The notes under the pieces: generated by a model
What the model saw: only the letters and a program-made list of their open reading frames with translations
The model's database searches: none
What the model was told of the DNA's origin: nothing
In this document: piece by piece, positions 1 through 64,000 of the stretch
Layout: every line of letters starts with the position of its first letter
How positions within the stretch are numbered: position 1 is the first letter of the stretch
Assembly (NCBI RefSeq): GCF_021155765.1
Contig: NC_060115.1
Coordinates: forward strand, 14,116,493 to 14,180,492
DNA from: Diprion similis
Taxonomy: Eukaryota; Arthropoda; Insecta; Hymenoptera; Diprionidae
Length of the DNA stretch: 64,000 bases
Reading direction: 5' to 3'
Program-made: the position numbers and the translations under genes

Positions 1-1872
1 ACACAACCAATAACAGACTACCCACAACCAAAAACAATCAAACAGATACGGAGAATCATAGGCATGGCCTCGTGGTACAGACGCTTCATCCCAAACTTCG
101 CGGAAATAATCGAGCCACTAACCCGATTACTGAAGAAATAACAGAAATGGGAATGGGGAAAAGAACAACAACACGCATTAGACACAATCAAACATAAACT
201 CAGCACGCCACCCACACTCACATCTCCAGATTATACACAAACATTCACACTACAAACAGACGCAAGCGGTACAGGCCTCGGCGCCGTGCTAACGCAAACC
301 CTCGATAACGAAGAACACGTCATCGCATACGCCAGCCAAGCGTTAAGCGAGGCGGAGCGCAAATACTCGACGACGGAGAGGGAATGCTTAGCCGTCGTAT
401 GGGCCATCAAAAAATTTAGACCGTACGTAGAAGGGTACAAATTCCGGGTCATCACGGACCACGCGGCGCTAAAATGGCTCAGGGAATTAAAAAACCCAAC
501 CGGACGACTAGCGAGATGGGCACTTGAGCTTTTAGAATACGACTTCGAGCCAGAACATAGAAAAGGAGCTATGCACCACGTACCAGACGCACTATCACGA
601 CTACACGAACACGAAGAAATCACACACGCAATAACAGACAGCACAGACAAATGGTACACATACAAAAAAGCACAAGTACAAACACGACCAGAGAAAAACG
701 AAGCATGGCAAATCCGCGACAACAACCTATATTTCCATAGACCAGACCCACTACACTCAAACCTTTTACCCGACACAAACCCATGGAAACTAGTAATACC
801 AAAAAACAACATCACACAAATATTACACGAAAACCACAATACACCACAAGCAGGACATTTAGGGATAGAAAAGACATACCAACGCGTAGCAAAAGAATAC
901 TACTGGCCCGGCATGTACCGCGACATAGTCAACCATGTACGCAAATGCGGAACTTGCCAACGGACAAAAATCATACAAGCAAAACCGGCAGGACTCATGG
1001 GACTAAGAATAATTGAGGAACCGTGGACAGTGGTAGCATCGGACATAATGGGACCACTACCACTTTCAAAAAACAAAAACCAATACATAATAGTATTTCA
1101 GGACTTGTACACAAAATGGGTAGAGATGACGCCAATGAAAAAAGCAAATGCACAAACAGTAGAACGCGCACTCCACTCTCACGTAATATCACGCTGGGGA
1201 ACGCCACGCATCCTATTAACAGACAACGGTACACCATACATTAACAAACTAATCCGCGAACTCACACAAAAATTCAACATCAGACATACCACAATACCCC
1301 CATATCACGCTCAAGCAAACCCGGTAGAACGAGTAAATCGTACAATCAAAACAATGATTCAGGCATACATAGACAATGACCACCGGGAATGGGACGCACA
1401 CCTGCAAGACCTACAATTCGCACTAAACACATGTACACACACGTCAACCAAACACACACCAGCATTCCTCAATCTAGGCAGGGAATTAAACCCAACCCAA
1501 TGTATGAAAAAACAGCTAGAAGATGTCAGGGAAATAGAAACACAGGACACAGACAAATGGACAGATCATTTAAGACGATTACAGACGCTCTGCGAGGAAG
1601 TACAAAGACACCTGGTGGAAGCAAACGAAAAACAATCACACTATTACAACCTGCGTAGACGTAATATCGAATTCAAGGTAGGAGATAGAGTATTAAAAAA
1701 AAATCACACGCTCTCATCCGGAGCAGATAGAGTTGCAGCTAAACTAACCAAACGATTTACAGGTCCATTTATAATCACAAATAAAATTTCACCAACAATA
1801 TACGAACTAAAATCAGAAAGCGGCAAAAGTGCAGGAAAATGGCACATAGACAATTTAAAACTATACACATAA
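1..1872 (+). pseudogene. pol: Ty3/gypsy pol fragment (element A): end of RT, RNase H, integrase
   Basis: This is the 3' part of a retrotransposon polyprotein whose start lies left of the window. In order it shows the RT connection motif (GMASWYRRFIPNFAE, 61-108), RNase H (LQTDASGTGLGAVLTQ, then TDHAALKWLR near 456-485), the integrase HHCC finger (HLGIEK... CGTCQRTK), the integrase core with D (ASDIMGPLP), D (TDNGTPYI) and E (NPVERVNRTIK), and a C-terminal GPF motif near residue 495 of the main open stretch. Integrase would insert the element cDNA into the host genome. An in-frame TAA at 139-141 breaks the frame just before RNase H; the 528-codon stretch from 286 is otherwise open. It is closely similar to the pol of element B (25463-34902) and belongs to the same clade. 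The + strand is very rich in A and C. Confidence 0.93.
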
Positions 1873-1928
1873 CCAAGCTAAATAAAGACCTAACACACAC
1901 ATTACGATCCGACAGGTAAAACAAGAAA

Positions 1929-2390
1929 ATGGAAAGAGGAAACGAGGAAGCCGGGCCATCGGGAATCACCCCCCGGATGGCATACCCCCCGGACAGACGA
2001 ACACGACAGACACCACACATACCGCTACTACAGACACCAGGACAACCACCACACCTACACAGATACGGACCAGACGGTATAGACAGCGCAGGCACACAAA
2101 CACCACCCACCACCACCACAACACGACGCACACTACTACCCACCCCGGCCGAATACACGCAACCACCCACAACCACACACACACCACCCACCACCACCAC
2201 AACACGACGCACACTACTACCCACCCCGGCCGAATACACGCAACCACCCACAACCACACACACACCACTCATCACCACCACACGACGCACACTACTGCCC
2301 ACCCCGGCCAAACACACCCAAACACACACGAACACACACGCATCATCCAGCACATACGCCACAAACCGGGGAACCAACACGAAAATTTAA
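1929..2390 (+). CDS. Post-pol Pro/Thr-rich ORF of element A with 27-residue repeats
   Basis: This 153-codon ORF begins 56 bases after the pol stop and starts MERGNEEAGPSGITPRMAYP. Its centre consists of nearly three copies of a 27-residue unit (TTTTTRRTLLPTPAEYTQPP), encoded by an 81-bp tandem repeat, so frame is kept through the array. I see no signal peptide or transmembrane segment, so it is not an obvious envelope gene. The related element B carries a proline-rich, zinc-knuckle extension in the same place, which suggests that this clade has an extra region after integrase. It may instead be a low-complexity open stretch in AC-rich DNA. Function unknown. Confidence 0.4.
   Translation: MERGNEEAGPSGITPRMAYPPDRRTRQTPHIPLLQTPGQPPHLHRYGPDGIDSAGTQTPPTTTTTRRTLLPTPAEYTQPPTTTHTPPTTTTTRRTLLPTPAEYTQPPTTTHTPLITTTRRTLLPTPAKHTQTHTNTHASSSTYATNRGTNTKI
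2101..2340 (+). repeat. 81-bp tandem repeat, about 3 copies
   Basis: Units start at 2101, 2182 and 2263, exactly 81 bp apart. The third copy is slightly shorter and more diverged. The repeat lies inside the post-pol ORF and keeps its reading frame. Confidence 0.9.
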
Positions 2391-3006
2391 GTACACATTT
2401 ACGTAACAATAAGTAAACAGAAAACACACAGCAAAACAAAAAGTAACAAAAATGTGATAAGACAGAAATCGAAAGTACAAAGTAAGAATAGAATAAGAAC
2501 ACTAAGAATAGAAAAACAAGTATTAGTAGATCTAGCACGACACAAATTAGGATTAAGACAGGACAAATTAGATTTAAGAAAACACCAAGTAGATTTAAGG
2601 CAAACAGTAGAATTAAGAGAAAGAATAATAGGTATAGAATAAAACTAACTAGAATAAGAACACACACACACACACACAAACACACCAAGTAACACACTAC
2701 TCATCATCCCTTAACCCCTCCCACAGATTGGCAGAGCGACAGACAAACGGAACGACACCCAAAAAGGCACGAGGAGAAACGGCAAACATTCAACCAACAA
2801 CGACATCCAGAACAAACACACGAAAAGGCACGAGGAGAAACAACAGACATTCAACCAACAACGACATCCAGAACAAACACACACAAAGGCGCAAGGAGAA
2901 GCAACAGACACTCACTAACAACGAAACCCAACACGAAAACCAAAACCAAAAAACACCCACACGACCACACCACCCTTCCCGCTCACCCTATAGGCCTCGC
3001 CCCGTG
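2391..3006 (+). other. 3' untranslated region of element A, AC-rich, with 61-bp tandem repeats
   Basis: This stretch separates the post-pol ORF from the polypurine tract. Three tandem copies of a 61-bp unit begin near 2762, 2823 and 2885 (core AAAGGCACGAGGAGAAAC); 61 is not a multiple of three, so this array is unlikely to be coding. A short open stretch at 2454-2642 encodes a leucine/arginine heptad pattern (LDLRKHQ-like units), which could form a coiled coil but has no other support. An (AC)n run is at 2660-2685. Confidence 0.6.
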
Positions 3007-3020
3007 TGGGGAGGGGGGAG
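3007..3020 (+). other. Polypurine tract of element A
   Basis: TGGGGAGGGGGGAG lies directly before the TGTGACG start of the 3' LTR, where plus-strand synthesis is primed in LTR retrotransposons. Confidence 0.75.
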
Positions 3021-3021
3021 T

Positions 3022-3618
3022 TGTGACGTTGCACCCCGCGTGCACGTCACAATAAGCCCCAAACCCGCGGAGCGGGGCCGAACAATGCCGAACCGGCCCG
3101 GGCGCACCCGAAGACGCGCCGGGCCGGCCGGAGAAGGCACTCTTGTGCCAGCTACGAACGCCGCCGGACGCCAAGACTACCCAACAACGCTACAAAAAGG
3201 TCAGCTGATCTAACTCGATTTCACCGCACACCAACCACGCTCCGCACCGCCACCGCCAATCACCGCATCCAACCACTGCATCTTCCTCAGATCCCCTCAC
3301 ACACGCCCCCCCACTCCCCATACACACCCACACACTCACACACACCCACCCCTTTCACTCACACGTTCATTAGTAATAATTCATTGGTTTTTCAGGATTT
3401 AGATTTAAGAAGGACGCTAATCGGCTGGGGCGTGACCAGCCGCCACGCGGGACCGACCAATTTGTTAATTAGTTATTAAGATCCGTCGAAGAAGACCAAA
3501 TACACGCTACACTTTGTTTTCCACAACGCCGGCACGTGAATTCACTCTCCCCGTCTCTCGTCTCCCTCCTCTCTCCCCCCAAATAAGTGCGAGCTTCACC
3601 TCTCGTCACACAGACAAT
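3022..3618 (+). repeat. 3' LTR of element A (right end lost)
   Basis: The LTR starts TGTGACGTTGCACC and folds at once into a near-perfect hairpin (GTGACGTTGCAC / GTGCACGTCAC). The other LTRs of this type in the window start in the same way. No matching TTACA end is seen before integrase sequence of the opposite-strand element D begins near 3618, so the right part of this LTR and the 3' end of D were both lost at this junction. Confidence 0.6.
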
Positions 3619-4257
3619 AGCAAAGCGGATGTATTCATCCCAGTCTTTACCAGCATTCGTGTAATGCTTGACGTGTTCGGTGAGAACAAGGTGACTACGT
3701 TCTAGCGATCCGTTAGATTGTGGGCGGTAAGATGTAGTTCGAATTTGTTTTATTTTAAAGAGTTTACAAAGTTGCTTAATGACTGTGCTCATGAAATTCT
3801 GTCCTTGGTCTGTAAGTATTGCTCGAGGGGCACCGTAACGTGTAATGTATTCTTCCGCGAATGCTGCACCTATTGTTTTGGCAGTGGCGTCAGGTAAAGG
3901 GATGGCGTCCAGGAATTTCGTCAAGTTGCATTGTATCGTCAAAAGGTATTTGTTGTTTGATTTAGTAAGGGGGAGAGGTCCAACGATGTCTAGTGCTACT
4001 TTGTCGAATGCATCGGCAGGAGTATCTGTTATCACCATCGGCAACCTGGTTTTCACTCTTACTAGTTTTTCCCTTTGGCAACTCTCACAAGTTCTTATGA
4101 AGTCTTGGATTTGTTCTTTCATGTGCGGCCAAACATATTTTTGTCTGATGCGGTTGTATATTTTTGTGACGCCTTGATGACCGCCAATTAATGATTCGTG
4201 GCATTCTTCAATTATTTCTTTACGTGAACATTCGTCTGGGGTGACAGTCGTGTTGCG
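3618..4257 (-). pseudogene. pol: Element D integrase, truncated
   Basis: The zinc-binding part (HESLIGGHQGVTKIYNRIRQ... CESCQREK) is followed by the core with D (ALDIVGPLP), D (LTDQGQNF) and E (SNGSLERSH). The element sequence ends shortly after at DWDEYIRFA, near 3618. The open frame then runs on into unrelated sequence of the element A LTR down to 3469, so those last residues are not integrase. The C-terminal GPY/F region and the 3' LTR are absent. It lies one frame away from the macro-domain part. Confidence 0.9.
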
Positions 4258-4648
4258 GCAAAGCGTGATTTGAATTTGTAAGTCTGCGAAAAGATAAGAT
4301 GTGTGAAGGTTTCCGGAAAACACGAGGATCGAGTCCACCTAAACTGTCGTCCGTTATTGGGAATGCAAGGGATTTCGGAATTGAATCGGTTAAGACTGTT
4401 TTCAGTTTAGACGAGAGTTGAAAAATATCATATAGGTTGCTTTTATCTGATTCTTTTGATTTTAGTACTAGAGTAAAGATCCGTCGGTTGTCGTGCTTGG
4501 ATTCGATAATATCAAATTCCTGTGGACGGGGCCTCATAACTATATCTGGGTCAACGATATTATCGTGGGCAAGTTGTGATGGTATGCCTTTAGTCCAAGA
4601 GCAGTCTGTTGATATAAAGTGTGCATAATTGGTTTTGAGCATCAAAAG
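4258..4648 (-). pseudogene. Second, degenerate macro domain of element D
   Basis: This segment repeats the layout of the first macro domain: YAHFISTDCSWTKGIPSQL matches the AHCISADCQMSEGIASQL start, RRIFTLVLKSK matches the KIYNLVTK strand with its lysine, and SYLFADLQIQITLC matches the C-terminal strand. The glycine-rich IGCGLDKLEW loop has decayed to ITDDSLGGLD. A frameshift near 4315-4340 splits the domain: the last part is in the integrase frame. The domain looks like an old duplication that lost its binding loop, or a divergent partner domain; I favour decay. It sits directly before integrase. Confidence 0.65.
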
Positions 4649-5176
4649 ACCATCATTGGTGTCTTTGACATTGTCAGATACCGGTATGTCGTCCAAGTTG
4701 TCAACGAAGTTCGTGAAATCGTGACAGGCATCGGTCAAATCGTCGTCGACATTGGGATCAATGTCATGGTCAGAGTGTGTGGTTTCCATATCGGAGTCGG
4801 ATTGTCGGGCGCATGTATGGTATTCGGTATCCGTGAGCAAGTTGGCGCTGTTGTCGTTATCAGAGGCCAGTGTGGGTACTGAGGGAGGAGGTAGAGGGGG
4901 GTGAGTAGTAGAGTTCGCTGCCCTGGGGACAGCTGTTGGGCGTCTCTTAGCACGACACGGGGGTCCTACAGGCGGGGGCATGACGACGTTCGTGGCTGGG
5001 AGGGGAGGTGGGGTCGCGAGGGGTGCGACTGATTTGATCGGAGGTTGCGGTTTTTGACGCGGCGGACGAAGAGAAGGAGCGGGGTTACCAGATGTAGAAG
5101 GGATGGGGTCAGGTGAGGCGTTATCAACAGACACCGTTGTGTCGTCGTGGTGTGTGAGGGTTGAAAGCGGAGGGTC
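4649..5176 (-). pseudogene. Proline-rich and acidic linker between the macro domains of element D
   Basis: About 175 residues of low complexity (PPPLPATN, PPLPPPSVPT, then an acidic serine/aspartate stretch MDMETTHSDHDIDPNVDDD-like) join the two macro domains in one open frame. No motif recognised. It probably serves as a flexible spacer inside the polyprotein. Confidence 0.6.
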
Positions 5177-5591
5177 AAGGCGACAAACGGTGATATTCGT
5201 GTTTGAATCTTTGAAAATATAGTGGATCATTTTGCGCACCGTGCTCCATTCTAGTTTGTCGAGTCCGCAGCCTATTAACGGGATTGAGACAGATGTTACA
5301 CCATCTTCTTCCAAGGTTTTCCTAAAGTTGCCCAAGGTATCAAAAAAATCGTGTGGTAAGGGTTTGTCATTGTACTCTGGCTTTGTCACTAGGTTATAAA
5401 TTTTTCGTTTTCCGTGAGTGGTTGGAATAACGTCAGTCACAGTCGGATTAAATTTTCTGAGTTGTTCGCGATTTATAAATTTACGTTCTCTTAGCTGTGA
5501 CGCGATTCCTTCTGACATTTGGCAATCAGCTGATATGCAGTGAGCCAAATTATCTTTTTGCTGTAGTAAGTCTGCTTTTATTTCTTTAATA
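5177..5591 (-). pseudogene. TARG1/OARD1-like macro domain inside gypsy pol (element D)
   Basis: About 138 residues match the macro-domain fold of the TARG1/OARD1 group: the start EIKADLLQQKDNLAHCISAD with MSEGIA, a strand ending in YNLVTKPEYNDKP, and the loop SIPLIGCGLDKLEW followed by ITVCRL. The lysine in LVTK and the aspartate in GCGLD fall where TARG1 has its two catalytic residues, so ADP-ribose binding or removal of ADP-ribose from proteins is plausible. The domain lies between RNase H and integrase. The frame upstream is the same as that of RNase H, separated by a single TAA (5594-5596), so it was part of the Pol polyprotein. Residue matching was done by eye. Confidence 0.8.
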
Positions 5592-5593
5592 TA

Positions 5594-6803
5594 TTAATTA
5601 CGCATAAGAGGGAACGTGTCGCATTCTATAAGGAAATCGCTATAGGAAGGGTTGTGAATGTGAGGGGAGCTAGGTAAATCGGTAGCCGAATTAATGTTAT
5701 GAACTTCTGAGTTCATCTCTGAGGTTTGTAGGTCATCTGAGCTAGTTGAAGTATCCGAAAAGTAGCTCAGGTGTGGTCTCTTACGTGGTCCAGGGTTTGT
5801 AGAGGAATTCGTTTCTCGATGGCGTTTCGGATAGGGATGAACCGAGTGCGGAGGTGGGATGGAAAGGGGAGGTTTAAAAAGCATTGCGGCTTCTTCGTCA
5901 CTGGATTCGTCATCTGAGAGATCAGAAGAATCAGAGGGGTATATCATTTGATAGGTGGGTTGTGAGATTTTTTGGCATTTTAGCGGGGCCGGGTTCGTAG
6001 ATTCGTCTGTGCTCTGTCGAGGGTGTCGAGGGTACTGATGGGTCTCTTTGGTGCGTTTTTTGGGTCTGCTGTCAGAGGATTGGGTCGTTGGGCGAGGGCG
6101 TTTTGCATCTATAGAAAGGATTTGTGCGACGTCAGGCGGCGTGTTTCTTGATAGAGCATCGGTGTTGACATTCGCTTTTCTAGATTTATGTTTGGTATCA
6201 AAATCGTATTCTGCTAGTTCTAGACTCCATCGTAATAAACGAGAATTAGGCTTCTTAACGCTTCTTACCCACTTGAGAGGCTCGTGGTCTGTAACTAAAG
6301 TGAATTTCTGACCATAGATGTAGGGGCGGAAGTGGTTGATGCTCCAGTAGGCGGCTAGAAATTCTTTATCGGGCACCGAGTAGTTTAATTCAGCGGATTT
6401 GAGTGCTCGGGATGCGTACGCTACTGGTAAGTCGGCACCGTTCTTATCTTGACTCAGAACCGCACCGATGGCGAATTTTGACGCGTCGGTAGTGAGCGTA
6501 AACGGCTTGCTGAAGTCCGGGTATTGGAGAATTGGCTCTTTGCATAAACAATCACGTAAGGTTTCGAAGGCAGATTGGTGTTCGGATGTCCAAATAAAAG
6601 GGGTATCCTTCTTGGTTAGATTAGTGAGGCATTTTGCAATTTTTCCGAAATTTGGGACAAACCTGCGATAATAACCCAAAAAACCGAGGAACTGTTCAAC
6701 ATTTTCCGGATTTTTCGGGACAGGATATTCTTTCACAGCTACTAACTTTCCGGGGTCAGGTCTAACCCCTGACTCAGTGATAAGGTGACCAAGGTAAAAC
6801 GAC
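5594..6803 (-). pseudogene. pol: Element D: RT C-terminal part, RNase H and acidic tail
   Basis: The RT thumb/connection (FLGHLIT-like region, then QFLGFLGYYRRFVPNFGK) leads into RNase H (LTTDASKFAIGAVLSQ, then VTDHEPLKWVR and NTDALSR). After RNase H come about 170 residues rich in Ser, Asp, Pro and Lys (SSDLSDDESSDEEAAM), unusual for gypsy pol, ending at TAA 5594-5596 just before the macro domain. A run of six T (6804-6809, A on the coding strand) marks a frameshift that separates this part from the RT palm. Confidence 0.9.
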
Positions 6804-7551
6804 TTTTTTGCGCAGGAATTGGCATTTGTCTGGCTGCAGAGTCGAGCCGGCTTCAGTTCGTCTTTTCATCAATTTTCTGAATTTAATTTCATGTTCTTGT
6901 AAATTTCGAGCGCAAATAACTATGTCATCCAAATATACGAAAATCTCATCGCCTTGTAAGCCTAGCAGGACTTGATACATGAGCCTTTGAAACGTGGCAG
7001 GGGCGTTTTTTAATCCGAAGGGCATTCGGGAGAATTCATAGTGACCCCGGGGCGTCGAAAACGCAGTTTTTGCACTATGATGTTTGATGCACGGGGTGCA
7101 TGAGAATTTGATGAAAGCCGGAAGCAAGGTCGAATGTAGAGACATATTTAGCTGAGCCAAGTTGATCAAGAATTTCGGTGATGTCGGGCATTGGATAGGC
7201 GTCGCCGATTGTTCTTTCGTTGAGCTTTCGGTAGTCGATCACCATGCGCCATCGTTTATTACCGTCAATATCGGGTTTTTTGGGGACGATCCAAACCGGA
7301 GAATTGTAAGGAGATGCGGAATGTTTAATAAGGTCTTGCCGAAGGAGTTTATTGACCTGGGATTCGATTTCATCTTTGTGGATTTTTGGAAAACGATATT
7401 GTTTGGTGTGAATTGGTGTGTCGTCCGTCGTGGGGATAGTGTGATGGGTTCGATTGGTGTGGCCTAATGGAGCATGGCTGTGCTCAGTGGTTCGTCGAAT
7501 TTTTACAGGGTTACCGTTGGAGATGCTATCTCTGCGACAGATTCGTTGCAA
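6774..7551 (-). pseudogene. pol: Element D reverse transcriptase palm and fingers, frameshifted
   Basis: The RT has its N-terminal fingers (RQDLIKHSASPYNSPVWIV), motif A (STFDLASGFHQI), MPFGLKNAPATFQRLM and the catalytic YLDD (FVYLDDIVICARN). One frameshift lies near 7085-7100 between motif A and the MPFG motif, another near 6804-6809. RT would copy the element RNA into DNA. All expected catalytic motifs are present, so decay is by small indels. Confidence 0.92.
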
Positions 7552-7724
7552 TTGAACACGTAGGAATAAGCGATGCCGTTCTGATTTCGAACTATTGCTT
7601 CACCACAAAGAACATTGTTGCCTAAATTAATGTGTTTACGGTAGCCTTCTTTGATATCTGGGTTTGCAACTATTATCGGGATGACTTTCGCGGTGCGGGC
7701 CTGTATTGTAATAACACGTGCGGT

Positions 7725-8069
7725 TTAAGGAGGAGGTTGTTCGATTTTGTTGAAGTGGATTGGCAATGAAGATCCAAGCATTACCGAGTTTAAGTTGAAC
7801 GAGATAGTTGCTTTCTCTTTTCGTAAAAAGGGTTGGCCTAAAATACCGTCATGTGGGACTGGGAATGAATCAGGGACCAAGTGAAAGGTATGGGAGTTGT
7901 TATTAAAGCATATTTCCGTTTTTGCGATGGTTTCCGTCTTGTCGTCCGTTATACCAGTCAATGTCAAACGTTCGTCTGTGGTGCGTCGTACGGGGGGCTT
8001 AACGCAACTTTCTTTGATTAAGTTTACGTCTGCACCAGTGTCGATAATAAATTTAGAAATCTTTGTCAA
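7725..8069 (-). pseudogene. pol: Element D aspartic protease
   Basis: The retropepsin motif FIIDTGADVNLIK is near the start, with a downstream ILGQPFL (I-L-G) motif. The open frame ends with QPPP and a TAA at 7725-7727; the linker to RT beyond (7552-7724) has a further stop in that frame. The protease would cut Gag-Pol into its parts. Confidence 0.85.
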
Positions 8070-8143
8070 TTCAGGGGTATCGATTGAAATTGAAGGGGGA
8101 TCAGCTGAAGCTGTTATTAAGATGTGGCTTGTGGATCGGAACG

Positions 8144-9249
8144 CTAGTTGTTTGCATAGCTCGCGGGCGCGTTCTCCCCGCGGGCAGTGTTGCGGTTTAA
8201 ATCTTGATTCGAACTTACATGGTTTTGGTTATCACGCGGGAGAGATCTACATTGGTCTGATGTGTGGCCTCTGCGCTTACAGTTATCGCAGTACAGTTTG
8301 TCGCTTCTGCTGGGTTGGTTGCACTCATTGTAAAAGTGGCCCATTGTGCGACATTTGGTACAGTATCTTGTATTTTGCAGGCGATGGCATTCCGTGATCA
8401 AGCGACCTCGGTGGTTCCAGAATTGGCAAATAGTCGGTGAGATCCTCGTTTGATCTGCGGGAGGCGCGAGGGTGCTTGCACCGAGCGCTTGGGCATAGGA
8501 CATGGATTCTATACCAGGCGCTTGCTGATGCGCGTAACTAGGTGTGGGCAATGACATTAGAGGGGGGATGAGGGAGGGGGTTATGGACACCTGAGGTGGA
8601 GGGGTATCGTTTTGGCAGGCAGAGACGGAAATTGGGGGATACATAGGTGTAGGAGGGGTACAATATTGTGCAAAGCGTTGCATTTGACGGTTATTTAACT
8701 CGGTCTCCTCGCTTTCGGCGATATCAAAGGTAGAGAGTGGTCTGTTGATAGCTATTCTCCACTCTAATTCTGGCCTAAGCCCTCTAATGAATGTTCTAGC
8801 AGTGTCTTTTCTCAAGTCATTTAGCAAGGCGCTTGCTATGTCTGGCGGGTATTTTTTTCGATAGCTTTGCTTATTTCGTTTGATATTACTCTTATTCTGC
8901 ATGAGTAATCGATGACGCGCTCACGCGGTTGTTGGATAATTCTATCTAATTGAGTTGATAATTGACGTACGGGGATGTCTGGACGGTATGCTCGGCTGAG
9001 GGCCGTTATAAGGTCTTCGACGTCGTTGCAATTAATGCTTACTAAATATTGGGAAGCGGGACCGGTAATTTTTGATTGTGCAAATTTAGCAAGGGTCATT
9101 TTGTCTGAAGCTCTAATGAGGGTTTCCACGTGGCGCAATTGTTTCACAAATTGGTCAAAAGGCATGTTGTTGCCATCGAACGCAGGGATCGTCGGTAAGA
9201 CGTCTTTTACTGACCAAAAAGATGAACCGGTCTCATTAGTTGGTGCCAT
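8144..9249 (-). pseudogene. gag: Element D gag, frameshifted
   Basis: Gag starts at the ATG 9249-9247 (MAPTNETGSSFWSVKDVL) and carries a capsid-like helical region (FDQFVKQLRHVETLIRAS). The frame changes between 8840 and 8900. The second part holds a degenerate knuckle (CQFWNHRGRLITEC) and two good CCHC knuckles (CTKCRTMGHFYNEC and CDNCKRRGHTSDQC), which would bind element RNA. A Pro/Gln-rich spacer precedes the knuckles. Confidence 0.88.
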
Positions 9250-9586
9250 ATCGATTTTCGTAGATGGGCAATGGGTACAGGGATGAAATATCGACTTATT
9301 ACTAAGGATTACAACGAACTTACAGAGCAAAGATGAACACAAACACAAGGTACAGCATGGTTGTAGGCGACTGAAGGCAGGTGAGACTTGAAGATGTGAT
9401 GCACGTCGTCCGTCGGCAAGAGGAGGGTGTAGGCGGGGAAGTCCGCTGCGTGTTGAAGAGTCTCGGTTTGGTGTTCCAGGTATCTGAGTGATGCCAATCT
9501 TGGGACCAGATTCTTGTTCCAGCGTCGCAGGCGTCCAGAGACGGGTGGGGGCTAATCACAATTTTGGGTTCCGAAAGGTGATGTGT

Positions 9587-10005
9587 GGTATAAATCGGCT
9601 GTCGTCCGTATATTCAGTTCGTTGCGGGTTCTGAATTTGTCAGGTTCGCACTTGATTTGCCCGCGAACACTCTTGACGTGGCTATCACTTATTGATATGA
9701 TATCGGGAGCTTTGCCTATTAACACTTTTCTCGCGTAGATTTTCCGGAGCACTGCACAAAGGGTAGGTCGACGGCAAAATCGCCACCGCTGTGGTATAAC
9801 TCGGCTGTTGTTCGTATATTTCCACTCGTTGCACAGTTCGTTGCGGGTTCTGAATTTGTCAGGTACGCACTTGATTTTCCGGCGAACACTCTCTACGTGG
9901 CTATCACTTATTGATATGATATCGGGAGTTTTGTGTATTAACACTTTTCTTGCGTAGATTTTCCGAAGCACTGAACAAAGGGTAGGTCGACGGCAAAACC
10001 GCTGC
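9587..10005 (-). repeat. Duplicated leader of element D, two ~206-bp copies
   Basis: Two direct copies start at 9587 and 9793 (GGTATAA...TCGGCTGT), and each includes CTATCACTTATTGATATGAT and GGGTAGGTCGACGGCAAAA. The copies differ at roughly one base in ten. They lie between the primer site and gag, where packaging signals usually lie. Confidence 0.85.
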
Positions 10006-10010
10006 CACCA
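9999..10010 (-). other. Primer binding site of element D
   Basis: TGGTGGCAGCGG on the - strand begins three bases after the LTR end. It starts with the TGG that pairs with a tRNA CCA end. The tRNA was not identified; an arginine tRNA, as in 412 and mdg1, would fit the family. Confidence 0.6.
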
Positions 10011-10013
10011 GAA

Positions 10014-10455
10014 TGTTACGGTACAGGGCGACGGCAGTCCATGTACCCACCCGAGGTGTTGGTTCGGGTGCTATTTTTGTTGGTTCGTAGTCGTCGCCGT
10101 CTTCGTTCAGGGAACGGAAGGGAAAGAACAATAATTAGAGAATGGTTTTAACTTTTATTTTGATTTGGAAATTGGATGAAGTCGATGGGGAGTAGTTGAG
10201 GTCATGTTTTTTGGGGAACGGGAGTTGAAGCTAAATGTGGGAGGTAAGAGCGTTGGGATACGAGTGAGGCTTTTGCGTGAGAAAATGAGCGAGGATCCAG
10301 GGTGGAGGGGAATCGAAATAGCAAGATAAGGGCGATAGCGAGTGGTGTAAGGCAAGATGGAAATAGGATGACAAGATATGGAGTGTGGGAATGGCAGGTA
10401 AAGACGAGCGTCGAGGAAGGTGGGAGAGACGTGAGGCGGGACGTCGGACGTAACA
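10014..10455 (-). repeat. 5' LTR of element D
   Basis: The 442-bp LTR has inverted ends TGTTAC...GTAACA. It lies right next to the primer site. The outer flank is AT-rich (ATAAAAATG...). The second LTR is lost, so neither age nor target duplication can be read. Confidence 0.75.
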
Positions 10456-12289
10456 CACCTATAAAAATGTTAAATGTAATATTTTTTTTCAATTTGATAT
10501 GAAGTTGAATAAATAATCTGTATCATTTACCGAAACCAGACCAACAATATTATATTTTTTACCTTACAAATCAACTCGACCTCATGCATTTAATTTTCAC
10601 GTTTGAACTGCTAGTTTTCGATTTTTGCCTCAACGAAGCAGGGACTGTTTTGTCAAATTCAACTGTATCAGCTTGGCCAATGAAACTCTGCGTGACAGTT
10701 TGTGAAGATTTAATCGGCGCATGGTCTCATCAAAAAAAATCAGAGCAAAAATCGTGATACAGAATAACAGATGTACCTGGGATCGACTGAACAAATCTTT
10801 ACCACGAATTTCGAAGAAATTCAAGGTCCGTAATCTCATTTATCAATATTATAATTCGTTAAATATTTAAGAGGTGAAGCTAAATTTATACGCTGACGAA
10901 TCACCAATAAATCAATCACCTGAGAAGTACGATAATAATAAAAATCTGATAATTTTAAATACAATTTCAAATCAAAGTCAAGCTAATTATAAAAAATCGT
11001 CAATAACTGACATCTTTTATTTCAAATGAGAAATATTTTTTATTTCGTAAATCGAATTAAGCTTAACAAAGTCCAATTGAATTAGCTGGACCTTCAAACG
11101 ATGACGTCTTTGTCAAATTGTACATTTACACTGAAAAGCATATTTTCTTAGTCCTTGAACATAGTCGAGCTTTTCGCTGACAGAATTTTTCAGATCCACA
11201 TGTATGTTACGACAAATATGTAGCCATCTTGCAAGGTATGTTTAAAAAAGAAAAAAAAAAAAAAAAAAAAACCGATGGGTAAGAAGAAAGAAAAGAAAAA
11301 TTGTTCGATTGAGCGTCGAAACCAATCATCCTTTCCAAACACTATTCCCTCGACGTGAAAATCGTCGCGAGTTCACAATTTTCCTTTTTTTTTCAGTTTT
11401 TTTTCTTTCAGTCACGTCGCATCTTTTTTTCACTCTATTCCTTTACTTTTGTTTTGTATGCAGAAATACGAAACGAGTTCGGAAAATGTGTGCGAATTTG
11501 GTGAAACAGGATCTTGACATTTTTTGATAACAATTTTTGAGAATAGATCATTTTTAACTACAATAATCAGTTCCAAATCGCATTTAAGGATCCAAAATAA
11601 TATTAACAATTATTTGTCTTATGCGTTAAATTTGGAGTAAATAATTTATCGCTCGATACAGAATGAGATTCGAATTTAAAATATTTCCGCTGTTTCAAAG
11701 TGAATTTTTTAATCCATCTCTGATTTACTGTAGAATAATTTTCTTAAAAATAAAAAATCGAATGTGATGAAAAAAGACAAACTTGACGAATCTACGCTTT
11801 CTATTTTCGAAGGCGTCAATCCCGCGATAATCCATCATCGTAAAAATATGGCTCCATGTTTTTCGGATCCAAAAACATTTGTCAAAAAGCTGGCCAAAGT
11901 CTTAAAGCAACTTTTTAGATATAGTCATGTTTCAATGTCGATAGAACTAAATTTGCCTAAAAAAATGTACACATTATGTGTGAAACAAAATGTAAAAAAA
12001 ATTATACGGCCCTTTACCATCAAATTCGCCTTTCGGCATATTCGTTATTACAACATTAGACACGTGATATGTTCCTCAAAATTGAGGCACGATACGGATT
12101 AATTGGGAGTTACACTCTGATGAACAAAGGATCAATAAAACCTCTTAGTCTTCAGATAAGATTATCTAGACTTACCGTTTTGGTACTTGGAGCATAACTC
12201 GAAAGTACTCGGTGAAATAATACGCGACCAGTTGAGCACGTGTAACACTTGTTTCTGCCTTGTGAGTCGTTTCATTATAGGTAGGTACA
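10456..12289. other. AT-rich sequence without genes
   Basis: About 1.8 kb of AT-rich DNA. The longest open stretch (11764-12102, 112 codons) has no recognisable domain and a composition like the flanks. A poly-A tract lies at 11249-11271. I see no promoter, RNA gene or element end. Confidence 0.6.
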
Positions 12290-13365
12290 CTTGGCCACTG
12301 TGACGAGTCCGTTACGTTGGCAACGCTAAATCAGCCCGCAGCGCCACTGCCGGCTGATGGTGAAACAGGTTCAATCTTGGTGAGCATAACGTAACCCATC
12401 ATCCATGACCCTCGAGTTTCATACTTTTGGGTTAGGTTCGCGAAACTGGCTCAACCTTTGTGAACATAAGATAACTCATGACCCATGGATATCGTATTTT
12501 TAGGTTAGATTCTACGGTCATGAGTTATTTTTGTGGACCTATTATGTTCACTAGGGTGTTCTTTAAAAAGGTCATTTTCGATTTCGACTGGCCCAACCCT
12601 CAAATCAATTCCGAACAATTAAAAAATAATTCCTCAATTTTTTTCAGATTTTTATAGCAAGATTAACCCGTGCCCAGAAGAATGTGGATTTCCCCGATTT
12701 AACCGAACAAATATCGATAAAATTTGGTTTTAAGGGAGTTTTTTGGGCCGGTGCCTACGCGTCTGAACTCAAAATTCAAAAATTCAAAATGGCGGATTCA
12801 ATATAGCGGACCAAAATCCAAAAAGTCATTCGGTTTCGATAAAACTCAGAGCTCGGGGGTTTTCGAAATGGCTGATTACGAATCTGAGCTTGAAATTACG
12901 AAACTCAAAATGGTGATCCAGTATGGAGACATCAAGTGACTTCTGGGATTTTGATCCACCATGTTGCATCCACCATTTTGAATTCTCAAATTCCGACTTC
13001 AGATGCGTAGTCAGCGACCCAAAAAACTCCCCTAAAACCAAATTTCTTACCGGGCACGAATTAGAGTTGAGATAAAAACCTGAAAAATGCGGGAATTATT
13101 TTTTAATTATTTGGAGCTGACTTAGAGGGTGAGTCGGTCGAAATTCAAAAATGATTTTTTTGATAACCACCCTAATGAACACACACATCACACACAGCTT
13201 GATACCAAAGAAATGCACAGCCACCACAATATGTTTACAAAGATCACGTCCGTTTCACAGCCGACCGACGGTGGCGCTGCGGTCTGATTCGGAACTGCAA
13301 ACGTAACTGACTCATCGAGAAAATTAGCCATTTCAGAATCACCGCCGCCAAGTGTACGTGGGAAA
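12290..13365. repeat. Outer foldback element with ~70-bp arms
   Basis: The left arm (about 12290-12372, core CCGCAGCGCCACTGCCGGCTG) matches in inverted form the right arm (about 13249-13365, core CAGCCGACCGACGGTGGCGC). Arms share GTACACTTGGC at the outside, GTTACGTT in the middle and GTGAAAC at the inside. Between the left arm and the inner MITE a ~100-bp segment is partly duplicated (GGTTCAATCTTGGTGAGCAT / GGCTCAACCTTTGTGAACAT). A smaller foldback element sits inside. Confidence 0.65.
12553..13173. mobile_element. Foldback MITE, ~620 bp, almost wholly palindromic
   Basis: The ends are TAGGGTG... and ...CACCCTA, and similarity runs inward for about 300 bp on each side, so the transcript could form one long hairpin. 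Open stretches on the two strands (12724-12939 + and 12826-13041 -) have similar peptide sequences only because of this palindrome. No coding capacity. Confidence 0.8.
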
Positions 13366-13373
13366 AAATTGGC

Positions 13374-15159
13374 CCGCAGCGTGTGGTTATCTTCTCTTCA
13401 CGGTTCAATGCCGGCGCCATTCCAACCTGAACAAATCATATCTTGCTGATACAACTATGCTGCTTGGTGGTCGTATTCGTTTAATGTGTGTTTATATCGT
13501 CAAGATCAATCGGAAGCAAAGGTTGGATCATGGAAACAGATAATTGGTTAGCACAAATCTTGTCGTGAAAGCGGTTTCTGACAATTGCGCTGTACTAAAT
13601 TTCAATATCTATGGTTGATTGGAAATTTTATTAAAAATGGATATTGTTACAATAACGGTTTGAGAATTTTTGAAATTGCAAGAAAACAGTAGATTTTCTG
13701 GTTACAGCTGCGAAATTTTTTTTTTTAATTGTGTAGCCAGAATTATACTTCTTCCGTTTGGTGAAAAACGGAATTTATTAGTGTGGAATAAAATGTTTGA
13801 ATCATGTTTTTCAAAAAATTTTACAATTTCCAATAGAGAAGATGGCAAATTGTCTGAAAATCGTCTTTAATTTAGTGTTATTTGGAAAAATTCAGATGAT
13901 TGGAGACTTTCGAAATGCGGAATGAAAATTTCAATAGAAATAAACGCGCTTCGATAATTTCTCAAAAATTTAATACTTAAAAAAAAAAAAATCAAAACAG
14001 TATTTTTTCTTTACTAAACGAATAAAGTGTTTCTCTGAAAAAAAAAAAAATTCCCAAATCTATCACTAGAATTTTTTGAAACGAATCAGCGTATTTCAGG
14101 GAAATGAATCGCAGTTACTGTAGAAAACTCTAGAAGAATCCTCGGAAATATTCCAAACAACTAATCCGTCGTATCAAAGATTCTTCAGATATTTTAAAAC
14201 ATTTCTCCGAAGGCCTGGAATATTCCGAAAATTTTCAAAATCCTGAGATCTTCATATTATGTCTGACATTAAATTCTTGAATAAGGATTTTCCATCAAGT
14301 GTTTCCACGTTAGGCTGTAAATTTATAGAGAGCTTCCTCAAAGCTGAAATTTACCGTAAACTGAATCACACGTAAGCGTGCATTCCAATGTTCCACTTTG
14401 CTGCCGCACTTTATATAATTACCCTCCATTCTAAGGGTGAATTCTCTAACTTTAATTAATTTTCAAAGCATATAATAATTATACATTTATATATACTGCC
14501 GAGAATACGGTCCGTGTGTGAAAAATTATGCGCGTATGAATAAATACGTTATTTCTGCTTTTTTGAAGTTCCATGCATGTCCCTCGTTCATAATTTTTTA
14601 TTCACAATCGTCAGTGAAAAATAATTTTTCATACACCGTATATAGCATTATAAAATATAACAACAATACCGACTCCATTTTCATTACGATATTTTATTAA
14701 ATTTTTAGGACATTTGTTGAAAAATTGAGATTCATTTTTTAGAACAAAAAAACATTCTGATTTTTATTTTCCAAAAAATTTGTCAGCTTAATTAAACTCG
14801 TATGCTGATTATTATGTTTCAAGTTAAAATTCCAGAGTTCACCGTGTAATTTTTATCGAAATAACTGCGGCTTGTTTTTATAATTATTATCGTTTATAGT
14901 ATTGTTTTTCAAAAGACGTTTACAAGGATATGAATGAACAGTCACGGTCTAGTTTATGCGCAATCTACACCAACGCTCCATAAAATTCTCGTCAATAAAC
15001 CTGCGCGGTTAGACTATAAGAAATACATCACGTAATATGAGAAAGCCGCGTGCAAGAGGCGTTTTATTTTTATGGGTAAAATTCGTTTCAAAATTGATAT
15101 TCATATTCCGTGAGACACGTTCTCTGAAACAATTTGAATTTCATCTCCGTTAGACAGAA
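13374..15159. other. AT-rich sequence without genes
   Basis: About 1.8 kb with many A and T runs (for example 13981-13991 and 14041-14050). No open stretch above about 66 codons and no recognisable motif or element end. Confidence 0.6.
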
Positions 15160-15617
15160 TCACGGTCTTCTACACAGGTCTTGCAACTAGGCAAGAAGCT
15201 CAATAGGAGGCAGTGACTCCACTATTGAAGCAATATCCAGGTGGCGTTGCGATCGAGGGATGTATAAACATAACCTCTACAATTCTTGAACTTTATCATT
15301 CACGGTGACCGTTCTATTATTCTACGCGTTTTACCCGTTGTGAAGTTTTGATATCGACTAACATATCTATTGGTTTTGGATTTGTTAGTCATTGCATATC
15401 TTTCTTTTTCTTTCAAGGAACAAAATTCATAGAAAATATTATGTATCAGCGAGATTCTTGGGTTTGAATTCAACGCTCGTGTAAAGCGCATGCGTGACTA
15501 TCGTTATCTTTGTCGCACCGGGTATCCCTCGATCGCAGCGACCCTAGCGGCTTGGCACGTCAAGAGGACCACGTCGAGATTCACAGTTGCAAGACCTGTG
15601 TATAAGACCGTGGACAG
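15160..15617. mobile_element. Small foldback/MITE-like element
   Basis: CACGGTCTTCTACACAGG at the left end is inverted at the right end (CCTGTGTATAAGACCGTG, near 15594-15611). A second inverted block, GCGATCGAGGGAT, lies near 15249 and 15526. It ends next to the AT run in which the B-family LTR sits. Confidence 0.6.
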
Positions 15618-16589
15618 AATATATATATATATTGTGACGTGGCGGGTCTACCAGCCCGTCACCGAACCGCACCTCCACTCGCGGGCGGCCGCGTCGAGCG
15701 CTCTTAAGGAGCAAGGGAGAGTCCTGCCGTGCCGCCGATGAACAACCAGAGTTAGTTTTAAGATTTATGTATTGTTGCTAATGCTTGTTGTTACTCCCCC
15801 AACCCATTCTCTGAGGTGACCGCCACTGCCGCGACCACTGCCGCCGCCCATGCCGACGCCATCCAACAACCACCCTGCGCTGCCGTCGCGGGAAACGCGG
15901 AGGGACCACAGGACGACCGGCGCGGAGTTCGAAGCCCCGGACCCAGTAGTCGCTCTGTTGCTTGCTCGGTCCTCGATGCCGCCAAGGACATACTGCCGCT
16001 GCCGCCCAGGGGTCGAGTTGCCTCCACCTGAGCCTCCGATAAGACCGGCCTTGCCACCCGGCACCCACAAATAACCGGACTCAGCCTCCCCCTGGGCTCG
16101 CCGATGCCGACAGGACATTTCCGCCTTCGCCAGACCGCCCTCGCAACACGCAGCACAGCGCGGCGAACAGACCGGCTGCCGAGGCTCCCGCCGGTCTCTC
16201 GCCAATCTATCTATCATCCCCTCCCGTAGCGCCACCGCGGGATCGCAATCGCCGAGGGCCGGCGGCCACCTCACTCTCCCTTGTGCTGCGCTATTAATCG
16301 TACCGTAGTTCATCGTCGTGCCTAATCGCTTAGAAGTGTTATATTGAGAATTGGAAACCGAGTACCGTTGTGTTGGTCATTTGTTTTGTACCGCTGTCCG
16401 TGAGATCGAGTAATTGCCGTATCTGGGAAGACGCTGTGTGCCGTAGAAAGGTAGGCTGCCGTTACCCCGAATCTCGCTGGCTATAGATTCTCAACGGCCT
16501 CAGGCCATTTTTCCTTTTGCAACAGGTTGCCGGCCGGCTTTGATCAGCCATTTTGTGAGAAAGCCCGCGAGCCTCGTGGTAGCTACGCT

Positions 16590-16947
16590 TGTAAGTCTAG
16601 ACTAAGCCAGGCTAACGAACCGCCAGGTGGCACGCGGGCTCGATCAACCACGGTCGGATCGTGTGCTGCGAGTGAGGCGGTGAGAATGTTTCAGGGAGAG
16701 CTGCGCTGCCGTACAGCTCACACAATCGTGTACATGGCACATGCCATTGAATATAACTAATAAATTAAGTGTGGTACTTGTTGTTGATTCAGGTAATATG
16801 AGATAACATGTGAATACACAATCTTATGAGTGTCTTTTACTAACGTAAACACTATAACTATAATTTTGTTTAAATAAATTACAGTGTTAACTCGCATCAA
16901 CCACCTCATTTATTCTAAACCTTGTGAGTTTTGGATACGAACCTACA
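16590..16947 (+). repeat. 5' LTR of element C (358 bp, with 170-bp extra block)
   Basis: It starts TGTAAGTCTAG and ends GAACCTACA. Positions 16765-16934 are absent from the 3' LTR, while the 175 bp before and 13 bp after match it. The block has a possible small intron (GTAATATGAG donor at 16793, TTACAG acceptor at 16884). Gag starts only 14 bp after the LTR end, so a normal primer site has little room; a TGG at 16963 overlaps the gag start codon. Confidence 0.8.
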
Positions 16948-16961
16948 AATCAACAACAGCC

Positions 16962-18113
16962 ATGGCGTCACGAGCAAACTTCCACTTTACCTCGGACACT
17001 TTAGATGCCAAAACAACGGTCGTGAGGGTTCTCACCATACAGCTAGAAGGAGAGGATACCATTTTTCAATTTCCGAGAGAGCAGCAACTCAAGGAACAGC
17101 ACCCGACCTTGTTTGAAACGAACATCGTCAAAAATGTAATTAAAAGCATGAAGACTAGAGGAAAGTTCCGCAACGTTCGCATCACATTGGCTAATGAGCT
17201 GGCCCAGGAGTACCTAGACGAGGAGGGTAACGTGTGCTTTCGTGATCAATATCTTGATGAGGCCCAGGGTCCTAACACCACCACTCCTCAAATTCCTCAA
17301 CCAAATTTAATAGATAATAAACCTATCCACTCGGTAGTGAAGAGCATGATTCTCGAAAAGTTTTCGGGAAAAAATCAAAACGCAAAGATTTTTTTAAATC
17401 TATTAACTACAGAATGCGAACGCTTGAACATTAATAGCACGCGCTATTCGGAAGTGCTTAGACTCTTTTTGGAGGGGCCGGCCCTTGACTGGTATCTCTC
17501 TTTTCTAAAAATAAACTCCCTCTCGCACGGTTGGGAGTTCTGGCAAAACTCTTTCATTGACACGTTTTCGGGGGTTGGATGGACTGAGATAAATTATGCC
17601 TACACCTTCCGTTATTTAAACGGATCGCTTCTGGATTACGCACTAAAAAAATTGAATTTGCTTATAGATACAGACCCGGAATTAACCGCGAACAGTCAAA
17701 TGAATTTTATTGTTTTAGGCTTGCCCGCTCATGTAAGATCGCGCATTAACAAAGCTGATTTGAAATGTAGGGATACCTTGATGTCATGTATCCGGCAATT
17801 AGAGTCGCTGATGGAAAACAAAAATAAAAACGCGAATTCCGCACGCAACGAGCGGTCCACTGTAGTAATCAACAAAGAGAAGGTCGAAAGTACGACAGCT
17901 GGGGAAACAAAGGGCAAAAATGTAAATAAACAGATTTCAAAGCCGTGCTCGCATTGCGCTGCCAAGGGGTTCCCAAATAGATTCCATCCGGAGAACTTGT
18001 GCCGAAATTTCATTACTACTAATAAACAAAATTTTAGGAATGATAAGATTAAAACTGTTAATAATACGGAATTGGAGGATAGTATTTCATCTTCTGATGA
18101 ATCAAAAAACTAA
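16962..18113 (+). CDS. gag: Element C Gag
   Basis: This Gag has 383 residues from the ATG at 16962, which has a good context (GCCATGG), to three successive TAA codons from 18111. Upstream in-frame codons from 16884 belong to the LTR and are not needed. The central part has a retrotransposon Gag motif (LRLFLEGPALDWYLSFL), and the C-terminal part has a zinc-finger-like CSHCAAKGFPNRFHPENLC (C-x2-C-x9-H-x4-C), with longer spacing than the usual knuckle. The protein would form the particle that carries the RNA. The last codons TCA AAA AAC contain a -1 slippery heptamer that gives entry to pol. Confidence 0.9.
   Translation: MASRANFHFTSDTLDAKTTVVRVLTIQLEGEDTIFQFPREQQLKEQHPTLFETNIVKNVIKSMKTRGKFRNVRITLANELAQEYLDEEGNVCFRDQYLDEAQGPNTTTPQIPQPNLIDNKPIHSVVKSMILEKFSGKNQNAKIFLNLLTTECERLNINSTRYSEVLRLFLEGPALDWYLSFLKINSLSHGWEFWQNSFIDTFSGVGWTEINYAYTFRYLNGSLLDYALKKLNLLIDTDPELTANSQMNFIVLGLPAHVRSRINKADLKCRDTLMSCIRQLESLMENKNKNANSARNERSTVVINKEKVESTTAGETKGKNVNKQISKPCSHCAAKGFPNRFHPENLCRNFITTNKQNFRNDKIKTVNNTELEDSISSSDESKN
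18104..18110 (+). promoter_or_regulatory. -1 ribosomal frameshift heptamer A AAA AAC
   Basis: In the Gag frame the last sense codons read tcA AAA AAC, followed by UAA at 18111-18113. A -1 slip on the heptamer places ribosomes in the pol frame, which is open from there. The position just before the stop and the exact X XXY YYZ pattern are both canonical. I did not find a convincing stem-loop or pseudoknot after it; three UAA codons follow. Confidence 0.8.
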
Positions 18114-21100
18114 TAATAACCCCACTTATCAAATTGAAAGTTATGTTAGCTGACTCTCCAGTTATCGCCTTGTATGACTCAGGCTCTAACATTTCAATAA
18201 TAAACTTTGAGACGGTAAAAAAATTAAAACTAAGTCAAAATATAAGTGGGGTGAAGAAAATAAAAACCTTTTCAGGATCCACTGAGACCCTTGGTTCAAT
18301 AGTCATTCCACTGAAAATCTTCGATATTACAAAAAAAGTTTTCTTCTTTGTCGTGAAGAGTAACTCGTTTAACGATGATCTCCTTCTTGGCCTAGACACA
18401 ATTAAAACTTTTAAGCTCTGCCAAGATGAGGAATTGAAAATCTCGCAGAGAAATGATTCTAAAAAAAACCCGGTTGGCGAGATAAGAATAAACGCGTCGA
18501 CTGTGAATATAAACACGCCAATGAATAGTCATACGACTCTCGGTGGGTTTCATAATAAACAGAGGGGAAATGAGTTGATGGATAGTCATTTAACTCTCGA
18601 TAAGCTACTTATTAAACATAATAAAAGTTTTGCTGATAATAAATTTGATATCGGAACAATAGAAAATTATGAAGCATCAATAAAATTAACTGAAAATAGA
18701 TTTGTGGCAAAAGGGCCTTATAAATGCTCCTTGCAGGACAGAGATGAAATTGACTCCCAAGTAAAATCCCTTTTGAAAGCTAATCTCATAGAGCGCTCGA
18801 CAAGCCCATTTGCGGCCCCGGTAACACTTGCCTATAAGAAAGAAGAGGGTAGAAAATCGCGCCTATGTATTGATTTTAGCGCGCTTAACAAAATAATTGT
18901 TCCGGAAGTTCACCCGTTTCCCGTGATCGATGACCTGCTTCTTAAAGCGCGAGATTGTAAATTCTTTACGAAACTTGATATCAACTCGGCATTTTGGTCA
19001 GTGCCAATAAGAAAAAAGGACAGACACAAAACAGCCTTTGTCACACACAATGGGCATTACCAATGGACATGTTTACCGTTCGGGCTTAAGTCAGCTTCGG
19101 CTATATTTCAAAGAATTTTGAGTAACGTAATTTTCGAAAATGACTTAGACTCATTCAGTATGAATTACATTGATGACATTCTGATTTTTTCCAAAAACCT
19201 CAACGAACACATGATTCACATTGATAGGGTTTTGGAGGCACTTAAAAAGGCAAACTTTAAATTAAACAGGGAAAAATGTAGGTTTATTCAGACTTCGGTA
19301 TCGTATCTAGGTCATTTAATAGGGGATAACACTATAAAACCATTAAACGATAATTTAATTGCGATAACAAATTTTCCGACCCCTAAGAACCAGAAAAATA
19401 TAAGACAGCTTTTGGGTAAAATTAATTTTTATCTAAAATTTATTCCTAATGCGACAGCTGTATTGGAACCCCTGCATAATTTACTCAGAAAAAATGTCCG
19501 CTTTGAGTGGACATTGGAATGCGAATCTAGCTTTAAAAAAATAAAACAATTTATCTGCTCGGATCCGATACTGGCCATCTTTGATCCGAGACTCCCAATT
19601 TACATTTTTACTGATGCGTCTAAAGAAGGGGTGGGTGCAACTCTTAAACAACCTCAGAGAGATAACTCGTTAAAACCAGTATTTTTCTTTTCGAAGAAAT
19701 TGACAAAGCCGCAGAGAAATAAACGAGCAATTTTTCTCGAATGTTTGGCGATAAAAGAGTCAATCTTATACTGGCAATATCAATTAATGGGACAAAAATT
19801 CATTATCTTTTCGGATCATAAGCCTCTAGAAGGTTTTGGAGTAAAAAAATGTCAGGACCCTGAGTTATTATCGATACTGAATTACATTTCAAATTTTGAT
19901 TTTGAAATCAAATATAATCCCGGTAAAAACAATTTGGGGGCTGATTGTCTTTCGCGTAATCCGGTTTTACAAGAGGATGCCAATAGCGAATCCATAATAA
20001 AGATAGTTAACTTTATTACGTTGAATGACATTAAAGAAAATCAAAAACAACTTCCAACGAGGAACGAAAAATTCACCATAAAGAATAATATTTATTATAA
20101 GTCTTTGAATAAAAAAGAGAAAGTCTGGGTTACGGAAGACTTTGGCATTGGTTTAATAAGAAAACTACATAACAATACACATATAGGAGTGAAACAACTA
20201 ACCTTGACCTTGACTCCGGCATTTTACTTTAAAAACATGCACAAGCATATTAAATTAATCTGCAGAACATGCGAAACGTGTGCGAGAAATAAGTCAAGGT
20301 TTGGTAGCTCGAGACAACCTTTATCTCAACTAGGCCCGGCTTCCAAACCATTTCAAATTATATCCTTGGACACTATAGGCGGCTTCGCGGGAAATAAATC
20401 AAAAAAAAAATATTTGCACTTGGTAATTGACCACTTCACAAAATACGCTTTCGCGATAACCTCAAGCTCCCAGACGGCAAGAGATTTTGTCAATCTAGTG
20501 AAAAAAATTCAGAAAAAAGGGCAACCAGAGTTACTTTTAACAGACCAATACGGGGGTATAAACGCAAATCAGTTTAAGAGATACTTAAAGTCAAGTAAAA
20601 TAAAACTTATTTTTACTGCAGTGGACTGTCCCTTTTCTAATGGTCAGAATGAGCGGACAAACCAAACATTAGTAAATTCGATTCGCTGCAAAATATCAGA
20701 AAATAGACACCGTCCTTGGAGTGTTATCGCGGACAAGGTAATTGAGGATTATAATAATACGGTACACAGTACAACTAAATTTACCCCCAATTATTTATTA
20801 ACCGGGATCGATTGCTCTTTTGCACCCCCTGAACTGAATGAGAATAAACCGGAGAATCTGGAAGAAAACAGGAAAATTGCCCTTGAAAATTCCAAGAAAG
20901 TCCACGAACAAAATAAGGTTTATTACGATAAAAACAGTAACCCAATCCGTTACAAAGAGGGAGATCTTGTTTTCATTCAAAACGGCAGTCGTATAGGCCG
21001 AAAGAAACTGCAACCAGTCAGGGTGGGCCCCTTCCGGATAAAAAGGAAGCTTTCGGATTTGATTTTCGTGATAGATTCAGGTAAAAAGAGAGAATCAAAC

Positions 21101-21163
21101 ATCTTCCATGCGAGTAAAATTGTACCTTATCTACCTCTTCCTGCTTCCTATGAATCTCCTTGA
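18110..21163 (+). CDS. pol: Element C Pol (PR-RT-RNase H-IN)
   Basis: The frame is open from the slippery site to TGA 21161-21163, about 1,017 residues after the shift. In order: protease (ALYDSGSNISIIN), RT with fingers (IERSTSPFAAPVTLAYKK), motif A (TKLDINSAFWSVPI), FGLKSASAIFQRIL and catalytic YIDD (NYIDDILIFSKN), RNase H (FTDASKEGVGATL and FSDHKPLEGF), the integrase zinc finger (HIGVKQ... CRTCETCARN), and the core with D (ISLDTIGGF), D (LLTDQYGGI) and E (NGQNERTNQTL), then a GPF motif (VGPFRIKRK). No stop or frameshift. No ATG is needed if expression is by frameshift; an in-frame ATG is at 18143. Confidence 0.93.
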   Translation, partial: LIITPLIKLKVMLADSPVIALYDSGSNISIINFETVKKLKLSQNISGVKKIKTFSGSTETLGSIVIPLKIFDITKKVFFFVVKSNSFNDDLLLGLDTIKTFKLCQDEELKISQRNDSKKNPVGEIRINASTVNINTPMNSHTTLGGFHNKQRGNELMDSHLTLDKLLIKHNKSFADNKFDIGTIENYEASIKLTENRFVAKGPYKCSLQDRDEIDSQVKSLLKANLIERSTSPFAAPVTLAYKKEEGRKSRLCIDFSALNKIIVPEVHPFPVIDDLLLKARDCKFFTKLDINSAFWSVPIRKKDRHKTAFVTHNGHYQWTCLPFGLKSASAIFQRILSNVIFENDLDSFSMNYIDDILIFSKNLNEHMIHIDRVLEALKKANFKLNREKCRFIQTSVSYLGHLIGDNTIKPLNDNLIAITNFPTPKNQKNIRQLLGKINFYLKFIPNATAVLEPLHNLLRKNVRFEWTLECESSFKKIKQFICSDPILAIFDPRLPIYIFTDASKEGVGATLKQPQRDNSLKPVFFFSKKLTKPQRNKRAIFLECLAIKESILYWQYQLMGQKFIIFSDHKPLEGFGVKKCQDPELLSILNYISNFDFEIKYNPGKNNLGADCLSRNPVLQEDANSESIIKIVNFITLNDIKENQKQLPTRNEKFTIKNNIYYKSLNKKEKVWVTEDFGIGLIRKLHNNTHIGVKQLTLTLTPAFYFKNMHKHIKLICRTCETCARNKSRFGSSRQPLSQLGPASKPFQIISLDTIGGFAGNKSKKKYLHLVIDHFTKYAFAITSSSQTARDFVNLVKKIQKKGQPELLLTDQYGGINANQFKRYLKSSKIKLIFTAVDCPFSNGQNERTNQTLVNSIRCKISENRHRPWSVIADKVIEDYNNTVHSTTKFTPNYLLTGIDCSFAPPELNENKPENLEENRKIALENSKKVHEQNKVYYDKNSNPIRYKEGDLVFIQNGSRIGRKKLQPVRVGPFRIKRKLSDLIFVIDSGKKRESNIFHASKIVPYLPLPASYESP

Positions 21164-21168
21164 GTGGT

Positions 21169-21181
21169 GGGGGAGGGGGGA
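21169..21181 (+). other. Polypurine tract of element C
   Basis: GGGGGAGGGGGGA lies directly before the TGTAAG start of the 3' LTR. Confidence 0.9.
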
Positions 21182-21369
21182 TGTAAGTCTGGACTAAGCC
21201 AGGCTAACGAACCGCCAGGTGGCACGCGGGCTCGATCAACCACGGTCGGATCGTGTGCTGCGAGTGAGGCGGTGAGAATGTTTCAGGGAGAGCTGCGCTG
21301 CCGTACAGCTCACACAATCGTGTACATGGCACATGCCATTGAATATAACTAATAAAATACGAACCTACA
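21182..21369 (+). repeat. 3' LTR of element C (188 bp)
   Basis: It matches the 5' LTR except for one substitution and the missing 170-bp block between AATAAA and the last 13 bases. It ends CCTACA and is followed by the CGCT target duplicate. Confidence 0.9.
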
Positions 21370-22445
21370 CGCTTTTCTATTCAATTGTATTTCTGATTTC
21401 ACTTGCCACCTTGATTTGTTCTAGTTACGATAAGATACTCTGGTTGTTCATTCGGTAATCTTTTGCCGCTTTATTGTAGCGTATACTTTGTAATAGCTCG
21501 TGTACCGTGCCGCTTCCCGGCCGCGTACCGAGTACGTGAGTGTGAGAGAGAGAGAGAACCTGTGAGTGAGTGTGTGCGCCCGTGCCGTCGTTGCCGAGCG
21601 TAACTACCACCGTCAAGCAGCGACAGGCGACCGTGCCGATAATATAGAAAAAGCGAAGAAGAATTATCTCGTATTTGTGAAACGGTTAGATTGTAGCAAG
21701 CTTGTTTTTTTTTTTGAATTGTTCTGCCCTGTTTTGAGTTTTGAAATTGTTAACGAACTTGCTTCACCACGAGTCGGTAGTCGCATGAGTTATTGGATTG
21801 TTACTGATTTTACGCCGCTTATTATTCGCTTATCTTGGTCGCTTGCCGCTCGTCGCTTCTAGCTTATACTGCTTGATTTTTGCCGTATTATATTGAATTG
21901 TTTAATTTTGTTGCTGTGTTATATTGTATACTATTTTGTTTTATTTTTATTTATCCTTGAATTGTATCGAAGCGTACCGCCACCGATAAGACCGCTTGCC
22001 ATGTAAATATTTTATTGCCGGTTGCCTTCTGCCTTGCCGTAACGGCGCGGATTGTTAATAAACGCTGGTAATTACATCTATGATCATTCGATTATCATCT
22101 ATACTATTTCACCTTCGCGCCCACGTTCCCCTCACCGCTAGCTAGTCGGCTGTTTTTGTGTGTGCTTGCCCCTGCTATAGTTTCGCTTTGAGATTTGGTG
22201 GTGTGAGTTTGGTTCGCCGTTCGAGTCGGCGAACGAATGCTATTGGACCGTAAATTTCGAATCTGGTAAGAGTGTATTCACTTACGGCTCTCTCGAGCCT
22301 GGCGCCGAACACCTGTTCTGCAATGCCGTCAATCTTTATTTTTTCATCTTTCTATTGCCGTGTTGGTCAACGCCATTTTTGTAAACGAGCCTCTGTGCCG
22401 ACCCCGCTTTCCCCCAGGTGAAGTAAAAAGCTCGTTACAATATAT

Positions 22446-22784
22446 TAGACTGTATCAAAAAAATTAACTATTTTTTTTTTCAATGTTATACTGAAAATAT
22501 TGTTCAAGATGACGAAAAAGAAATACCATAAAAATTTCAGATTATAATATTGATATTTGGATGTGCCTCATCGCGATTTTCTACTTTCCATAAGAATAAC
22601 ATGACAAAAATGGTTCTTGCTCCTTGCGATTTTTATAACTAGATAACGACGCATCGTACAGAAAATTCATAAACACGTTTTTGTAGGAAATTGAACGTTC
22701 TGCAAAAAAAATCTTCTGTCATTTTACGATAAATCTATTCTTTCAAAAGTTATTTGAGGTCAAACATCAACAAGGGACCTATAC
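22446..22784 (+). repeat. Long TIR of transposon family F (left-type end)
   Basis: Beginning TAGACTGTATCAAAAAAATT, this ~340-bp segment is the inverted match of 57600-57925. Similarity ends at the same inner point in both, so the segment is a complete long TIR. The first 15 bases resemble the TIR of transposon S (TAGACTGTTTCAAAAT), and both contain a GCCTCATCGC / GTCTCATCGC block. The inner side is occupied by transposon G. Confidence 0.75.
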
Positions 22785-22786
22785 CG

Positions 22787-25462
22787 GGACCATCTCTAGA
22801 AACTAAACAGGAACTGCGCATGTGCCAAATGATTCAATGTCATTGGTCAGCAAAATTGCCCCGCGGAGTAATTTTCGTCAGCTAACCAAGGCGACCAACG
22901 TACACGAAATGTGACAAGGCTCTGAATATCTCGCGCGTAAAGTAGCGTATTGAGGTTATGTTGATATTTATTCCGACTTATCGTGAATTTTCTAAGAAAA
23001 GTGTCATTCAGCAATACCGTAGTTGATATTAGCAGATATTTAATCGACACAATAAAGGCGTCAATGGAGAAACAAATATCAAAAGCTACAGAAATTGGAT
23101 CAGTTATTTATTGAAAGAAGAAAACTGAAATTAAATGTGGAACGTCATCAACGAGTGGGAGTCTAGACAAACTGAGGCAGGTAAGTAAAAATATTGTTTA
23201 TTTCAAACAGATTCTTTATTTACATAAAATTAAAAATAAATGGATTGTTGAAACCCAGTAGAAGGTTGCTCCAGAGTAGATTTGTTACAGTGCAGTGCTC
23301 CGGAAGCCAGTAATCAGTGCCAATGAACATGAAATATTAAAATAAAATCAGTAACAAGGAATAAAAGAAATAGTGTATCTTGAAACACAAAGCTTAGGAG
23401 TACAAAAAGTAGCAATTCGTTTTTCTGTCGCAATTTATTGAAAATTAGTGGTATTCAAAACAATTAGAAGCTCTTGTCTGATGATAATATCTTTTAATAT
23501 TTTCAAGTGGGAAACAAACATCATCGAAGCGAGACTAAAGTTGTCAGGCGTTGAAGCGTGTAAGTAAACTTCTGATACTATGATATTTGCATATTACAAT
23601 ATTTTCACATGTATTCAATGATAAAATTCGTTTGTTCTGACAGACTTGAAGTTTCACGTTTGGATATTAGGATGAAAATCATACCTTACCTGATGGTCAA
23701 AACGTTTTGGTGGCTAGGACCCTAGTTTCTCGATTGGTGCCACCGTTCCAACCATCGAACCTGGTTGTTCCGTTGTTCCATTAGACAACAGGTATCCGAA
23801 GGAATTTCTTCTGGTCATCGCCACCTTCTGAACATCAGTCGTGGCAAAATTGAAGAGCACGACACACTACAGATCATGGTGTTTGAATATTCCATCATTT
23901 CAGATCTATCGAGCCAATAGTAATAAGTTTGTTATTCAACAATTGCTGCTAACTAATTTTACAGAGCAATCATTCCGTGCACCATTGTAATCCATGCAGT
24001 ATTATTGGCCCGCATTATTTTTCAAATTTTATTTTCGGCAGTTTTGATATTTTATTTTTCACTCTCTTGGTATTCAATTCAGATGAATAGTGTTTCAAGT
24101 GTTAAATCAGATTCCAAGGATGAATTTTGATGTGTAAACTGAACCAATCTCAATCTAAAAATGTTGGATAACTTCAGTTGAAAATGTCTTTAAAATCAAT
24201 ATTAATCGACAGTATCATCTGACTAGCTAGTTGCAGCTATCATCCGTGCTTGAGCCTCGTTCAACCCCAGCAAGGTCTAAGGAATGCATTCACTTACTAG
24301 TACACATTACAAATTATCACTTTGTCTACAATAGGACTTACTTGCTGGCTAACTTTTTTATGATGAATCTTTATCAGGGAGTCATCCGGTAACTTATTGA
24401 AAGCTTGAAACCAGATTCAATTTTATACTCTTACAATGGTCCTTCATTGAAACTGAGAGTTTGTGAATCTCCATTTATTACAATTAATTCTGCATCCCAT
24501 GTTAATACTGTTAGAAACAAAAAATCCCATCCTAAGATTGGAAATGAAATCTGCAATGCAAAAGTTATCCAGTGGCATAAGTTAGAAACAAAGATCCTTA
24601 TAACGGTTTCTGCGACAGAGGGATTCCTTCCGGATATTCATGTTACTGGATGATGTTCGGAGCACTATGAACAAGATATTGTATTGGATTTAGGTTTAAG
24701 TAAATATTTTCATGAACTTCAGTGAAAATTAGATATTCATTTGTTTCAAAGGAACAAGGGGTACAATGTTGAATCCGATAAGTCAATATTTTCATATGAA
24801 TGTTCTGAACATCACTCTAAAACATGATTATCCTTAAAGTTAATTACTGAGGCACATTTTGAAAATGTTGACTTTTAACTTGTGTCACAGAATGTTTCTG
24901 AGTTTTACTCTTCGGATTAGATTTGAAATTGAAAGAAACCGTAAGATCTACAACTTCCTTTTCCAACCAGCAAAAGTGGCCGATGATCTCTGCATGCGTC
25001 ATGAATTGAATGGGAAGAGAAGACATCAGCGAACAGCAGAGATGCTATTATTTTGGCTGTATTTTCTGTTGAAAGAAAAAAATTTCATTGTTATTCTTAA
25101 TGTATGAAGTAATGAAAATGATTGAATAAATTGTCCCCACCTACCTGCTTCGTTTCTTCCAAGCACCCAACATTTGAACAGATTTCTTGTTTCAATCGAA
25201 TAGGACGAATTTTCAAAGAGCATCAGCATTAAATTCCGACCGTTCTTTGAACAATCAATTTTCAATAACAAATGCTTCCCAAGCCTTTCCAAGTGACTAT
25301 CTCAATAACTTGAGATTCTAACCTCAAAAATGCATGTGAACTACATCGCCGACAGAAACAGAGTTTGACAGCAGGGTCTCGGGGTGGCCAGACTGCACGG
25401 ACGGCGGATTTAAATTCGCGCATGCGCAGTTCCTGTTCAGTTTCTAGAGATGGTCCCCGTAT
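22787..25462. mobile_element. DNA transposon G, copy 1 (~2.7 kb)
   Basis: The left end CCGGGACCATCTCTAGAAAC and the right end GTTTCTAGAGATGGTCCCCG are inverted over about 40 bp (AAACTRAACAGGAACTGCGC continues inward). TATA flanks both ends. The first 810 bp are about 98-99% identical to 63188-64000, so G is a recent multicopy family. I recognise no complete transposase. Candidate exon pieces occur: ATGTGGAACGTCATCAACGA at 23134 followed by a GGCAGGTAAGT donor, and an open stretch at 24405-24653 whose frame, after one stop, reads CSEHYEQD, like the end of a THAP zinc finger. This could be a non-autonomous or decayed P-like or other element. Confidence 0.75.
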
Positions 25463-25720
25463 ATTCTGTACTTGTGCCTTTCTGTACCTGTGAATTGCGG
25501 TCTCGCTCTAGCGCGCGGAGCGAGCCGAGTTTGTTTACGCTCAGCGACTGCGGCCGGTACGCCCTCGCCGTACCGTGCCGTGCCGATCAGCCTGTTGCTT
25601 AGCCGAGTATTAGTATCTGTGTGTTTGCTAAGCGTGTGTGCGACTTTCTTTTGTTCGAGCTCTACATACGCGGTCTGCCGATAATTTCGAATTTGCTTGA
25701 GATACCGGGTGTTCTGTAAA

Positions 25721-27523
25721 ATGTCGGAAGAAAATTGTGACTTGCCGCCAGCGCTAGAAACTGTCGCTCAGGTGCGAACCTGGGCTGAAACTTTGGTATC
25801 GGAAGAGGTGAACGCATTTCTAACTTATTATGGTCTTTCGCGGGAGGGAACAATTTTAGTAAGACAAATACGGGCCGCATCTGCTTACGGATTCATAAGA
25901 GGATGGTGGCGGACGTGGGCGCCATCGGAAGGACCACCACCGCGGGTGCCTCGCCGAAGGCTGCCGCCGCCCCCGTCCCTGTTCGACACGTGGCTTGCCG
26001 AAAGACAATTGGCGATGACCACCTAGTCTGGACCTGGTCCCGTGCCGATTGGTAGCTCAACCACCTTGCCGACACGTCCATCGACTACCATGCATGAGAT
26101 GCCGCGTTCTAGATCATTGCCGACGCGAGTAAATTTTGGACCTTCTGTCGAAATTTTGCCATCTACCAGGGGGGAGGGACCCATTGCCGAACCGACGAGT
26201 AGCTCGCCGTTGAGGCGCGGGGGAATCTCCGGGGTCATCCCGGAAGGAACCCGCCGACTCGCGGCGGACAACCCATTTTTAGCATACTGCTCCCACCCTG
26301 CTTCACCTGTCACAGCCTACGGGCCTGCCGCACCGATTACCGACCGCGTTCCGGATCCGTATGCATACGCACACCACCTGCTTCCACCTCCAGCACCTCT
26401 GCCGGAGTTTGGCTATCCGCACCATGCCGTTTTGCCGCCCGGGTCGCAACCGACTGGACTACCACAGCGTTCATATTCGCGTGCGCTCACGGAGCGTACC
26501 CGAAATTTACAAGATGTCGTACGTAAATGGGGGGTGACTTATGCCGGGGAAAGAGATGCGAGTGCCGAAGAGTTTCTGGTTCGCGTTGCCGAGTGCCGAC
26601 GCGGAACTGGCTTAACAGATGAGGACCTTTTAGAAGCCATGCCGTTTTTATTAACCGACACCGCGCGTAAATGGTACCGCCTTTCAGAACACCGATGGCT
26701 AGCGTGGGCCGAGTTCGTAGAAGACTTTCGTCGTCGTTTCGGGGGAGTAAATTTCCAGCACCGCCTACGAGATGAGATTAGGCGTCGATTCCAGGGTCCC
26801 GATGAACCAGTTGCCGATTTCATCCTAAATTTCCGCCTAATGCTCGGTCATCTACAGCCCCCGTACCCGTATGCCGAACAGCTCGAACTCACCTACACGA
26901 ATTTGCATCCCGACTTCCAGGCAGCCATTCCCCGGGGTACCTTTAGAACCTTTGATGAACTTGAACGTGCCGCCGAATCCGCCGAAGCCACAAGGGCATT
27001 ACGAAGATTTTATACTCTGCCGCCGCGACCTGAAGAATCCGTTTTGCCGGAGTTCGCTTACCGGGCTCCGGTCAGCAATAGTCGATCGCGAATGGCCGCG
27101 ACCGCTGAAGTGGAGACCACCGTTAATTCGACCGCGACGGGGACAGGCGCTCCTGCGTCTGCCGCCCGGAAGAAAGGTAGAACCTCGGGGGTGGCACCGC
27201 CTGTGCAACTTGCCGCCGCGAGCGTATCTGCCGTGCCGACCCAGGACACCGTCGTCAGGGCTGGCGGCTCGACCGGCGAGAGATCGGCCGGAAGCATGGT
27301 TCCTCAGGTTTCCTCGGCCCCGGGGGCCGCTCCCTCCGGAACGACTCCGCGAACGGGGTACCGGGGGACCTGTTGGAATTGTGGTGCGACCGGTTACTTT
27401 CAAAGGGAGTGTACCGTCAGGCCACGGCGACGGTATTGTCATGCTTGCGGGTATTCGGGGGTTAGTACCGAGAATTGCCCGTTTTGCCGACAATCGAACT
27501 TGGGAAACGCCGCGGGGAATTAG
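25721..27523 (+). pseudogene. gag: Element B Gag with one in-frame stop
   Basis: The frame opens with ATG at 25721 (MSEENCDLPPALETVAQ) and runs to TAG 27521-27523; a single in-frame TAG at 26024-26026 interrupts it. The middle has the retrotransposon Gag core (FLLTDTARKWYRLSEHRW, then FRRRFGGVNF). The end has two knuckles, both with altered histidine: CWNCGATGYFQREC (Tyr for His) and CHACGYSGVSTENC (Val for His). Intact Gag would package the RNA. The pol frame overlaps the 3' end in the -1 direction. Confidence 0.88.
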
Positions 27524-30500
27524 GGGGGCGAGCTGCCGCTAATTCCCGATTTATAACGAACCAGCTCCCTGAACCTGAACCTGTTGCCGACCCTGCGCCT
27601 GTCTCTGGACCTAAAACTGCCTCCGAAACTGAACCTGCCGCTGAATCGGAAACCGAACCTGAACCTGCCTCTGAATCTGAACTTGAACCCGCCTCTGAAC
27701 CTGAACCTGAACCTGCCTCTGAAACTGAACCTGCACCCGAACCTGCCCCTGAAACTGAACCTGAACCTGCACCCGCATCTGAACCTGAATTAGTCAACGA
27801 ACCTGTATCTGTTGCTGTCCCTGTCCCCGTACTAGTCCCTGAAACTGTCCCCAGTGCCGCCGAACCGCGTGTTATTGTGCCGGAATTTTGTAGTCCAGTC
27901 ACTGCCGGCCATAATGACACCCGTTATTATTTAACCGTGAGCATCGACGGGAAGTCCGTCCACGTTCTCTTCGACCCGGGGAGTTGCCGCACTTATGTAG
28001 GGAGGTTAGCTTATTGCCGCTTCGCGGATGCGTTAGCCTTAACCTCTGGGTGTGGCCGACCCCAAGTCCTGTTGCCGAATGGCACGATCGAGGAGACGGA
28101 GGGAGAACTCGTGCTCAGCGTCCGCTTTGGCGCACTGTGCCGCGACCTAACGGTCAGATTTGCCTCGTCGTTCGAATATGAATGTATCGTCGGAATCGAT
28201 TGTGCGAAAGCCTTTGGCTTTACAGTAGATTTTGTTCGAGGAACGTGGCGTCTGGAGAATGGCTCGAGGGGTACCTTTCTACCCCGGCCGGACCTCCCGC
28301 CGCCCGAACCTCTAGAAGAAGTTTCTCCAGGCCCACGAGGGCGAAGAACCAGACGACGACGTGCCGGAGTGAGGCCTCCCGCCTCCTCAGCCATACCGAG
28401 TCGCTCTGAGGTGCCAGGGGGTGCAACATTTACCGAGGGATATGCCGTACCGTTGCCGATTCGCGCCGATGCCGTGTCGGATCTCGCGTTGCCTTCTCCA
28501 AGCGCGGGACTATCCGAACTAACAGTCAGCGAATCAGAACAACTCGCGTTATTCCTTGCCGAAAATGTGCCGCCTCCGATCTCACAACCAAGAGTCACCG
28601 AACTTGCCGTCCATCGTATTGATGTCCAGGGCCACGAGCCCATAAAGCAGCGCTATTACCCGGTGTCACCTAGAGTCAAAGCAGCGATGTACGAAGAAGT
28701 CGACGCGATGCTAGCTGCGGGAGTAATCGAGCCATCGCATAGCGATTGGTCCAGTCCAATCGTCATGATTAAGAAACCGAATGGAAAATATCGATTTTGT
28801 TTAGACTTCCGCAAGGTAAATCAGGTCGCAAAGAAGGACGCGTACCCGCTGCCGTACATGACGGACATTTTAGACAAATTAAATGAAGCGCATTATATCA
28901 CGAAAATCGATCTTAGCCAAGCGTATTTCCAGATCCCGTTGGAGGAGGCAAGCCGCGAGATCACGGCATTTACCGTACCGGGTCGGGGTTTGTTTCAATT
29001 TAGGCGAATGCCATATGGATTGTCAGGGGCGCCTGCCACCTTCCAACGATTAATGGATAAGTTAATCGGAGCGGAAATGGAACCGCATGTGTTTGTATAC
29101 CTTGATGACGTGATAATTGTTAACCGCACCTTTGCCGACCACCTAAATTGGGTAAAACGTGTTCTACATAAAATCAAAAGTGCCGGCCTGACGATCAATA
29201 GGGACAAGTGCGAATTTTGTTGTTCTCAAGTCCAGTATTTAGGTTTTTTGGTCGATAAGGACGGCCTCCGTGCCGATCCAGGTAAGATTTCCGCGATCGT
29301 AGAATACCCCGCACCCCGCACGGTCAAACAGGTGCGTCGCTTTTTGGGAATGGCTTCGTGGTACAGGCGGTTTATCAACAACTTTGCCGAAAGAGCCGAA
29401 CCACTCACGCGTCTCCTTAAAAAGAGTCGTTCGTGGAAGTGGGGAGGCGAACAAGGAGCCGCGTTCGAAGATTTAAAATCGGCCCTCACCACGGCGCCTA
29501 CCTTAGCGTGCCCTGATTTTGCCGTGCCGTTCGTATTACAAACCGATGCGAGTAATACCGGAATCGGTGCCGTCCTCACCCAAACCATCGACGATGCCGA
29601 ACATGTAATAGCATATGCGAGCCGCGTATTATCAGACGTGGAACGAAACTATTCGGTCACCGAGCGTGAATGCCTTGCGATCATTTGGGCGATACGGAAG
29701 TTCCGTCCGTACCTGGAGGGCGACCATTTCACCGTCATCACGGATCACAGTAGCCTTCAATGGCTACGGAGCTTACAGAATCCGACGGGTCGACTAGCCC
29801 GCTGGGCCCTGGAGCTCCTGGAGTATGATTTCAAACCGATCCATCGAAAGGGTGCCCCACACCACGTGACGGACGCGTTATCACGCATGTTTGAGGACGA
29901 CACAGACCCAGTTGCCGCGATTATGGAAACTGCCGACCCCTGGTACCGAAGACGAATAGAATTAGTTACGACTCGCCCGACTCAATTTGCCGACTGGAAG
30001 GTGGAAGAGGGTCGCTTATATTTTCACAAAGTTGACCCGCATACAGATCCGTTATTGCCTGATTTAGACGCCTGGAAATTGGTATTGCCGTCCGAACTTC
30101 GCGCTGCCGTACTTGCCGAGGCACATGCCGTGCCGACCACGGGCCACTTGGGGGTCGCGAAGACGCACGCTCGCCTCGCCCAGTTGTATCATTGGCCGGG
30201 GATGTATAAAGATGTTGCCGAATATGTCCGGGCCTGTCAGGTTTGCCAGGAGTGTAAAGTTGAACAGACCGGTCCCCGCGGACTCATGGGTAGGAGAATA
30301 GTAGAACAGCCCTGGCTGGTGGTTGCCGCAGATATCATGGGACCGTTTCCCAAAAGCCACCAGGGTTATACCTGGTATATACATTCTCGTGTTGCAAGAT
30401 CTCTTTTCGAAATGGGTCGAGTGTTGTCCGCTCCGGCGGGCAACAGCGAGCGCGGTCGTCAAGGCCCTCGAGGAGCTCGTCATATTTCGATGGGGAACCC

Positions 30501-31200
30501 CAGAGGTCCTGCTGACCGACAACGGGACGAAGTTCTCAAACAAACTTGTTACTGCCGCCTGCAAAGAGCTCGGAATATTCCAAACCACCATCCCGCCGTA
30601 TCATGCACAGGCGAACCCTGTAGAGCGCGCGAATCGAACCATCAAAACCATGATTGTCTCCTTTGTAGAAAAAGACCACCAAAATTGGGACTTACACCTT
30701 GCCAAGTTTCGCTTTGCCGTAAGTACCTCCGTACATAGCAGCACTCGCGTTACGCCAGCCTTCTTAAATTTTGGCAGAGAGCTCCGACCCGCAAAATCGG
30801 AACGCAGGACCGTCGAAGGTCCTCCGGAGATTTTGCCGTTGCCGACTGCCGATTGGCACACGCGAATACAGCGCCTGCCGGAGCTACGAGACTGGGTAGC
30901 CAGAAATCTAGAAGAGGCGTCTGACAGACGCGCAAGGTACTACGACAGGGGCCGACGCAACGAGGCGTTCAGAGAAGGCGACGAAGTAATGCGGTGACAG
31001 CGGGTGCTGTCCTCGGCCGCGAACTTCATTGCCGCCAAACTGAGCCCGAAGTATAGCGGCCCGTATACCATAGTGCGCGTACGTTCACCTCTTGTTTACG
31101 ATTTAGCTGATGCCCACGGGCGAATCTTAGGTAAAGTCTACTTGGATGATCTGAAACCGTACCATGCCGCGTTGATTAACGAAACTGCCGCCGACGTAGT
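27524..31200 (+). pseudogene. pol: Element B Pol (PR-RT-RNase H-IN), frameshifted
   Basis: After a 90-residue Pro/Glu repeat linker (27570-27800) come a protease-like region with an altered active site (VLFDPGSCRTYV, DPG in place of DTG/DSG), RT (SDWSSPIVMIKKPNGK; TKIDLSQAYFQIPL; YLDDVIIVN), RNase H (LQTDASNTGIGAVLTQ; TDHSSLQWLR), the integrase finger (HLGVAKTHARL... CQVCQECK) and core with D (AADIMGPFP), D (LTDNGTKFS) and E (NPVERANRTIK). A frameshift lies near 30370-30390, inside the integrase core, and an in-frame TGA at 30995-30997. The GPY/F motif (SGPYTIVRV) is near 31058. Confidence 0.92.
27570..27835 (+). repeat. Pro/Glu-coding hexamer-like repeat of element B
   Basis: The DNA is a run of degenerate GAACCT and CTGAAC units that encodes alternating Glu-Pro and Ser/Ala-Glu (PEPEPASETEPAPEPAP). 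It lies between Gag and protease and probably varies in length between copies. Confidence 0.8.
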
Positions 31201-32146
31201 CGAGGATGTAGAGCCGAACATGCCGAGAATGGATGTCGAGAATGGAGTGAGTGTCGTACCGACCGAGCCCGAAACTGACCCTGCCTTGGTTACCCTGCCT
31301 CCTTCCCCTCAGGATGTCGCACTCATACCGTCGGGGGCGAAGGGGACGACCATCGTGCCGTGCCGCTTCCCCGGACCACCCCCCGGGCTTTCCCCGGGAG
31401 GAGGAACCCGCGACCAGCCCGGTGCTGGATTGGGGCTTCGAACCCCTCTACGGCCCGGACCCCGGAGAGCCTACAACCCCGGAACCGCCGGCACCCACCC
31501 CGCAACCTCCAACGCCCGCCAGCCCAGACGCGAAAAGGTGGCCCGGATACTGGCTTGGCTCCAGGCGAACCCGCCAAAGCCCATCCCGGGATACCCCCCT
31601 ATGCCCTGCGGTCCCTCGCGGCCCACGGCATTGCCGGTCCCGCTGCCGGACCTGCGGGCACCCCCGGGCTCCCTCATCCGGTCCCCCGCAGTGTACCTGG
31701 GGCTGCCGCCAAGGCCGGCACCGGCTCCCGTGGCCGCCCTGGGCCCGCCTCGCGCCGCGGTCGCTACCGCACGCGCCCATCATCCGACCGGAGCCCGCCC
31801 GGCCCCGCGGATGGAGCGCCTCCGCCCACCAGTGGGCAAATGCTATAATTGTGAGCGGGCGGGGCATGACTTCGGTCAATGCCCCCGCCCGCTCACACGG
31901 AAGTTTTGCTTCCGGTGCGGGTTGCGGGAGCACACTCTGAGGGAGTGCCCGTTCTGCCAGAACGCTTGGCGTCGTGGGGAGCCGGGCCCCCACCTTCCGT
32001 GGAGGGAAGAACCCCGCCGCCCCCGACTAAACCCTCAGGGTGCTTCTCCTGCAGCCCCTCTGGCTCTGAGTGAGAACGCCATCGCACGTATCGTGCGACG
32101 CGTCCTCACTGAGGCCACGGAGCGCCGGGGGGGCCACGCGGGCTAG
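31200..32146 (+). pseudogene. Element B C-terminal Pol extension with two zinc knuckles
   Basis: After the GPY/F motif and VYLDDLKPYH the same frame runs on for more than 300 residues to TAG 32144-32146. The first part is proline- and glycine-rich. Near 31843-31960 it has two CCHC knuckles with good spacing, CYNCERAGHDFGQC and CFRCGLREHTLREC, followed by CPFC. The end has a helical segment (ALSENAIARIVRRVLTEA). Knuckles normally sit in Gag, and element B Gag has its own, partly broken, pair. A role in nucleic-acid binding by integrase is an inference. It shares the frame of the integrase C-terminus, so it is a Pol extension rather than a separate gene. Confidence 0.8.
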
Positions 32147-32850
32147 ACGCCGCCTTGCCACTGCCGTTTTTTTTTGTGTTTTGTTGTTTTTTTTTGTAAT
32201 TCTCCTCTTACCGTGCCGCTGCCGATTTCTCTTCTTTCCTCTTCTTTTCTCATCTCTTTTCTGCTTTCTCTTTCTCTTCTTTCTTGATTGCCGTTTTCGC
32301 TTATGCATTTGAATCGTGCCGCTAGACGAGCCCCGTCTTGTCCGGGGTTGTTCCCCGTTTGACTGTAGGATTGTGCCGATAGGCATCCTCCTTCTGAGTG
32401 ACGCGAGTTTCTGCCGTGCCGTTTGGGTTGCGGAGCACTTTCTAGTCATGACGCGAGTCGCCTAGTCACTCCCTCTGAGACCCAGTTCGCGACCGGAGTA
32501 AGCACCGTCACGCCAACCCCAGGTGCGGAGCGGGGACCCACTCTCTAGTCGTTTGTATATTGTTTTGCGTGAGGAGCTATGCTTCTCACGGCCTGTATTG
32601 CCGCTATTTGTATGTAACTGCCGACTTATAATGGGCCTGTGCCGAAACTGAGTATGAATGTGTGGATGTGAACCGAATGAACTCAACGTAACGCATACTG
32701 CCGAGCCCGAGTGGGCCTCTCCCTCGTTACCTTTCTCGTTCTTAACCGCTACCAGACTCGCGGGCTCTTTATCCAAGCCAGTGGAGGTTCGGGTTGCGGA
32801 AGCCTACGAGGCTCCTTCTGAGCCCTGTACGTTCCGTCTGGGGGGGGTGT
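32147..32850 (+). other. 3' untranslated region and polypurine tract of element B
   Basis: The region has T-rich and CT-rich stretches (32165-32290) and many TGCCG pentamers, with no long open frame. It ends with GTCTGGGGGGGGTGT at the LTR boundary; the G run is the likely plus-strand primer. Confidence 0.7.
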
Positions 32851-34902
32851 TGTGACGTGGCGGGTCTACCAGGCCGTCACCGACCCGCACCTCCACTCCC
32901 AGGCGGCCGCGTCAAGCGCTCTTAAAGAGCAAGGGAGAGTCCTGCCGTGCCGCCAATGAACAACCAGAGTTAGCTTTAAGATTCATGTATTGTTGCTAAT
33001 GCTTTTTGTTACTCCCCCGACCCATTCTCTGAGGTGACCGCCACTGCCGCCGCCACTGCCGCCGCCACTGCCGCCGCCAATGCCGACGCCATCCAACGAC
33101 CACCCTGCGCTGCCGTCGCGGGAAACGCGGAGGGACCACAGGACGACCGGCGCGGAGTTCGAAGCCCTGGACCCAGTAGTCGTGCTGTTGCTTGCTCGGA
33201 CCTCGATGCCGCCAAGGACATGCTGCCGCTGCCGCCCAGGGGTCGAGTTGCCTCCACCTGAGCCTCCGATAAGACCGGCCTTGCCACCCGGCACCCACAA
33301 ATAACCGGACTCAGTCTCCCCCTGGGCTCGCCGATGCCGACAGGACATTTCCGCCTTCGCCAGACCACCCTCGCAACCCGCAGCACAGCGCGGCGAACAG
33401 ACCGGCTGCCTAGGCTCCCGCCGGTCTCTCGCCAATCTACCTATCATCCCCTCCCGTAGCGCCACTGCGGGATCGCGATCGCCGAGGGCCGGCGGCCACC
33501 TCACTCTCCCTTGCGCTGCGTTGCTATCCGTGTCGCTAGTGCCCACGTAGTAATTATGTTAACCGCTTTGGAAATAATTTGGTACGCTAATCTGACGCTT
33601 TCTTTTCCGCGAGTTGTGTGGACGAGGAATTGCCGTAGAGAAATTGTTGCCGCTCCCGTTGTCGCTGGAAACCGGAGCTCTTTGCCGTGGAAAGGTAGGC
33701 GGACGTTACCCCGAATCTCGCTGGCTATAGATTCTCAACGGCCTCAGGCCATTTTTCCTTTTGCAACAGGTTGCCGGCCGGCTTCGGTCGGCCATTTTGG
33801 TGTGAAAGCCCGCGAGCCTCGTGGTAGCTAAGCTTTTCTATTAAATTGTATTTCTGATTTTACTTGCTACCTTGATTTATTCTAATTACGATAAGATACT
33901 CTGGTTGTTCACTCGGTAATCTTTTGCCGCTTTATTGTAGCGTATACTTTGTAATAGATCGTGTACCGTGCCGCTTCCCGGCCGCGTACCGAGTACGTGA
34001 GTGTGGGAGAGAGAGAGAATCTGTGAGTGAGTGTGTGCGCCCGTGCCGTCGTTGCCGAGCGTAACTTCCACCGTCAAGCAGCGACAGGCGACCGTGCCGA
34101 TAATATAGAAAAAGTGAAGGAGGATTGCCTCGTACTTGTGAAACTGTTAGATTGTTAGCAAGCTTGTTTTTCTGAATTGTTCTGCCCTGTTTTGAGTCTT
34201 GAAATTGTTAACGAACTGGCTTCACCACGAGTCTGCAGTCGCATGAGTTATTGAATTGTTACTGATTTTATGCCGCTTATTATTCGCTTATCTTGGTCGC
34301 TTGCCGCTCGTCGCTTCTAGCTTATACTGCTTGATTTTGCCGTGTTCTATTGACTTGTTGAATTTGGTTGCTGTGGTATATTTTAGGCTATTTTGTTTTA
34401 TTTTTATTTATTTTTGAATTGTATCGAAGCGTACCGCCACCGATAAGACCGCTTGCCGTGTAAATAACTCTTTTATTGCCTGTTGCCTTCTGCCTTGCCG
34501 TAACGGCACTGTTTGTTAATAAACGCTGGTAATGACATCTATAATCATTCGATTATTATCTATACTATTTCAACTTCGCGCCCACGTTCCCCTCACCGCT
34601 AGCTAGTCGGCTGTTTTTGTGTGTGCTTGCCCCTGCTATAGTTTCGCTTTGAGATTTGGTGGTGTGAGTTAGGTTCGCCGTTCGAGTCGACGAACGAATA
34701 CTATTGGACGGTAAATTTCGAATCTGGTAAGAGTGTATTCTCTTACGGCTCTCTCGAGCCTGGCGCCCAACACCTGTTCTGCAGTGCCGTCAATCTTTAT
34801 TTTTTTTCATCTTTCTATTGCCGTGTTGGTCAACGCCATTTTTGTAAACGAGCCTCTGTGCCGACCCCGCTTTCCCCCGGGCGAAGTAAAAAGCCCGTTA
34901 CA
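32851..34902 (+). repeat. 3' LTR of element B (2,052 bp)
   Basis: It starts TGTGACGTGGCGGG with an imperfect hairpin (GTGACG...CCCGTCAC) and ends GCCCGTTACA, followed by (AT)7. It matches copy B1 except for a dissimilar ~150-bp patch near 33530-33690 and a GCCGCCACT microsatellite with extra units at 33045-33085. A small intron-like segment (donor AAAGGTAGGC near 33692, acceptor TTGCAACAGG near 33770) is kept in both copies. TGGCGCCCAACA at 34761 looks like a lysine-tRNA primer site although it is about 140 bp inside the LTR. Confidence 0.88.
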
Positions 34903-34916
34903 ATATATATATATAT

Positions 34917-37357
34917 TGCGACCCGTCAATCGATGCTCGCCTACTGGGGATCGTGTCAGCAGCAAGGATGAGGACAAATGAGGCGTTCGATACGTTATAA
35001 AATTACAGAAATTGTTGAAATCGGGTAATCCGGCTAGAAAGTATTAATTCTCCGAAATAACCTAAGTTGAATTTTGTTGGGCGCCAAGTACGATGTACCA
35101 CGATAACCTGAAAAAGAAAGAAGGTAAAAGGAAAAAGGGAACTCGGTAGCTTAGTATTTGGCGGAGGGGAGTGGCCGGATAGTGAACGGACAACACACTT
35201 TTCTACTACAAAAATTGCGCAAAATTAAGGTAAAGAAATGTTAGTTTATTAGTAGGAACGAAAGTAGGTCTCAAAATTCTACCTAAATCGTACACAGTCC
35301 TTGGTGAAAGATGGCAACAAACAAAGGTTAATTCAACAGACTCGATACAAGAAACGGAAATAATAACATAACTAAAATAAAACAATCTTCTTTGATCGAA
35401 TTACAAGGACGGGAACAAATTCGTTACAAAATAAAGATAGTAAGATAAATCGCGATGAACAATCTTCTATAAGCGAAATACAAATAAACTTAAACTTGAT
35501 ACAACGCGAGAATAATAACGCTAACTATAATCGAAAAACAATCTTCTTCAAATGAGATACAAGAAAGCTTAACAGAATAAGGTACGGAATAAACGGAACG
35601 TGACAGCTGTTAACGAATGACTTGATATAATACAGAGGAGTCGAAAACGGAATACAAGCGTCAGCTGTCACAAGACTAGGACTCGTACAATTACAAAATA
35701 AATGTAACCAACAATCTTAACGCTAAATCACAACCGGTAACGAGAATTCTAACAATGCGAGATGAACTAGGTATTGCGCACGCGCTGGGTCTACGTTGAA
35801 GGGGAGCGTACAGTCGCGCGGCTCACCCTACAACGGGGAGAGAGTACGGTAGCGTAACCACTCAGGGAGCGTCCGATTTATAACTCGACAGCTCTCGAAA
35901 AGCACACTTGCCTAGCGCGGCTTCGATTCACCGCGATATTCCGATATATCGAACACAGCGCCACGCGGTAGCGGGAGATAGCGCGGGGACGATTCAAACA
36001 AGGACGCCACAAAGATGGCCGCAACCGACGCTATTGCGCAATATTACACAACTGTTGCGCAAATACACGAGATATAATTTTTGACTTACGGTAACAAGAC
36101 AATAAAATCAGATACGATATTTAATCAATCACGAACGATAATCGAAACATTATTTCAAAACGATATGGCAGTTAAATTACCCGGCAACGCGAGAAAACTA
36201 GAATGACGCCGTCGCCACGCGGACGCGGGGCGAGGGGCCATGCGGGGTAGAATTAACAGAAAATTCGGGAACAAAATCAGGGACGTTAATAATTAGTCAG
36301 GCTCGTCGAAATGGTCATTAAATAAATTGACAAGCCACACGAAAACCCGAGATACGGAAAATTACGACCCAAACGGTCACCAAGACAAAAGATAAGCAAT
36401 TGCGTCTCGGGGGTTCGAGCGGTAACAAAAGCTCACTTACGTTAATAGCAACAGGAATTACTCCCACGTAACACTAATTAGAGTTCTGGGTTCACAGACT
36501 CAAAAACGACACAAGAAGAAACGTTAAAAACGATAAAAAGGTAAAATGCGGTAACAAAGAAGGGAACGATTGAATGAAGAAACGATATAAAACTCGAAAA
36601 GGCAGCGAAGACCAAAGCACGTCTGATTCGCACGATACGAGATGCAGAAGTAAGTCGTTCGGGGACTCTTCCGCGCAGCGTCGTTGTTGCAGCGGCGTTG
36701 CCTGCCGAACTTGTTAGGCGGCATGTTAGTTGGCAGCACCTCCTGGGCATGATTCCTGGCAAGCCTCGCAGCACACGCAGCTTTCGCCGTGCCTAACCCA
36801 TTCAGAATGCGTGGGCGGTACTTGCAGCGGTACTGAGCCGGTAGAGGGCTCTTTGATGCTCCCGAGGTTGTTGGCAATCATCGTGTTCTGGCCATTGACA
36901 TCCCTTACGACTGACCTGGCCGATTTTAATTTCATCGGACCAGGGCGACGGAACAGCTGAGCGGGCATGTCGTTCAGGCGAGCGGGTTGGCTCGCATTTC
37001 TCACCTCCGTAGATGATGTTGCTGGCGGCAGCCTCGTAGCTCTCGGGAACGTGTGCGGGGTAAGCACGGGTACTAATTGTGAGGCGTTGAGCCACCTGCC
37101 AGGGTGGTTTCATCCTCGTAGATGTACCCTTGGGGTCGGAATGTCGGTAGCTGCTCTTTTTTCCTCCTTTCTCTCCGTCTTTATCGCTCAGGATAGCTCG
37201 GGATAGGTGGGAAGAAAAGGAACAAAATCGAAAGAAATCAGTAATAGAACTTAAAATTACATAAGTGACCATATCGACTGCCAGTATTCCTTGCTGCCTT
37301 TTCACTATAACGGGGATATCGGAGGTCATATAACGCGGTGCAATTCGCCGTGTTACA
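34917..37357 (-). repeat. Solo LTR H (2,441 bp)
   Basis: On the - strand it starts TGTAACACGGCG and ends GGGTCGCA, with ATAT on both flanks. No pol or gag motif is present, so it is a solo LTR of another family with the same end type. TTGGCGCCCAACA (- strand, near 35076-35088) again places a lysine-tRNA primer-like motif about 160 bp inside the LTR end. A splice-like or coding role for the open stretch at 36802-37377 (-) is not supported. Confidence 0.7.
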
Positions 37358-37935
37358 ATATATATATAACAAGGCAAAAAGGTATACTATAAATTAATGT
37401 ATACGAATATTCAATAAACGGCGGACGGCCGGTACTGGTATGTATACATCGCATCGGGACGGTATATATATATCGGAATGGTATATATGTATAACAAAGA
37501 AAAGGGTATACTAGTATTTAATAAACGATGGACGGCCGGTAATGATATGTATATATATCGGAACGGTATATATATATATATGTCGGAGAAGAATAAAGAG
37601 GAACTTTGAATGAATCCGCCGTATCGAGCGTCAAGCGTTATTCAGCATGCTATGAATATAGCTTTGCTATAGAACCTTAGCAACAAACAAATTGTTTGTT
37701 TATTTAACGCTTGGATGAAATCAGCAGTCTCGGTCAAGCAAACGAATTGACCGGTCGTGTTGGGATCATCACGCTTTCGCGATGAATAAACCTCGACGTG
37801 CTGCAAATCCTGCAAATCCTTCATCCTCTCTGCCATTTCGTGGCCTTCCCCCGACATATATATATATACATAAGACGAAACGAATCTAGAATAAGCGGTT
37901 CAACTATTCTATATAGTTGATATACGGCGGACGGG
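37358..37935. repeat. TA-rich satellite M with GGACGGCCGGTA units
   Basis: Degenerate units contain GCGGACGGCCGGTACTGGTA, (TA)n and CGGAACGGTATATATA. Units occur at 37421, 37527, 38866 and 57475. The stretch 37366-37540 is about 90% identical to 57424-57598 in the same orientation. No coding capacity. Confidence 0.75.
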
Positions 37936-38865
37936 CAGGGTTGCCAGATTGGGCGATATATCGCGATTTGGGCGACTTGGCGCGCCACTTTGCGATCAAA
38001 TTTGGAGGTATTGCGATTGTCGCAATTTGGGCGATTTAGATATTCTTTAAGCGATATTTGGGCGACCCGGAGCGCTACCTCGTGAACAGAATTTGAGGTT
38101 ATTTGTGGGATTCCGTAACGCTCTAACGACGATTATCGTTGTCGTTAGTGAACGACAACCAATGAGGGTAGCACTGTTCCCTTGGATCTTCTTTGCAATT
38201 GGCTGTCGCTAGCTCGTGACAATGATACCGTCGTCAGAGAACCCAATGGTTGAGGGTTCGATCTCTCCTTCGTGTGCTTTTTTTTTTAATTATTATTTCT
38301 TTACTGTAACAAATATGTGTTCATAATAATATGAGAATGTCTATTTTCTAAATTATTAAAGCATTTGATTAATATTAACTGATTATTATTATTAATGATT
38401 TTATGATATTTTTTTTCATATAGTTAGATATGCGAGTTGATACAATTTAATTATTTGAAAAAAAAAAAATTATTCGCGCATCTAACACTAAACAAACACA
38501 TGATGAATAACATTCAATCGTATCCCCTATGATTAAGAAAAAAAAAACGAAGGGATCCATCTTAAAAACACAAGAGTTTGGTGCAGACTTAACCTGCTAT
38601 GGACACGGACATATTTTTTACTTCATTAGAGGTAGGTTATCATCGTTTGATATCGTCCAAGCGTATTTGATTTTTATTTATCATTTTTGTGTGCGCCCTA
38701 GTTGTTAGTTGTTCTTTGTTATGAGTTTCTCTTATTTTTTCGTATCATTGGCGCGTCGGTTTTTGCGATTTTGGGCGACTTCGAGCGCCATCTCGTGATT
38801 GCGATTTTGGGCGATTTGAGCGCCATCTGTGCGCGACGAGCTCAGCGACTAATCTGGCAACCCTG
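37936..38865. mobile_element. hAT-like MITE N (930 bp) in satellite M
   Basis: The terminal inverted repeats are CAGGGTTGCCAGATT and AATCTGGCAACCCTG. The flanks CGGACGGG and CGGACGGC match at 7 of 8 bases, as expected for the 8-bp duplications of hAT elements. Subterminal GGGCGA / GCGATTTGGGCGA motifs recur on both sides, a usual form for transposase binding sites. No transposase. Inside, GGTTCGATCTC followed about 20 bases later by a T9 run (38279-38289) looks like a Pol III B box and terminator, but I found no matching A box. Confidence 0.85.
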
Positions 38866-39000
38866 CGGACGGCCGGTAATAATATGCACATATATCGGAA
38901 CGGTATATATATGTACATAAGATGGAACGGATCTAGAGTATTCTGGCGGAAGGTCGGACTGCTGTATTTACGGCGTGATATAGATATATGTTGCTAGCAT
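38866..39000. repeat. Satellite M, continuation after MITE N
   Basis: GCGGACGGCCGGTAATAATATG and CGGAACGGTATATATATG continue the units seen before MITE N, so the MITE split one satellite tract. Confidence 0.7.
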
Positions 39001-39598
39001 ATATCAATTTACACTTCCAACTACGATATAACAGTCGTGCCTGTTAGCTGGATGAGTCTGAGCCTGGTGTAGCAGAGACTGATTTAACAATGGGCCAAAC
39101 GGCCCTCCATGAGGGTTTGTTCGCGGTACCCTTCGTGTGAGCAGCGTGCGTGCCTGGCGGGCGCTTAGGGGCTGCGCGCGGCTCTCGGGGTTGCGCGCAA
39201 CGCTCGGGGTGCGCGCGGCTCGCGGGGTTGCGCGGGGCTCGAAGAGTTCGGGGCCTAGTGACGAGGTAGCGACAGCGGGTCGATGGGTGGCTAGGAGTCG
39301 AAGTGTCCCCCAGTACCGGCTCATCGTCGGTACCTCGATGACCTAGAGTCCGTGGGCCAGCGCCGTAGCCGGTGGCTTCGGCCGGTCAGCCAACGTCCGG
39401 GTGTTCGGGACGATGGTCGGCCTCCTCGGACCATCTACCTCGGCCGTCGGTTGTCTGACGGCCGGAACGTATAGGACGGGTCTGGTGGGCTTGCGTTCCA
39501 TTTTTCTCACTGGTTCGGGGGAAGATGTACTTCGGTCGATCCCTAGGTACAACTGATTACCTGAGATCTCGATCAGTACTTACATAGTGACCCCTTGT
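39001..39598 (-). other. GC-rich 3' region of element Q
   Basis: This region follows the pol stop of Q (TAA, 39601-39599). It is much richer in GC than its flanks and has two open stretches in one frame (39343-39552 and 39004-39324), proline- and arginine-rich, without ATG at the start of the first. They occupy the place of the post-pol regions of A and B, but no motif is recognisable. A short CGGGGTTGCGCG-type repeat occurs at 39185-39240. Confidence 0.45.
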
Positions 39599-39665
39599 TT
39601 ACTCTCGCGGGTCATCTGTCCCTTGGACGTACGGTTTGAGGTCACGCACGTGGATGTTTCGTATG

Positions 39666-39858
39666 TGTTATGTTCTGCAAATGAAAGCACTCGAATTTTC
39701 GTATATTATGTATTTATTATGGTATTAATTCCGGTTGTTCGCATGACGGTTGCACCGGACGACACTGCTTGTCTCGGGATATTGTCGTTATGGTGTGTGT
39801 CTGTTTCGGAGCAAGTGAGTGTATGTGTGTTTGTGTTCGTGTGTGTACATACATTACA
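39666..39858 (-). repeat. 3' LTR of element P (193 bp)
   Basis: It shares about 30 bases at each end with the LTR at 43643-43702 but has about 130 bp more in between. The + strand bases 39859-39870 (TCTCTCCCCTCT) form the polypurine tract AGAGGGGAGAGA on the - strand. Confidence 0.88.
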
Positions 39859-39944
39859 TCTCTCCCCTCTAGTAAACGTTTAATCAACGATTATAGTTCC
39901 TTTTCATTTTCTTTCTCAGTGGGTAACGATGTTCTGTTTTTTTA

Positions 39945-41623
39945 TCACTCGTTTCCTTTATCTTCACTGATGACTTCTGTTTCTCTTTCGTCCTTTATCT
40001 TAATCAGTTGGTTTACGTGTCGTTTGTGTATAAATCCGGTTTCTTTTTCTTGCACCTCGTATGACAGTGGTCCGGTCTTTCGCTTTATAATTGCGCGTGC
40101 CCATTTCGGTCCATGTTTGCTGTGGTACAGTCTCATGCGGACCTTTTGGTTAATTTTCAGATCTCGCGTTTCGTCTGGTGTTTCTGTCGTTCGAAGCTTT
40201 TTTGTTTCAGATTTTGGTTTTATTAGATCGAGTGGGATTTTTGATTTTCATTATTTCCGCTGGAGTTAATCCCGTAGTTGTCGATGGCGTTGTATGCTGC
40301 TTCAAAAGAAATCTGCTCAGTTTTTCTTCCCAATTTCTTTCGATCAATATCTTGAAATTTTTTTGTTGTTGTTTGCACTGCTTTTTCAGCTAGTCCGTTT
40401 GCCGCTGGATGATACGGTGCAACGAAAATTTGCTCGATTCCGTTTCTTTTGGCGAATTCCGCCATTTCCGCTGACTTGAAAGGAGTACCGTTGTCGGAAA
40501 CTAACATCTCAGGTGTTCCGAAAGTTGCGAAAATTCTCCTGAGTTCTTCAATTACCTTTTTTGAGACTGTGATGTAACTGCTTACTTCGATCCATTTGGA
40601 AGTCGCGTCCGCCACTATTAGGAAACTTTGACCTTGGAAAGGTCCTGCAAAATCTATATGTATTCGTGTCCACGGATTTTCAGGAATTTCCCAATTTTTT
40701 ACCGGTGCTCGCGGAGGATTGTTTCTGTTGTCCTGGCACCTGTCGCAGTTGTTAATCAATGCTTCGATATCCTCGTCGATACCAGGCCACCATGCATAAG
40801 AGCGTGCATATGCTTTTGTTGCCACTATTCCGCTGTGGTTTAGGTGCAGGTACTTTAAAATTTCACGTCGAAAGGTTTTTGGTACGACTATTCTGTCGCC
40901 TCGTACAATGCAGCCTTCTTGAATAGTCAGTTCGTTCCTTTTGACCCAAAAATTCTTTACGATTCTTGAGGTTTTCTTTGGCCAACCCTTTTTCATGTAG
41001 GTTTTTATTTGCTTCAGAGTTTTGTCTTTTTCAGTTTCTTGTCTTATTTCTTCAGCCGAGATCGGATTTCTGGTGATCCCTTCCAGCATCAGCACATTTG
41101 CAACCTCTTCGTCTTCTGTTGCTTCTTCTGGAAGTGGGAATCTTGATAGCATGTCCACGTTTCCATGTTTCTTTTCTGGTCGATGGATTAATTCGTACTC
41201 ATAGGCTGATAACGTTCTTTTGTATCTTTCTAATTTAAGAGAAAGTGTTTGTGACCTTTTACTTTTTTGATTGAAAATTCCTAATAAAGGCTTGTGGTCT
41301 GTGATTAACTTGAATTTTCTTCCCGCCAGGTATTGGTGGAAATGTTCTGTTGCTTTGATGAGCGCCAGTGCTTCTCGTTCTAGTTGCGAATAGTTTCGTT
41401 GTGTTTCATTTAGTGTTTCATTTAGTGTCTTCGAACTGTATTCTATTGTTTTCTCTGAACTGTCAGGCATTTCGTGTGCCAAAACTGCTCCGATTTCGAT
41501 CGGCGAAGCGTCAGCTGAGACCATTATTGGAAGTTTGTCATCATAATGAGTCAACACTTCTGATCCCATCAGTTTTTTTTTAGGTTTGTCAAAGTTCGTT
41601 GCTCCGTGTCTCCCCATTCCCAT
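39945..41623 (-). pseudogene. pol: Element P RNase H and integrase
   Basis: RNase H (VSADASPIEIGAVLAH; TDHKPLLGIF; NVDMLSRFP) is followed by the integrase finger (HLNHSGIVATKAYARSY... CDRCQDNR) and core with D (HIDFAGPFQ), D (VSDNGTPFK) and E (NGLAEKAVQTT). The frame changes near 40225-40290, after AAYNAI. The C-terminal part, WARAIIKRKTGPLSYEVQ, lies at 39945-40136 in another frame. The start of RNase H is near 41540; sequence to its left belongs to the RT connection. Confidence 0.9.
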
Positions 41624-41656
41624 TTTTTGTTTTTATCTAACAATCGATGCAGCGGT

Positions 41657-42309
41657 TCAGCGATTTTTGAACGATTTTCTATGAATCTCGCATAGAAATT
41701 TATGCCTCCTAGGAAAACTTGAAGATCCTTTCTTTTTATCCTTCGGAATCGGGATTTGTTCTATTGCTTTCAATTTGTTTTTTATCGGGCTGATTCCTTC
41801 TTCCGAGATAGTATGCCCAAGAAAATCCATGGTTTTTACGCCGAACACCGATTTTTCGACGTTTATTTTAAGGTTTGCTTCGTGTAATCGTTTGAGGACT
41901 TCTCTTATTCGTTTGTCGTGCTCTTTTTTAGTTCTTCCTTGGATCTTGATATAGTCCATGTAAATCTGATCATGCTCTTTAGAGCCTCTATGGTTGTTTC
42001 TTGCAGTGCGTAAGGAACGCGTCTGGCCTTTATAAATTTTGGTCGTGCGTTTTTCTTCAGTAGAATGCTTATCGGGGTTCCATGATGGCCTTCTCATCTA
42101 GTCGATGTTATTGAGGGAAATTCGTCTATCATTTTTGTGTAGTCTGTTTCGATCTTCTCGATCCGCTGAATTCCCATTATTTTTATTCCGAGATCCGCGA
42201 ACCAATTTCTTCCGAGTAGGTTTGGCCCCTCAGTATCCTCTGTAACGGTAAGTGGAAGCTTTCTTTTGAATTCTCCGTACTTTACCGAAACGTCCGTTGA
42301 GCCCATCAC
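41657..42309 (-). pseudogene. pol: Element P protease end and internally deleted RT
   Basis: The protease tail (GPNLLGRNWFADL) is at 42094-42309. After a frame change come RT fingers (ARPKFIKARRVPYAL, readable near 42000-42060), and the sequence then jumps straight to the region after the active site (YMDYIKIQG; KEHDKRIREVLKRL; FLGHTISEEGI). The palm with motif A is missing, perhaps 400-450 bp, and the YMDD motif reads YMDY. This copy cannot encode active RT. Confidence 0.85.
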
Positions 42310-42378
42310 GTTTAAACGGTTTTTTCCGTACGCGATAAGTTTAACCTCCCTTTTTGACCAATCCGGATTGTTGTTCAG

Positions 42379-43591
42379 TCATATTTTCTTGAAAGTTTCC
42401 CGATTTATTATAGATAAGTGAGACCCGTTGTCTATTTCAAAGGTGCAGGGTATAAAATTTATTTCGACTGTCACGTTATATTCGTCGTTATTATTCGTCG
42501 CGTTTGTTTTGTTTACGATTGAGAAACAGTCGCTGTCTTTTTCTAGCTGGCTGTCGTCGTCCTCTACTCGATGTGCGCGAGATGGCTTCGACTTCGACGA
42601 TTCCTTCTGTTTACTTTTACAGGCTCGACTCAAATGCCCTATTTTGGAACACGAGTCGCATTTAATATTTTTGTAGAAACAATTATCTGCCGTGCGGTTT
42701 TTATACCCGCATCGGTAGCATTCCTTTCCGCGATTGTTTTTATTTTCTTTTTCCCTGTCCTTTTTTATTATCTTATTAACCGATTTCAATTCTCTTTGTT
42801 TAATTATTTTCTGTTGATCGATGGTCAATTTAGCGCTGCGAGCTATTTCTAGAGCTTTGTCTAGTGTGAGTCCATCGGGATTTGATTCCGTCACCATTTC
42901 TTCATGTCTTCGACATAAATATCTCTGCAGCTCTTCGTTTCTAATGCCCGCTACAAATCTATCGCGAAGCATTGTTTCCAAAGGTAATTTTTGTGTTCGG
43001 CCTCCGAATTTGCAGTCTTGCGCCAGTTTTCTCAATTCGTGTACGAAATCCTGAAGTGATTCGTCTTCTAACTGGTCACGCTTGTGGAAATGGATTCTAC
43101 TTAGTAATTCATTTGTTGTTTTTCCGAAATGAGCTGTGCATTTAGCTACTATTTCCTCATATGACACTTCTTTCGGTGCCTTCGGCAAAATGAGTGATTT
43201 TATTGTAGGGTATATTCTAACACCTACCGCGGTAAGAAGAGTAGACCGTTTTTTACTGGCCTCTGTTATATTGTTGGCTTCAAGGTAGAACTCAAATTGT
43301 TCGATGTAGTCCTCCCATGTTTGAATTGCTGGTGCAAATTCCACTAGTTTTCCGATTGCTCTCGCCATTTCCTCTTCTACTGAACTATATTCACTTTCAC
43401 TCGTGTATATGTTTTTTTATGAAATTACGCAAAGTTTTTCTCACAGTGTCAATATTCGCGGTTTCGAGAACCGGCACTTTGTATTTCTCACAAATGTTCA
43501 ATAGTTCGTCTTTTATTTTATCTTGTATCCACCCCGTTTGATTTTTTTTTATGTATTCTTTTATTTCACTCCACTTAACTTTATCACCCAT
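42379..43591 (-). pseudogene. gag: Element P Gag and start of protease, one frameshift
   Basis: Gag likely starts at the ATG 43591-43589 (MGDKVKWSEIKEYIKKNQ). A run of seven T (A on the coding strand) near 43409-43415 marks a one-base frameshift, after which the frame 42379-43368 continues with a capsid-like region (WEDYIEQFEFYLEANNI; LQDFVHELRKLAQDC). It has one altered knuckle (CYRCGYKNRTADNC, lacking the histidine) and one good one (CDSCSKIGHLSRAC). The end is the protease active site, but as EIDNGSHLSIIN, with DNG in place of DTG/DSG. Confidence 0.88.
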
Positions 43592-43622
43592 TTGGTGTGC
43601 TAGTTTTCCTGCACGCGTGATT

Positions 43623-43640
43623 CTTTATTTCTCGTCGCCA
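43623..43640 (-). other. Primer binding site of element P
   Basis: TGGCGACGAGAAATAAAG on the - strand starts two bases after the 5' LTR end. The tRNA was not identified. Confidence 0.65.
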
Positions 43641-43642
43641 AA

Positions 43643-43702
43643 TGTTATGTTCTGCAAATGAAAGTACTCGCACTTTGTATTCGTGTGTGTACATACATTA
43701 CA
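43643..43702 (-). repeat. 5' LTR of element P (60 bp, internally deleted)
   Basis: This LTR keeps both termini of the 3' LTR but lacks about 130 bp of its middle. It is flanked by GTATG. An LTR this short would hardly hold a complete promoter and polyadenylation region. Confidence 0.85.
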
Positions 43703-46700
43703 GTATGATTCTCCCGCTTGTCACTTTCAGATCAATGACAACGGGTGACACGACCTTGTGTACCCGGTACGGGCCATCATACCTCGGTTCGAGTTTCGCG
43801 TTAGTATCTGCGGCTTTGTTGGACAGTATGTGTGTTCTCCTCCACACATACTGTCCGATCTGCGGACGCCAATCGCGATGTCGCAGGTTGTAGTACCGCT
43901 GTTGTGCTTGAAACGCACGGGCCAGGTTGACGCGGACGAGCTCGAAGGCTTCCCGGAGCCGTTTATGTCGGCACTCCATGGAAAGTCCATCCTTGCTCTT
44001 TTGTACCCCCCCGGGGATGAGGAGTTCGCGTCCGTAGTTCAGGTAGGCAGGCGAGTACCCGGTCGCATCATGCTTAGACGTGTTGTAGGCGAAGGTGGAC
44101 TCGGATAAGTGTTCGTCCCAGGTCTTTTGTGTCTTCTTAATGTACTGCCTGACCATGGTCTCTATCGCCCGGTTGACGCGTTCTACCGGATTACACTGCG
44201 GTGCGTACGGGGGGGGGGGGGGGGGGGGCGGCGGTGGCTGATACCGAATTGTTGCAGCATCCCCTGGAATTCGTTGCTCACGAATTGCATTCCGTTATCG
44301 TTGGTGACGGTATTCGGGCATCCGTGTCGGAGTACGGCGCGGGTTACGGCGGCGGCGGTTGCCGTACAGAGTGGCCGCAGTTCGACCCACTTTGTGAAGC
44401 GGTCTTGGAGGACAAGCAGGGAAGAATGCCCCGCCTTCGACCGCGGTAATGGGCCAACGAGGTCCATGGATATGTGTTCCCAAGGAGTCGAAACCAGTGT
44501 CGCGTGCATGTTCCCGGCTGTGGCTTGTTGCAGCGCCTTGTGTTTCTGACAACTGGTGCACGTTCGCACGTACTGGGTAGTCTCCCTCAGCATGCCTGGC
44601 CAAAAATAATTTCGGGCGAGCCTGCTGAAGGTTTTGGCGACACCTAGATGTCCCGCGGTTGGTTCATCATGGCTTTCCCGCAGTACGTGCGCCCGTAGCT
44701 CCTTGGGAACGCACCTCTTCCATTCCTCGTCCGGGCTGGTGTCGTTATAGTCCAGTGTGTGGAGGATGTGCCGGTATAATTTGCCATCTCTAATGCAATA
44801 ATCTGCATTAGCGTCAGGGTTATTCCTGGTGGCCTGGTATAGTTCCTTATACCACTCACATTGCACTGGTTGACGTAAGGCGAGGAGGCTGTTCCTCGAT
44901 AGCGCGTCAGCTACGAGATTTTCCTTCCCTTTACGGTAGTCCACCTTGAACTCGTATTGTTGGAGTTCAAGTGCCCACCGTGCGAGTCGGCCGGAAGGGG
45001 TACCTAATTTCCGTAACCACTTGAGAGACTGGTGGTCGGTAAGAATGGTGAATTTGTACTCTTTCAAGTATGCGCCCAGCTTTCGTATCTCCCAGACCAC
45101 GGCACGGCGAGGCATTCTTTCTCCGTCACGGAATAATTCCGCTCGGCGCTGCGTGGGGTACGGCTTGCATAGGCTATGACGCGCTCTTCTTCACCCTCCT
45201 CTTGGGTCGGGACCGCGCCCAGCCCGGTGGCGCTAGCGTCGGTCTGGAGGGTGAAGGGTTTGTTAAAGTCAGGACAGGCCAATATCGGTGTTGTCGTAAG
45301 GTCGCAGCTTTAGCTGCTGGAAGGCCTCCTCCTGGGGTGCCTCCCAGCGCCACTCGGTCTGCTTTTTGAGCAGCTCATTTAGCGGGCTGGCGACGGTGGC
45401 TACGCTTGGTATGAATCGGCGGTACCATGAGATGAGTCCCAGGAATCGGCGAAGTTCCCGGGTGTTCGTCGGTGGGTTCATCTCCTTTATCGTCTCGACT
45501 TTCTCGGGGTCCGTACGGATGCTGCGCTCGTCGATCACGTGGCCAAGGTACGGAAGGCGGGGTACGCAGAAGTGGCATTTCTCCGGATTCATTCGGAGGT
45601 TTGCGTTCCGCAGCCGGTGAAACACTTCGCGGAGGTGTTGCAGGTGGTCCTCGAGCGTTTGAGTTACAACGATAATGTCGTCGAGGTAGGCGAAGGCGTG
45701 TGGCTCCATCCCAAGTCCAATTACTCTGTCGAGGAGCCGTTGGAAAGTAGCGGGGGCGGAATGGAGCCCAAAAGGCATTACGGTGAGCTGGAGCAGTCCC
45801 CTCCCTGGTACGGTACAGGCGGTAACATTCTTGCTCTGCTCTGTCAGAGGGACCTGCCAGTACCCGTTTTTGAGGTTGATAATCGTCAGGTACCGGGCTC
45901 CTCTCAGTTTGTCGAGGGTGGCGTTCACCTGAGGCAGGGGGTATACATCTCGTTCCGTGACTTCATTGACTTGCCGGTAGTCAATGCAGAACCTCGGTTT
46001 CCCATCCTTTTTCCTGGCGATCACTAACGGAGAGCTCCAAGGACTGTCGGAGGGTTCGATTACTCCCTCCGAAAGAATCTTTTGGACTTCGGTATCGATG
46101 ATCTCTTGCATCATCGGGTTTCTTGGGCGGTATCTTTGTTTTATCGGCTGGTCGGTTTTTAGCCGGACATGGTGTGTAGTCAAGGGAGTCGGACCACTGA
46201 CGGAGTCAAATCTGGGCAGTTCCCCGTCCAGGAATTTTGGAGCTGCCTTTGCTGGTGTGGTGCCGCGGTGGCTAGACCTGGGTGGCTGGTGCCTTGCACC
46301 GTGAACGTGGTTGAGCCACACCCCTCAGGATGGAGTGCGCGCCCATTCAGGTAGATCCGGAGGTCGAGCTGCCTTCGGAGGTCGGTGCTAATCAAGACGT
46401 CGTAGTCAAGGGTGGGAAGAACCGCAAAAACGGTGATATAGTGTTCTGCCCGCCACGCGGATGTGGCCCTCGATACTTTTACTTATGATGGCGGTGGTCC
46501 CATCGGCCAATGTGGCGTGGGATGGGTCATCGTGGCGGACCCACCCTGCCTCTAGGCACTTCAGGGCCATTCTTTCATTGACGTAAGAGACGGCGGCTCC
46601 GGTGTCAAGTGAAGCGGTAGTGGTGTACCCAGTGATTTTTGTCTCTAGACTAAATCTCTCGTGGGTTACCGGCCGGATCGGTCTGGGTGGTATCGTCCGG

Positions 46701-46729
46701 CTGGTACCTAGTTTTCTGAACGCGAGCAT
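43703..46729 (-). pseudogene. pol: Element Q Pol (PR-RT-RNase H-IN), broken
   Basis: Pol opens at the ATG 46729-46727, which overlaps the Gag stop (TAATG). Protease (ASLDTGAAVSYVNE) runs through frame changes near 46400-46440 and 46270-46300. RT (SDSPWSSPLVIARKKDGK) has motif A as TIINLKNGYWQVPL, with Asn in place of the catalytic Asp, and a normal YLDD (AYLDDIIVV). RNase H ([26 protein letters not shown]) is frameshifted near 45270 and 45100. The integrase finger (HLGVAKTFSRL... CTSCQKH), D (SMDLVGPLP), D (TNDNGMQF) and, past the G20 tract, the Glu region (NPVERVNRAIE) follow. The final codons lie beyond element P at 39599-39665 (DLKPYVQGTDDPRE). Confidence 0.92.
44209..44228. repeat. Poly(G)20 tract inside Q integrase
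   Basis: Twenty consecutive G on the + strand, C on the coding strand, interrupt the integrase core between ISHRR and the YAPQCNPVERV region, shifting the frame. Confidence 0.95.
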
Positions 46730-47736
46730 TAGCAGTCACGAGAATACACCCCATCTTTCCCGCAGTACGAACAGAATAGCTTCGGGGCCCGGTTGCACTG
46801 GGTGCGCGTGTGCCCCCTCTGCTTGCACCGCCAGCAACACTCTTTGCGGTCGTACTTGCTCGTGGGCGGTCTTACGGCCGGTTTCGTCACCACGAGAGCC
46901 TCGCTCCTGCGTGGTGGAGGTTTCGTCCCTGTCTCCTCTCGGCATATCACCTCATACTCGTTGGTCCTTTGGACGAGCTGGTCAAAGGAGGACACCGAGT
47001 CACGGAGCATATACTTCCGGTATGCAGGGCGAAGACCATAGTATGCGGTCTCTAGCTGTTCTTCGTGAGGCATGCCGCCTCTACGCCGCATGAGCGTTTG
47101 CAAGTTCGTAATAAAATCTCTTGCCGTTTCGTGTTCGCCCTGGACTCGGTCTCTGATTTGTTTGTCCAGGGCTCTTCTCTCCCCGGCCGGTAGGGAGTAT
47201 CGTTTGAGGCATGTCTTAAAATCTTCCCAGGTTGCCCAGGTGCCTTTGGTGTTACGACACCATAATAACGTCTCGACCCTCAATAATACGGGTAGACCGC
47301 GCAGCATCTGCGGGTCGGTAAGCTGGTATGCCTCACGCAGCTCTTCAGTCTGTTCTAGGAAGGCAAAGACTTCCTTTCCATCACAGTGGCATCCCCACTT
47401 TCGGATCTGGTCGATTATCCAGACTTCGTCGGGTCTTGGGCGGTCAGCCCCTGATGCTTACGGTGCCATCACCTGGCTCGCAGCGTCGGCCATGTTGCTT
47501 TCCGCGGTTTCGGAAGTGCCCGGTCTGGTCGTCTCGGTCGGGTTGACTAGTCCCTTCAGTTCGGTCGGTTCGGCGGGTTCGGCGGGTTCGGTAATTACAC
47601 CTGGGTTACTCCTAATGAAAGTCACCAGGCGTTTTCGCAGTTCGTCCAGCGTCCCGGTACAGTCAATCCTGATCTGATGGAGTAGCCCTTCTACCTCCTC
47701 TCTCCTGAGGTTGTATATCCATGAGTGTCCGGGCAT
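46729..47736 (-). pseudogene. gag: Element Q Gag with SAP-like N-terminus, one in-frame stop
   Basis: Gag starts at ATG 47736-47734 (MPGHSWIYNLRREEVEGLL). The first 45 residues (LRREEVEGLLHQIRIDC then DELRKRLVTFI) look like a SAP helix-turn-helix, a DNA/RNA-binding motif found at the start of some arthropod gypsy Gag proteins. A TAA at 47458-47460 lies in frame. The Gag core follows (WATWEDFKTCLKRYSL; FITNLQTLMRRRGGMP), then two knuckles: CWRCKQRGHTRTQC and CSYCGKDGVYSRDC (Val for His). Gag ends TGC TAA, overlapping the pol ATG. Confidence 0.85.
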
Positions 47737-47950
47737 TTTCGTGCAGGATTGCGGGACGGGATTTGTTAGGTGAAGGAATATATACTAACGGTTTTAACCT
47801 AACTAAGCAAACAGAATAATACCAAAAAGAAATAACGGAGCTAGGAAATACCGGCGGTGGAAATATATTACTTGTCCCGGGAGTTAATTACATGTATTCA
47901 GAAACTATGAGCTGAGTGTAACCAAGTTGACGGCTGTTTCACTAATCACG

Positions 47951-47968
47951 GTCCCTGTTCGGGCGCCA
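47951..47968 (-). other. tRNA-Lys primer binding site of element Q
   Basis: On the - strand TGGCGCCCGAACAGGGAC is a full 18-base match to the known primer site for animal tRNA-Lys(UUU). It lies three bases after the LTR end TTACA. Confidence 0.85.
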
Positions 47969-47971
47969 TTT

Positions 47972-48308
47972 TGTAACGGTGTTACCGGTCCTGGTCGGTC
48001 GGATTACCCTTCGGTGGTGGTTGCACCCCCCCTCCAGCCGGATGCTCGGAGTCGACCAGGGTCAGTTTAGGAGGGAGTAGGGTAATTAAAATGATTGAGA
48101 CACGTTATTAGAATGATAACTGTAGTTTATTTGATCGCGTCAGTTCGGATCACTATTGGAAAATAGAAATATAGACAGCGTATGCTGCAATCAACTTGGT
48201 GTTTAATAAATAATTATAACTAACATCTATATATGTACAACAGGTCAAAGAAATATCCTTACACGCTAGACAGAGTATGACGGGTAATAAATCGGCGGAG
48301 CCGGTACA
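47972..48308 (-). repeat. Probable 5' LTR of element Q
   Basis: The inner end TGTAACGG on the + strand (CCGTTACA on the - strand) is fixed by the primer site. The outer end was chosen at GCCGGTACA (48308), giving a - strand start TGTACCGGC. No second LTR is available to confirm this, so the outer limit is uncertain. Confidence 0.45.
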
Positions 48309-48330
48309 ATAGTTATGTCTTTATATATAC

Positions 48331-51300
48331 TGTGACGTGGTATTTTATACCCCGTCACATGGGTTGAATATCGCTCTCCTTATTTTCAGAATGTCGTAAA
48401 AAGTAACGAAAACACGTCTGGGGCCAATACTCCAAAAAGAACAACTAATTCATTCCTAAGTGAGACTTAATTATTAAGCTAATTCCTGTCTTTTTTTTTT
48501 ATCTCTGTATCGTACTACGAGAGCTATCTTCAGCGACACCGCTTCGCGGGAACCGAATATCGCGAAGCCAAGGTCACGTACCGGGTCAACAGCCAACTAT
48601 CGTCAACTGCAACAGATCAGATACCGCAAAGTCAACTTCCGATGGATGCCTACCTAGGTTGCGTACAGGGTCGTGCGTGAAGCACAACGAAGACCTCCGA
48701 TCATTTAGACTTATCGGCCAGGAGCCGAACCATCGCTAGAACGCCACTGCCGCATGGATGCATCGTAGACGGCGTACAGGGCTGTGCGTCAAAACACAAT
48801 CAAGCCTCCCGTCGCGGTACTTATCAGCCTGGAGCTGAACCAGCATAATATCTACTGTCTCGCCTACTATACCGCAGAATCGTAGCTGTCTACAAACCTA
48901 CGATTATCGAAGGACTGCATCGTGAGGACAAGCCCGAGAAACCGTGGTGGACCACGCCGGACTGATGGTCTTAAGGATGGGAACCCTGCGTGTAAATCAT
49001 CACCATCAGGAAGGCTCGGTGCAACAGTGCCGTAGGGCCCGCACCGAGTTGCAGTACCGGAGAGATAGTCAGCGCGGGGAGTACTAGCACTGCATAAGTT
49101 GACGACGCACCAATCTCGAATTCTGCAAAGTATCGGTACCGCAACAATGTGAGTAGGATCATTCTTCTCGTCGTCGTTCCTAGATCTCTCGCACACATCG
49201 ATACCGCAACACCGTGAGGGGTAGACCTTCCCCTCTCGCGAGGACCGCAAGCAGCTGACCATAGCCCTCCCACATATCGCTCGACGGATCGATAATTCTC
49301 TACAGGACAACGTGGGAGGAGGAGACACCCAGGAATGGACTATCGCCCATCTACACCTGTTGACCCGTACCACGTGACCCTCTGGCCCAATTATCGATCA
49401 CCGAACACCGGAAAAGGATCACGTGATGAAATCTCGCCGAAAATCGACCGGGATCGTCAGGATCGCCGCTCGTCTCTTCACATTCTACGTCCAGCTATCG
49501 CTAGTTACAGACGTGCTTTCGCTACACTCAGTGTTACTTTACTATCGCTATTTTCTGCTCACGTATTCTAACGATTCAGTGCTTTCTACTTTCCGCTTTT
49601 CGACTGCCTGCTTCTCCGCCTATCTCTGTTCTATCTTCTATTTTCGTAAGTGAGGTTTTTCTTCTATCTATTTTGTGAAGCCACGAATTTACTTGCTTTA
49701 CATCTTTTTCTCTCTTTTCTTACCTATTATCGATTTTCTCTCTTTTATCTCACAGTTTGCTCTGCGTGAACCACGTGGGCTCGTATCGTATTCTCTTCTT
49801 ATCTCTTATCTTATTCTCTCCCTTATTATCGAATATTGCAAGTAATTTCGCGACTGGTTAGTTTACTATTATTTGTAGTGACTATTATCTATTTCCTTGA
49901 TTTATCTTGTTTGAATGATTTTCTTGATATCGCTGACTAGCAGCGCCTTACTTATGCTTTCGTAAAATATCTCTGAATACCGTATTTTATTCGAATCTCT
50001 GATTTATCGTTCTCAGTAGTGATTGTTAAATCAATTAGCTTATAAAGTCTCTAATTTTGTCTCTTATTTCGCTTCTCGCTATCTGATATCTATTTTCTCT
50101 CGGTATCTCTGTTATAATTTCTCAAATATTGTTTCTTTGATTTCTTAATATGTTACCGATTTGAATATCACCGAATATCTTTCTGATTTACTTATTATCA
50201 AATATCTTGGAGGAATTATATCGTAAGCGTACCGCGTGCGCGATCTTATATCGCTGCGCGGTATAGCCGTTGTTCTCTTTTGACATTGGAGTATTGTGCC
50301 GTACCGAATAACACCTTTTTCATCGCTTTCTTTGCTAATACCGCTGTTACGTAGTTTGTCCGTAGATCTCTAGTTTGTAATATATCGCATTATAATATTT
50401 TGTTCTCTATAATACCTGTTCTTGACACGTCAAGATATCCATTTCTTGCTTATCGTAATTATAATATTTCGTCGTATCGCATATATCGCAAGCTAGAACC
50501 TACGTATTTCTCTAATTTCTCTTGTAATTTTTATCGTGATTTCTTCTGTAATTTCTATCATACCTGTTTTATACTATTTCGCTATACCTGATTATTTCTG
50601 ACTTCGCTTCAAATATCGAATTATCTAACTGACTTGTAATCCTTGCCTTTCTATTAATTGTCATATCTTTGGTTACCGATTAATTGTAATATCTTTTGCT
50701 TCTCGATTAACTATAATATCTTTTGCTTTTCGACTAACTATAATATCTCTTGCCTTCTTTTGCCAATTGTATTCTCGTATTTTCTATCTATTATCGTGCC
50801 TCCTTATTGTTACCCGTTGATGCAATTATTCTGTACTGCTATGTGATCATATCTTTATCGCCATACTATGTTACTTGACTTGAATTGTGACAATTAGTTT
50901 AAGAACTTTAGATTGTGCATTGCATGCTAGCCTATTTCTTATCTGCTTTGTAAACTTGCTGATTGTTATACCAAGTAATAGTATCGCGATCACCCGCTTC
51001 ATACCGCTAAATTACTTGAATAATTGTATCGCTACCGTGCTACCTCTGAACTCACTTTCTCTCTGGCTGTATCTGAATTTCTCTACTTGCTTTTTTTTAA
51101 TACAATTGATACTATTACCATTTTCTTTAATATTGTGATTTATCGACTTGGATACGACCCATCCCCTCTACCATTATCTTTACCTACTGAGTGAGCTGTG
51201 CAAAACCGTCGTAGAATCTGATCTATTTCGTCATATCGTATTCTTTAATTATCGTATCTCTGACGCTACTGCGTCTGGCGCCCAACATTTATCTCTTTTT

Positions 51301-51414
51301 CTAATTATCGTTTATTCCGTGATCAGATCAGTACCTGCGCCGTAGGGTAGCGTGATTATCCCTCCCTCAAGAATTATCGCTAATTTTCTTTTTACCTATA
51401 ATAATCACGTTGCA
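48331..51414 (+). repeat. Solo LTR J (3,084 bp)
   Basis: It starts TGTGACGTGG and ends CACGTTGCA, with a perfect ATAC duplication (48327-48330 and 51415-51418). The start folds into GTGACGTGGTAT-TTT-ATACCCCGTCAC. A ~115-bp segment is duplicated imperfectly (48635-48732 and 48748-48843; both contain GCGTACAGGG). The right two-thirds are T-rich and G-poor with many TATCT/TATCG words. TGGCGCCCAACATTT at 51291 is again a primer-like motif about 120 bp inside the right end. No coding motifs. Confidence 0.8.
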
Positions 51415-52070
51415 ATACATATTTATATATCTTTATAGATATATATATTGTGACGTGTACACCTTTTCTAGGCCTTTGGCCTGTAGAAAAGTGCACCGTA
51501 TGAGTTCTTCCGAAGTGAATTGAGTTTAACTTCTAGTTTGAAGTGATAAATTTTCGGACTTCCTCTCTTTATTGGAAAAACTTTCGGCTTAATGGGACTC
51601 GCCTTAAAAACCAATCTTCTAGCTTTCCGGACTTGGGCGATACCGAAGCCGTATTATCTGTGAACAAGGATTCCGCTGATGTGCTCCCTTTTTTGTCGAC
51701 AACAACTCTTTTTAGGCCAATGCGACCGTCTTGGAGACACGCAGCTAGATTGTTGACACCTGTTCGGCAACACGGGATTACCAGTGTGCCTTTCTAATTA
51801 CAGACTCGTGTTATCCAAGAGCTGTCTACCTTTGGTTGATGTTTTGCGTGAATGACCCGTATCAGCTGTGACTTACAGACCAGGGATAGCCGTGGCTGTC
51901 TGTCAAATCTATTGCTCAGGAAAGTGACTGTCAAGGAAACGAATATGAGCCTGCGAATACTATTTGATCTTCTGGAGTTTTATCAAATTCAACTGATATC
52001 ATAATACAAAAAGAATACAAAATGCCTTATCAACTAAATCAAAAATATAGCCTACAAAAAGAAAAATATG

Positions 52071-52362
52071 TGTTGAGCCAGCCTAAGTTTAACGTGGGAT
52101 AAAAGGGACAGGAGCTTGTATGGGTAGAGATTTTCAATAAATTGTAGAGAACTCAGGACATGTATTGCGTAAGACAAAGATAACTTTCTTTTTATTTTAT
52201 TTTGCACGTGGCTATCTCTAAGAGGCTCGGACAATTACTACTGCAGCGCACATTTAGTTTGCGACTGCTGCCGATCCGAACATACCCGAGCTTTGCCGAC
52301 CGACATTCGGCTCTCGGCGCTTCACGCATTCACACTCTCAAGCACGAATAACATTCTCAACA
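52071..52362 (-). repeat. 3' LTR of element R
   Basis: 292 bp, starting TGTTGAG on the + strand and ending CTCAACA. The last codons of pol run into this LTR and stop at 52338-52340. A short purine-rich GGCGGTAG on the - strand precedes it. Confidence 0.92.
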
Positions 52363-55300
52363 CTACCGCCGTTACAGTGGTTGAGATTCCATGCTTGCAG
52401 ATTCATCGCTTCGCATAATATTCTAAACCGTTCCTTGGGAAGAGCTTTTGTAAATATATCTGCTTTCTGTTTTTCCGAAGGAACGTACTTTACGACTATC
52501 TCTCCGTTTTCTGTTTTCTCGCGTATGAAATGATAGCCGATGTCTATGTGTTTTGTTTTCCTGTGATAGACTGGATTCTTTACCAGTTGTATTGCACTCT
52601 GGTTATCGACAAACAGAGTGGTCTCTCTCTCACATGGACATCCGATATCTGACAATAGTTTTCGCAGCCAAATTGACTCTCGTGCTGCCGCAGACGCAGC
52701 TACATACTCGGCTTCTGTTGTGCTTAGTGTCACCAACTTTTGCCTCTGTGACGACCATGAAATAGCACCGTTTGCTAAACAAAAGACGTATCCTGTGGTT
52801 GATCGCCTTGTCTCGATGTCGCCTGCATAATCTGCATCGGAGAAGCCGATTAGCTCAGATTTGCTACCGCCGCCAACATACTTTATGCCGTACTCAGCTG
52901 TTCCTTTCAAATAGGCAAAGATTCTTTTTACTGCACGCCAATGCTCAACATTGTGACTATTTAAAAACTTGCTAACAGCATTTACGGCGTATGCAATGTC
53001 CGGGCGTGATACCGATGCTAGAAATACCAAGGATCCAACCGCCTCTCTATACGGCACGTTGTTTGATTTTTCATCATCTATCTCAGATGGAGATAACGTG
53101 ACGTGAGGATCTGCGGGCACACTTACGACTTTTGCCTCAATCATTCTATATTTTTCTATTATTTTCTTTACATAGGCACTTTGGTGAATGACTAAAGATT
53201 TTTTACTCTTGTTTCGCTCAATTTGAAGTCCTACGAACACGCTCGAATCGCCTAGCGTAATCTTAAAATTATCGCTCAGTCTTTTAATAATTATATCTAA
53301 AGTCTTTTTCGATTCCGCTGCGACAAGTCCGTCGTCGACAAATAGAGCTAATAACACCGTTTCTCTCTCGAACTGACCGACAAAAACACACGGATCAGCT
53401 TCGCACTCTTTCAACTCAAACTCATTTAGGAACTGCTTGAACTTTTGGTTCCAGCATCGCGGCGCCTGCTTCAGGCCGTACAGCGATTTCTCTAGTTTGC
53501 ACACAACACTGTTTTTCTTCCCGTTGGAGACTTCTGCGACGTCTGCTCCCTCTGGCACCTCCATGTAGATAGTTTCGAGTAATTCCCCATACAGGAATGC
53601 TGATCGAACGTCGAACTGCGTGAGCTCGAGCTGCTTCTCTGCTACTGTTGCTAACAACACTCGTAGTGAGTCGTACCTTACTACTGGTGCAAAGGTTTCC
53701 GTATAGTCGACGCCCTCCTTTTGCAAAAATCCTCTTGCACAGAGTCTCGCCTTGAACCGCTTCACCCCTTCCTCCGGATCTTCTTTCAGCCTGAACACCC
53801 ATTTTGAATCGATTGTGTTCATTTTTAAATCACGCGGCACAATCGACCAAGTATGATTGCTTTCGTGTGCGCTTAGCTCTTCTTGAATGGCTACCGCCCA
53901 CTGCGTGGCATCTTCACCATTCATAGCTTCCTGCACAGTGTTTGGAGCGACGTACTCTGCGACGTCGACCTCATACCTCGCTGCCGGCCTAATATTTTCT
54001 CGAGGCCTCAATCCTTCTCGACCAGGTGTTGCAGCTTGCTCCGGACCAACCGGCCTGCGACCTCTGCCACGGCCGATATTTTGAATATTGCCTACTCGTA
54101 GACCATTTGCCGCCTGTTGACCGTCGTTTCCCTGCTGCTCTCCAACCGCCTGATCGTCGTTCTGGGGCTCCGCTTCTTCTTCTTCTTCTTGAATTTTCTC
54201 GTTTCCTGAGAATACGATCTCGCCGTCGTCATCTTCTTCTTCTTGAATTTTCTCGTTTCCTGAGAATACGATCTCGCCGTCGTCATCTTCTTCTTCCGCT
54301 TCCAACTTTGTCGTTGTTTTTCCGACTCTCTAGTGAAAAATAACGTTCCTCGACACCGAAACCGTTTTCGTACCTGGATCGTAGAGTCTGTAATTTCCCG
54401 ACTCACCCTGATATCCGACGAAAAGTACTTTCTTCGCGCGCGCGTCGAATTTTTTCGAAAATTGCTTCGGAACGTGGACGAACGCTTCTGACCCGAAAAT
54501 CCGAAGATGTTTCAGATTCGGAGTTTTTCCGATCCACAGCTCGTAGGGTGTAACTCCGCTGGTTGTCCACACGGTTCTGTTCAGCGCGTATATCGCGGCA
54601 TTCACGGCTTCTGCCCAAAGTGACAGCGGAAGATTCTTTGACAGAATCATCGTTCGCGCACTCTCGACAATTGTGCGGTTATCGCGCTCGGCTTTTCCGT
54701 TCTGCTCCGGAGTATACGGCGCGGTTGTCTCTCTTTTGATTCCGCACGACGCGAGATAATCGTCCATCTTTTGGTTACAGAATTCGCGACCGTTATCTGA
54801 CCTCAGAGTTTTAATCGACTGCCCGAATTTATTTTTAATCAATTTTTCGAATACCTTAAATTTTTCAAAAACCTTGGACTTGTGACGCATGAAGTAGACA
54901 TGACGATAGCCGCTCGCATCGTCTTTGAATGTCAAAAAGTATCGCGCTCCACCGGGAGATTCGGTTGACATCGGCCCGCAAACGTCGGTATGCATGACCT
55001 CGCCGATTTTTGTCTCTACTTTCTCTGGATCATTTTTGAATGGCAACCGATGAGCTTTACCTAACTGGCATGACTCGCAGAAAAAGTCACTCTTGTCTGA
55101 CAACGATACACCGTTTATGAGACCCTTTTTCAATAGATCGCGTATCGCACGCTGACCTACATGCCCTAGTCGCTCATGCCAAACACGCAGATTTAAAGTC
55201 GCTACGTTTGCCTCTTCAACACTCCCCGGTTCGATCACTTTGAAAAACATTCTATACAGGTCGTTCTCTTGTTTTAAACCAGGCGCTACTACTTCGTTGT

Positions 55301-56496
55301 CACGCACGATTCTCACTTCATTGTCTTTGAAAAATACCTCGAAACCATGACTCGTACAAACTCCTACCGAGAATAAATTTTTCCTCAACTTCGGAACAAA
55401 CAGCACGTTCTCAATTCTACCGTCTTGCCACACGCCGTCGATAAGCTTTTTGATATGAACTGTTCCTACTCCGACGATCTTACAGGATTCATTATCACCG
55501 AGACGAATTGAATCATCGCTGCTTCCGTATGCCCGATAGTCGGTTAGCCACTCGCGTCGGTATGTTAGGTGCCTCGACGCGCCGCTGTCGGTCAGCCAGA
55601 CCTCGCTTTGACTTGCCGAAAATATATCTTCCACTTGACCTCGTGCCACTCTCACTCAAGCGCTCGCGCCGTCACTTGATTTTTTATTCGATTCTGGTTT
55701 CGCGCCGTTTTCAGCTACAAACGCACAATCACGAGATTTTTCGGAGTCTCCTTTCCTGCGACGCGGATTCCTGCACCCGCGAGCGAAATGACCCTTTTCG
55801 AGACATCTATAACACTCGATGTCTTCTTTCGATCTACGCGGTTTTTCCGGCTTTTTACTGTCTCTTTTTGTAGTTTTTCGATGCCACTAATGCACTTGCT
55901 GCGTCGGTGTCTTCACTCAACCGCGCGTCTTCACGAATCAGTCTTTGCATTAGGTTTTCCACTGTTTGTTTTTCCGGGTCTACACTGTCCCAGGCTGTCT
56001 GTAGCGTACTAAATTTTGCCGTTAGACTCGCTAAGACTTTTGCCATCACTGTAGCATCCGACACATTTTCGCCGATATCTCGAAGCTGCGCCGCCATGTT
56101 TTGGATTTTTGAAACGTGTTGCACTGCTGAGTCTCCCGCGCACATTTTGTATCCGTGGAACTTTTGGAGCAAACCCAATTTGTTTGCTGCTGACTTCTGT
56201 TCATGGATAAGACTAAGTTGGTCCCACATGGCTTTTGCACTCACACACGTTAATACGCTTTGCAGTTGGTCATCTTCCATCGATGATGAAATCAGGAACA
56301 TCGCCTTAGCGTTGTCACGCACCCACAGCTTCGCCTCTGCCTCGTGTCCTTCCACGACCGCCGGCATTACTCGCGTGCCATTTACGACGTCTTGGATCTC
56401 GTTGGCCACAAATAAAGAATTTATTTGGAACTTCCAACCTTGATAATTCGATCCATCAAATTTCTTTACGCTCCGAGCTGAGATTGCTTCAGCCAT
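52338..56496 (-). pseudogene. Element R Gag-Pol polyprotein, three lesions
   Basis: Start chosen at ATG 56496 (MAEAISARSVKKFDGSNY), a usual copia Gag start; upstream codons lie outside the gene. Gag is followed by a frameshift near 55866-55870, in an A run, then the knuckle CYRCLEKGHFARGC. A TGA at 55656-55658 precedes the protease (VWLTDSGASRHLTY). The integrase has its finger (HERLGHVGQRAIRDLL... CESCQLGK) and D, D, E residues (HTDVCGPM; LRSDNGREF; PEQNGKAERDN). A TAG at 54330-54332 separates it from an acidic linker with two 18-residue repeats, RT (QFDVRSAFLYGEL; ALFVDDGLVA) and RNase H (GFSDADYAGDIETRR; STTEAEYVAAS; DIFTKALPKERF). Confidence 0.93.
54189..54296 (-). repeat. 54-bp tandem duplication in element R
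   Basis: Two adjacent 54-bp copies (54189-54242 and 54243-54296) encode DDDGEIVFSGNEKIQEEE twice in frame, between integrase and RT. Confidence 0.92.
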
Positions 56497-56639
56497 CGCA
56501 GATGCAAAAACACTTGCACACGCGGTCCGATACACCTGTTCTCACACGCGACCAAGATGGTCGTTATCACTTTCGCTTCGTGTCTCGCGATACTCCAAAA
56601 CAAGAAACTCACGCTTTTATCCAACAATTCCGCAGGTAT

Positions 56640-56661
56640 ATCGTAGCCTGGGCCCATAACC
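56640..56661 (-). other. copia-type primer site (tRNA-iMet half molecule)
   Basis: Directly after the 5' LTR the - strand reads GGTTATGGGCCCAGGC, which closely matches the region that Drosophila copia uses to pair with the internal part of initiator methionine tRNA. Confidence 0.8.
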
Positions 56662-56953
56662 TGTTGAGCCAGCCTAAGTTTAACGTGGGATAAAAGGGAC
56701 AGGAGCTCGTATGGGTAGAGATTTTCAATAAATTGTAGAGAACTCAGGACATGTATTGCGTAAGACAAAGATAACTTTCTTTTTATTTTATTTTGCACGT
56801 GGCTATCTCTAAGAGGCTCGGACAATTACTACTGCAGCGCACATTTAGTTTGCGACTGCTGCCGATCCGAACATACCCGAGCTTTGCCGACCGACATTCG
56901 GCTCTCGGCGCTTCACGCATTCACACTCTCAAGCACGAATAACATTCTCAACA
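56662..56953 (-). repeat. 5' LTR of element R
   Basis: 292 bp, nearly identical to 52071-52362; I see one difference (GAGCTCG here, GAGCTTG there). Confidence 0.95.
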
Positions 56954-57414
56954 ATATGAAACAATAATACTTGAATTCATTGGTTCAGCTCCTGCGTTAC
57001 TTTTGATGCTCAAATTTTACGTTTTCCTTCTAACCTTCTATCTTTCTAACTAATTTCTGCAAAATGAATCTAAGTTAGGTCTCTAGACGAGTGACACCTC
57101 TCAAAATATCGTGAGTCAGACGGCGTGCGCCGGTATTCTGCTGCTTGAGCCCTTCTGTGCTCCTCCTTTTATACCTGCGGGGCATCGCTTGGTCACGCTG
57201 CGATGCTGTCGCTTCTTTTGTCCGTGTGGCTTTCGTCCCTCTTCCGGTTGTCTGCTGCGTGCGTGGTGTTTTGGTGTTTTTGCCCTGTCTGGTCTCGTCG
57301 TTGCGTCGTGTTTATGGTCACCCACCTTCGGGTGTTCTGGTCCGTGTCCTTGTCCGTCGTATGTATTGATATCAGCTGTGGCCCGAGAGTTAGGCTGACG
57401 GCTGTCTCGTTACA

Positions 57415-57598
57415 ATATGTAACTAGGCAAAAAGGTATACTATAAATTAATGTAAACTAATATTCAATGAACGGCGGACGGCCGGTACTGGTATGTATAT
57501 ATCGAGACGGTATATATATATCGGAATGGTATATATGTATAACAATGAAAAGGGTACACTATAAATTATGGTATACTATGGTATACTAGTATTTACAT
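57415..57598. repeat. Satellite M, second locus
   Basis: GCAAAAAGGTATACTATAAA, GGCGGACGGCCGGTACTGG and CGGAATGGTATATATG repeat the order seen at 37366-37540. It ends where the F TIR starts. Confidence 0.8.
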
Positions 57599-57599
57599 C

Positions 57600-57925
57600 C
57601 TTTGCTGATGTTCACCTCAAATAACTTTTGAAGGAGTAGACTTATCGTAAAATGACAGGGGACCTTTTTTGTAGAACGTTCACTTTCTTACGAAAACATG
57701 TGTATGAATTTTCTGTACGACGCGTCGTTATCTAGTTATAAAAATCGCAAGGAGCAAGAACCATTTTTGCCATGTTATTCGTATGGAAATTAGAAAATCG
57801 TGATGAGGCACCTCTAAATATCATTATTCAAATCTGAAATTTTTATGCTATCTCTTATTCGTCATTTTGAACAATATTTTCAGTATACCATTAAAAAAAA
57901 ATAGTCAATTTGTTTGATACAGTCA
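57600..57925 (-). repeat. Long TIR of transposon family F (right-type end)
   Basis: The inverted copy of 22446-22784, ending GATACAGTCAAATATA. It has an extra GATGAGGCACCTCTAAATAT block shared in part with the S TIR (GATGAGACACCTCTAAATAT). No internal F sequence adjoins it. Confidence 0.75.
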
Positions 57926-58244
57926 AATATATACTATATTAGGGTGCTTCATTTCAAACGAACATTTTTTTTTTCGCTTACACATAAAAATTTTGTTCCT
58001 TCTATCGAAAAAGAAATTCCCTGAAAATTTGAGCCCTTAATCTTAATTTTAAGTGGTTCCTCTCGATCGATGTATATTTCCCACTTAAATAACATGTAAT
58101 TCATGATTTTTTTAGTTCAAATTAACAAAGCTTCGTTTGATTTCATGGTATTTCATTGCGATTAGTCAGAATTTGTAGTATATTAGTGACTCTTTGAAAG
58201 TACCCACTAACATTTTTTTGTACTTGAACCCGTCTCATATATAT
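57926..58244. other. AT-rich sequence, possible further element end
   Basis: Starts with a TA run and TTAGGGTGCTTCATTTCAAAC, which looks like another TIR start, but the other end was not found. No open frame of note. It ends with TA repeats at the LTR T border. Confidence 0.35.
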
Positions 58245-59326
58245 TGTAACGTGACCGGTGACGGATTACATTACATCCTAGTCACCGGCTGAGAACCCCC
58301 AGCGGCAGCCGCGGACTGACCACCATAGACGAGAGAGACCAACGGTAACGAGACAGACTCTATCAACAGTACTGACCGTAGACCGACAGGGGGACGACGC
58401 GATGACCAGGACCCGCAACAATAGCAGCGCGCGGAAACAAATATTTGACCGGCGAAACGTGACCAAGCAGCAGACCTGAGACAACCGAGCCGGCTTACTC
58501 AAATCATTCTCGATAAAACGACTTCAGATCTGTGGTCTCATAACCCGGCTGTTATTATAGGCGTTCTTGTGTATAGTTTCATCGAAATATTCAAATCAAT
58601 TCACGGCAATCAGATTTGAACTAAATTTCGGATCAAATTAATTTCCTTTTATTTTTGTTAATATCATCTTCATATTCATTTTTTCTTTTCCTTATATTTT
58701 GTTTTGATTTCATTATTACTAAAGATATAACTGAATAAGATCCACGTATAGAATAGAAATCCACAAAGTGGTGGAGAATAATGCTAAGGCAACTAGTCGG
58801 CATTCACCTGTAATATTAAATTATAATTCCGATATGCTTTTAGAGTATAAGTTGTATATATTTTGATTAAATTATATTATAGTCAGTTTTACAATCTTGA
58901 ATCCCTGGACTCGACTTCATTCGACGGCAAACTACTAACAAATCAATCTAGCCAGGGAAGGGCAACGGATAAAACCCGCGCCAAATTCAGGGAATAACAA
59001 AACAATTAGCAAGGGAAGAGCAACGGATAAAACCCGCGCCAAGCTGAGGTGTTAACAGAGAGGGACGAGCAACGGATGAAACCCGCGCCTAGATCAGGGA
59101 TAACACACTAACCCCTAGTTTAGGAGCAACGAGTAAAAACCGCGCTCAAGAATAGCAACGGATAAAACCCGAGCTGAGATAGATCACACATCACGCTAAC
59201 TCAATAGCCTTGTACTGTCTGACATAGTGGATGTCCTTTTTAAGATATTAATGTAAAGTAACTTGACGAATTATATTGGACAAAGACTACTCACCGGCGC
59301 ACTGTCGGCACTGCAGCTAGCTTACA
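58245..59326 (+). repeat. Solo LTR T (1,082 bp)
   Basis: The ends are TGTAACGTGACCGGTGACG and GCTAGCTTACA; ATAT flanks both sides. The start forms a short hairpin (CACCGGTCACGTTAC-like pairing with CCGGTGACGG). Five degenerate copies of GCAACGGATAAAACCCGCGC lie between 58959 and 59175. No coding capacity. Confidence 0.78.
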
Positions 59327-59336
59327 ATATATATAT

Positions 59337-59704
59337 TAGACTGTTTCAAAATAAATCGATAATTTTTTTTTTCGCTTTACACAATCTTAAACGATACTTG
59401 GACATAAAAAAATAATCCTCGCGAAAGAGGGGCCCTGTCATTAATATTTAGAGGTGTCTCATCGCACTTTTGTATTTTTTATTTCGTTAATACGTAAATA
59501 ATTAATTTTCGTAATACGTAATTAATGGATCAAACATTTTTCTTGTCCTAAAATGATAAATATATTCCAAACTTATGTATAAATACTGAATATACTAGAA
59601 AAAATGATTCTGATGATCGCAGCAACAATTATTGATCGATATATACGTCGATAAATGCAAAAAATTAAACAAAAATACAAGATTCTCCGTAAAAATGAAT
59701 TTTT
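59337..59704 (+). repeat. Left TIR of transposon S
   Basis: About 368 bp, matching 62790-63156 in inverted orientation. The match ends at CCGTAAAAATGAATTTT. The transposase stop codon is only 65 bp inside. Confidence 0.92.
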
Positions 59705-59768
59705 TATTATCGTCAATAATCTTCAATGAATACATTCATTGATACGCTGTTACGATAATCATTTTCGA

Positions 59769-62546
59769 CTACAAAAAACTTGACTTATTGCAATTGGGGT
59801 TTTTTTTTCTATGGTCTTGAACTATTTGGAACAAATATTGTTTTTGTTCCTCATTTTTCGTTAACAAATTATTATATTCCTCGACAAGGGCTACTCCACG
59901 TTCAGCTGAATCATTTACTACTTTCATTTGTGAGAAAACCCTTAAGCACGTTTGAAAGCTTTCAGTAGATTCCCATTGTTCGAGAGGCTCATCCAGGAAA
60001 TCATGGGGCAATTCACATCGTTGAAATAAGCGCCTCGACTTTTGAGTGATGAAATGACTTATGTCAATTTCAGGCAGTGTTTGACACTCGCTATCACTCA
60101 GGGCAATGCGCGTTTGATTCTTTGATGTACTCTCACGTGTCCTTAAGGCTATTAACATATTTTGTTTCACATCCATAGGAACCATTGAATCGAAAAAAGC
60201 TAATGCTGCCAGCTCTTCATTTAGATACCATAGATGCCCCTTGATTTTTTTTAGAGCTGCTGCCGAGACGTCAGGATTAATCGTTTGGAACTTGATTAAA
60301 TTTTGCATCAATTGCAAATCGTGGTTAGGAGCTTTAATCCCATCAGGGGCAGAAAACCATATGTTCACGTAGAAATTAACGATGAAAATGCATATGTGAC
60401 GCAAACTTTCAACATCGCGAGAGTTCTTCGACTTTAAAAAAAATTGATCTCTAAAAAGAAATATTTTTAAGCAATAAATGGCTTTCGCGAGCCATCTAGC
60501 ATGATGATTGGCACCAGGTTGTTTGAACTTGATATCTCGAGGTGGTTTCGAACCCAAGAAGATGCATGACAATTCTAAGAATTCTCGATAATCATTCCGA
60601 GGATGAGAGATCTATAAAGAAAAGGAGCACGAAATTGCCACGAGTTACAAAACTATATATTGTGATAATAAATCAAAATCTAGTTGAGAAAATAAATAGT
60701 AATTGTTATTACTATTATTACCTGAAATTGCTCAAAAATGAATTCTAGAATATTTTCTCTTGTCTCTCTCAGTATATCAGCCACGGTTGGATCATCCATT
60801 CCCGTCTTGTACTGAGTTTTATCAAAATTATCCCACTCTTTTTTAAAGCGCTGAAAAATTGCTACATTTGGGCCGGATGTGCCTTTCCAATATGTTTCTA
60901 CCACATTTCTGAGAATAATTCCGGCGATGTGGTGACGGCAGGCCAAGTGTAGGAATGTTTTATTCAGATGTTTTTCCAGTAAATGGCATGTTCCATTTTC
61001 ACGTCCTATAAGCAATTAGTTTATTATTGGCATATAGTGATAGAATTTTTTTAATTATTGAAATGATTTTTTGCCCTTAATGACTAAGTTGTGTCCTTTC
61101 AAATTTTAATCGATATTACGTCAATTTTTACCTGTATTTGAGCTAGTTGTGTCAAAACACAAAGCTTTTACTCGAGGCATAAGATTCCATTCGTTCAGAC
61201 ACTCGATGATTGCTTTTGAAGCGTTTATCCCTGATCCTGTATCCAGAGCAGGAACACCGAGCAATTGCTCAGTATCAAGCCCCGTAATGACAACAGGCAA
61301 TCGATCGACTTGTCCATTGCAGTCGATATTCGGTAATAGTTTTGTGTCCCAATGCAGGACTAGAAAATTCGCTGCGTGGAGATTGTTTTTCAATTGCGCA
61401 GCCATTTTTGATCTATATTCTATACGCTTTCTGTGGATGGTCAAGTGGCTGATGGAATACTCAGCTACATCATGTCCAAGGCTTTGGAGGACTGCTCCTA
61501 TGACGTGCATAGCATTTCGGCTACTCAAGCCTACTCGATCACAAGTTGCGGATATTTGATCAGTGATCACTTTCTTCCTTGGTGTGGATGATGATGGTTG
61601 ATCGAGTTCAGCTTCAAAATTTGAAATCGTTCTTTTTATTCCATGACTTTGATTTGAATCGATACTCGAGACCGATAATTGACTCAATGTTTGACTCAAT
61701 TCTGCAAAATAAAATATCCATTATGCATTCTGATATCATTGCAATCATAACTATTTATTTTATAATTTTCATCGCTTTATATTCTACTTGTATTATACTT
61801 TGTATTTTTTAGCTTGATATTTACGAGTGATCTATGATTTTTATAGAAATAAATACAAAATAAAATTGAAAAAAATCCACAGTTTATAAAAGCCCAATAT
61901 TGATCAATTTTTCGTTTCTTGGCAAAAAATAATATTATTAGTAAACATTACCTTGAGTCTCGTTATCGATGATGTCATCTTGGGATTCTCTCGTAGCTTC
62001 TCGATGATCAAAATCTTTGGGGTTATCATCATCCTGACCAGATATATTTTCGTCCGGTTTCTTCTTTTTGGATTTAATAACTGAATCATTCTCAGTTGTT
62101 GCCGATGAACTTTGCGAACGATTGCCTTGACGGCGCAAAATTCGCTCTGTGGCAAAGAGCAATCGTTGTTCGTTGCTCAATGTCTTCATTACATTATTGC
62201 TTCCGATATGAAATACGGAATCCAATTTTTGTTTGAACGATATTTCTTTTATTTGCTGCGCTCTTGAATTTTTTCGCAGACGATTCTTTTGGAGCCGATT
62301 CCAAACGTTGCGGAGTTTTTCTAATTTGAGAGTAGCGTACTGTTCTCGGCACGTTGGAATGTTTGCTTGAGTCCAAAACAATTGCACTTCTCTAATAGTG
62401 AGGACTGCACTTTTCCGAATTGTCGTTTTACCTTGGTAATGATGATGAAAAAACAATTGCAAAACTTGCCGAGTTGTCGGTAACTTGCACGTATTAATTT
62501 GTGCCGAGGGTGAACCGATCAAATATATGTTTTTTGTATTGTTCGC
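59769..62546 (-). CDS. Transposase of transposon S, four exons, 763 residues
   Basis: Exons on the - strand: 62546-61952, 61701-61132, 61005-60722 and 60611-59769. Each intron has GT at the start and AG at the end, and the protein frame runs across all joins (for example SNTG/RENGTC and FEQFQ/ISHPRN). The start is ATG 62546 (MANNTKNIYLIG); a TAA ends it at 59769. An N-terminal helical region of about 110 residues may bind DNA, followed by a charged linker. Candidate catalytic residues are D317 (LVLHWDTKLLP), D382 (CFDTTSSNTG) and E720 (NDSAERGVAL); CRHH (411-414) and ARW (near 521-523) lie between, as in hAT-type RNase H-fold transposases. I cannot assign a superfamily by eye. Confidence 0.82.
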
Positions 62547-62789
62547 CATTGTTGTCACCAATATAGCAGGACGAGACGAGTTTTTGCAGGTCGAGACGAT
62601 GAAAAATCAAGTCGTCACGTCGCGACGACAGCGCCATCGACGTTCAGCCGTACAAACCAGCCGCTCCGCCGGTAAAAAAAAATCCCTGATGTATCGGTTG
62701 CGAAAAATGCGTTTGTATATGAATAAATATATGTTTCTAAACATCGGGTGGTTGTAATAGAATTATGTTTTAAATGAAAATCATTCAGA

Positions 62790-63156
62790 AAATTCATTTT
62801 TACGGGGATTTTTTTTTTGTTTTTTTGTTTTTTGCATTTATCGATGTATATATCGATCGATAATTGTTGCTGCGATCATCAGAATCATTTTTTCTAGTAT
62901 ATTCAGTATTTATACATAAGTTTGGAATATATTTATCATTTTAGGACAAGAAAAATGTTTGATCCATTAATTACGTATTACGAAAATTAATTATTTACGT
63001 ATTAACGAAATAAAAAATACAAAAGTGCGATGAGACACCTCTAAATATTTAATGACAGGGCCCCTCTTTCGCGAGGATTATTTTTTTATGTCCAAGTATC
63101 GTTTAAGATTGTGTAAAGCGAAAAAAAAAATTATCGATTTATTTTGAAACAGTCTA
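62790..63156 (-). repeat. Right TIR of transposon S
   Basis: About 367 bp, inverted match of 59337-59704. The gene starts about 245 bp inside this TIR, so the promoter probably lies in or next to it. Confidence 0.92.
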
Positions 63157-63187
63157 ATATATATATTGTATATATATATTGTATATA
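63157..63187. repeat. (TA)n microsatellite between S and G
   Basis: Two TATATATATTG units and a TA run form the target into which S (left) and the second G copy (right) inserted. Confidence 0.85.
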
Positions 63188-64000
63188 TACCGGGACCATC
63201 TCTAGAAACTAAACAGGAACTGCGCATGCGCCAAATGATTCAATTTCATTGGTCAGAGAAATTGCCCCGCGGAGTAATTTTCGTCAGCTAACCAAGGCGA
63301 CCAACGTACACGAAATGTGACAAGGCTCTGAATATCTCGAGCGTAAAGTAGCGTATTGAGGTTATGTTGATATTTATTCCTACTTATCGTGAATTTTCTA
63401 CGAAAAGTGTCATTCAGCAATACCGTAGTTGATATTAGAAGATATTTAATCGACACAATAAAGGCGTCAATGGAGAAACAAATATCAAAAGCTACAGAAA
63501 TTGGATCAGTTATTTATTGAAAGAAGAAATCTGAAATTAAATGTGGAACGTCATCAACGAGTGGGAGTCTAGACAAACTGAGGCAGGTAAGTAAAAATAT
63601 TGTTTATTTCAAACAGATTCTTTATTTACATAAAATTACAAATAAATGGATTGTTGAAACCCAGTAGAAGGTTGCTCCAGAGTAGATTTGTTACAGTGCA
63701 GTGCTCCGGAAGCCAGTAATCAGTGCCAATGAACATGAAATATTAAAATAAAATCAGTAACAAGGAATAAAAGAAATAGTGTATCTTGAAACACAAAGCT
63801 TAGGAGTGCAAAAAGTAGCAATTCGTTTTTCTGTCGCAATTTATTGAAAATTAGTGGTATTCAAAACAATTAGAAGCTCTTGTCTGATGATAATATCTTT
63901 TAATATTTTCAGGTGGGAAACAAACATCATCGAAGCGAGACTAAAGTTGTCAGGCGTTGAAGCGTGTAAGTAAATTTCTGATACTATGATATTTGCATAT
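63188..64000. mobile_element. DNA transposon G, copy 2 (cut by the window end)
   Basis: It starts CCGGGACCATCTCTAGAAAC after TATA and is about 98-99% identical to 22787-23600; I count roughly 11 differences in 810 bp. The candidate first exon (ATGTGGAACGTCATCAACGA, near 63541) with its GTAAGT donor is kept, and here the next acceptor reads TTTTCAGGTGGG, better than in copy 1. Confidence 0.85.

What the first reader, a model, noticed from the sequence alone, without database searches (positions are those of the whole stretch)
5177..5591. TARG1-like macro domain carried inside a gypsy retrotransposon Pol
Between RNase H and integrase of element D lies a macro domain with the motifs AHCISADCQMSEGIA, LVTK and IGCGLDKLEW. 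The Lys and Asp that TARG1/OARD1 uses for catalysis both appear conserved. A retrotransposon that removes or reads ADP-ribose marks could counter a host PARP response, help integration at damaged DNA, or steer targeting. The first two ideas are inference; the domain match is direct.
Basis: partly seen in the sequence, partly recalled or inferred. Interest (0 to 1): 0.88.

Follow-up and report, generated by a model that had tools for sequence, protein, structure and literature searches.

The report
TARG1-like macro domains in sawfly retrotransposons
A family of jumping genes in what looks like a sawfly genome carries, inside its polymerase-integrase protein, a close copy of the animal enzyme TARG1, which removes ADP-ribose marks, followed by a second altered copy; this may let the elements counter the host's ADP-ribosylation (PARP) response.

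Summary
The domain is real. On the minus strand at about 5174-5593 lies a TARG1/OARD1-type macro domain (phmmer against human TARG1 E=1.5e-18; AlphaFold pLDDT 92, best PDB match TARG1, TM 0.89). The Pfam Macro model alone stays under its cut-off (17 of 22 bits). The equivalents of TARG1 Lys84 and Asp125 are kept in 34 of 34 same-family copies read.

The window copy is a fossil, but the genome search lists 20 Pol-length frames (1676-1841 aa) with the domain, in three families; 8 were examined and have it between RNase H and integrase. Two copies have identical LTRs. Athalia and Neodiprion sawflies carry relatives. In the diverged pairs tested, dN/dS is 0.14-0.25. Five other gypsy-type Pols in the window lack the domain. 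Related Pols carry it after integrase or before RT, and a tree test disfavours one origin (p 0.004), which suggests repeated capture.

Best reading: an ADP-ribose eraser acting during reverse transcription or integration. Function is inferred, not shown. Prior art found: macro-domain ORFs in fish endogenous retroviruses.

The parts
10013..10459 (-). 5' LTR of the element (the element reads on the minus strand); about 87% identical to the LTR of a full-length copy elsewhere in the genome
   Evidence: blastn of L031 8379-8812 to window 10459-10013; L051 to 10467-9812
9615..10002 (.). repeated units in the 5' leader (two copies of 169 nt, 93% alike)
   Evidence: the repeat finder D1
8147..9348 (-). 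gag region in two overlapping open frames (weak gag and CCHC matches below cut-off)
7078..7551 (-). reverse transcriptase, partial (sequence missing next to it compared with L031)
   Evidence: Pfam RVT_1 34.7 bits; gap between homologous blocks
6167..6616 (-). RNase H
   Evidence: Pfam RT_RNaseH 134 bits; tblastn
5174..5593 (-). M1: TARG1/OARD1-type macro domain, the finding itself
4249..4669 (-). M2: second, altered TARG1-type domain; its frame is broken in this copy
   Evidence: tblastn with M1 and with M2 of L031; M2 family against TARG1
3610..4248 (-). integrase, zinc-binding part and part of the core; the element is cut off near 3610
   Evidence: Pfam Integrase_H2C2 78.8 bits, rve 36.3 bits; end of homology to L031

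Best explanation
The element belongs to a group of Ty3/gypsy-type LTR retrotransposons whose Pol holds, between RNase H and integrase, a captured TARG1-type macro domain (M1) with the catalytic residues kept and a second altered copy (M2). M1 most likely works as TARG1 does: it removes ADP-ribose from Asp/Glu of proteins, or from phosphate ends of nucleic acid. Carried in Pol next to integrase, it would act in the particle or pre-integration complex and undo the marks that a host PARP-1-like enzyme sets on the complex, on the linear cDNA ends or on gapped integration intermediates. M2 keeps the fold but has mostly lost the glycine pattern of the ADP-ribose loop, so it is more likely a binding or structural part. 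Shown: identity, position, conservation, purifying selection in the pairs tested, recent insertion of two copies. Inferred: enzyme activity, place of action, PARP as opponent.
For: Identity. Lys84 and Asp125 equivalents: K in 36 of 36 rows and D in 36 of 36 rows of family A (34 distinct copies, two places read twice); K in 16 of 16 and D in 15 of 16 M1-class rows across families and species. Same slot in several families and in Athalia. Purifying selection: M1 L037/L047 dS 0.50 dN 0.07 ratio 0.14 p 1.5e-10; M1 L040/L042 ratio 0.19 p 2.5e-4; M2 L040/L042 ratio 0.15 p 6e-5. LTR pairs identical over 430 and 445 bases, with 4-base target-site duplications. Several other positions in Pols, including one before RT. 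The host has its own OARD1 genes and three places with a PARP catalytic domain. In Drosophila most mobile elements misregulated without PARP-1 go up, most of those in the second listing being gypsy-superfamily LTR elements (PMC7712786, passages).
Against: No activity is measured. Pfam Macro is under its cut-off for the window copy. Several recent family A copies show near-neutral ratios in M1 or M2 (for example L026, L027, and M2 of L015), partly expected in decaying copies. M2 often keeps Lys and Asp (both in 6 of 11 rows), so calling it inactive is uncertain. P0007 and P0008 show only an M2-like domain, so M1 is not needed in every related element. One M1 (L048) has lost Asp125. For an alphavirus macro domain in mosquitoes, ADP-ribose binding rather than hydrolysis seems to matter (PMC12632316, abstract). 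The Drosophila authors note that the effect of PARP-1 loss may be indirect.
Confidence: 0.5

Rival explanations
1. One reading: M1 (and M2) binds ADP-ribosylated chromatin or DNA-damage sites and steers integration, much as chromodomains do for chromoviruses; hydrolysis is secondary.
For: Position directly before integrase in most families and after integrase in P0005 and P0081; chromodomains at the end of Pol are known in chromoviruses (PMC12440569, passages); ADP-ribose binding is the selected property of an alphavirus macro domain in mosquito (PMC12632316, abstract).
Against: A pure reader need not keep the Lys84/Asp125 pair, kept in M1 across families at about 32-55% identity. In P0006 the domain is far from integrase, before RT.
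Confidence: 0.2
2. Nucleic-acid-end processing: M1 removes ADP-ribose from phosphate ends of the element's own RNA or cDNA, keeping ends usable for reverse transcription or strand transfer.
For: TARG1 is reported to hydrolyse ADP-ribose phosphoesters at nucleic acid ends (PMC7050489, passages); the domain sits between RNase H and integrase, which act on such ends.
Against: No substrate evidence; in P0006 the domain lies far from both.
Confidence: 0.15
3. Passenger or spacer: a captured gene piece kept only because it is in frame, without a function tied to ADP-ribose.
For: Linkers around the domains are long and evolve freely; some recent copies show ratios near 1; only M2-like in P0007 and P0008.
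Against: Purifying selection at larger divergence, catalytic residues kept, recurrence in several positions, while 5 of 5 other gypsy-type Pols in the window do without.
Confidence: 0.1
4. One-off insertion or assembly artefact at this locus.
For: The window copy is broken.
Against: 150 scored matches (of 228 candidates) in the genome, 20 in Pol-length frames; relatives in Athalia rosae, Neodiprion lecontei and N. virginianus.
Confidence: 0.01

Closest known systems
TARG1/OARD1/C6orf130 (ALC1-like macrodomain class), free-standing animal enzyme
   Same: Sequence (E 1.5e-18), fold (TM 0.89), Lys84 and Asp125 equivalents.
   Different: Here it is a part of a retrotransposon Pol, duplicated in tandem, without the intron pattern of the two host OARD1 genes.
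Macro-domain ORFs of epsilon-like endogenous retroviruses of ray-finned fish (Basta et al. 2009, as cited in PMC4977317, passages; the original was not held)
   Same: A macro domain carried by a reverse-transcribing element.
   Different: There the review calls them additional open reading frames of fish retroviruses; here the domain lies inside Pol of gypsy-type insect elements and in tandem. Class and sequence of the fish domains could not be compared.
Viral macrodomains of coronaviruses and alphaviruses (Mac1, nsP3)
   Same: A macro domain within a replication polyprotein; thought to counter host ADP-ribosylation (PMC12363162, seen in a search listing; PMC12632316, abstract).
   Different: Another macrodomain class: chikungunya nsP3 appears at rank 20 with 11% identity against 35-38% for TARG1 at ranks 1-8.
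Scale drop disease virus ADP-ribose glycohydrolase (P0116)
   Same: A TARG1-type domain captured by a virus.
   Different: A separate 140-aa protein of a virus with no Pol of this kind.
Chromoviruses (chromodomain at the end of gypsy Pol)
   Same: A captured chromatin-related domain in gypsy Pol (PMC12440569, passages).
   Different: Other fold, other place, and a reader rather than a likely eraser.

Membership tests
TARG1/OARD1-type macrodomain (M1) | Macro fold, closest to TARG1 | tested here: met
   Model pLDDT 92.2; TARG1 entries fill ranks 1-8 of the Foldseek list
TARG1/OARD1-type macrodomain (M1) | Sequence closest to TARG1/OARD1 | tested here: met
   phmmer E 1.5e-18; profile search
TARG1/OARD1-type macrodomain (M1) | Catalytic Lys84 and Asp125 | tested here: met
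   Family A K and D in 36 of 36 rows, 34 distinct copies; 16 of 16 K and 15 of 16 D across families
TARG1/OARD1-type macrodomain (M1) | ADP-ribosyl hydrolase activity | not testable with these tools
   No assay
Pfam PF01661 Macro, model hit over cut-off (a detection threshold, not a defining trait of TARG1) | Score over the curated cut-off | tested here: not met
   17.0 of 22 bits for the window copy; 31.6 bits for P0005
TARG1/OARD1-type macrodomain (M2) | Macro fold and TARG1 as nearest relative | tested here: met
TARG1/OARD1-type macrodomain (M2) | Catalytic pair and glycine loop kept | tested here: not met
   K and D both in 6 of 11 rows; GxG before Asp125 in 2 of 11 rows
Ty3/gypsy-type LTR retrotransposon | LTRs TG...CA with 4-base target-site duplication | tested here: met
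   2 of 2 copies with both ends held; not for the window copy, which lacks its 3' end
Ty3/gypsy-type LTR retrotransposon | Pol order RT - RNase H - integrase | tested here: met
   No named reference elements were in hand
Viral macrodomains of the MacroD type | Closest relatives are viral or MacroD domains | tested here: not met
   TARG1 ranks 1-8 at 35-38% identity; viral domains from rank 20 at about 11%

The most novel reading that the evidence does not exclude
Gypsy-type elements of insects have captured TARG1 from hosts several times, in at least three places of Pol, and one lineage turned it into an eraser-plus-altered-copy pair next to integrase. That would make ADP-ribosylation an antagonist of retroelements in insects, with macro domains as their counter-weapon, as in RNA viruses of vertebrates.
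Probability: 0.35. Interest if true: 0.9.

Novelty: new variant of a known kind. Interest (0 to 1): 0.76.

Why it matters
Macro domains are known as counter-defence parts of some RNA viruses. A TARG1-type eraser kept inside the Pol of recently inserted LTR elements would point to ADP-ribosylation (PARP) as a host control of retroelements, and gives a small purifiable domain with which this can be tested. It also shows that retroelement Pol can take up host enzymes in several places, which annotation by the Pfam Macro model alone misses.

Tried and rejected
One-off insertion or artefact: rejected. Pfam as sole test: too weak for this branch. A single capture of all retroelement macro domains: disfavoured (AU p 0.0041 with 25 against 23 rows; p 0.021 for the 13 M1 rows, which include L046, whose M1-like domain lies after integrase). 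Limits of that test: the groups were named after the first tree had been seen, the rows are short (139 columns) with long branches, and two very long rows (L046 Ma and Mb) were dropped; one partial row (L045 M2) was dropped. RNase H and integrase trees neither show nor exclude one origin of the macro-bearing Pols: support is low, 2 changes of label in RNase H, 1 in integrase with 37/89 support. A host OARD1 with introns exists, so the retroelement domain is not simply the missing host gene. L054 against L031 and L037 against L047 have M1 and neighbouring parts at different divergences, which looks like exchange of segments and limits the dN/dS reading of single pairs. VIA-align was run for M2 only. 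Paper searches (open-licence library only, 10 searches) gave one relevant prior report, the fish endogenous retroviruses; a macro domain inside gypsy Pol was not found in those listings, which does not show that it is unpublished. For P0005-P0008 and P0081 no host is known.

Full report
What is there. The finding lies on the minus strand, inside a gypsy-type element that runs from a 5' LTR near 10459 down to a break near 3610. The domain M1 covers about 5174-5593. phmmer finds human TARG1/OARD1 at E 1.5e-18 over nearly its whole length; Pfam Macro gives 17.0 bits, below its cut-off of 22. The AlphaFold model (34-row alignment, pLDDT 92.2) has TARG1 entries at ranks 1-8 of the PDB list, best E 2e-14, TM 0.89; viral macrodomains follow from rank 20 at about 11% identity. 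A profile of nine such domains gives 3200 hits at E<=1e-6 of 3817 candidates, 120 listed, most of the named ones OARD1.

The window copy is a fossil, others are not. The window copy has an in-frame stop before M1, a frame change in M2, missing RT sequence and no 3' end. The genome (269 Mb, 60 contigs) holds 150 scored matches of 228 candidates; by my count 20 lie in frames of Pol length: 8 of 1801-1802 aa (family A), 6 of 1841 aa (B), 6 of 1676-1724 aa (C). Of the 20, eight were examined by domain (L031-L034, L036-L039): RNase H, M1 and integrase were found in order in 8 of 8; M2 by tblastn in 5 (L031-L034, L036) and by reading and profile in L037; L038 and L039 were not read separately for M2 but are near-identical in DNA to L037 or to each other. 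Two family A copies have LTR pairs identical over 430 of 430 and 445 of 445 bases and 4-base direct duplications at their ends; the first spans about 9.5 kb. These are recent insertions.

Relatives elsewhere. A protein search gave three sawfly proteins: Athalia rosae (M1, M2, then the integrase zinc-binding part), Neodiprion lecontei and N. virginianus (M1; the models end or jump before M2). Athaliidae and Diprionidae are separate families of Tenthredinoidea. That the window comes from a diprionid sawfly is inference: the N. lecontei M1 is 82% identical to that of L031. A second search gave P0004 (M1, M2 between RNase H and integrase), P0007 and P0008 (only an M2-like domain seen there), P0005 (macro after integrase, Pfam 31.6 bits) and P0006 (macro before RT). 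P0081 joins integrase C-terminal domains to a macro domain. In the window, 5 of 5 other Pols with RNase H and integrase have only about 220-300 nt between the two and no macro match, against about 1.9 kb in this element.

Conservation. Across 16 M1-class rows, the Lys84 equivalent is kept in 16 and Asp125 in 15 (L048 is the exception); in 11 M2-class rows Lys is kept in 8, Asp in 7, both in 6, and GxG before Asp125 in 2 (the partial L045 M2 was dropped). In family A, 36 of 36 M1 rows keep both; two places are in the set twice (L008/L032, L009/L033), so 34 distinct copies; in M2 of the same rows the Asp position is Gly in 34, Ser in 1 and unread in 1. K84/D125 numbering was checked on the 152-aa OARD1 P0044; that these are catalytic comes from PMC7050489 (passages), which prints Glu125 for the second residue; the sequence there is Asp.

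Selection. Pairwise Nei-Gojobori counts (my script): M1 L037/L047 dS 0.498, dN 0.069, ratio 0.14, p 1.5e-10; M1 in family D 0.19-0.25; M2 in family D 0.15, p 6e-5. L031/L054 has pS 0.205, pN 0.089 in M1 and 0.515, 0.136 in M2. Against: in young family A copies the counts are small and some are near neutral (M1 of L026 and L027; M2 of L015, 1 synonymous to 5 non-synonymous), while RNase H and integrase are mostly tighter. M1 appears less constrained than RNase H and integrase. Some pairs look recombinant.

Origin. The tree (50 rows, 139 columns) puts M1 of families C, E, F, G with the two host OARD1 genes (94/94 in the reduced tree; 87/94) and M1 of family A and the Athalia, Neodiprion and P0004 rows elsewhere; P0005 goes with an unnamed cellular-type row (99/83). 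Holding all 25 retroelement rows as one clade lowers the likelihood by 41.8 (AU p 0.0041); holding the 13 M1 rows, by 27.5 (p 0.021). Because the groups were named after seeing a first tree and branches are long, I read this as suggesting, not proving, more than one capture.

How it may work. Shown: a TARG1-type domain with the catalytic pair sits in Pol of recently active families. Known from others: TARG1 hydrolyses ADP-ribose esters on Asp/Glu and ADP-ribose at nucleic acid ends (PMC7050489, passages); in Drosophila lacking PARP-1 most misregulated mobile elements rise, many of them gypsy-superfamily (PMC7712786, passages; the authors allow an indirect cause). The host genome has three places with a PARP catalytic domain over cut-off, one strong. 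Inferred: M1 removes PARP marks from the integration complex, cDNA ends or integration sites. A mosquito study of an alphavirus macro domain warns that binding may matter more than hydrolysis in insects (PMC12632316, abstract).

Other features. Family C carries a further ORF matching the Monjiviricetes fusion glycoprotein (241-243 bits in L038 and L050), and a family D copy an ORF matching baculovirus F (L041, 121.6 bits), so some macro-bearing elements are retrovirus-like. Capture of a chuvirus-type glycoprotein is known for BEL-Pao elements (Anakin; PMC7642597, passages). No such ORF of 250 aa or more was listed after pol in the held family A and B stretches.

Novelty. In ten searches of an open-licence library the relevant prior report was macro-domain ORFs in fish endogenous retroviruses (Basta et al. 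2009, cited in PMC4977317; original not held). I rate the find a new variant of a known kind: a captured macro domain, here of TARG1 type, in tandem and inside gypsy Pol.

Noticed in passing
L038:793-1719, L050:7437-8363, L041:380-2059: Macro-bearing elements of family C have a downstream ORF matching the Monjiviricetes fusion glycoprotein; a family D copy has one matching baculovirus F.
   Followed up: partly
L046 (about 4130-7640): A Pol with another layout: an altered macro domain between RNase H and integrase, and after integrase a further altered macro domain, an aspartyl-protease-like stretch and an M1-like domain with one stop.
   Followed up: partly
P0006, residues about 270-350: Between the N-terminal macro domain and RT lies a stretch with a cysteine-protease-like look (GDGNCG motif, recalled from OTU proteases; Pfam gives only a sub-threshold Peptidase_C33 match).
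   Followed up: partly
G000 C2:13509259-13512686 (L058, L059): The host seems to have two neighbouring OARD1 genes, each split in the same place, presumably by an intron.
   Followed up: partly
L037/L047 and L031/L054: M1 and its neighbourhood differ in divergence from the rest of the pair, as if segments were exchanged between subfamilies.
   Followed up: partly
P0116: Scale drop disease virus has a separate TARG1-type protein.
   Followed up: no
window 2093-2332 and 2755-2937: Tandem-like repeats of 81 and 61 nt downstream of another gypsy-type Pol frame.
   Followed up: no
window 12558-13167: Two nested inverted repeats (118 nt arms, 81% complementary; 85 nt arms, 71%).
   Followed up: no
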